A stretch of DNA of 28,113 bases from a virus. The notes under the pieces are model-generated. The model worked only from the letters and a program-made list of their open reading frames with translations. It did no database searches and was not told the origin of the DNA. Below are positions 1 through 28,113 of the stretch, piece by piece. The stretch covers positions 1-28,113 of the IMG/VR virus record IMGVR_UViG_3300042938_001810; one strand, written 5' to 3'. The translations under genes and the position numbers were made by a program. Within the stretch, counting starts at the first letter, position 1. Each line of letters starts with the position of its first letter.

Positions 1-1
1 C

Positions 2-427
2 CAGTTTGGATCGGTTGCGATTTCACCAAAGGGACATACCCACTCAATGATTGCAGTGGACATGATTCGCCGCCGCACGGGTTCAAAGGTGCATTGGATT
101 GGATTGAATGACGGGTCTTCGCGCACCATTACAGCGGAGCGGTTCAACATGACCGCTGCACCGAAGAGCGATTGGAAGCGTGATGGTTTCATTCGTGGCG
201 CAGTGGCAGGTTGGGATAGTGCTGTAGTGATTGACGCTTCGCGTTTCATGCGCGAGTCGAACGGCGAAGTAAGCACCACTGCTCGTAACCTGATGGACAA
301 GGCAGACGAGAAGATGGACAAGGCAACAACGAACCGCGCCCTTACGAATGCATTCATTGATTCGCAGATTGCACAGGGATCGCTTCGCACTGTTGCGAAT
401 ATTGTTGGCGAATATTTGGCTGTTTAA
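2..427 (+). CDS. Hypothetical protein, 5' end outside the window
   Basis: The reading frame is open from base 2 to the stop at 425-427. An internal ATG at 47 exists, but the frame has no stop upstream of it and no well-spaced Shine-Dalgarno sequence precedes it, so the gene probably begins before the window. About 140 residues are visible. The protein is soluble, with a basic stretch (MIRRRTGSK), a central 'DWKRDGFIRGAV' and an alanine/aspartate/lysine-rich helix near the C-terminus (MDKADEKMDKATTNRAL). I do not recognise the family. It runs in the same direction as the CobS-like ATPase gene but is separated from it by 107 bp holding that gene's own promoter, so the two are probably different transcription units. 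Confidence 0.7.
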   Translation, partial: QFGSVAISPKGHTHSMIAVDMIRRRTGSKVHWIGLNDGSSRTITAERFNMTAAPKSDWKRDGFIRGAVAGWDSAVVIDASRFMRESNGEVSTTARNLMDKADEKMDKATTNRALTNAFIDSQIAQGSLRTVANIVGEYLAV

Positions 428-496
428 TAGAATAAATGTAAACCCTCACCCCACAAGGGGTTAAGTACAGTATTATTGGACACTAATTGTGAAAAA

Positions 497-527
497 GCCT
501 GTGATCACAGGCAGATTGTGATATAAT
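497..527 (+). promoter_or_regulatory. Promoter with a 16-bp palindrome over the -35 region
   Basis: A perfect palindrome GCCTGTGATCACAGGC occupies 497-512. It is followed by an extended -10 element, TG-A-TATAAT, with the hexamer at 522-527. Seven bases later comes GTG535, the start of the CobS-like ATPase. No good -35 hexamer exists; the position 17 bp upstream of the -10 falls inside the palindrome. The palindrome is therefore a likely operator or activator site. The short distance from the -10 to the GTG implies a leaderless transcript. Confidence 0.6.
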
Positions 528-534
528 AAATCTC

Positions 535-1878
535 GTGAAGAACTCCTCTTTTATCGTTTCGTCTACCCAACACGCCTTTATCGTTGCCGTGCGTCCGTAC
601 CTCGCGCAACACGGAATCACTGATGCCAAGACAGGCGGCTTGATTCCATTCGCTGCGTTTACTCTTGCTGCGAAGTCTGCGGGATACTCTGCTGTTCCTG
701 CATGGTGCATGACCGCAGACCGCAAGAGTGGTCGCGGTGTTTACCGTATCGCTGAACTGTTTGCAACCGATTCGCAATTCACCATTACCGAAGTGAAGCG
801 CGGTCGTCCTGCGGGTTCAAAGAACCTTGGCAAGACTGCCAAGACTGTTAAGTCTGTTAAATCCATTAAGTCTACTCTCAAGGAGATTCCTGCAAAGACC
901 CCTACCCTCGCTCCTGTTGTGCAGTCATGCACTGCCGTGGCAATGACCACTGGCATTTCCACTGCTGAACTCGCTCGTGCAATGTCGCACGGTGAAAGTG
1001 AAACCTTTACCCCTGCTGCTGATCCCAACTACATTGCGTGGGGTTACCACAATGAAATCAAGAAGGTGATTAAGTCGAAGTCGTTCTGCCCTGTGTTCAT
1101 CACAGGTATGAGCGGTAACGGCAAGACCACTATGGTGGAGCAGATCTGTGCTGATCTTGATCGTGAATGCGTTCGCGTGAACTTTACCGCTGCAACGGAC
1201 GAAGACGAACTGCTTGGTGGTTTCCGTCTGATTGCTGGCGAAACGAAGTTCGTGCCTGGTCCCGTGCTTGTTGCAATGGAACGCGGTGCTGTTCTTCTGT
1301 TGGATGAAGTGGATCTTGGTGGTCACCTCATCATGTGCTTGCAGTCCGTGCTTGAAGGCAAGGGCAAGTTTATTCCGAAGATCGGCAAGTATGTGCGTCC
1401 TGCAAAGGGATTCACGATTGTTGCCACTGCCAATACAAAGGGCAAGGGCAGCGATGACGGTCGATTCGCAGGAACGAACATTCTTAATGAAGCGTTCTTG
1501 GATCGCTTCGCGTTCACCTACGAGCAGGACTATGCAGACCCGAAGATCGAGAAGAAGATTCTCGCGAAGTTTGCGGGTTCGGTTGGTGTTGAGGACGATG
1601 CATTCGTTGAGAATCTCGTGCAGTGGGCTGATATCATTCGCAAGTCGTTCAAGCAGCAAGTGGTGAGCGAGATCATCACCACGCGCCGCTTGCGTGATAT
1701 CGTGTTTGCGTACTCTGTGTTCGGCTGCAAGATGACTGCCATTCAGCGTTGCGTTGCGCGGTTCGATGAATCCACGAAGGATTCGTTCACGCAGTTCTAC
1801 ACAAAGATTGATGCGGACGCACAGATGCCGCAGCCTGTTGATGCTCCTGCTGCGGACTCCACGAAGTGCCCTTTCTAA
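535..1878 (+). CDS. cobS: CobS/MoxR-type AAA+ ATPase with N-terminal AT-hook-like domain
   Basis: 447 residues. Residues 1-97 form a small domain with 'AVPAW' near 53-57, 'GRG.Y' near 66-70 and an AT-hook-like RGRPAGSKN at 89-97; a lysine/serine-rich linker follows. The AAA+ core has a Walker A (GMSGNGKTT, about 191-199), a Walker B (LLLDEVD, about 253-259), a sensor 1 (ATANT, about 297-301) and a likely arginine-finger region (LDRF, about 322-325). This is the CobS/MoxR arrangement, and CobS-like ATPases are common in marine T4-like phages. Bacterial CobS is the ATPase of cobaltochelatase, but MoxR-type ATPases also remodel other complexes, so the phage role is open. The start is GTG with no Shine-Dalgarno sequence, just 7 bp after a TATAAT box, which suggests leaderless translation. 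The ATPase assignment is firm; cobalt chelation is not shown. Confidence 0.88.
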   Translation: MKNSSFIVSSTQHAFIVAVRPYLAQHGITDAKTGGLIPFAAFTLAAKSAGYSAVPAWCMTADRKSGRGVYRIAELFATDSQFTITEVKRGRPAGSKNLGKTAKTVKSVKSIKSTLKEIPAKTPTLAPVVQSCTAVAMTTGISTAELARAMSHGESETFTPAADPNYIAWGYHNEIKKVIKSKSFCPVFITGMSGNGKTTMVEQICADLDRECVRVNFTAATDEDELLGGFRLIAGETKFVPGPVLVAMERGAVLLLDEVDLGGHLIMCLQSVLEGKGKFIPKIGKYVRPAKGFTIVATANTKGKGSDDGRFAGTNILNEAFLDRFAFTYEQDYADPKIEKKILAKFAGSVGVEDDAFVENLVQWADIIRKSFKQQVVSEIITTRRLRDIVFAYSVFGCKMTAIQRCVARFDESTKDSFTQFYTKIDADAQMPQPVDAPAADSTKCPF

Positions 1879-1898
1879 ACTAAAGGAAATACGCCCAT

Positions 1899-2249
1899 AT
1901 GTCCACACCACAAAAACATTTCCCCGAAGGAGCCTTTCGTGCACTATACGACCTACCGCTCACTACAGGAATTGATCAAGTACACCGCTGCGGTGTTGCG
2001 TTTCCAAACGGATACCAAATCTCTATTGTGTACGGTCGCGCACTGTACAGCCGTGAGGCTGGCACTGAAGAGAACTTCCAAAGCACCTTTGCCCCTGACC
2101 AATGGGCAGACCGCGTAGAGGTGGCAATCATTGCACCTGACAGCACATTCGTTACTTTCCAAAACGGCGAACAAGTAAAAGGTTACGCCACTGTTACTGA
2201 ACTACTCCAAATCGTAAATTGGGTAGCGACACTTCCTCTCACTAAATAA
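1899..2249 (+). CDS. Hypothetical protein, 116 aa
   Basis: The ATG lies 20 bp after the ATPase stop, with an AAAGGA ribosome-binding site about 12 bp upstream, so it is probably co-transcribed with the ATPase gene. The 116-residue product is acidic to neutral, has no membrane segment, and reads as a small mixed alpha/beta protein ('VEVAIIAPDSTFVTF', then 'GYATVTELLQIVNWVATLP'). I do not recognise the family. Its stop codon TAA is part of the CTAAATA motif at 2242-2248, which may serve as a promoter for the next gene. Confidence 0.75.
   Translation: MSTPQKHFPEGAFRALYDLPLTTGIDQVHRCGVAFPNGYQISIVYGRALYSREAGTEENFQSTFAPDQWADRVEVAIIAPDSTFVTFQNGEQVKGYATVTELLQIVNWVATLPLTK
2242..2248 (+). promoter_or_regulatory. 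CTAAATA motif, candidate late promoter
   Basis: CTAAATA sits over the stop codon of the preceding gene, 9 bp before ATG2258. The same heptamer precedes the genes at 7738, 18850, 19717 and 25035 and, on the minus strand, 5381. It resembles the T4 late promoter (TATAAATA), and a probable gp33 late coactivator is encoded in the window. Inference from position and recurrence only. Confidence 0.4.
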
Positions 2250-2257
2250 GGATTCAC

Positions 2258-2638
2258 ATGACTAATCTCAACACCAACTCGTTTCCCCTGCTCGCCTCGT
2301 ACACTCCAGGACAGATTGAATTCATTAAGTTCCTGCAAGCAAATCGTTTAACTCTTACCGTGTACGACACCTGCACTGTGAACCGCAAGGATCTTGTGGA
2401 ACTCCTGAAGAAGTCTGTGTACATTGCTGTTCCCGCATGGATTGCTGCAAAGCGTGAACGCCGTGCAGGACGAGGCAATTATTTCATTCCTGAAATTGCT
2501 GCCGACATTACTACGCTCACTGTGAACGCAAACCATCGTGGACGCAAGGCAGGATCACCCAACAAGAAGGGTCGTGCAAGCGCACCCGCTCCCGTTACGC
2601 CTCCTGCTCCTGCTCCGCAACTTGTTGCTTCGCTCTAA
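2258..2638 (+). CDS. Stand-alone paralogue of the CobS-like ATPase N-terminal domain
   Basis: 126 residues, with an AAGGA site before the ATG. The middle aligns by eye with residues about 42-97 of the ATPase encoded at 535-1878. Both have a helix leading into 'AVPAW', then a basic stretch, 'GRG.Y.I.E', a threonine-rich strand, and an AT-hook-like 'RGR.AGS.N' (here HRGRKAGSPNKKG). The C-terminus is an Ala/Pro-rich tail. The AT-hook-like segment suggests DNA contact. Because the domain occurs both fused to the ATPase and alone one gene away, it may compete with or complement the ATPase at the same target. That role is inference; the similarity is seen directly. Confidence 0.75.
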   Translation: MTNLNTNSFPLLASYTPGQIEFIKFLQANRLTLTVYDTCTVNRKDLVELLKKSVYIAVPAWIAAKRERRAGRGNYFIPEIAADITTLTVNANHRGRKAGSPNKKGRASAPAPVTPPAPAPQLVASL

Positions 2639-2655
2639 TAAAAGGATTCACTCTC

Positions 2656-2907
2656 ATGGCACTCTCAAATATTACTCAACGCATTCACCACTCGCAGACC
2701 CTTGTACTGAAGGGAATCATTGCAGAACAAGAACGCGAGATCTCACGCCTACGCCGCATGATTCTAGGAAAGACCTCTGAGTCACAGATTCGTGAACCCG
2801 CACCTCGCGACACCACTCGCGACACCTTGTCGGGAGAGCGTGACTACGGTATAGGGGGTGATGAATGGAGAAACCCCAACACAGGCATTGATGACTGGCG
2901 CGATTAA
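2656..2907 (+). CDS. Small hypothetical protein, coiled-coil N-terminus
   Basis: 83 residues. The ATG is 17 bp after the previous stop, with AAAGGA about 10 bp before it. Residues about 15-38 (LVLKGIIAEQEREISRLRR) look like a short coiled coil. The rest is polar and probably disordered, rich in Arg, Asp and Gly (RDTTRDTLSGERDYG), ending in 'DDWRD'. No known family recognised. It is the last protein gene before tRNA-Arg, 7 bp downstream. Confidence 0.72.
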   Translation: MALSNITQRIHHSQTLVLKGIIAEQEREISRLRRMILGKTSESQIREPAPRDTTRDTLSGERDYGIGGDEWRNPNTGIDDWRD

Positions 2908-2914
2908 ACCAATT

Positions 2915-2988
2915 GTTCCTGTAACTCAGCAGGATAGAGTAGCCCCCTTCTAAGGGGCAAGTCAGTGGTTCGAATCCACTCAGGAACG
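2915..2988 (+). tRNA. tRNA-Arg (anticodon TCT)
   Basis: A full cloverleaf: acceptor GTTCCTG paired with CAGGAAC, anticodon stem GCCCC/GGGGC with loop CTTCTAA giving anticodon TCT, and a T-arm with loop TTCGAAT. Discriminator G at 2988; CCA is not encoded. It reads AGA codons and sits inside a run of small plus-strand genes. Confidence 0.95.
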
Positions 2989-2997
2989 CTAAACACT

Positions 2998-3207
2998 ATG
3001 CATACCAACTACACAACTATTAAATGTGGATCTGTTCTACTGTGGAAGAGTGGGTGCAATACCCCTACTGCTACACTGTGCCGCAATGCACTCTCCGCTG
3101 TTGTATACGGGGACGAGGTTGTGGTAGCCAATACGAACGGCTCCACCACCGTTTACCGTATCACCCCATCACGCACTAGTGCTTACCCTGTTCGCACACT
3201 CCACTAA
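2998..3207 (+). CDS. Small hypothetical protein, 69 aa
   Basis: Starts at ATG2998, nine bases after tRNA-Arg. A longer reading of the frame would begin inside the tRNA and is rejected. The product is short, rich in Thr, Ser and Val, with 'KCGSVLLWKSG' near the start and 'YGDEVVVANTNGSTTVYRI' later, which looks like a small all-beta (SH3-like) fold. No clear Shine-Dalgarno sequence. No family recognised. The next gene starts 12 bp downstream. Confidence 0.55.
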   Translation: MHTNYTTIKCGSVLLWKSGCNTPTATLCRNALSAVVYGDEVVVANTNGSTTVYRITPSRTSAYPVRTLH

Positions 3208-3218
3208 GAGGCTACACC

Positions 3219-3365
3219 ATGTCACTATGCACTCAATACTTTACTGATCTCGAAACCCAATACATTAATTGGAGCGAATTTGAAAGGAGTATTCGCTCTG
3301 ATGCACCACCTGATGAGGACGATGAACACGAACCGCTTCCCCATGAGGAAGACGAGGACGACTAA
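3219..3365 (+). CDS. Very small acidic protein, 48 aa
   Basis: ATG3219 to TAA3363-3365, with GAGG about 8 bp before the start. The first half is neutral (LETQYINWSEFERS) and the last 20 residues are almost all Asp, Glu, His and Pro, ending EEDEDD. Such highly acidic tails occur in DNA-mimic or chaperone-like phage proteins, but no family is recognised. Its stop lies inside a CTAAATA heptamer (3362-3368). Confidence 0.5.
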   Translation: MSLCTQYFTDLETQYINWSEFERSIRSDAPPDEDDEHEPLPHEEDEDD

Positions 3366-3411
3366 ATACAAATGCAGCCGCTGGTGATTCGTTCGCCACC
3401 CGCTACAAGTG

Positions 3412-3443
3412 CCCACTCTCGCTACGCGGGGGTGGGTTTTTTT
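3412..3443 (+). terminator. Rho-independent terminator
   Basis: Stem CCCAC (3412-3416) with GTGGG (3432-3436), followed by seven T residues. It closes the first plus-strand gene cluster. Confidence 0.65.
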
Positions 3444-3751
3444 ATATCTGCGCTTTCGCTCACGCGCTCACGCCTCAAAAAACAGTGTATGGCGAATTGT
3501 GGTGGGGCTTTACAGGTGCGTTAGCCGCTTTCAACCCAACCGCCCTCCAACCTTTTTAAATAATCGCGGTGGGTATCTCCGCCCCGTTGCCTTTTTAAAT
3601 ATTCGCAGTGGACTACAGTAGTTCTTTGAGTGTGTGCTGCGTAGTAAAACACTTACGGGTGGAAACGCCGAACGCTGTCCCCCTATGCCGAAAAAAAAAA
3701 TCGGGGCGGGTAAAAAATTTGAGCGTAGGGTGTGCAGTACGGGAACGAAAA
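3444..3751. other. Non-coding stretch with a short direct repeat
   Basis: No convincing gene is seen in about 300 bp. A 22-bp element starting CCTTTTTAAATA occurs at 3551-3572 and again at 3590-3611 with two mismatches (period 39 bp). A run of ten A residues lies near 3690. Short open frames here have no good start signals. It lies between two convergent transcription units. Confidence 0.5.
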
Positions 3752-3777
3752 GAGGGAGCCTGTATGTTGGCTCCCTC
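3752..3777 (-). terminator. Strong hairpin terminator for the minus-strand gene
   Basis: A perfect 9-bp stem GAGGGAGCC / GGCTCCCTC with an 8-nt loop. On the minus strand it is followed by TTTTCGTT, suiting termination of the gene ending at 3804. It may also act weakly on the plus strand (CTTTCC follows). Confidence 0.8.
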
Positions 3778-3803
3778 CTTTCCAAATATACCCAACTATC
3801 AGA

Positions 3804-5381
3804 TTATGAAGATAATGGTATCAAAGTCTGACTAACAGTCATAGCGGTTCCTCTACCTGGTTTAATGGTAACGGCATCACTCTGAGTAATCACCTTAATG
3901 GCATTAGTTCCCGTAAACAGTGAGGGAAGAGACATATCCAGAACGGAAGATCCGTTCAGTTGCAAGTTACTAATATCCACAGTTGCATTTGTTGGAATAG
4001 TAGACGAGAACTGAATGGTTCCTTCATTCATATAGCAATTGGTAGCAGTAAAGTTTCCGTCCAAAGTAAGCACCGAAGGCTGAACCCCTGTATTGAAATA
4101 CGCGTTGGTAATGGTTGTACTCTGCTTTGTTCCTGCGGAGAGTGGGAATCCCACACGAACCGTTGGAGTCAGAGACTCAGTAGAAGCCTTACTAGGCGGA
4201 GTAAATGTAAACGAACCGTTGACGAGTACAATACCACCACTGTTTCCTCCTGATGCGCCGTCTGGTTGTACACAGGCAAAACCACTACTTGCCTGAACAT
4301 CTCCGTGAACAGTAATATCTCCGTGCATCTGTTCAATATTTTTAATACCAAAATATCGAGCAGAGGAGTCCTTATCAAAATACAAGGAATTCACATCAAA
4401 CTGAGTGCTTGTAGTGTTTCCAAAGCCGCCGTTTCCACCATTGTAGAAATACCCGTAACTTGGTTCCAAGATTAAAGCATTAACCTTTGTGCCAATACAA
4501 GTCAAATCAAGACCGCGAACAAAGTGTTGCAGGTAAATTCTGTTCCAATTACCGTACAGTTCTGTGGCTCCGTGTTTGTACGGCTGACCTAATTCGGTTG
4601 GAACTCCCGAAGACCATCCGTTAGCAATAGCACTATCGGAATTTATACCTACCCCGTATGCAAACGATTGAGGATAGTTCATCAGTCCGTACCGATTGGT
4701 TGAACCGTCCCCCAGGGTTCCCGATGTCAATCCTGCTGTAACGCCCGTCATAACAACGGTTGTATTAAATCTAGAACCATCGTTAACTGGTCCTATGACT
4801 CTCAGGGTGTAGTGTGATTGAGCAGCATACGAAATACCAGAAGTGGTTCCAAGCGTTGGACCAGTAAGATATAAAGCATTTGTCCAAACTGTTGCTGCTT
4901 CGCCTTCTTCGCCAGTACGAATCCATTCGCCGCGAGTGCCCACGGGTTCAGCCCTGTGGAATTCTAGAGCGCGAGTCATTTCAGTTAGTACTGAACTACT
5001 CACCTCTCCACCTAGTTTTCCAAACGGATACGATGGCTGAACGAATATCTGTATGAACGAATATTTTTCAGCAGTCGTGCCACCAGCAGTTGTTCCCGCC
5101 CAAGCCTTGGGGGTGCCTTCGGTGGTTACACCACCAAACAAACACGGTGAGTGTACTTGGTGTGGTGCTGGTGAGTATTGAGAAACAGCAGACGGTCCTC
5201 TTCCAAAATATACAACATCTCCACCAAACGGTGTGCGAGTGGCTGCAATGAGTTTAGCGGCAGTTCCTCCCGAACCTCCTGTTGCAATTTTCAAAGTTTT
5301 CCAGTTGCCAACAACATCCCAACAAAACGAATTAATAGATGCGGCTGTTGATCCTACCCAATAGTATGTTAGTGCTGCCAT
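3804..5381 (-). CDS. Probable virion or tail-fibre-type protein, 525 aa
   Basis: The frame can be extended to a TTG at 5414, but ATG5381 has AAGGA nine bases upstream and is preferred; the product then starts MAALTYYWVG. The protein is rich in Gly, Thr, Ser and Asn with few charged residues. Its last 200 residues read as successive short beta strands ('DITVHGDVQASSGFAC', 'SFTFTPPSKAST', 'LTLDGNFTATNCY'), suggesting a beta-helix or beta-sandwich, as in tail fibres and other surface-exposed phage proteins. There is no signal peptide. It is transcribed opposite to its neighbours, with its own CTAAATA motif upstream (5446-5452) and a terminator downstream, so it is a single-gene late unit. The exact structural role is not known. 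Confidence 0.7.
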   Translation of the reverse strand: MAALTYYWVGSTAASINSFCWDVVGNWKTLKIATGGSGGTAAKLIAATRTPFGGDVVYFGRGPSAVSQYSPAPHQVHSPCLFGGVTTEGTPKAWAGTTAGGTTAEKYSFIQIFVQPSYPFGKLGGEVSSSVLTEMTRALEFHRAEPVGTRGEWIRTGEEGEAATVWTNALYLTGPTLGTTSGISYAAQSHYTLRVIGPVNDGSRFNTTVVMTGVTAGLTSGTLGDGSTNRYGLMNYPQSFAYGVGINSDSAIANGWSSGVPTELGQPYKHGATELYGNWNRIYLQHFVRGLDLTCIGTKVNALILEPSYGYFYNGGNGGFGNTTSTQFDVNSLYFDKDSSARYFGIKNIEQMHGDITVHGDVQASSGFACVQPDGASGGNSGGIVLVNGSFTFTPPSKASTESLTPTVRVGFPLSAGTKQSTTITNAYFNTGVQPSVLTLDGNFTATNCYMNEGTIQFSSTIPTNATVDISNLQLNGSSVLDMSLPSLFTGTNAIKVITQSDAVTIKPGRGTAMTVSQTLIPLSS

Positions 5382-5445
5382 AAGTGCTTTTCCTTCTGTG
5401 AAAAGTTTATCCAATAGTTCCGAGTTTAATTAATGAATACGCCAA

Positions 5446-5452
5446 TATTTAG
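5446..5452 (-). promoter_or_regulatory. CTAAATA motif, candidate late promoter (minus strand)
   Basis: TATTTAG on the plus strand, so CTAAATA on the minus strand, followed by T, 64 bp before ATG5381 of the virion-type gene. It is the minus-strand member of the motif set described at 2242. Confidence 0.4.
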
Positions 5453-5503
5453 TAGTCCGTATATTTGCTGAATATATTTTTTCTAAATCGGGCTTGCCCC
5501 CGA

Positions 5504-5532
5504 TTGCAGTACCCCGCACACCGTGATACAAT
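5504..5532 (+). promoter_or_regulatory. Sigma70-like promoter, extended -10
   Basis: -35 TTGCAG (5504-5509), a 17-bp spacer, and -10 TACAAT (5527-5532) preceded by TGA. ATG5539 comes six bases after the -10, so transcription should start at or next to the start codon. Confidence 0.65.
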
Positions 5533-5538
5533 AGGGGC

Positions 5539-5964
5539 ATGACATCGCCCCACATAGTTGGAGTACGCGCCCTGTTGGTGCCGCAAGACATTCGATACCA
5601 AATGCACGGCGTGGTGCTGCCTGAACTGCACAAGACCCTTCCCGCCATGTACGCTCTCATTGGCTGCTCCTTCGTGGAGCGGGTGTCCTGCCTCCTGCTG
5701 CCCATGAGCCGCCTGTGGGTGGACGAGGAAGGCGGCTTGCAGCAGATGGAGTTTGGAGGCAAACGCTCACCCCTCTTGAATGTACGAGCCTCTATTCTTG
5801 CAGGACAGCCCATACGGGGAAATGTAATTGTGTGCGGTGAAGACATTAACGGCACAATGCGAAATTTAGAAATTAAAAAAGAGGACGAAGTTTTGGATAT
5901 TATTCAACTAAGCGCAGAAGAACTTGTTTTTGAACGCATCGCAGGAGAAAAGACTCGTGGCTAA
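5539..5964 (+). CDS. DUF3846-like protein
   Basis: 141 residues. The central part (a helix ending 'LPAMYALIGCSFVERVSC', then 'LWVDEEGGLQQM', then 'ILAGQPIRGNVIVCGED') follows the pattern of the DUF3846 family, in which a helix is followed by a strand with 'NEEG' and later 'G.vvi.G'. That family is widespread in phages and mobile elements with no settled function. The start ATG5539 lies directly at the predicted transcription start, so the message would be leaderless. The gene leads an overlapping cluster (5539-7717). The family call is from memory of the motif order and is moderate. Confidence 0.65.
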   Translation: MTSPHIVGVRALLVPQDIRYQMHGVVLPELHKTLPAMYALIGCSFVERVSCLLLPMSRLWVDEEGGLQQMEFGGKRSPLLNVRASILAGQPIRGNVIVCGEDINGTMRNLEIKKEDEVLDIIQLSAEELVFERIAGEKTRG

Positions 5965-6079
5965 TTTAGTAATCTTTGTGGCTCTTATGGGTACCCTTGT
6001 TATTGGGCTTGCACTACTTTCAGTTGCGTTTGCCGTTGTGGTGGGAATTGCTGTACGCGCATTCCGAGGAAACGCATGA
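5957..6079 (+). CDS. 40-aa single-span membrane protein
   Basis: Starts at GTG5957 inside the end of the previous gene, with GGAG about 9 bp upstream, and ends at TGA6077-6079. The product is almost wholly one hydrophobic helix (LVIFVALMGTLVIGLALL, continuing SVAFAVVVGIAV) followed by RAFRGNA, so the C-terminal end probably faces the cytoplasm. Overlap with both neighbours (the next ATG is at 6076) implies translational coupling. No family recognised; a holin is conceivable by size but unsupported. Confidence 0.6.
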   Translation: MANLVIFVALMGTLVIGLALLSVAFAVVVGIAVRAFRGNA

Positions 6080-6633
6080 GCGCGTGTACCTACTTTATTG
6101 GTTGTCCCCATTTTGGTCACGAAGCCATGTACCGCTTTCTTCGTGCGGACGGCACACGGGTTCGTCCGTGGGCTTCGGCAGCAGAGGGTGATGCGATAAT
6201 GGCGGCAAAGTGGAACAACACCGTTTCCAAGGGGGACAAGGTGTATGTGATGGGTGATGTGGCGTTCACACCAAAAGATTTAAAAATCCTTGGGTACTTG
6301 AACGGCACAAAGATTCTAATCAAAGGCAACCACGACACTCTGCAACTCTCGCAGTACGCAAAATATTTTAAAGATGTTCGTGCGTACCACAAATTGGATA
6401 ATGAAATTCTTTCGCATATTCCAATTCATCCCGTGTCCCTTTGGAGAGCAAAACGGAATGCTTCTTGGCTAAATATTCACGCACATCTTCACGCCGAAGA
6501 AGTAATGCTTGCCCAAGGGGTAACCGATCTACGATATTTCTCTTGCTGTGTGGAGAGAATCGGGTACACTCCTATTAGTATTGACGAGATCAGAAACCGC
6601 GTTGCGGCACTTCACTTAAAGGAAACATTATGA
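6076..6633 (+). CDS. Calcineurin-like metallophosphoesterase, first Asp replaced
   Basis: 185 residues. Motifs of the calcineurin-like phosphoesterase fold appear in order: PHFGH (11-15), GD (60-61, in VMGDVAF), GNHD (84-87), a later histidine in 'LSHIPIHP' (114, 118), and HAHLH (135-139), where the usual form is HGHxH. The family normally starts with D-x-H-F-G-H, where the Asp binds metal; here that position is Cys10. All other metal ligands seem present, so activity may be altered or use another metal. Related phage enzymes act on phosphomono- or diesters; the substrate here is unknown. The ATG overlaps the previous stop (ATGA). Confidence 0.85.
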   Translation: MSACTYFIGCPHFGHEAMYRFLRADGTRVRPWASAAEGDAIMAAKWNNTVSKGDKVYVMGDVAFTPKDLKILGYLNGTKILIKGNHDTLQLSQYAKYFKDVRAYHKLDNEILSHIPIHPVSLWRAKRNASWLNIHAHLHAEEVMLAQGVTDLRYFSCCVERIGYTPISIDEIRNRVAALHLKETL

Positions 6634-7295
6634 AAACTTTGATCGCAACTTTTGCTATTACCACTTCCGCATCCGCTGGCATTCTCACCTTTGACAATTT
6701 GCCTTCCACTTATCGTTCAAGTACTGGCAACGGGGAGCAGTTAACTAATTCTGTTGATGGATTCACCTTTACTTCTACTACAATTGTTGGAGTTTCTCAG
6801 AATAATTGGTATTACTATAATGCCAAAAACCCGCACATTACCAACAACGGCAGTAATGCTTATGCTATTGGTGTGCGTGGAACTACTGCAATGTACAGCG
6901 GGTATTATGATAACTTTAGTTTGAGTGTTCCCAATGCAACTTACAATATCTCCCGTACCGATGGAAGCCTGTGGAAGTTTAATCAGGCTGTGTTCACCTC
7001 GGTTTGGGCACCAGGAAATATTCATTTGATGGGTTACCGAAATGGTGTGCAGGTTTTAGATATCATGCAAGACATTAGTAACACGCAGCAAACAATGGTG
7101 AGCAATAGTTCTTATCCTGACCCTATTAATTGGATTGACACTCTGAAGATTACTAATACTGTAGCAATTACTCCTCTAAGGCATTTCGTCATGGATGATA
7201 TGTACTACACTCTTCCTGCCCCAAGCGTCTTGGCAATCATTGGGCTTGCTGTCTGTGGAACTAGTAATCGCCGTAGAAAGGATTCCAATGGCTGA
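6630..7295 (+). CDS. Secreted protein with PEP-CTERM-like sorting tail
   Basis: 221 residues. The N-terminus is a signal peptide (MKTLIATFAITTSASAG). The mature part is Asn/Ser/Thr/Tyr-rich with little charge, typical of an exported beta-rich protein. The C-terminus has PAPS (196-199), a hydrophobic helix (about 200-210) and a basic cluster RRRK (214-217). This tripartite tail matches PEP-CTERM-type signals, in which 'PEP' or, as I recall in Planctomycetota, 'PAP' precedes the helix and arginines. PEP-CTERM proteins are processed by an exosortase of the host. Such a tail in a phage is unusual, and the host is probably exosortase-positive. The ATG overlaps the previous stop by 4 bp. Confidence 0.78.
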   Translation: MKTLIATFAITTSASAGILTFDNLPSTYRSSTGNGEQLTNSVDGFTFTSTTIVGVSQNNWYYYNAKNPHITNNGSNAYAIGVRGTTAMYSGYYDNFSLSVPNATYNISRTDGSLWKFNQAVFTSVWAPGNIHLMGYRNGVQVLDIMQDISNTQQTMVSNSSYPDPINWIDTLKITNTVAITPLRHFVMDDMYYTLPAPSVLAIIGLAVCGTSNRRRKDSNG

Positions 7296-7527
7296 TATAT
7301 TTGTCGGAGACAATGATCATGGTGATGCAGTTCCACCTACTGATGTTCTATTGCAAACGATTAAACTACTCCGCGAGGATGTTGTGCAACTTGCCTATGA
7401 ACTCAACGAACTCCAAGCGTTACATAAACACAATGAATCTGTAGCAAAGAGTTACGAAAAGATTGCCACCAAATATCATGCGACTCTTGAGAAGTTAGCA
7501 CAGGACGAGAACGCCAATGAGAATTAA
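7288..7527 (+). CDS. Small coiled-coil protein, 79 aa
   Basis: The frame opens further upstream, but ATG7288 has GAAAGG about 6 bp upstream and overlaps the previous stop by 8 bp, which fits its neighbours. Residues about 20-70 (LLQTIKLLREDVVQLAYELN and on) form a long amphipathic, heptad-like helix. The product is acidic and soluble. No family recognised. Its 3' end overlaps the next gene by 11 bp. Confidence 0.65.
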   Translation: MADIFVGDNDHGDAVPPTDVLLQTIKLLREDVVQLAYELNELQALHKHNESVAKSYEKIATKYHATLEKLAQDENANEN

Positions 7528-7717
7528 GCCACCCACACTCGGAGAAAAGATTGCCATGACACTAACAAACGACAACGCTCCAATTAATGACGCATCCACT
7601 CTTGTGGCTCGTCTTGAGGAACACTCAGACTTTGCCAATAAAGTAATGCGGGATCTCCTGCGTGAAGCATCAGATCGAATTCAGCAATTGGAAAAGTCTA
7701 CTACCCCTGCCGTCTAA
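7517..7717 (+). CDS. Small helical protein, 66 aa
   Basis: ATG7517 lies inside the end of the previous gene, so the two are probably translationally coupled. A lysine-containing N-terminus precedes a long helix ('LVARLEEHSDFANKVMRDLL', then 'REASDRIQQLEK') that may be a coiled coil. Size and character match the preceding gene and they may form a pair. No family recognised. The stop codon lies in a CTAAATA heptamer. Confidence 0.6.
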   Translation: MRIKPPTLGEKIAMTLTNDNAPINDASTLVARLEEHSDFANKVMRDLLREASDRIQQLEKSTTPAV

Positions 7718-7720
7718 ATA
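7714..7720 (+). promoter_or_regulatory. CTAAATA motif, candidate late promoter
   Basis: CTAAATA followed by T, over the stop of the preceding gene and 17 bp before ATG7738. Same motif set as at 2242. Confidence 0.4.
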
Positions 7721-7737
7721 TGTGCTAGAGGGCTAAT

Positions 7738-8124
7738 ATGAAATTTAATTCCACCAAATATAAAAATATAGGCGAAGCGTGTTGGAAAGGCTACACAGCC
7801 AAAGGCACAAAACTCAAAGGCGGTCGGCGAGTTCCCAACTGTGTGCCTGTGCAAGAAGCCTCTCCTGCGTGGCAGCGCAAGGCAGGAAAGAATCCTGAAG
7901 GCGGCTTGAACGCGGCAGGGGTGGCTTCGTATCGCCGTGCCAATCCAGGCTCCAAACTACAGACCGCAGTAACAACTCCTCCATCCAAACTAGAACCAGG
8001 CTCCAAGGCAGCAAAACGCCGAAAGTCGTTCTGTGCGCGTATGGGGGGTATGCCTGGTCCAATGAAGGATGAAAACGGAAAACCCACAAGAAAAGCCTTG
8101 TCGTTGCGTAAATGGAATTGTTGA
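7738..8124 (+). CDS. DUF6321-like phage protein
   Basis: 128 residues, very basic. The second half follows a pattern I recall from many large phages: 'KNPEGGLNAAGVASYRRANPG', then a short basic region, then 'RRKSFCARMGGMPGPMKDEN' and 'GKPTRKALSLRKW'. This is the DUF6321-type signature; the function is not established, though such proteins are often annotated near virion or packaging genes. GAGGG precedes the ATG by about 7 bp. A CTAAATA motif just upstream suggests late expression. Confidence 0.75.
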   Translation: MKFNSTKYKNIGEACWKGYTAKGTKLKGGRRVPNCVPVQEASPAWQRKAGKNPEGGLNAAGVASYRRANPGSKLQTAVTTPPSKLEPGSKAAKRRKSFCARMGGMPGPMKDENGKPTRKALSLRKWNC

Positions 8125-8143
8125 ATTTGGTACATAGAAGACT

Positions 8144-9220
8144 ATGGCAATACTAAAAAACTACAATCCCACCGTTCACGACATTCATACTTACGCACCC
8201 GAAGCAACACTCACACCACTTGTTGGTGGTGAGCAGAGGGGATTCAACCCTTCTTGTCAGGGAGCAGCAGTTGATTGGTCGGGAGTCTCTCTGCGTCCTC
8301 GTGCATTTGCACGAGAGTACTCTAAATTACTAAGAGGCAATCTTACCACTCCATATGTTGCGGAGAACATAAATTTTTGGAACACCAGCAATCCTGCTGC
8401 TGTTCTTATCTCTCCTAAACACGCACTCATCTGCGAACACTATCGTGGCGCAGGGCGACCTGTTGGCGAAAATGAAGTCTATACATTCTTAGGAAAATCA
8501 GGAACTCGGCATTCGCGAAGAGTTATAAAGGTAACTTTTGCAATTGCTCCTGACCACACTCTATTAGAGTTTGAATCGGCATTCCCTGCGGATGTTTGCG
8601 TTTACGATCATATCGCCGATGCGCGATATATTCCACTCAAACACCCTGTGTGGGTACACGACTGTCAAGGCAGGGCATACAAAATGTCAATGGACAAATC
8701 CTTTGTGAGCAATGCTGATGTGTGCAGCGGGTTTGGTGTTATGCCAATCATGGACGGTGTTAATGACGGCGCACAGGCTGGCGGATGGGTGGTTATTTGG
8801 GGTGGTGATAGCGGCAGTCCTGCATTCGTTATTGATGAAGCAGGACATACTGTATTCGTTGGGCTAATGAACGGCGGGATGCAGGTAAACGCTCCTGAGA
8901 TTCGTGCAATTAATTCCGAACTCAAACCACACGGTTATACAGTAACTCATGTGAAATTGTCTTCTAAGATTGAAGACTTGAATGATGACGGTAAAGTTGA
9001 TGGTGCAGACTTGGCAGCACTGCTTGGTGCATGGGGTAATGGAAACATCTTCATGGATCTCAATGGAGACGGCAAAGTAGATGGATCCGATCTTGCTCAA
9101 CTGCAAGCAGCATGGGGTGCGTACACAATGTCTCGAAATGTTCCCGTACCAATCCCTGTTGTGGCACCACCAATATCACCAATAAATAAAAGTGGAAGAG
9201 GACAAAATAGAAGAGGATGA
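8144..9220 (+). CDS. Trypsin-like serine protease with dockerin-type calcium repeats
   Basis: 358 residues. The first 270 read as a chymotrypsin-fold protease: 'AVLISPKHALICEHY' (about 86-100, catalytic His99, compare 'LISPRHVLTAAHC'), 'APDHTLLEF' (Asp137) and 'GGDSGSPAFVI' (Ser223 in the canonical GDSGSP). Two dockerin-like repeats follow, about 277-298 and 304-325, each with the Asp/Asn ladder of an EF-hand-type calcium loop and ending AWG. The tail is Pro/Val-rich and basic. There is no signal peptide, so it could act in the virion or after lysis. Repeats of this form are, to my knowledge, typical of Planctomycetota. The ATG is 19 bp after the previous stop. Confidence 0.75.
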   Translation: MAILKNYNPTVHDIHTYAPEATLTPLVGGEQRGFNPSCQGAAVDWSGVSLRPRAFAREYSKLLRGNLTTPYVAENINFWNTSNPAAVLISPKHALICEHYRGAGRPVGENEVYTFLGKSGTRHSRRVIKVTFAIAPDHTLLEFESAFPADVCVYDHIADARYIPLKHPVWVHDCQGRAYKMSMDKSFVSNADVCSGFGVMPIMDGVNDGAQAGGWVVIWGGDSGSPAFVIDEAGHTVFVGLMNGGMQVNAPEIRAINSELKPHGYTVTHVKLSSKIEDLNDDGKVDGADLAALLGAWGNGNIFMDLNGDGKVDGSDLAQLQAAWGAYTMSRNVPVPIPVVAPPISPINKSGRGQNRRG

Positions 9221-9468
9221 AAGATATATAATAGTGTCATCGGGGCGGTGGCGTGACAGTGCGAACTATTACGCTACTCATGCGTTGCGGGAACTTCGCT
9301 ACCTGTTGACCTTCAGAGACTAGGGGGGGAAGCCGAAAGGCTTCCTCCTCACTTTGAAATAATCGTTCCAAAGAATTCAATCTGAATACTTAAAACCACC
9401 TAGGGGTCTATCTGACCACTAGATAATGCACCCCCTCAATTCCGAGGGATTTTTGAAAGGAGCGTCTG
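9221..9468 (+). ncRNA. Intergenic stretch with candidate structured RNA
   Basis: No gene in about 250 bp. TATAAT at 9227-9232 lacks a clear -35. Downstream, GGTGGCG near 9246 can pair with CGCTACC near 9297, enclosing a smaller GCG/CGC hairpin. The stretch ends in a strong hairpin (GGAAGCC-GAAA-GGCTTCC, 9328-9345) with a GNRA-type loop but no T run. A small RNA of about 110 nt is possible; equally this may be an untranslated region. Weak support. Confidence 0.3.
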
Positions 9469-10224
9469 ATGAAGACACTACTCACAAGTTTGGCACTGGG
9501 AGCCTCAGTCACAGGAACCGCGTTTGCACAGGCTACACCGCCTGTAGCGGCTTCCCCAACGGCTGTACCGCTCGTAGACGCACTCACGCTAAAGGAAACC
9601 TTTAGCCTGTTTGCAAAGGACGGCAGCAACAGCAGTGTTGCGGCTCTTGACTCCACGATTGGCGTGAAGGCAATTGGTTTGGATTGGCATATTACTGTGC
9701 CAGCGTATGTTTCCGATTCGTCGGGTTACGGCGGTCTTGATGTTGGTACTTCGTGGACTGCGCTTAACGCAGTTGATTTCATTGGCTCCAAGACATCACT
9801 TGCCATCCAAGGTGGTTTGTGGATGCCTATTGGATCTGCCAATTACGAAACCACGAATCTTGATCCGCATCTCGGTCTGCTAGTTGGATTTGATTGGGGC
9901 AAGTTTAATCTTGCACAGTCTGCTGATTGGCGTTTCGTTGGTGGCTCATATTACGATCCGTATTTGGATCGCGTGAGCGATGATGTTGCTACTCTCGTTA
10001 CTAATTTTGATTATGTGCTTTCGGAAACTCTTTCCGTTGGTGTAGACCTGACACAGAAGTATGTGTGTTCGGTTGGTGATGGAGTGGTTCTGCTCGGTCC
10101 ATCGGTCGAGTGGAAGGCTGCATCGAATGTTACTGTTGGCGCAGGAATCGGTTTTCCTGTTTGGCAGCAACTCGCAGTTGAGAACAACTGTGTTGCTAAT
10201 GCCGCCGTTTCTTTCAAGTTCTGA
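9469..10224 (+). CDS. Outer-membrane-type beta-barrel protein with signal peptide
   Basis: 251 residues. A classic signal peptide (MKTLLTSLALGASVTGTAFA, cleavage before QATPP) is followed by a Pro/Ala linker. About 200 residues of alternating strands follow ('VDFIGSKTSLAIQGGLWMPI', 'HLGLLVGFDWGKFNLAQSAD', 'VTVGAGIGFPVWQQL'). The last residue is Phe (AVSFKF), as in proteins inserted by the outer-membrane BAM machinery. It is likely a small barrel in the host outer membrane and may change phage adsorption, exclude other phages or alter permeability. Ribosome site GAAAGGAG seven bases before the ATG. No specific family recognised. Confidence 0.7.
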   Translation: MKTLLTSLALGASVTGTAFAQATPPVAASPTAVPLVDALTLKETFSLFAKDGSNSSVAALDSTIGVKAIGLDWHITVPAYVSDSSGYGGLDVGTSWTALNAVDFIGSKTSLAIQGGLWMPIGSANYETTNLDPHLGLLVGFDWGKFNLAQSADWRFVGGSYYDPYLDRVSDDVATLVTNFDYVLSETLSVGVDLTQKYVCSVGDGVVLLGPSVEWKAASNVTVGAGIGFPVWQQLAVENNCVANAAVSFKF

Positions 10225-10251
10225 TTTTTAATTCCAAAAGGATTTACTACT

Positions 10252-10416
10252 ATGGCTACTACTACTGCTACTAAGTCTTGCCCTGTTACTGGTTGCTTCT
10301 GCTGGAAGAACCCTCTGCACCTTGTTGCTTTCTTTGCTCTGCTTCCGTTTGCCATCAAGGGCGCAGTGTTTCTCTACCATGCGGCAGAGAACGCAGTCGG
10401 CACGCTTGTTAAGTAA
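10252..10416 (+). CDS. Small Cys-containing membrane protein, 54 aa
   Basis: ATG10252 has AAAAGGA eight bases upstream and lies 27 bp after the outer-membrane-type gene, so the two probably share a transcript that ends at the terminator at 10451. The N-terminus is Thr-rich with three cysteines (KSCPVTGCFCW), followed by one hydrophobic helix (LHLVAFFALLPFAIKGAVFL). No family recognised. Confidence 0.6.
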   Translation: MATTTATKSCPVTGCFCWKNPLHLVAFFALLPFAIKGAVFLYHAAENAVGTLVK

Positions 10417-10450
10417 TTAACTAGACAATTAAATAATTGATTCGGAGAAG

Positions 10451-10475
10451 GAGAGCGGAAACGCTCTCTTTTTCT
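10451..10475 (+). terminator. Rho-independent terminator
   Basis: A perfect 7-bp stem GAGAGCG / CGCTCTC with a GAAA tetraloop, followed by TTTTTCTTTT. It closes the unit of the outer-membrane-type gene. Confidence 0.9.
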
Positions 10476-10519
10476 TTTGTAAAATTGGCAAGTGAAATAT
10501 ACAAAGGCGGTCAAAGGGC

Positions 10520-10547
10520 TTGTGTAAACATCAGGATGCGGTATACT
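10520..10547 (+). promoter_or_regulatory. Sigma70-like promoter
   Basis: -35 TTGTGT (10520-10525), a 16-bp spacer, -10 TATACT (10542-10547). ATG10555 follows after seven bases, so the message should be leaderless. Confidence 0.65.
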
Positions 10548-10554
10548 GTGATAC

Positions 10555-10992
10555 ATGAGCCAAACACCTACACCGCATTTTCTGTTCTCAATTGATGGTA
10601 CTGTATGCACGGGATTCCTCAGTTTCCGCGATGGAGTAATCATTGCCACCGTGGACTGCGCGGGAGTTAATTGGCGCAACAATCTTGCTCAGTGCACCTT
10701 TGTGCAGTACCGATCAACACCACAGGGTCGTAAGAAGTGGAATGATTTAATCTCTTATGGTCGTGTAACTGAAAAGGTTTACAGCACAACATATCCAACC
10801 GTTGCTTGGCTCGAAACAAAGGATCAACCAAGTGTGAAAACAATATGCTTGGGATTGCTGATGACTTTTTATCACTCTGCAAATTCAAGCACCGATCCAC
10901 TTGAAACACTTGATATTGCGGATCACCGTATTCTTGCAAGCAGTCATGTAGCCCGTGAAACTATTAATACCCTTTACGCTTTGGAGGCATAA
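10555..10992 (+). CDS. Hypothetical protein, 145 aa
   Basis: A soluble mixed alpha/beta protein with no family recognised. Notable stretches are 'HFLFSIDGTVCTGFLSFRDG' at the start and 'LGLLMTFYHSANSSTDPLET' towards the end. There is no Shine-Dalgarno sequence, and the ATG sits seven bases after a -10 box, which implies leaderless translation. The next gene follows two bases after the stop, so the pair is co-transcribed. Confidence 0.72.
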   Translation: MSQTPTPHFLFSIDGTVCTGFLSFRDGVIIATVDCAGVNWRNNLAQCTFVQYRSTPQGRKKWNDLISYGRVTEKVYSTTYPTVAWLETKDQPSVKTICLGLLMTFYHSANSSTDPLETLDIADHRILASSHVARETINTLYALEA

Positions 10993-10994
10993 TC

Positions 10995-11429
10995 GTGGCA
11001 GATATTTTACAGCGATGGCAACAACAGTTTCCCCTGTGTTTTGAATCACAAGACAAAGACCTGTACGGTGTGTCTTGTGGTGATGGGTGGTATCCAATTA
11101 TTGAAAGTCTTCTTGGTGGAATTGAAAATCACCTGAAGGCAAAGTACGAAGCAGGATTTCGTCCTGTGGTGGAAAATGGAGAGTTCCCGTTCACCATTCA
11201 GTGCATTAAAGAAAAGTTTGGAACCCTTCGCTTCTATGTGAGCGGAGCCGATGACACGGTTTACAGAATGATTGTGGGTGCAGAAACAGCGTCCTCCATT
11301 ACCTGTGAAGCCTGTGGTGCACCAGGAAAGTTCTCACGGCGAGGCGCGTGGTTCCGAACGATGTGTACGAAATGTTCTACAGAGCACGGTTATGTTTTAG
11401 CAGACGAGGAGACGAGTGATGTTGAGTAA
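10995..11429 (+). CDS. Phage protein with C-terminal zinc ribbon
   Basis: 144 residues, starting GTG with GGAGG about 7 bp upstream. The first part has 'GDGWYPIIESLL' (29-40) and 'TIQCIKEKFGTLRFYVSG' (about 67-84), a signature I recall from many phage hypothetical proteins ('GDGW..LI' then 'Q.KEKFG.LRFY'). The C-terminus holds two Cys-x2-Cys pairs (C104/C107 and C124/C127), a typical zinc ribbon. It may bind nucleic acid or protein; the role is unknown. Confidence 0.72.
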   Translation: MADILQRWQQQFPLCFESQDKDLYGVSCGDGWYPIIESLLGGIENHLKAKYEAGFRPVVENGEFPFTIQCIKEKFGTLRFYVSGADDTVYRMIVGAETASSITCEACGAPGKFSRRGAWFRTMCTKCSTEHGYVLADEETSDVE

Positions 11430-11466
11430 AGACGCAGTAAACGAAACGAACCCACAGGAGAGTATT

Positions 11467-11715
11467 ATGAAAACCATTATTGAAAATAAATTGACAGAAG
11501 GAATTACTCTGCGCGTCACCTTCACCAAGAAGGACGGCACAGAGCGCGTGATGACTTGCACGAAGAACATGGAAAAGATTCCCGTGGAGCATCACCCAAA
11601 GGGAACAGGCAAGCCGCGCACAAGCGATGCGATTGCAGTATTTGATTTGGATAACAATGGTTGGAGATCGTTTTCACCGAGTTCGGTTCTCGCAGTGGAA
11701 TCCATTTACAATTAA
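11467..11715 (+). CDS. DUF2693-like SH3-fold phage protein
   Basis: 82 residues when started at ATG11467, which has CAGGAG about 6 bp upstream; a longer frame from GTG11416 lacks such a site. The sequence 'LRVTFTKKDGTERVMTCTKN', then 'VEHHPKG', then 'AIAVFDLDNNGWRSF' and 'SSVLAVESI' follows the pattern of small phage proteins of the DUF2693 type, which read as a beta-barrel. Function unknown. It is the third gene of the unit starting at 10555. Confidence 0.7.
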   Translation: MKTIIENKLTEGITLRVTFTKKDGTERVMTCTKNMEKIPVEHHPKGTGKPRTSDAIAVFDLDNNGWRSFSPSSVLAVESIYN

Positions 11716-11754
11716 AATAATCATGGTTTGACTGTACCAAAAACAGGCTGAAAT

Positions 11755-11818
11755 ACAGGGGATTCTGTCAATAAGTTATCGGACTTTACGGTTCGTGACC
11801 ATTGACGGAATCCCCTGT
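11755..11818. repeat. Long inverted repeat at a promoter
   Basis: ACAGGGGATTCTGTCAAT (11755-11772) and ATTGACGGAATCCCCTGT (11801-11818) are inverted copies with one mismatch over 18 bp, separated by 28 bp. The right arm contains the -35 hexamer of the promoter for the gene at 11839. It could be a pair of operators for a dimeric regulator or form a cruciform or stem-loop. Confidence 0.8.
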
Positions 11819-11830
11819 TTTTAGTATAAT
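11802..11830 (+). promoter_or_regulatory. Near-consensus sigma70-like promoter
   Basis: -35 TTGACG (11802-11807), a 17-bp spacer, -10 TATAAT (11825-11830). ATG11839 is eight bases after the -10, so translation is probably leaderless. The -35 lies in the inverted-repeat arm. Confidence 0.8.
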
Positions 11831-11838
11831 TTCACTAT

Positions 11839-12690
11839 ATGGCTACCGCTCCGTCCACTACCGTCTTCTCACCGTCTCGCACCAAAATGCCGAAAGCATC
11901 CACCTACAATATCTACACGCTCAAAGTTTCCACGCCCCCATACGGTCTGTGGATTAATATTCCGTTTCGCACCAAGGGCAGCACCGCTATTCGCGATGAA
12001 GCCAAAACTCGCGGAGCGCGTTTTGTTCCTGCTGCAAAGGGCAAAATGAAGTGGTGGCTTCCGCAAAATAAGTTCACTACCGAAACCATTGATTGGTTGA
12101 ACACGAACCAAATGATTCACGGTGAACGCTTGGCTCCTGTGTTTGATGCCAATGCTTTGCAGTTCAGCGACATCAATACAGCACTGCCGTTTCGCTTGTG
12201 GCTTGTTGTTCCGTTTGCCCACAAGGACGGAGTGAAGAACCTTGGTGCAAAGTGGAGCGGCGATTTAAAGAAGTGGTATTTCGATAATCGCACACTCACG
12301 CCTGGCATTTTCACCAATATGTTGGCGAATAAATGGGCTTGGTGCTTTAGCGGTACAACCGTTTCAAATCCAGGACAGATTTCAGAAATCAATTTTTCTG
12401 CTGAAGACTTGGATAGTAAGCGTACTGCTCCTCTTACTCGCACAGTGGTGCAGCCTACAGCGGCTCCTGCTGCTGATGTTCCGTTTCGGATGCAGTTGTG
12501 GTCATTCGAGAAGAATGATCACCTCATCGTCATGTGTACTACACCCGATGGTCGTGTTAATATTAAGTCTTCAGACGAGACTTATGTAAGCAACATCTAC
12601 ACCAAGGAAGAAGCGCGTACCTGTTGGAACTGTATTGTTGCTGACGGTTGGGTACTCACAGTCACACACAAGCAAGGAGAACACGAATGA
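11839..12690 (+). CDS. Protein with two DUF5710-like modules and a C-terminal domain shared with the next gene
   Basis: 283 residues. Two modules match the DUF5710 pattern (strand 'vPf..kd', then 'AK..GAkWd...kkWy'). They are 'INIPFRTKGSTAIRDEAKTR' leading to 'KMKWWLP' (about 39-75), and 'VVPFAHKDGVKNLGAKWSGD' leading to 'LKKWYFDN' (about 123-150). DUF5710 modules are found in plasmid and phage proteins, often attached to primases or methylases. The last 60 residues (from 'MQLWSFEKNDHLIVM' to 'ARTCWNCIVADGW') are similar to the whole protein encoded next (12687-12914). Leaderless start at a strong promoter. Confidence 0.75.
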   Translation: MATAPSTTVFSPSRTKMPKASTYNIYTLKVSTPPYGLWINIPFRTKGSTAIRDEAKTRGARFVPAAKGKMKWWLPQNKFTTETIDWLNTNQMIHGERLAPVFDANALQFSDINTALPFRLWLVVPFAHKDGVKNLGAKWSGDLKKWYFDNRTLTPGIFTNMLANKWAWCFSGTTVSNPGQISEINFSAEDLDSKRTAPLTRTVVQPTAAPAADVPFRMQLWSFEKNDHLIVMCTTPDGRVNIKSSDETYVSNIYTKEEARTCWNCIVADGWVLTVTHKQGEHE

Positions 12691-12914
12691 ATGAAGTATT
12701 CACTATACGACAGTGGATGTTTACACGAAATCATGAGGAGTTAGTCATCATGAGCACCACCACTTATGATCGTGGAATGATAAGGATTCAGTCTCGTGAC
12801 CGACACGGAACCATATTAGACGATATGCACACGAAGGTTGAAGCGCGTACCATGTGGTACGCTCTACTCGCTGACGGTTGGTTTCTTAATAAAAAGGAGA
12901 AAACTTATGCATAA
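12687..12914 (+). CDS. Stand-alone paralogue of the preceding protein's C-terminal domain
   Basis: 75 residues, starting at ATG12687, which overlaps the previous stop (ATGA); AAGGAG lies about 8 bp upstream. The alignment with the end of the preceding protein is clear by eye: 'QWMFTRNHEELVIM' against 'LWSFEKNDHLIVM', and 'KVEARTMWYALLADGWFL' against 'KEEARTCWNCIVADGWVL'. The two genes therefore arose by duplication, either by splitting a domain off or by fusion. Function unknown. Confidence 0.75.
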   Translation: MNEVFTIRQWMFTRNHEELVIMSTTTYDRGMIRIQSRDRHGTILDDMHTKVEARTMWYALLADGWFLNKKEKTYA

Positions 12915-13062
12915 CAAAAAAGATATTGTTGATCGCTTGATGCTCAAGCCACCACTGCATAATTTGACTAGTTGCGAATTAGTCGAAGCAGCAAATGAAA
13001 TTACGCGGCTCCGCAAGGAACTTGCCGAGATTAAAAATTCAAGGAGAACACATGAAGATTAG
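12907..13062 (+). CDS. Small helical protein, 51 aa
   Basis: ATG12907, with AAAAGGAG nine bases upstream, overlaps the previous gene by 8 bp. The product is charged and helical; 'CELVEAANEITRLRKELAEI' is a heptad-like helix. No family recognised. Co-transcribed with its neighbours down to the terminator at 13199. Confidence 0.62.
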   Translation: MHNKKDIVDRLMLKPPLHNLTSCELVEAANEITRLRKELAEIKNSRRTHED

Positions 13063-13189
13063 AGCAGGAAAGTTCGTCTACGATGCCCTGTGCGAAGGAC
13101 AACGCCTACGCCCCAAGACATGGGGCAAGAAGGATCGGTGTCCACGCAAGGAGCGAAGACAGGCAAAACGAGAATTACAAAATCACTGA
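13052..13189 (+). CDS. Small basic protein, 45 aa
   Basis: ATG13052 follows AAGGAG by seven bases and overlaps the previous stop by 11 bp. The product is strongly basic ('KTWGKKDRCPRKERRQAKRE'), which suggests nucleic-acid or ribosome contact. No family recognised. It is the last gene of the unit that starts at 11839. Confidence 0.58.
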   Translation: MKIRAGKFVYDALCEGQRLRPKTWGKKDRCPRKERRQAKRELQNH

Positions 13190-13198
13190 ACCCCCTAC

Positions 13199-13224
13199 AA
13201 GCCGCCCTATGAGGCGGCTTTTTT
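13199..13224 (+). terminator. Rho-independent terminator
   Basis: AAGCCGCC / GGCGGCTT stem with a 6-nt loop CTATGA, running into six T residues (13219-13224). Confidence 0.92.
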
Positions 13225-13247
13225 CATAGATACTTTGGGAGTTTATC

Positions 13248-13589
13248 ATGCTTAACAGTGAAAGAATCATCGGCATTGATTTGGTGCGTATTGACGGCGA
13301 CCAAGGAGTCTACGGAATATATCAATCCGTGGATGGAGGAGGTGAGTGGGAGAAACTCACAGAGGCTTCGCGAGTGTATGACCTGTTGGATTACGCAAAG
13401 GATAAATTTTCAAACACCACACCAATGGTAATTCCTCAACAGATTCAAAGCATTCTTCGGTATGAAATAATGGAAGAGGCGGCAACGGAAAAGTTAAAGG
13501 CAGTACCAAATAAAGTAGAACCAGTACAACCAAAAACAAATACTATATGGTGGAGACGACTCCTTGAACTTGTTTTAAAAAGGAAGTAG
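13248..13589 (+). CDS. Hypothetical protein, 113 aa
   Basis: ATG13248 with GGGAG about 7 bp upstream. The first half reads as strands ('IIGIDLVRIDGDQGVYGIYQ', 'GEWEKL'), the second as helices ('LLDYAKDKF', 'LRYEIMEEAATEKLKAV'). A basic, Trp-containing tail (WWRRLLELVLKRK) could bind membrane or nucleic acid. No family recognised. The next gene starts two bases after its stop. Confidence 0.68.
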   Translation: MLNSERIIGIDLVRIDGDQGVYGIYQSVDGGGEWEKLTEASRVYDLLDYAKDKFSNTTPMVIPQQIQSILRYEIMEEAATEKLKAVPNKVEPVQPKTNTIWWRRLLELVLKRK

Positions 13590-13591
13590 CC

Positions 13592-13765
13592 ATGAAGAAA
13601 ACCGAGAATGAACTCCGCGAAGAACTGCTTAACTCTGCCGCTCTAGCAATTCATTCCTACGAAGAGTACTTGCTTGACAAGGTTGGATGGCGCGAACTTG
13701 CCCTTGTAATGGATGCCCTCCGCAAATCCATTACCGCGATAGACAAACACAAACTATCGAAATAA
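13592..13765 (+). CDS. Small helical protein, 57 aa
   Basis: ATG13592, with AGGAAG about 7 bp upstream, two bases after the previous stop. The product is predicted to be two helices ('ELREELLNSAALAIHSYEEY', 'LALVMDALRKSITAIDKH'). No family recognised. Confidence 0.6.
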   Translation: MKKTENELREELLNSAALAIHSYEEYLLDKVGWRELALVMDALRKSITAIDKHKLSK

Positions 13766-14040
13766 TCTATTTTCGTGAAGTATAGATTTTTATATTGAGT
13801 GGTTTTTTCCACTCGTATAAGTATCTGTGTGCTGGTTCAATGAATGATAGTATTAAGATATAAGAAACATATATCAGAATACACTCTCAGTACCAGAGGG
13901 ACACCCAACAGAATTAAATAGACGAAGAAGACCCCGAAGAGGTCACGCTGTCCCCCGATCAAATCAAATATACGAAATGCATCCGTAGGGGTTGCGTTCT
14001 CTTTGCGCCTTGCTATAATTAGGGAGTAAGGAGTCAGAGC
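13766..14040. other. Non-coding stretch with hairpins
   Basis: About 275 bp without a supportable gene. GAGTGG-TTTTTT-CCACTC (13797-13814) is a hairpin with a T loop. Around 13890-13960, GGGACA and TGTCCC, about 50 nt apart, can pair around an inner GACC/GGTC hairpin. A frame over 13922-14021 reads DEEDPEEVTLSPDQIKYTKC onward but has no start codon, so it may be a gene remnant. The end holds the promoter of the gene at 14041. Confidence 0.45.
13992..14019 (+). promoter_or_regulatory. Sigma70-like promoter, extended -10
   Basis: -35 TTGCGT (13992-13997), a 16-bp spacer, -10 TATAAT (14014-14019) preceded by TGC. Unlike the leaderless cases, a short leader with AAGGAG precedes ATG14041. Confidence 0.72.
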
Positions 14041-14310
14041 ATGACAGCGTACAGGCTACACATCGACATCGCCATGCCTTTGAGTGAAGCAGAAGCACTC
14101 GTGGTTTCCCAAACCGTGATTGCTGCACTTCAATCCCCTCATCTCCTTGAGGAACTTCGGAGCCGCGAAGTTCCCTCTATTAACTACCGTCTTGGTCACG
14201 ATACGGATCGAGGGAAGAGCAACTACTTCCTGAAGACCCCTAGTGGTCATGTCACCAACAAGAAAAGTCGAGTTGCAATTACCGAGGATACCCATGAAGA
14301 AGTCAATTAA
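14041..14310 (+). CDS. Hypothetical protein, 89 aa
   Basis: ATG14041 with AAGGAG seven bases upstream and a good promoter. The N-terminal half looks like strand-helix ('YRLHIDIAMPLSEAEALVVS', 'VIAALQSPHLLEELRS'); the C-terminal half is basic and polar. No family recognised. The next gene overlaps its end by 17 bp. Confidence 0.68.
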   Translation: MTAYRLHIDIAMPLSEAEALVVSQTVIAALQSPHLLEELRSREVPSINYRLGHDTDRGKSNYFLKTPSGHVTNKKSRVAITEDTHEEVN

Positions 14311-14515
14311 GTCTGCTCCAAAGAAGTCTACCAAGAAGTCCACTAAGACCGCTCCATCTACTCTATATGTGAATACTGAACTAGAAGCAATTGCTGTGAG
14401 TGTAATGCTGTCGGTTGCATTGGTGATTGCCCTTGTCTCCGCACCTTTGGTTCCTGCAATGTGCATCACAGGACTTGTTGCTGCTTCATTCTTGATTGCA
14501 TCAATTCATCGTTAA
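14294..14515 (+). CDS. Lys-rich membrane protein, 73 aa
   Basis: ATG14294 is chosen because GAGGA lies 7 bp upstream and the longer frame adds nothing recognisable. The first 22 residues are Lys/Ser/Thr-rich (APKKSTKKSTKTAPST). Two hydrophobic segments follow (about 33-48 'AIAVSVMLSVALVIAL' and 52-71 'PLVPAMCITGLVAASFLIAS'). The basic N-terminus should stay in the cytoplasm. Function unknown. Confidence 0.6.
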   Translation: MKKSIKSAPKKSTKKSTKTAPSTLYVNTELEAIAVSVMLSVALVIALVSAPLVPAMCITGLVAASFLIASIHR

Positions 14516-14641
14516 ATTTTTTGGGCGGTGGGCGGACGGCTCCGCAGATCCGCTTATATCGGATTCAATCAGGATCGACACCTGAACCGCCTATTTTACT
14601 ACTTCACCTCCGTCTGATTGCCTACTCACCTTGGACACGCT

Positions 14642-14920
14642 ATGAACGAAAACGAATTCTTAAATTACGAGTCTGATACCGAAACCGATCAAATTGCTTT
14701 TATTGACTACGAAGGAATGGGATTGTGGATTTTTGGAATTCATCACGGCGCAAGTGTAAAGCCTGAATTTGAAACTTCCGAGATCGTGGATCGGGATTCC
14801 GATCTAAATAAGTTGGTGGGACGAGCAGTTCGTGATTGGGGTGTTGATCCCCGTGAATTGTGGGTTTCACCGTGTGCGCGAGAAATTGCTGTTCTCGCCT
14901 TGACAGGAATGAAAATCTAA
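14642..14920 (+). CDS. Hypothetical acidic protein, 92 aa
   Basis: ATG14642; a longer reading from TTG14618 is possible but less likely. No strong Shine-Dalgarno sequence. Contains 'DQIAFIDYEGMGLWIFGIHH' and a helix with 'RAVRDWGVDPRELWVSPC'. The order 'DFVDFEG' followed by a charged helix also appears in the protein at 15817-16149, so the two may be distant paralogues; that similarity is weak. No family recognised. Confidence 0.62.
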   Translation: MNENEFLNYESDTETDQIAFIDYEGMGLWIFGIHHGASVKPEFETSEIVDRDSDLNKLVGRAVRDWGVDPRELWVSPCAREIAVLALTGMKI

Positions 14921-14934
14921 CGGAGCACTACATT

Positions 14935-15141
14935 ATGAGTACACCCAAGAAGCCCATGCAGATCACCCTTACGCTGAATATTAGCGACACGGTGTTTCTA
15001 AAGATTGCAAAGTTGGCGCACGACACCAACACCACATTCAATCAACAGATTAATCGTATTGTGCAGGAAGGTATTTCTCGCGTTGGCGAGACTGCTACTG
15101 CACCCACTGTGCCTACTACCGTTTCTACTCATACTTTTTGA
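14935..15141 (+). CDS. Ribbon-helix-helix-like small protein
   Basis: 68 residues from ATG14935 (CGGAG about 10 bp upstream). The sequence 'MQITLTLNISDTVFLKIAKL' followed by 'AHDTNTTFNQQINRIVQEGI' has the strand-helix-helix pattern of Arc/MetJ-type DNA-binding proteins; the tail is Thr/Pro-rich. A transcriptional repressor role is possible but unproven. It lies 14 bp after the preceding gene. Confidence 0.55.
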   Translation: MSTPKKPMQITLTLNISDTVFLKIAKLAHDTNTTFNQQINRIVQEGISRVGETATAPTVPTTVSTHTF

Positions 15142-15204
15142 ACGGTACGCCATGCACGGAATCATTTATGGATTTGGAGACGACTACTCACATGGGGGTA
15201 CGCC

Positions 15205-15408
15205 ATGCACGGGAAAGACGAAGCCGAATTGGAAGCCCTTCGGGACTTGGCGAAAGCCGTTGCTGAATTACGCGGAGGGTTGCCGCCACTTGAACGGTTC
15301 AGGCGTGATCGCGGAGGGGCATTGGAATACTCCCCTCACACCCTCTCTCTATTCCGATCCGCTTGGAGAAAATTAAATGTCTGCAAAAAATTTCATACAA
15401 GCGAGTAA
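15205..15408 (+). CDS. Small hypothetical protein, 67 aa
   Basis: ATG15205 is preferred over the overlapping frame from ATG15152. This frame gives an amphipathic helix (DEAELEALRDLAKAVAELRG) and ends 3 bp before the next gene in the same phase; the other frame reads as low-quality sequence. A 16-bp direct repeat (GGTACGCCATGCACGG, at 15144 and 15197) covers both ATGs, so a small duplication has placed a second start site here. No family recognised. Confidence 0.5.
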   Translation: MHGKDEAELEALRDLAKAVAELRGGLPPLERFRRDRGGALEYSPHTLSLFRSAWRKLNVCKKFHTSE

Positions 15409-15411
15409 TGA

Positions 15412-15594
15412 ATGTCTAGAAAACACGCAGCAGGAAAAGGCGACTCCTATCGCAAGGTTGATCGCGTGGCTTGGGAGAGTGGGTGGGAAGCCGCCTTTGG
15501 CTCCAAAGGATCTGCCCCCAAGCGGAACCGTAATAAACGGAAGAATGGGGGGACGAGAAATCCACCGAAAGATTCTTCTGCGGGTAATGCATAA
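15412..15594 (+). CDS. Small basic phage protein, 60 aa
   Basis: The ATG follows the previous stop by 3 bp. The sequence 'AAGKGDSYRKVDRVAWESGW' followed by 'EAAFGSK' resembles a family of short phage proteins I recall with 'GKGDKYR.VD...W...W..IFG'; the function is unknown. The tail is very basic (PKRNRNKRKNGGTRNPPK). A longer alternative frame across this region (from 15377) is judged a shadow in its first part. Confidence 0.55.
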   Translation: MSRKHAAGKGDSYRKVDRVAWESGWEAAFGSKGSAPKRNRNKRKNGGTRNPPKDSSAGNA

Positions 15595-15820
15595 TTTAAG
15601 TGAAGAGTACTACGGAGCAGGATGGATTGTAGGACTAGAACACTACCTGTGGCACATGGCTCTGCGGCAGAGTACCGAAGAAGGACAAATTCTTCTGTAC
15701 TGCGCGGAAACAAGTGGCGGGTGGTGGATGTGGGATGACTCTCAAGGAGGACCGCTGTTTGTTCCTCTTGCTGTGTGGCGCACCGCTTACAATGAAAACG
15801 AAATGGCTTTACCAATATGA
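15587..15820 (+). CDS. Hypothetical protein, 77 aa, Trp-rich
   Basis: I choose ATG15587, which overlaps the end of the preceding gene by 8 bp; the frame is open from 15377, but that longer reading would overlap two plausible genes. The product is rich in Trp and Gly ('GAGWIVGLEHYLWHMALRQS', 'SGGWWMWDDSQGGPLFVPL'), suggesting a compact alpha/beta domain. No family recognised. Its stop overlaps ATG15817. Confidence 0.55.
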   Translation: MHNLSEEYYGAGWIVGLEHYLWHMALRQSTEEGQILLYCAETSGGWWMWDDSQGGPLFVPLAVWRTAYNENEMALPI

Positions 15821-16149
15821 CCGCAGAAAATTCAAAAACTCAGTGGTCGTGGCGCAACCGATACGGTCAAGAGCGCATCACCACAAAAACAGGTGAGAAC
15901 ACTTTTACTGTTGAAGGCGCAAGTGCGTTTATTCGTTCTGCGTGGATGGAAAACGAACCTGGTGTGATTGACTTTGTAGACTTTGAAGGTGGACCGTTTA
16001 TTTGTGTGCGGTCTTCCATGTGGGAATACGGTGTTACAGGGGAAGACCGTGAGCGGGTTGTAAAGAGTGTGGCTATGTCGGCACTCAATGTAGAACTCGG
16101 CGAATTGCGGACAAGTGATTGGACTCGCGTTGAACTCACTGTTGCATAA
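15817..16149 (+). CDS. Hypothetical protein, 110 aa
   Basis: ATG15817 overlaps the preceding stop. Soluble, with 'NRYGQERITTKTGENTFTVE' (strands), 'VIDFVDFEGGPFICV' and a charged helix 'GEDRERVVKSVAMSALNVEL'. A possible weak relation to the protein at 14642-14920. The stop at 16147-16149 lies about 10 bp before the first conserved part of the tmRNA, so the tmRNA may be transcribed from upstream and processed. Confidence 0.65.
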   Translation: MTAENSKTQWSWRNRYGQERITTKTGENTFTVEGASAFIRSAWMENEPGVIDFVDFEGGPFICVRSSMWEYGVTGEDRERVVKSVAMSALNVELGELRTSDWTRVELTVA

Positions 16150-16159
16150 ATAACTTTTG

Positions 16160-16410
16160 GTATTGTTGATCTCGGAATGAAATCCGTACAAGACGGGGGT
16201 TCGAATCCCCCCGACTCCATTAGCCTAATCTAGAGCACCTGTAAAACTACGGGGTCGAAAGGAATAGATTGGCGAAGAGTAAGGATGAAGGAGATACCCG
16301 ACACGGGTAACAAGTGTCGTAAATAAACCGTTGCAAACCATGATTGCTAACCAATTAGCAATGGCGGCTTAAAGCCGTGGGGACTAGCCCTCCCGCATCT
16401 GAAAGGGCTG
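16160..16410 (+). ncRNA. ssrA: Circularly permuted tmRNA (ssrA-like) gene
   Basis: The tRNA-like 3' half comes first. A T-arm has GGGGG (16195-16199), loop TTCGAAT and CCCCC (16207-16211). Acceptor strand CGACTCC (16212-16218) and discriminator A (16219) follow. After 31 nt comes the 5' half, starting GGGGTCG (16251-16257). This pairs fully with CGACTCC and includes the G3-U wobble typical of tmRNA and tRNA-Ala. A long-range helix joins the halves (GTA-A-GGAT 16279-16286 with ATCC-G-TAC 16182-16189; GAGAT 16291-16295 with ATCTC 16169-16173). A hairpin CGACAC/GTGTCG (16299-16319) precedes the tag frame. The frame ends GCT AAC CAA TTA GCA ATG GCG GCT TAA (A-N-Q-L-A-M-A-A), with its stop in the loop of CGGCT-TAA-AGCCG. 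An H-type pseudoknot follows (GTGGG 16377-16381 with CCCGC 16392-16396; AGCCCT 16386-16391 with AGGGCT 16404-16409). Ends are approximate. Confidence 0.85.
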
Positions 16411-16436
16411 AAAGGGGAGTCGCAAGGCTCCCTTTT
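16411..16436 (+). terminator. Rho-independent terminator of the tmRNA
   Basis: GGGAG (16415-16419) pairs with CTCCC (16428-16432) with an 8-nt loop, followed by TTTT and flanked upstream by AAA. It begins directly after the last tmRNA pseudoknot. Confidence 0.75.
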
Positions 16437-16468
16437 CCATTTATACATACAATACAAGGAGATCGCGC

Positions 16469-16717
16469 ATGAGTTACCTATTCAACGAAGCAATACCATT
16501 TGGTGGCACAGGTGGGCAATTTGGCGGCAAGAACAAAGGCGTTCTGCTCACCAATACTACGAGTAGTGGAAATACTGTAGACATTTACACCTACAAGGCT
16601 AACGGCACAACACTTTCAAATCGTGTTAGCCTGATGGGCAATGAGTCTAAGATTTTTCAGATTCGTGCATGGGGTATTTCCTGTGGTGCTGGCATCACGG
16701 GTGCGCTGCTCTCGTAA
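16469..16717 (+). CDS. Small Gly/Ser/Thr-rich protein, 82 aa
   Basis: ATG16469 with AAGGAG eight bases upstream. The sequence is low in charge and rich in Gly, Thr, Ser and Asn ('GGTGGQFGGKNKGVLLTNTT', 'SNRVSLMGNESKIFQIRAWG', 'GITGALLS'), like a small beta-structured virion decoration or fibre-tip protein. No family recognised. It sits between the tmRNA terminator and the tRNA-Gly promoter. Confidence 0.62.
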   Translation: MSYLFNEAIPFGGTGGQFGGKNKGVLLTNTTSSGNTVDIYTYKANGTTLSNRVSLMGNESKIFQIRAWGISCGAGITGALLS

Positions 16718-16744
16718 TTAAATAATTGAGATGGGGTTGCTCCC

Positions 16745-16772
16745 TTGACACTCTCGCCACACACGCTATACT
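16745..16772 (+). promoter_or_regulatory. Sigma70-like promoter for the tRNA-Gly unit
   Basis: -35 TTGACA (16745-16750, consensus), a 16-bp spacer, -10 TATACT (16767-16772). It lies 49 bp before tRNA-Gly. A short ATG frame beginning at 16780 would run through the tRNA and is not counted as a gene. Confidence 0.75.
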
Positions 16773-16821
16773 GTGTGCATGGCAAAGAGAATTCTGTATC
16801 ACATTAAAGTAGATGCAATAC

Positions 16822-16893
16822 GCGGGTGTCGTATAGCGGCTATTACGCGGGTTTTCCAAACCCGTCACGAGAGTTCGATTCTCTCCTCCCGCA
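16822..16893 (+). tRNA. tRNA-Gly (anticodon TCC)
   Basis: Acceptor GCGGGTG / CTCCCGC (one T-T mismatch at pair 6), anticodon stem CGGGT/ACCCG with loop TTTCCAA giving TCC, T-arm GAGAG-TTCGATT-CTCTC, discriminator A. CCA not encoded. Confidence 0.9.
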
Positions 16894-16895
16894 TT

Positions 16896-16961
16896 GTAGG
16901 TATGATGTAAATGGAAACATTCCACTTCGTGGATATGCAAGTTCGAATCCTGCTACCTACA
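16896..16961 (+). tRNA. Abnormal tRNA-like element, 66 nt
   Basis: Acceptor GTAGGTA / TACCTAC is perfect. The D-arm can form ATGT/ACAT with an 8-nt loop. The T-arm GCAAG-TTCGAAT-CCTGC has one mismatch. The anticodon arm, however, is only TCCAC-TTC-GTGGA, with a 3-nt loop instead of 7, or a 3-bp stem with loop ACTTCGT lacking U33. At 66 nt it is short by about 7. It follows tRNA-Gly by 2 nt and is presumably co-transcribed. It could be a degenerate tRNA or a tRNA mimic. Confidence 0.55.
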
Positions 16962-17003
16962 CCTAATTAAACCGAGTTATATTAGCACTACAGGAAACCG
17001 TAT

Positions 17004-17234
17004 ATGAGCAAGCGAGAACTAAAGCAAAACATGGATTTGTTTATTACAATTAATCCACACCACCCTGATGAGCCAGCACTCCACATCAGGGGAGTGGACA
17101 CTCACGAACAGGCAGATACATATAATGTTGATGAGGTGGAAGACCTTATTGACCGACTTCATGTAGTGCTTGGTGAAATGCTTCACAAGCAGAAAATCAT
17201 GGAGTTAAATAAAACTCCATCGCTTTGGGATTAA
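17004..17234 (+). CDS. Small hypothetical protein, 76 aa
   Basis: ATG17004 with CAGGAA about 8 bp upstream. The product is soluble and acidic: a strand region 'MDLFITINPHHPDEPALHIR' is followed by a helix 'NVDEVEDLIDRLHVVLGEML'. No family recognised. It lies between two tRNAs and ends 15 bp before tRNA-Lys. Confidence 0.65.
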   Translation: MSKRELKQNMDLFITINPHHPDEPALHIRGVDTHEQADTYNVDEVEDLIDRLHVVLGEMLHKQKIMELNKTPSLWD

Positions 17235-17249
17235 ATATATTCGCCCATC

Positions 17250-17322
17250 GCCTTGGTAATTCAGTTGGCAGAATAACGAACTTTTAATTCGTAAGCCGTG
17301 GGTTCGAGTCCCACCCAAGGCA
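17250..17322 (+). tRNA. tRNA-Lys (anticodon TTT)
   Basis: Acceptor GCCTTGG / CCAAGGC, anticodon stem ACGAA/TTCGT with loop CTTTTAA giving TTT, T-arm loop TTCGAGT, discriminator A. CCA not encoded. Confidence 0.95.
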
Positions 17323-17341
17323 CAATACACAGGAACCGCAC

Positions 17342-17791
17342 ATGGCAAAGAAGACAAAGAAACTCGTCAGTAAACGAATCAAACCAGTGGTTGCCCCCAA
17401 GGCTCCCAAGGCTCCCAAGGCTACCCGCAAGCCCTACACGAAGGCTGTGAAGCCCGTAGAAGCCCCTGTAGAAGCCCCTGTGGTTGTGGTTACCACCGAA
17501 CCCGCTGTACAGACGCTGTTACAGGTAGAGCCAACGGACAAGCCTTTAAATATTACATGGAATTATCCTGTTGAATATACCAAAGTCAGCAAAGACGAAC
17601 CGCTGGTGGACGAGGTATTGAATTACAGTACTTCAGTAATTTCCAAGGTGAAATCATTCTTTAATAAGTCTGATTATATTACTGATATTCGTGATGCTGC
17701 GTTTGCACATCCTCTGATCTTTGGTGTACTGTTTGCTGTTGCACTATTTGCATTCTCTGCACTTGTGTACGCAGTCATTGGTCTGTATTGA
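17342..17791 (+). CDS. Lys/Ala/Pro-rich protein with C-terminal membrane anchor
   Basis: 149 residues; CAGGAA nine bases before the ATG. The N-terminal 50 residues are a basic Lys/Pro/Ala-rich segment with short repeats ('APKAPKAPKATRKPYTKAV', 'VEAPVEAPVVVV') and are probably extended. The middle is acidic and the C-terminus is one hydrophobic helix (about 124-147, 'LIFGVLFAVALFAFSALVYA'). It is a tail-anchored inner-membrane protein with a long cytoplasmic or periplasmic arm. No family recognised. Confidence 0.65.
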   Translation: MAKKTKKLVSKRIKPVVAPKAPKAPKATRKPYTKAVKPVEAPVEAPVVVVTTEPAVQTLLQVEPTDKPLNITWNYPVEYTKVSKDEPLVDEVLNYSTSVISKVKSFFNKSDYITDIRDAAFAHPLIFGVLFAVALFAFSALVYAVIGLY

Positions 17792-17833
17792 AATATTGAG
17801 TCAAATCAAATATAGAAATATCAGCACTACCCA

Positions 17834-17862
17834 TTGACAGTACATACTAAGCGTGTTACAAT
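17834..17862 (+). promoter_or_regulatory. Strong sigma70-like promoter, extended -10
   Basis: -35 TTGACA (17834-17839), a 17-bp spacer, -10 TACAAT (17857-17862) preceded by TGT. It serves the HTH gene at 17942 with a leader of about 70 nt. Confidence 0.8.
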
Positions 17863-17941
17863 TAGGACATCGAAACGCAGAATGATGTTGGGCTGACATC
17901 CGATGCGTAAACTTTCTAAAGCCCACTATTGGAGATTTGCA

Positions 17942-18217
17942 ATGGCTACTAAGACTCTCAGCAATCGTCGTCGTGTTCTCAACTTCCTCGCCGCTGGCAA
18001 CAGCCTGACTTCCGCTCAGGCTGCTACGAAGTTCGGTGTGAAGAACTTCCGCGCCATGATCAGCGACATTCGTTCGCAGGTCGAAGCGTTTGGTAATTGG
18101 GAAGTCGTTAGCACCGTTAAGAACGGCAAGACGATTTACAGCATGGAAGACACCCACGAGGGTGATCGTACCTATGCTTTCAAGCAGGACGGTACGCGCT
18201 ACATGGTCAATGCCTAA
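17942..18217 (+). CDS. Helix-turn-helix (winged-helix-like) protein, 91 aa
   Basis: ATG17942 is chosen over an upstream in-frame ATG (17903) because TTGGAG lies 7 bp before it. Residues about 8-45 ('RRRVLNFLAAGNSLTSAQAA' then 'TKFGVKNFRAMISDIRSQV') fit a helix-turn-helix of the winged type; a short 'TVKNGKTIYSM' hairpin follows. Similar 'LTSAQAA..FGV.N.RA' proteins are frequent in large phages, with functions not established. It has its own strong promoter and terminator, so it is a single-gene unit and possibly a regulator. Confidence 0.72.
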   Translation: MATKTLSNRRRVLNFLAAGNSLTSAQAATKFGVKNFRAMISDIRSQVEAFGNWEVVSTVKNGKTIYSMEDTHEGDRTYAFKQDGTRYMVNA

Positions 18218-18242
18218 TCATTGACTAATTACTTGCCCTTGG

Positions 18243-18277
18243 GGGTGGCTGCGACCGATTGGCGTAGCCACCCTTTT
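18243..18277 (+). terminator. Rho-independent terminator
   Basis: GGGTGGCT (18243-18250) pairs with AGCCACCC (18266-18273), followed by TTTT. Confidence 0.85.
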
Positions 18278-18308
18278 GGGTTTATATACTCTTTATGAAA
18301 GGTTTAGC

Positions 18309-18710
18309 ATGAATAAGTCATCTGTTTTTGTTGCGTATGCGGCTTTGTGCGTTGCAGGTTTTGCAGGTATTGCTTTGCTTGGAGTAACAGGCAAGAGTGA
18401 TGATGTTCACGCAATCACTGCATTCTTTGCGTTCTATGGATTTCTGTGCACCACTGGTCTTTTCTATGTGACGGCAAAGCAGAAGGCAACCATTGATGCC
18501 ATGACTGCACGAACCGACTCTATGCACGACACAATGTTCACCTTGAGTGAACAAAATAATGAGGACGCGGTTCGATGTGTTGATGAACTTCGTTCGGATA
18601 TTGAACGCCGAATTGACGGTTTAGAAAATTTTGAACTGTCTAATATTTGGCGCAGCATTGAGGATTTGCAGAACGCAGATGCTGATGCAAAGTGCGGCTC
18701 TAAGAAGTAA
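18309..18710 (+). CDS. Membrane protein with two TM helices and a coiled-coil tail
   Basis: 133 residues from ATG18309 (GAAAGG about 6 bp upstream). Two hydrophobic helices (about 6-26 'VFVAYAALCVAGFAGIALLG' and 34-54 'AITAFFAFYGFLCTTGLFYV') are followed by a charged helix of about 70 residues ('EDAVRCVDELRSDIERRIDG', 'LENFELSNIWRSIEDLQNAD'), likely a cytoplasmic coiled coil. No family recognised; the layout suits a membrane-associated oligomer, for example in superinfection exclusion, but that is speculative. Confidence 0.65.
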   Translation: MNKSSVFVAYAALCVAGFAGIALLGVTGKSDDVHAITAFFAFYGFLCTTGLFYVTAKQKATIDAMTARTDSMHDTMFTLSEQNNEDAVRCVDELRSDIERRIDGLENFELSNIWRSIEDLQNADADAKCGSKK

Positions 18711-18722
18711 ATTTTAATATTG

Positions 18723-18768
18723 CGGTGCAGCGTCAGGGCTGTTGGGGGGTTCGATTCCCCTTCCACCG
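18723..18768 (+). tRNA. Minimal tRNA-like element, 46 nt
   Basis: A good T-arm (GGGGG-TTCGATT-CCCCT) lies between CGGTG (18723-18727) and CACCG (18764-18768), which pair as a 5-bp acceptor. In place of the D and anticodon arms there is one small hairpin, CAGC-GTCAGG-GCTG. It could be a deletion remnant of a tRNA or a tRNA mimic. It starts 13 nt after the previous gene. Confidence 0.45.
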
Positions 18769-18811
18769 TTTTTGGTATGGATTGCGGCTTGCCTTACAGG
18801 GTGAAACTACG

Positions 18812-18818
18812 CTAAATA
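18812..18818 (+). promoter_or_regulatory. CTAAATA motif, candidate late promoter
   Basis: CTAAATA followed by G, 31 bp before ATG18850. Same motif set as at 2242; here it does not overlap a stop codon, which supports a role of its own. Confidence 0.45.
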
Positions 18819-18849
18819 GTGGTTAGACACCCAAAGGAGATCTAGTTAC

Positions 18850-19686
18850 ATGAAAAAGTTTACACAATATCTTGATGCCACGGCACTAAATGAATCGCTA
18901 AACAACAAAGAGATTACGGAAACTCCACTTGTTGAATCAAAACTGTCTCGTGTTTTCCAATATGTGGAAGACGATAAGCGTGACTTTGGAATTGTGAGCG
19001 CATCGCGTGGTGCTAATTCCGCAGAACAAAACAAAGCCAAACACGAAGAACTCAAGAAGGCGATTCGCGCTATGGGTTACGGCTACATTGAACTGCGTGG
19101 TGGCTACAAGGGTGACGAAGGTGTTGTTGAAGAACTCAGCATACTTGTTCCCAACATCAAGAAAAATCAAATCCTTTCGCTTGGACGCACATTTGGACAG
19201 CACTCTGTGATGTACAAGAACGATCAGGACTTTTACTATATTGGCACAAACGAAGAAGCAGGTATTGGCAAGGTTCTTATGAGGTTTAAGAAGGGTGAAG
19301 GACAAGAGAATCTTGAACTTGCAAAGCACAAGGTTGTAGACTTCTTCTCTCAATTAAAGAAGGGCGCACACTCAGACAAGAAGTTTGTTTTCAAGGCGAA
19401 AGACGAAACTCCCGCTGAAGGAGGAGAATCTTCTGCTGATCAACACGCTGCATCCACTCACAAAGCAGGTGATGTGTGGAAAACTTCTAGTGGGTTGTGG
19501 GGCGGCAAGAATTCACAGGGCGAATACGAATACTTTGATGATCAGCCAGCGGCAAAGAAGTACGCGAAAAACACTAAAAAGGGCTTAAAGATTCAAGAAC
19601 GCGAAGAGTGGAGTTTTTCAAAGGCTGCATATTTGAGAAGAGGCGAAGACCCCAAGTGGATAACAATTTATGAGGACTTGTCGTAA
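18850..19686 (+). CDS. DUF3293-like protein, 278 aa
   Basis: ATG18850 with AAGGAG nine bases upstream. The first half has 'DFGIVSASRGANSAEQNKAK', then 'HEELKKAIRAMGYGYIELRG' and 'LGRTFGQHSVMYKNDQDFYY'. This recalls the DUF3293-like pattern ('ii.A.r...s..eN......L...l...Gy....v.G' followed by 'la..fgQ..v.y'), known from bacteria and phages without a clear function. A Glu/Ser-rich linker (about 188-215) leads to a C-terminal domain 'VWKTSSGLWGGKNSQGEYEY' that resembles a small beta domain. A CTAAATA motif upstream suggests late expression. The family call is moderate. Confidence 0.6.
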   Translation: MKKFTQYLDATALNESLNNKEITETPLVESKLSRVFQYVEDDKRDFGIVSASRGANSAEQNKAKHEELKKAIRAMGYGYIELRGGYKGDEGVVEELSILVPNIKKNQILSLGRTFGQHSVMYKNDQDFYYIGTNEEAGIGKVLMRFKKGEGQENLELAKHKVVDFFSQLKKGAHSDKKFVFKAKDETPAEGGESSADQHAASTHKAGDVWKTSSGLWGGKNSQGEYEYFDDQPAAKKYAKNTKKGLKIQEREEWSFSKAAYLRRGEDPKWITIYEDLS

Positions 19687-19694
19687 ATCAATTA

Positions 19695-19701
19695 CTAAAT
19701 A
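19695..19701 (+). promoter_or_regulatory. CTAAATA motif, candidate late promoter
   Basis: CTAAATA, 15 bp before ATG19717. Same motif set as at 2242. Confidence 0.4.
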
Positions 19702-19716
19702 AGTGTGGAGGGCTAT

Positions 19717-19845
19717 ATGCCTAAAAACACAAATAATAAAAAAGCATTGAGTAAATCATTGCTAAAGAACGCAATAGAAAAATTGCGTACTGATGCTGTT
19801 GATAAGACACGCAGTTCGGTCAAATCAAATAAACAATCATCGTGA
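19717..19845 (+). CDS. Small basic protein, 42 aa
   Basis: ATG19717 with GGAGGG about 5 bp upstream, to TGA19843-19845. Composition is Lys/Ser/Asn-rich ('KNTNNKKALSKSLLKNAIEK', 'DKTRSSVKSNKQSS'), with one short helix. No family recognised; likely a small nucleic-acid- or ribosome-associated protein if expressed. Confidence 0.5.
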   Translation: MPKNTNNKKALSKSLLKNAIEKLRTDAVDKTRSSVKSNKQSS

Positions 19846-19852
19846 TTGTGTG

Positions 19853-19880
19853 TTGACTCCTCCCGTGGTTTTGCTACAAT
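19853..19880 (+). promoter_or_regulatory. Sigma70-like promoter, extended -10
   Basis: -35 TTGACT (19853-19858), a 16-bp spacer, -10 TACAAT (19875-19880) preceded by TGC. ATG19903 follows after 22 bases, with AAAGGAG in the leader. Confidence 0.75.
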
Positions 19881-19902
19881 AAGGTCTTGAAAGGAGTTCG
19901 TA

Positions 19903-20385
19903 ATGAACTTTAACACTCTGGTTGCTTCGGCGGTTGTCACCCTCTCGCTCACTTCTATTGCTTCGGCTCAGTGGTCTAACAGCGGTGGTGGACTCAATAT
20001 TGGAATTGGCGGCTCATACGGTAAGTTCAAGGACAAGATTAGTGAGACAGGCGCAAACGGACAAACCGTTAGCCGCACTCGCACCGTTACGAACAACGAC
20101 TTTCGTTGGGGCGTTGGCATGGGTGGGTACTCCAACACCAACAACTACGGCGGTGGCGGCTATGGCTACGGCGGGGGTGGCTTCTACGGCGGTGGTGGCT
20201 ACGGTGCACAAGTAATGCCGTACTACGGTGGTGGTTACGGCGCACAAGTAATGCCGTACTACGGTGGTGGCTGTTATCCTGTCGTGGTTCCGTACTCCCC
20301 GTTCACTGGCACCTTCGGCAATCCGTGCTATGCTCCACAGGTGTTTGCTCCTGCGGCAGTCTGCCCTCAGTTTATTGTTCGCTAA
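19903..20385 (+). CDS. Secreted Gly/Tyr-rich repeat protein
   Basis: 160 residues. Signal peptide 'MNFNTLVASAVVTLSLTSIA' ends SA before QWSN. A short beta-like part follows (NIGIGGSYGKF). Next comes a Gly/Tyr-rich region ('YGGGGYGYGGGGFYGGGG') and two copies of 'GYGAQVMPYYGGG', then a Pro/Cys-containing tail with four cysteines. It has its own promoter and is predicted to be exported to the periplasm or surface. Such Gly/Tyr-rich proteins often make adhesive or structural layers; no family recognised. Confidence 0.7.
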   Translation: MNFNTLVASAVVTLSLTSIASAQWSNSGGGLNIGIGGSYGKFKDKISETGANGQTVSRTRTVTNNDFRWGVGMGGYSNTNNYGGGGYGYGGGGFYGGGGYGAQVMPYYGGGYGAQVMPYYGGGCYPVVVPYSPFTGTFGNPCYAPQVFAPAAVCPQFIVR

Positions 20386-20629
20386 CTAGTTTGGATATTC
20401 TAATAATGCCTATCCCGTTTCGCTACCAAAGATCATGGTTGGGTTGACAACCTATTAAAACGCGAGACAAAGCCAAGAAATACTCCGTTAAGTCCAGAAG
20501 CACATACGCATACACCCATACGACACTAGTTGGGTTGGCAGGAGAGGAATGCTTGGAGTTTGAAGACTGTTGGGGTTCTTCATGCGGTGTTCAGAGTACC
20601 GTGGCACAGCACACTCACTGAAATGGTTT
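20386..20629 (+). ncRNA. Unassigned stretch before a strong terminator, candidate small RNA
   Basis: About 245 bp without a supportable gene, ending in the strong terminator at 20630. That distance from the preceding stop suggests a transcribed RNA, either a long 3' untranslated region or a small RNA. TTGACA is present near 20445 (in GGTTGGGTTGACAACC, which can also fold), but no good -10 follows it. No known RNA family recognised. Confidence 0.3.
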
Positions 20630-20662
20630 GACGGCTCCATTCAAAAGCCGTCGTTTTTTTTT
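20630..20662 (+). terminator. Strong Rho-independent terminator
   Basis: GACGGCT (20630-20636) pairs with AGCCGTC (20646-20652) with a 9-nt loop, then nine T residues. tRNA-Glu begins right after it. Confidence 0.92.
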
Positions 20663-20737
20663 GGTTCTGTCGTCTAGTCTGGTCTAGGACACCTCCTTTT
20701 CACGGAGGCGACACGGGTTCGAATCCCGTCAGAATCA
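20663..20737 (+). tRNA. tRNA-Glu (anticodon TTC)
   Basis: Acceptor GGTTCTG / CAGAATC (one G-U), anticodon stem CCTCC/GGAGG with loop TTTTCAC giving TTC, T-arm loop TTCGAAT, discriminator A. CCA not encoded. It starts directly after a terminator, so its promoter is not obvious; read-through or processing may supply it. Confidence 0.95.
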
Positions 20738-20741
20738 TTTT

Positions 20742-20823
20742 GGGAGAATACTCAAGTGGACAACGAGGCTTGACTGTAAATCAAGCGGCATAGCCTTCGG
20801 GGGTTCGAATCCCTCTTCTCCCA
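20742..20823 (+). tRNA. tRNA-Tyr (anticodon GTA)
   Basis: Acceptor GGGAGAA / TTCTCCC, anticodon stem CTTGA/TCAAG with loop CTGTAAA giving GTA, a long variable arm as expected for bacterial-type tRNA-Tyr, and T-arm loop TTCGAAT. Discriminator A. Confidence 0.95.
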
Positions 20824-20826
20824 TTC

Positions 20827-20898
20827 GCCGCCTTAGCACAGTGGTAGTGCAGTTGATTTGTAATCAACAGGTCATCGGTTCGAATCCGATAGGCGGCT
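20827..20898 (+). tRNA. tRNA-Thr (anticodon TGT)
   Basis: Acceptor GCCGCCT / AGGCGGC, anticodon stem GTTGA/TCAAC with loop TTTGTAA giving TGT, T-arm loop TTCGAAT, discriminator T. CCA not encoded. It forms a tight trio with tRNA-Glu and tRNA-Tyr (gaps of 3-4 nt). Confidence 0.95.
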
Positions 20899-20941
20899 TT
20901 GTTAAGACACGGTTCAACTACTCTACAAATGAACATAGGAT

Positions 20942-21145
20942 ATGGAAACACTGGCATTTACTCTTTATGGAATCGGAGCAATAGCCTTCACATCAGCGGC
21001 TACGCTAAAATTGTACGCACACGCATACGCTCGTGGTTATGAAAACGGCAAGCACTATGGATTTTCTGATGGGTTGAATCACGCTAGGCTGAAAACTGTA
21101 AAGCCGCATAATTCATCTCGCAAGCAGATGGTTGCTGCTGTCTGA
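20942..21145 (+). CDS. Small membrane protein, 67 aa
   Basis: ATG20942 with TAGGA just upstream. One hydrophobic helix at the N-terminus (about 4-25, 'LAFTLYGIGAIAFTSAATLK') is followed by a basic His/Tyr-rich tail ('ARGYENGKHYGFSDGLNHAR'). No family recognised. Its stop codon abuts, with no gap, the stop of the convergent minus-strand gene at 21146. Confidence 0.6.
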   Translation: METLAFTLYGIGAIAFTSAATLKLYAHAYARGYENGKHYGFSDGLNHARLKTVKPHNSSRKQMVAAV

Positions 21146-22510
21146 TTAAACCAATAGCAAATCAGCAGTCAAGATTGGTCTGTTCATCACCGATAGAATG
21201 TCGGTGTTCAGACCAATTCTATTTTCCGAAACAGTTGTTTCGTTAAGATATACACGAACCCTATTCTGCTTCAGAGTTTCATCGGAAGTAAATTTCACGG
21301 TGAATGAGTGGGCGTTAGACGCAGCAGTTCCTGCTCGGTAATTAATTAGTAGAGTTTCACCCGCAAACAGTGCTGCAACAGCAGTCTTTGTTTGCGTGTT
21401 TGGTGATGTGATCTCTAGAATATTTGTTCCTGTAGGAATAATTGAAGTGCTGCTGAATTCTGCTGTAGTGTAGTATTCGGTAATTGCACCAAGAGAAATA
21501 CCTGTAACTACAAGTGGAGATCCTGTGTCTGTACTAGTACGACCAGTTAGTGTGCAGGTTACTGTTCCTAATACAACTCCCTGTTCGGTATCAGGAGAGA
21601 AGAACGAGAAGGTTGCGCCTACGCTTGTGGCAGCACCAAAGGAATTCCATTGCTGTACAGCAGCCGCACTATCGTCTGCAAGAGAAATTGTGGTTGAAGC
21701 ACCAACAGAAACCAATACACGAATGCCTTCAGTCTGTATTGAGTTTGTGTCTCCACCAGCAAGAAACTTACAGTTCTGTAGAGTGCCACCACCAATGGGT
21801 GTGTTCTCGCTTTCCCATGAATAAAATTCAGTAATACTTGAGGAGTTTTGTTCTCCTCTAATCAGCACTGCGAGCAGTGAAGATCCTCTAGAATCCCATA
21901 TATTTAAGAACGGGGTGAGATCAAATTTCACGATTGATCCACTCCACGAACCGATTGGTATTATTTCAGATGCCGCTGGTTCTGCGTCACCGCCTTCAAT
22001 AGTCCATCCTGTTGCAGCGGCTTCGGATGGCTTGTACCAAGACACAGACGAGTCTATAGTGGTGTCTAGAGGCAGCAGGACGGCTTCTAGAAGCCCTCCT
22101 GAAGTTCCTGTGGATCGTGTCAGCGTGAGAGTAGCATTCCCGATTGTATATGGACTACCTGCGGTATAGCCTTCTATAGTACTCACAGCAGCAGAAAAAT
22201 ATTGGCGTGGATTCAGCAGTAGCACTGTTCTAAATTCTTGTGTTTTCGTTCCACCAACCTTCAACATATTTCTAGAACGATACAGTAAGTTGCCGCTGTC
22301 CCCACCCGTGTAGTATCCAGAAATTATTTTTGTTGGTTGCTGCACATCACTCAGTTCAATAAACTTGGAACTGAACGAATCAAATGCTTTTATCTTTACT
22401 TCTGCTGAAAGATTCGTAATATAGGTATCGCTGTTTCCGTCTGATCCATATACCGTTGCTCTCACGGTCTGTGAATTAGAGTAATTATTGCGATAACTAG
22501 AGTTAAGCAT
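21146..22510 (-). CDS. Probable tail-fibre or virion protein with DNRLRE-like domain
   Basis: I choose ATG22510 (454 aa) because AGGAG lies 4 bp upstream; the longer frame to 22603 would overlap the preceding gene. The sequence is Ser/Thr/Gly-rich and strand-rich throughout. The middle ('LLLNPRQYFSAAVS', 'SVSWYKPSEAAATGWTIEGG', 'WSGSIVKFDLTPFLNIWDS') follows the pattern of DNRLRE-type beta-sandwich domains, in which 'vTW' and 'GW' precede 'v.fDlT..v..W'. Such domains occur in surface and adhesion proteins. The C-terminus is another set of strands. It lies 10 bp downstream of the 817-residue repeat protein gene, so the two form a minus-strand late operon, probably of fibre components. Confidence 0.65.
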   Translation of the reverse strand: MLNSSYRNNYSNSQTVRATVYGSDGNSDTYITNLSAEVKIKAFDSFSSKFIELSDVQQPTKIISGYYTGGDSGNLLYRSRNMLKVGGTKTQEFRTVLLLNPRQYFSAAVSTIEGYTAGSPYTIGNATLTLTRSTGTSGGLLEAVLLPLDTTIDSSVSWYKPSEAAATGWTIEGGDAEPAASEIIPIGSWSGSIVKFDLTPFLNIWDSRGSSLLAVLIRGEQNSSSITEFYSWESENTPIGGGTLQNCKFLAGGDTNSIQTEGIRVLVSVGASTTISLADDSAAAVQQWNSFGAATSVGATFSFFSPDTEQGVVLGTVTCTLTGRTSTDTGSPLVVTGISLGAITEYYTTAEFSSTSIIPTGTNILEITSPNTQTKTAVAALFAGETLLINYRAGTAASNAHSFTVKFTSDETLKQNRVRVYLNETTVSENRIGLNTDILSVMNRPILTADLLLV

Positions 22511-22520
22511 AGTGCTCCTA

Positions 22521-24974
22521 TTACGAAGCGTAGAACGAGAAGGTGATTCCTGTTCCCGTGTTGTGCGGTGCAAATCCAACCGAATACGGTGGATAAAATA
22601 CATTGATCATGTCAATGTTGTCTACTTCAAGGAATAGTTCATCTCCGTGATACATTACATACGAATATGCTCCAGCAGTAAATCCGTATGTTGATGCGTC
22701 TGTTACAGAACCAACACACATAAATTCATTTTGTGATGAGTTGGCTCCTGTGGCAATACGCGAAACCTTGATACGAACACCCGTTGCACAGGTAAATCCT
22801 GCGTTAGAGTTGTATTCGGTTAGGTTCTTTGCCACATATCCTGCAACATTTGTACGAGCCATGAACAACGGCTGTGTTGCGTTAGAATCAATTGCCACAC
22901 TAACTGAACCACTTGATACAGTATTTGCAAGAGTCTGCAACTGTGTGTTTACAGCATTCTTGACCAGTGAATAAATTGAAAGTGAATCAGTAAAGTCAAA
23001 AGCACCAACACTAACTGTTGGATCGTAAAGAGCCTTCTTTGCAGCAATCAAAAAGTCTGTATTAGTCTTGACTTGGGAAATGGTGGCATTCACTGTGGAT
23101 GTTGGAGTATCAAGATTTGCCAATTCGATTGGCATAAATCCACCCGAATATCCCTTGACGATTACTGGTCCGTTGGCAGTGTCTCCTGCAACCCACAATC
23201 CGTATTCTGCACTCGTGGTTCCCGTGACAGGAATGGGAGCATACGATGGAGCAGTAATACCAATCTGTGCGCTGAATGTGGCGTAGGCGTTAAAAGAGAA
23301 CCCTGAGTTAACAAGGTACATATTAACTGCGGCACCACACCAACCTGCACCCGTAGTACCACTAACTTGTGTTAGTGTTCCCGTTGAACTCACTGCTGCA
23401 TTCATGTATGTTGGAACAGTAGAGAAAGACAGGCTGTCTGCTGCTCCCTGACCAACAATAGTAACGGTGTCTGTGGTGTAGTTTAGATCACGAATATCAA
23501 GATCCGTAGCAGATACAGTTACACCCGTTATGGTGGACACATTCACATTCAGTGCATTGTTGGTGGAATAGACTGCTTCAATAGCAGCCGTTGAACCAGC
23601 AAAAGCGTACAAGGATGTTGGTACAGTGCTTTCGACTCCTGTGCCGTATACAGTAATATTATCTGTGGCTGCGGTAATACCGCGAATACTAAAGTCGGAA
23701 GCCTGAACATAAACAGCCGTTGCACCAGTTACTCCAAATATTCCAAGATTGGAGAAGGACGATACTGTTACGGGAAGAGGGGCACTTACAGTGATACCAA
23801 CAGGGTATCCACTTGCGATGCCTTGAATTCCCACATAATCTATTCCAGCGGTACTGCCAAGAGTAGTTCCACCGTACAGGTTTCGAATATCTAAATCGGT
23901 TGCAGATACGGTCAGAGTTCCAACTGTAATTCCTACAGCCACTCCTCCTGATACACCCACAACGGTTAGAGATGTTCCTGTTGTACCCACAATGGTTGTG
24001 GCAAGACTATAAATTGCAGATGGAGCAAGGAATTCATATCTTCCCCATGAACCGCAAAGACCCACTGGAAGGGGCGCGGAAGCCTGAACATAAACAGCCG
24101 TTGCGCCTGTTACTCCGAATATTCCAAGATTGGATAAGGATAGATTAGCGAAAGACGATACGGTTACAGGAATAGGAGAACTTACGGTGATACCAACAGG
24201 GTATCCGCTTTCAATTCCTTGAATACCAACATAGTCTATTCCAACAGTGCTTCCACTAGAGGTTCCACCGTATAGATTTCGAATACTGAAACTGCTACCC
24301 ACAACATTCAGCGTTCCAACTGTAATACCAACAGGGTATCCACTTTCGATTCCTTGAATACCAACATAATCTATTCCAACAGTACTTCCACTAGAGGTTC
24401 CACCGTATAGGTTTCGAATACTGAAACTGCTACCCGCAACATTCAGCGTTCCAACTGTGATGCCTACAGCAACTCCTCCTGATACACCAGCAACATTCAG
24501 CGTTCCAACCGTGATGCCTACAGCAACTCCTCCTGATACACCAGTAACGGTGAGAGATGTTCCTGTTGTGCCCACAATGGTTGTGGCAAGACTATAAAAT
24601 CCAGATGTAGGCAGAAATTCATATCTTCCCCATGAGCCAGTAAGACCCACTGGAGCAACATTCAGCGTTCCAACTGTAATACCTATAGGAACTCCTCCTC
24701 CCGATACACCCATAACGGTAAGAGATGTTCCTGTGGTGCCTACAATGGTTGTGGCAAGACTGTAAATTCCAGATGAAGCAAGAAAATCATAGTTTGCCCA
24801 TGAGCCAGAAAGACCCACTGGAAGGGGCGCGGAGCCACTTGCATATATTACTGTGTCGTCTGCACCGTAGGCAATCTTGACAATTTGATGATGTGCGGTA
24901 TTGACATAATCGCTGGCTATGGTATAACTAATACCATCAGTAACAATGTTGTAGTTGTCGCTAGTCGCTGCCAT
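22521..24974 (-). CDS. Long repetitive beta-structured virion protein, probable tail fibre or adhesin
   Basis: 817 residues starting at ATG24974 (GGAGAAG upstream). The first two thirds are made of shuffled modules: 'GSW..Y.FL' leading to 'YSLATTIVGTTGTSLTV' (three copies); 'VGITVGTLNV' and variants (at least five); 'IRNLYGGT..GST.GIDYVG' followed by 'IQGI.SGYPVGITV' (three); 'LGIFGVTGATAVYVQAS' (two). The C-terminal 250 residues are unique ('SLSIYSLVKNAVNTQLQTLA', 'GFTCATGVRIKVSRI', 'YVMYHGDELFLEVDNI') and may be the tip or a capping domain. Composition is almost free of charge, as in beta-rich fibres. Opposite to the flanking plus-strand genes; function inferred from composition. Confidence 0.7.
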   Translation of the reverse strand: MAATSDNYNIVTDGISYTIASDYVNTAHHQIVKIAYGADDTVIYASGSAPLPVGLSGSWANYDFLASSGIYSLATTIVGTTGTSLTVMGVSGGGVPIGITVGTLNVAPVGLTGSWGRYEFLPTSGFYSLATTIVGTTGTSLTVTGVSGGVAVGITVGTLNVAGVSGGVAVGITVGTLNVAGSSFSIRNLYGGTSSGSTVGIDYVGIQGIESGYPVGITVGTLNVVGSSFSIRNLYGGTSSGSTVGIDYVGIQGIESGYPVGITVSSPIPVTVSSFANLSLSNLGIFGVTGATAVYVQASAPLPVGLCGSWGRYEFLAPSAIYSLATTIVGTTGTSLTVVGVSGGVAVGITVGTLTVSATDLDIRNLYGGTTLGSTAGIDYVGIQGIASGYPVGITVSAPLPVTVSSFSNLGIFGVTGATAVYVQASDFSIRGITAATDNITVYGTGVESTVPTSLYAFAGSTAAIEAVYSTNNALNVNVSTITGVTVSATDLDIRDLNYTTDTVTIVGQGAADSLSFSTVPTYMNAAVSSTGTLTQVSGTTGAGWCGAAVNMYLVNSGFSFNAYATFSAQIGITAPSYAPIPVTGTTSAEYGLWVAGDTANGPVIVKGYSGGFMPIELANLDTPTSTVNATISQVKTNTDFLIAAKKALYDPTVSVGAFDFTDSLSIYSLVKNAVNTQLQTLANTVSSGSVSVAIDSNATQPLFMARTNVAGYVAKNLTEYNSNAGFTCATGVRIKVSRIATGANSSQNEFMCVGSVTDASTYGFTAGAYSYVMYHGDELFLEVDNIDMINVFYPPYSVGFAPHNTGTGITFSFYAS
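23690..24850 (-). repeat. Coding direct repeats in the fibre-type gene
   Basis: Several 30-100 bp segments recur at high identity, for example the modules at about 24185-24300 and 24320-24430 (both encoding the IRNLYGGTSSGSTVG module) and at about 23820-23890. They keep the reading frame, so they are protein-module repeats. High DNA identity points to recent duplication or gene conversion. Confidence 0.75.
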
Positions 24975-25014
24975 TTGCTTCTCCGCTTTTTCAGTGTCGT
25001 GATCAATTCAAGGA

Positions 25015-25021
25015 CTAAATA
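25015..25021 (+). promoter_or_regulatory. CTAAATA motif, candidate late promoter
   Basis: CTAAATA followed by A, 13 bp before ATG25035 of the gp33-like gene, between divergent genes and not part of any coding end. Same motif set as at 2242. Confidence 0.45.
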
Positions 25022-25034
25022 AGAGTACCCCCCT

Positions 25035-25277
25035 ATGTATATTTCCGAAAGTAAACCCGTCATGGACATCAACAATATCCGTTTTCCCCGTGAAGTAGAA
25101 AATCATGTCAAAAACTATGAAGTTTCATATATTGACGCAGTGATCGCGGTATGTGAACGGTACGGCATTGAGCCACAGGTGGGAGCCAAGTTCTTGAGCA
25201 AGCCAATTATTGAAAAAATAAAGGCTGAAGGACAGGAACTAAATCTGCTTCCTAAAAAATCAAAACTACCTGTTTAA
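25035..25277 (+). CDS. 33: Probable gp33-like late transcription coactivator
   Basis: 80 residues. The pattern 'IRFPREVENHVKNYEVSYID', 'AVIAVCERYGIEPQVGAKFL' and 'SKPIIEKIKAEGQELNLLPK' matches what I recall of gp33 in marine T4-like phages ('fP.eie..v.....yidAi...Ce.n.ie.e.aakli...l.eKi..Ea..LN.L'). In T4, gp33 links RNA polymerase to the sliding clamp to activate late promoters. Its place just upstream of gp32 fits the T4 gene order closely. ATG25035 or ATG25062 could be the start. The call rests on pattern memory and context. Confidence 0.68.
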   Translation: MYISESKPVMDINNIRFPREVENHVKNYEVSYIDAVIAVCERYGIEPQVGAKFLSKPIIEKIKAEGQELNLLPKKSKLPV

Positions 25278-25279
25278 CC

Positions 25280-25307
25280 TTGACTCGGTACGATTATGTG
25301 GTACTAT
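25280..25307 (+). promoter_or_regulatory. Sigma70-like promoter of the gp32 gene
   Basis: -35 TTGACT (25280-25285), a 16-bp spacer, -10 TACTAT (25302-25307). Transcription would start near 25315, giving a leader of about 65 nt for gp32. Confidence 0.65.
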
Positions 25308-25319
25308 TGGCTACATAGT

Positions 25320-25340
25320 TGTGGTGAATTGTTCACCACA
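25320..25340 (+). promoter_or_regulatory. Hairpin in the gp32 leader
   Basis: TGTGGTGAA (25320-25328) and TTCACCACA (25332-25340) form a perfect 9-bp stem with a 3-nt loop in the 5' leader of gp32 mRNA. T4 gp32 represses its own translation by binding a structured leader; this hairpin is a candidate for a similar role. Confidence 0.6.
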
Positions 25341-25378
25341 CATTAAATACATCGTACAAATCGCACAAGGAGTTTACT

Positions 25379-26302
25379 ATGGGATTCAAGGATATGAAGT
25401 CGGCATCGGGTTCAAACTACCAGTCACTTGCCTCTGAAATGGACAAGATGGCAAAGAAGTCGGAGTCCTACAAGGATGACCGTATGTGGAAGGCTGACAC
25501 CGATAAGACAGGAAACGGCTATGCAGAGATTAGATTTCTTCCTGCACCTGATGGCGAAGACTTGCCGTGGGCGCGTATTTGGAATCACGGGTTTCGTGGA
25601 CCAGGTGGTTGGTACATTGAAAACTCCCTTACAACCATTGGGCTGAAGGATCCTGTGTCTGAGATGAACTCTCAGTTGTGGGCAAGTGGTTCCGATGATG
25701 ACAAGAAGATTGCGCGTGATCGCAAGCGCAAGTTGTCGTACATCAGCAACATTCTTGTGGTCAGCGACCCAAAGAACCCTCAGAATGAGGGCAAGGTGTT
25801 CTTGTTCCGTTACGGCAAGAAGATTTTTGAGAAGATTCAGGAAGCAATGAATCCACAGTTCCAAGACGAGAAGCCCACCAATCCCTTTGACTTTTGGAAT
25901 GGTGCAACCTTTAAGTTGAAGATTCGTCAGGTTGAAGGCTACACCAACTACGACCGCAGCGAGTTTTCTGCTCCGTCTGCCGTGCTTGGTGGAGACGATG
26001 CTGCTCTAGAGAAGTTGTGGAAGAAGCAGTATTCCCTCAAGGAGTTTACGGATCCAAAGTCATTCAAGACATACGAAGAACTAAAGACTCGTCTTCGTGA
26101 TGTGTTGGGTGACAATATTCGTGCCTCCACCTCTGAGAATGCGTACAAGGGTGGAGCAGAGAAGGCTTCATTTGATGATGAGGATGCGGCTCCTGTTGTA
26201 AAGAAGGCTGCACCACAATCAAAGAAGCCTGTGAAGGAAAGCACTGACGACGATACCGAAGACGCACTTTCTTACTTCGAGAAGTTGGCAAGCGAAGACT
26301 AA
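25379..26302 (+). CDS. 32: Single-stranded DNA-binding protein (gp32-like)
   Basis: 307 residues with AAGGAG upstream. Clear similarity to T4 gp32 across the core: 'GNGYAEIRFLPAPDGEDLPW', 'WNHGFRGPGGWYIENSL', 'ISNILVVSDPKNPQNEGKVF' and 'FRYGKKIFEKI', 'FDFWNGATFKLKIRQVEGYT', then 'YDRSEFSAPSA'. The protein coats single-stranded DNA in replication and repair. The C-terminus is acidic (DDDTEDALSYFEKLASED), the usual site for partner contacts. The T4 zinc ligands are missing: apart from the His in NHGF, the three cysteines are replaced and the whole protein has no Cys. I recall the same in marine T4-like phages. Own promoter, leader hairpin and terminator. Confidence 0.95.
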   Translation: MGFKDMKSASGSNYQSLASEMDKMAKKSESYKDDRMWKADTDKTGNGYAEIRFLPAPDGEDLPWARIWNHGFRGPGGWYIENSLTTIGLKDPVSEMNSQLWASGSDDDKKIARDRKRKLSYISNILVVSDPKNPQNEGKVFLFRYGKKIFEKIQEAMNPQFQDEKPTNPFDFWNGATFKLKIRQVEGYTNYDRSEFSAPSAVLGGDDAALEKLWKKQYSLKEFTDPKSFKTYEELKTRLRDVLGDNIRASTSENAYKGGAEKASFDDEDAAPVVKKAAPQSKKPVKESTDDDTEDALSYFEKLASED

Positions 26303-26331
26303 ATACTTACGACCTTCGGTTTCGCAATAAA

Positions 26332-26361
26332 GGGGCGCACTTCGGTGCGCCTCTTTGTTTT
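26332..26361. terminator. Bidirectional Rho-independent terminator
   Basis: GGGGCGCAC (26332-26340), TTCG tetraloop, GTGCGCCTC (26345-26353), then TTTGTTTT. It ends gp32, and read on the other strand it ends the convergent gene at 26360. Confidence 0.9.
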
Positions 26362-28111
26362 ATGGCATAATAGAGTATGCTTGCATCTGCTTGATGGTTG
26401 GTTCGTTGTTACGAATTCGAATATCATCATTGAAATTGTTTGTGGTGTTGCTAATCTTGTTCTGCACATTTGCAGTGTTGTTTGTGTTACCACCTGTAGC
26501 CGTGGGCATATTACGAGCCTCGTTCAATCCGTTCTGTTCTGCTGTGGCTTGAGCAACCATTCTACCCACAGTTGTGTTTGCGGTAGCAGGATTCGTAACC
26601 TTCCCTTCCACTGTAGTACTGCTTGATGCACCACCTTCTGCCGCTGTCCCCGTTGCACTTGTAGCAGCAGCAGTAATTGCGTTTTCTGCTTCTTTCCCTG
26701 TTTTCTGATCTTCGGTTCCGCCTACTTCAATCAGAGAACCAACACCAGGAATGGAAGCCACCATGTCGTAGATACCCTTGCCGCCAATTTGGTCTGCAAG
26801 CATTTCTGCTAATTTTCCACCAACCCATCCTCCACCAAGAGTTCCTACTAAGGTTCCAATTCCTGGAACGGGTATGAGTGTTCCTAGTGCACCACCACCA
26901 ATAGTTCCGAGTGCTTGACCAAGAGTTCCAACAATAGATCGACCTATTTTTTCTTTCTTTTCATCTACTGATAGTTCAGGATCACTTTTAATAGATGCAA
27001 TATCTACAGCCCCCATTACTGTTGATATAACGGCACCAAGACCAGGAAAACTAACAATGCTCTTCGCAACCTTTCCTGCATTTTTTCCAATAAAGGAACT
27101 TAATCCTTTCACTGGATTCATGCTGCTTAGTGCTGATCCTGCTTTTGCTGCAAGGTTGCTAAAGAATCCACCACCAGTACTAGCAACACCTGATGCTGCT
27201 TGACCTGCTCCACCAAGAGCACTTTTTCCTAGATTCATTGCTCCACCAACAGCACTCTTTCCTAGATTCATTGCTCCACCAACAGCACTCTTTCCTAGAT
27301 TCATTGCTCCCTTAGCAACACCTGATGCTGCTTGACCTACTTTACCGATAGTACTCTTTCCTAGATTCATTGCTCCCTTGGCAACATCAGTATTTGCAAT
27401 ACTACTGATAGCACTCTTGCTTAGATTTGCTACTCTACCAACAGCACTCTTGCCTAGATTCAGTGCTCCCTTGGCAACACCTGATGCCGCTTGACCTGCT
27501 CCACCAAGAACACTCTTACCTAAATTCATTGCTCCGCCGAGAACACTCTTACCTAAATTCATTGCTCCCTTAGCAACACCTGATGCTGCTTGACCTACTT
27601 TACCGATAGCACTCTTACCTAAATTCATTGCTCCCTTAGCAACACCTGATGCTGCTTCACTTACTCCACTAACAGCACTCTTGCCTAGATTCAGTGCTCC
27701 CTTGGTAACACCTGATGCTGCTTCACTTACTCCACTAACAGCACTCTTGCCTAGATTCAGTGCTCCCTTGGTAACACCTGATACCGATTTTCCTATTGAG
27801 GCAGTATCTTTATACAATGATGTTGTTTTAAATAACTCTAGGGATTTGGCTCCTCCAAATTTAGAAATCAATCCGCCAGCACCACGCAGTCCCTTCACTG
27901 CCAATCCGCCAGCACCACGAAGTCCCTTCACTGCCAATCCGCCAGCACCACGAAGTCCCTTCACTGCCAATCCGCCAGCACCACGCAGTCCCTTCATTGC
28001 TAGACTTGGAGCACCCAATAGTGCACTACCAATGGATTCTGCACCGCTTGCAATACTAGACATGATGCCTCCACCACCACCCATTCCTCTTAATTTCTCA
28101 AGAAGAGAGGA
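26360..28111 (-). CDS. Repetitive Gly/Ala-rich virion protein, tape-measure-like, N-terminus outside the window
   Basis: The frame is open to the window edge. The ATG at 28084 has no spaced ribosome site, and nine further codons (ending LLEKLRG) continue upstream, so the gene is probably longer. The N-terminal part has four copies of an 11-residue unit (KGLRGAGGLAV). About ten variants of a unit built on 'GAMNLGKSAVGG' and 'VGQAASGVAK' follow, likely an amphipathic helical array. Next is a Gly-zipper-like hydrophobic segment ('LGTIGGGALGTLIPVPGIGT', 'LVGTLGGGWVGGKLAEML') that could span a membrane. The tail is Asn/Thr-rich. Length, repeats and hydrophobic zipper suit a tape-measure or ejected membrane-channel protein; this is inference. 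Confidence 0.65.
   Translation of the reverse strand, partial: SSLLEKLRGMGGGGGIMSSIASGAESIGSALLGAPSLAMKGLRGAGGLAVKGLRGAGGLAVKGLRGAGGLAVKGLRGAGGLISKFGGAKSLELFKTTSLYKDTASIGKSVSGVTKGALNLGKSAVSGVSEAASGVTKGALNLGKSAVSGVSEAASGVAKGAMNLGKSAIGKVGQAASGVAKGAMNLGKSVLGGAMNLGKSVLGGAGQAASGVAKGALNLGKSAVGRVANLSKSAISSIANTDVAKGAMNLGKSTIGKVGQAASGVAKGAMNLGKSAVGGAMNLGKSAVGGAMNLGKSALGGAGQAASGVASTGGGFFSNLAAKAGSALSSMNPVKGLSSFIGKNAGKVAKSIVSFPGLGAVISTVMGAVDIASIKSDPELSVDEKKEKIGRSIVGTLGQALGTIGGGALGTLIPVPGIGTLVGTLGGGWVGGKLAEMLADQIGGKGIYDMVASIPGVGSLIEVGGTEDQKTGKEAENAITAAATSATGTAAEGGASSSTTVEGKVTNPATANTTVGRMVAQATAEQNGLNEARNMPTATGGNTNNTANVQNKISNTTNNFNDDIRIRNNEPTIKQMQAYSIMP
27180..27785 (-). repeat. Coding repeats (LGKSA units)
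   Basis: On the plus strand, segments such as CTCTTTCCTAGATTCATTGC and ACACCTGATGCTGCTT recur many times, in spacings from about 33 to 70 bp. They encode the LGKSA / QAASGVAK modules of the virion protein and stay in frame. Confidence 0.8.
27871..28002 (-). repeat. Four tandem 33-bp coding repeats
   Basis: Units start at 27871, 27904, 27937 and 27970, each beginning ATCCGCCAGCACCACG on the plus strand and differing at one to a few bases. They encode the 11-residue unit KGLRGAGGLAV. There are no spacers, so this is not CRISPR. Confidence 0.92.
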
Positions 28112-28113
28112 CA

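Follow-up and report, generated by a model that had tools for sequence, protein, structure and literature searches.

A phage-encoded permuted tmRNA gene in a T4-like viral contig, with a candidate structured RNA in the spacer of its relatives

The window examined here is the whole 28,113-nt viral contig IMGVR_UViG_3300042938_001810. On its plus strand it carries a locus in which the 3' half of a tRNA-like domain lies upstream of the 5' half, the two being joined through a 7-bp acceptor stem with a G3-U70 pair. The acceptor piece, or tRNA-like 3' half, occupies 16159-16219, as delimited by a match to the Rfam model RF04321 and by direct reading of the 3' flank. It was found by reading to contain a T-arm, GGGGG-TTCGAAT-CCCCC (16195-16211), the acceptor 3' strand CGACTCC (16212-16218) and a discriminator A (16219), and no CCA end is encoded. 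A spacer predicted to be excised (16220-16250) is followed by the coding piece (16251-16436, the 3' end being approximate), which comprises the 5' half and the mRNA-like domain and was delimited with RF04321 and RF01850. It opens with the acceptor 5' strand GGGGUCG (16251-16257), which is fully complementary to 16212-16218 including the wobble, a pairing given by reading, by RF04321 and by the covariation described below. The positions of the T-arm, CGACTCC and GGGGTCG in the original prediction, which had been made from the letters alone, were confirmed by this reading. Helices linking the two halves had also been predicted, with their first strand within 16169-16189. Such a helix exists, but the Rfam alignment and the compensatory types in relatives place the outer one slightly outside that range, with GGUAU at 16159-16163 pairing with AUACC at 16294-16298.

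The remainder of the coding piece consists of a hairpin, CGACAC/GUGUCG (16299-16319), a tag hairpin, AUUGCUAA-CCAA-UUAGCAAU (16343-16362), within the tag frame (16346-16372), a stop-codon hairpin, CGGCU-UAA-AGCCG (16365-16377), and an H-type pseudoknot (16378-16409) with stems S1 (16378-16382/16391-16395) and S2 (16386-16390/16405-16409). The hairpin, the tag frame with its stop in a hairpin loop, and the pseudoknot stand in the order that had been anticipated. The terminator expected after them is weak: a 3' hairpin with a short T run (16412-16434) was read directly as a possible terminator, but it was not called by a strict terminator scan. A late-promoter-like motif, CATAAATA, lies upstream of the gene at 16145-16152.

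The tmRNA programs that had been proposed as checks were divided over the window copy. RF04321 (tmRNA_permuted) matched 16159-16372 over the full model with 73.6 bits, above its gathering threshold of 47 (E = 1.3e-12). The match to RF01850 (beta_tmRNA) at 16106-16438 also covered the full model (54.8 bits; E = 6.7e-16 in a 701-base search) and remained below the gathering threshold of 84. ARAGORN did not call the window copy, but it does call tmRNAs in relatives of the window. When the two pieces were co-folded, with the first base omitted, the acceptor and T stems formed, the D-loop region paired with the 5' region of the first piece, and the linking helix was not made; the energy was better than in all but 3 of 200 mononucleotide shuffles.

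The covariation of the acceptor stem among related phages, which had likewise been proposed as a check, was assessed in viral contigs. The exact junction pattern was found in eight IMG/VR stretches, seven of which were above the RF04321 cut-off, the eighth (L008) being incomplete in its stored locus. A candidate set of 87 was made up of the window plus 86 loci, near-identical sequences among them, and drew in part on two scans that did not constrain the acceptor. In a search with GGG and TCC as fixed terminal bases of the acceptor strands, which imposes pairs 1-3, a full 7-bp stem was found in 80 of the 87, in nine stem types. Pairs 4-7 varied with compensation (pair 4: GC, AU, CG; pair 5: UA, CG; pair 6: CG, UG, UA; pair 7: GC, AU). 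Seven candidates failed. Locus ends truncate L200 and L202; direct reading showed a single mismatch in L141 and in L172, a mismatched T-stem in L194 and an atypical T-arm in L169; the seventh is L156. The search was repeated without required bases, still choosing the best-pairing position within a 35-base range, on 80 loci from the two acceptor-unconstrained scans (three unrelated loci removed). Eight of these were without anchor or T-arm. Full pairing was found in 65 of the 72 anchored loci, L141 and L172 paired at 6/7, and in five cases, L130 plus four loci of the L147 kind, the anchor fell on a wrong T-arm; both of these kinds have full acceptor stems in the search requiring GGG and TCC. 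G3-U70 was present in all 67 correctly anchored loci, while pair 4 was GC, CG or AU. Because the neighbours of the wobble change while the wobble stays, alanine identity appears from these comparisons to be under selection inside phages.

The linking helix was located by sequence anchors with pairing ignored, and all five pairs were found in 73 of 79 loci (L091 having no anchor). Compensatory types in the relatives included GGTAT/ATACC, GACAT/ATGTC, GATAT/ATATC and AATGC/GCATT. The six remaining loci are of the window and L131 kinds, for which an earlier, wrong anchor was taken; the Rfam alignment gives GGUAU/AUACC in both. On the two points on which the original prediction had staked itself, a tmRNA model above threshold and covariation of the acceptor stem, the results came out for a tmRNA, and its central claim of a phage-encoded, circularly permuted tmRNA is borne out by the Rfam score and the covariation.

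In the RF01850 alignment, the frame GCT AAC CAA TTA GCA ATG GCG GCT TAA at 16346-16372 encodes the tag ANQLAMAA, with GCU as the putative resume codon, and ends in Ala-Ala-stop ahead of the pseudoknot. The same tag was reported by ARAGORN in the relative L007, and its other tags among the relatives were AAPMAMAA, GAQMRLAA, ANRLAMAA and ANDMRIAA. A tag-hairpin pattern built on AN-x-LAMAA recovered 55 viral stretches, all 55 with an in-frame 8-residue tag ending in AA-stop, where x is Q, E, R, K or N; AAPMAMAA lies outside this pattern, as do AAPMRMAA and ANEMAMAA, two further tags of relatives found by reading. An alternative frame, GCA AAC CAT GAT TGC TAA (ANHDC), resembles what we take to be the alpha resume site; it was rejected, as the beta alignment, ARAGORN on L007 and the 55 relatives support the frame from GCU to ANQLAMAA.

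It was noted that in 84,980 species genomes the tag-hairpin pattern found no tmRNA. Its two matches, in a Bryobacter MAG and in Acidovorax temperans, were rejected since the reading frame either stays open or closes only at a later stop, and the 8-kb loci around them gave no Rfam match that reached a family's cut-off. Since the pattern fixes most of the tag, this result describes phage restriction within these collections and not the range of tags. When 114 genomes of the class to which the Acidovorax genome belongs were searched with RF01850, one exceeded the cut-off; 69 matched at E up to 0.001, the other 68 weakly. The AN-x-LAMAA clade may be what is new at this locus, its tag having been seen so far only in phages.

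Conservation of the coding piece was assessed in an alignment of 38 of the 58 distinct coding pieces, hand-chosen for spread, with L091 left out. The helices were paired in 89.2% of cells compared with 34-49% for slid partners, and both-side changes were seen in 14 of 29 pairs, with 89 such cells compared with 27.3 in shuffles. Further pair types, one of five measures, were not above shuffles (411 of 500 at least as high). Pairing reached 93.4% of cells in the hairpin at 16299-16319 (both-side changes in 4 of 6 pairs), 86.5% in the tag hairpin (3 of 8 pairs, with the innermost one unpaired in 23 of the 38 pieces) and 98.4% in the stop-codon hairpin (2 of 5 pairs). In the pseudoknot, S1 was paired in 97.4% of cells with no covariation, being too invariant to test, and S2, which falls where the alignment has gaps, changed on both sides in all five pairs but was paired in just 67.5% of its cells.

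The assignment of the window phage as T4-like, made in the original prediction, is supported by a gene in the window for a gp32-like single-strand DNA binding protein (phrog_224; E = 2.2e-118) and by gp23, present in 10 of the 16 long contigs of relatives. The best-ranked phage records for the gp32-like protein were a marine virus and cyanophages at 55-56% identity, and the gp23 of one relative was approximately 58% identical to proteins of a marine virus, cyanophages and Pelagibacter phage HTVC008M. Of the 45 distinct relatives that could be anchored (10 further loci had no anchor), 27 have TAAATA in the 30 nt preceding the anchor, compared with about 2% of 30-nt windows on the plus strand of the window contig. 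The motif resembles what we presume to be the T4 late promoter core, TATAAATA, and the cyanophage form CTAAATA. Several relatives without TAAATA seem, by reading, to have a tRNA gene ending there instead. SmpB was not found in sets of 11 and 16 records, all possibly incomplete, and the host is therefore presumably its supplier. In blastn searches against 50,697 phage records, the tmRNA regions of L007 and L150 gave only short matches covering 6-10% of the query among the matches listed, and the spacer region of L137 gave none.

Other features were recorded in the window. Seven tRNAs were called by ARAGORN, by reading none with an encoded CCA end, and a short tRNA-like gene at 16896-16961, just after tRNA-Gly, was found by Rfam (42 bits) and not by ARAGORN. 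A PHROG match was absent for 7 of the 10 window proteins tested. Long frames without such a match, some of which may not be genes, lie on the minus strand at 3804-5414, 21146-22603, 22521-24974 and 26360-28084, and a frame on the plus strand at 18850-19686 matched a SAM-dependent methyltransferase (phrog_2226; E = 7.3e-9).

No permuted tmRNA in a T4-like phage had been known to the original prediction, and this part does not stand. The sections of PMC9004378 on the T4-like Methylophilales phage Melnitz describe a two-piece tmRNA, and HTVC008M scored 90.6 bits with RF04321, the only one over the cut-off among five T4-like records tested, which were picked from the best gp23 matches. The same sections report tmRNAs in 402 of 18,146 phage genomes, 133 of them unique; 53 of the 133 were two-piece by ARAGORN, 50 of these 53 coming from marine or aquatic samples (PMC9004378). 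The passages of PMC11915505 on phage tmRNAs give 79 unique bacteriophage sequences and introduce RF04321. Melnitz and HTVC008M are like the window in having a permuted tmRNA in an aquatic T4-like phage. However, the Melnitz gene is characterized in those sections as alphaproteobacterial-like, with an early promoter and a glutamine riboswitch in the 3' domain of ssrA (PMC9004378), the nearest parallel to the spacer RNA considered below, whereas the window has beta_tmRNA as its best-scoring older subtype model, an AN-x-LAMAA tag and a late-promoter-like upstream motif. The betaproteobacterial two-piece tmRNA of RF01850 aligns over its full length with tag, stop and pseudoknot in the same order, but the window scores below that threshold, has a shorter tag segment than the model and does not encode CCA.

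Other viral permuted tmRNAs have other tags, such as ANDDNFAHGDFALAA and GEQVELAMAA, and other spacers. Among 50 hand-picked IMG/VR records with the junction pattern, 49 were above the RF04321 cut-off, which is not a rate, the 50 having been drawn from at least 120 loci, 49 of them from the 78 fully paired ones plus L038. It was also noted that at least 120 stretches of viral contigs carry the junction pattern, that 78 of those listed have a fully paired acceptor, and that 48 of 49 tested are above the RF04321 cut-off. Permuted tmRNAs look, from such matches, to be common in viral contigs. The kind is already known from other aquatic phages, and any novelty would lie in the clade, in its tag and in the RNA that its relatives have in the spacer.

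Three other readings of the locus were weighed. A chance resemblance around a tRNA-like T-arm draws on nothing but the missed ARAGORN call and is practically negligible, having been refuted by the Rfam E-value of 1.3e-12 and by covariation across dozens of phage contigs. It is also improbable that the gene is a decayed tmRNA, captured from a bacterium and now drifting, whose D-loop has changed, whose spacer has been deleted and which is nonfunctional in the window phage. The ARAGORN result would fit such decay, as would the spacer, a deletion remnant, and the D-loop, which is GGAAUAGAUUG in the window and GGUUUCGAC (UUCGAC) in the models, relatives showing forms such as GGAAUCGAC. However, the AUAGAUUG D-loop is shared with L131, L144 and L150, all of which have long spacers, and is therefore inherited and not a fresh lesion. 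The same sequence as in the window is contained in two further contigs (L005 and L006), which may be the same virus population, and the tag frame and stems are intact.

A role as a decoy or inhibitor of host trans-translation is less improbable than decay and still unlikely. Such an RNA would sequester SmpB or ribosomes, or would swap the host tag and so give tagged proteins another fate. The 8-residue tag ending in MAA would suit this, its tag-hairpin pattern occurring in no tmRNA of the species genomes scanned, and the phage tmRNA of DS6A, which has no CDS, is described in the relevant passages of PMC11915505 as inhibiting the endogenous tmRNA in E. coli. Against this, the window gene differs from that of DS6A in possessing a complete tag frame with its stop and a pseudoknot, all supported by covariation.

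We consider it highly probable that at this locus a T4-like phage encodes a permuted, two-piece tmRNA that works in ribosome rescue and tagging. This reading builds on the anatomy, the model score, the covariation and the phage context, and it follows established tmRNA biology for transcription, cleavage, charging, rescue and degradation. Counting against it are the missed ARAGORN call, the D-loop differing from that of the models, the RF01850 score under its threshold, the unencoded CCA, the negative SmpB searches, a co-fold in which the linking helix was not made, and the one covariation measure that did not rise above shuffles. The transcript would probably start at a late promoter just upstream, and host tRNA-processing enzymes would excise the spacer at 16220-16250, RNase P producing the 5' end at G16251 and 3' trimming leaving A16219, to which CCA would then be added. 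The acceptor stem and the linking helix would keep the two pieces together. The RNA would be charged with alanine by the host via G3-U70 and brought by host SmpB and EF-Tu to stalled ribosomes, where translation would resume at GCU, adding ANQLAMAA and leading to degradation.

The spacer was examined in the relatives, in many of which 72-110 nt, counted from the discriminator up to the 5' half, make up a folded stretch. The 32-nt window stretch A16219-C16250 agrees with the 96 nt of L131 over its first 30 bases and over its last 2, and by this comparison the window spacer is a deletion remnant, 64 nt shorter than that of L131. Elsewhere the spacer has 7-14, 28 or 40 nt; L154 and L170 carry a different insert of about 123 nt. 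These two inserts (124 and 123 nt) are similar to each other and end in a T-arm-like stretch, and ARAGORN called neither a tRNA nor a tmRNA there. The folded element, of approximately 70 nt, consists of a pair of hairpins whose loops are complementary, with a third hairpin in some cases, and occurs on the minus strand at L131:900-995, L137:2235-2306 and L142:13956-14065, and in others. Of the 52 IMG/VR stretches recovered with the pattern CAAGUCCUC..RCAG.GGGGCA, 49 are located at a permuted tmRNA, including two that are truncated by the end of the locus, and the other three (L184, L189, L205) share one unrelated context.

In an alignment of 35 distinct spacers of 60-112 nt, with the structure taken from L131, the hairpins, the loop-loop pairing and the optional third hairpin were paired in 90.6% of cells compared with 39-53% when slid, and 14 of 26 pairs had both-side changes (66 such cells compared with 23.8 in shuffles). 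Further pair types were not above shuffles (489 of 500). The loop-loop helix was paired in every cell and varied in one of four pairs, so that its own covariation is thin, and in the first long helix two pairs fail in 24 and 15 of the 35 spacers. Folding energy was more than 3 standard deviations better than shuffles in three of six spacers and not in the other three, and the predicted fold of the L201 spacer was without the first hairpin. A model of the element matched 26 of 39 records, once each and always at the tmRNA spacer by coordinates, with none in the window; it was built from the 35-spacer alignment, and matches in those records are expected by construction.

Rfam searches of the spacers gave nothing beyond chance level and no family for the element. 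A twister-sister or HDV-like ribozyme, suspected from short motifs that presumably belong to these classes, was rejected; no Rfam ribozyme matched in six loci (E up to 1) or in two spacers with flanks (E up to 10). LOOT RNA (RF03000) was rejected likewise: none of 39 records exceeded its cut-off (46.4), the scores being 16.6 bits on the L137 spacer and 17.9 bits elsewhere in the L191 record. No paper on a structured RNA in a permuted-tmRNA spacer was found in the open-licence literature. We lean slightly towards a new structured RNA class in the spacer of the relatives, about 70 nt long with two loop-pairing hairpins and sometimes a third, present once per contig and only there. It might help in cutting the precursor, as a ribozyme or processing signal, or be a cargo, a small regulatory RNA released by tmRNA maturation, and the window phage would have lost about two thirds of it.

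For these phages, a rescue RNA of their own raises a testable question, namely whether it provides extra rescue late in infection or replaces the degradation tag of the host. Should the spacer RNA prove real, what is cut out of a permuted tmRNA could no longer be regarded as simple waste, and an established maturation route would either supply a new RNA or rely on one.
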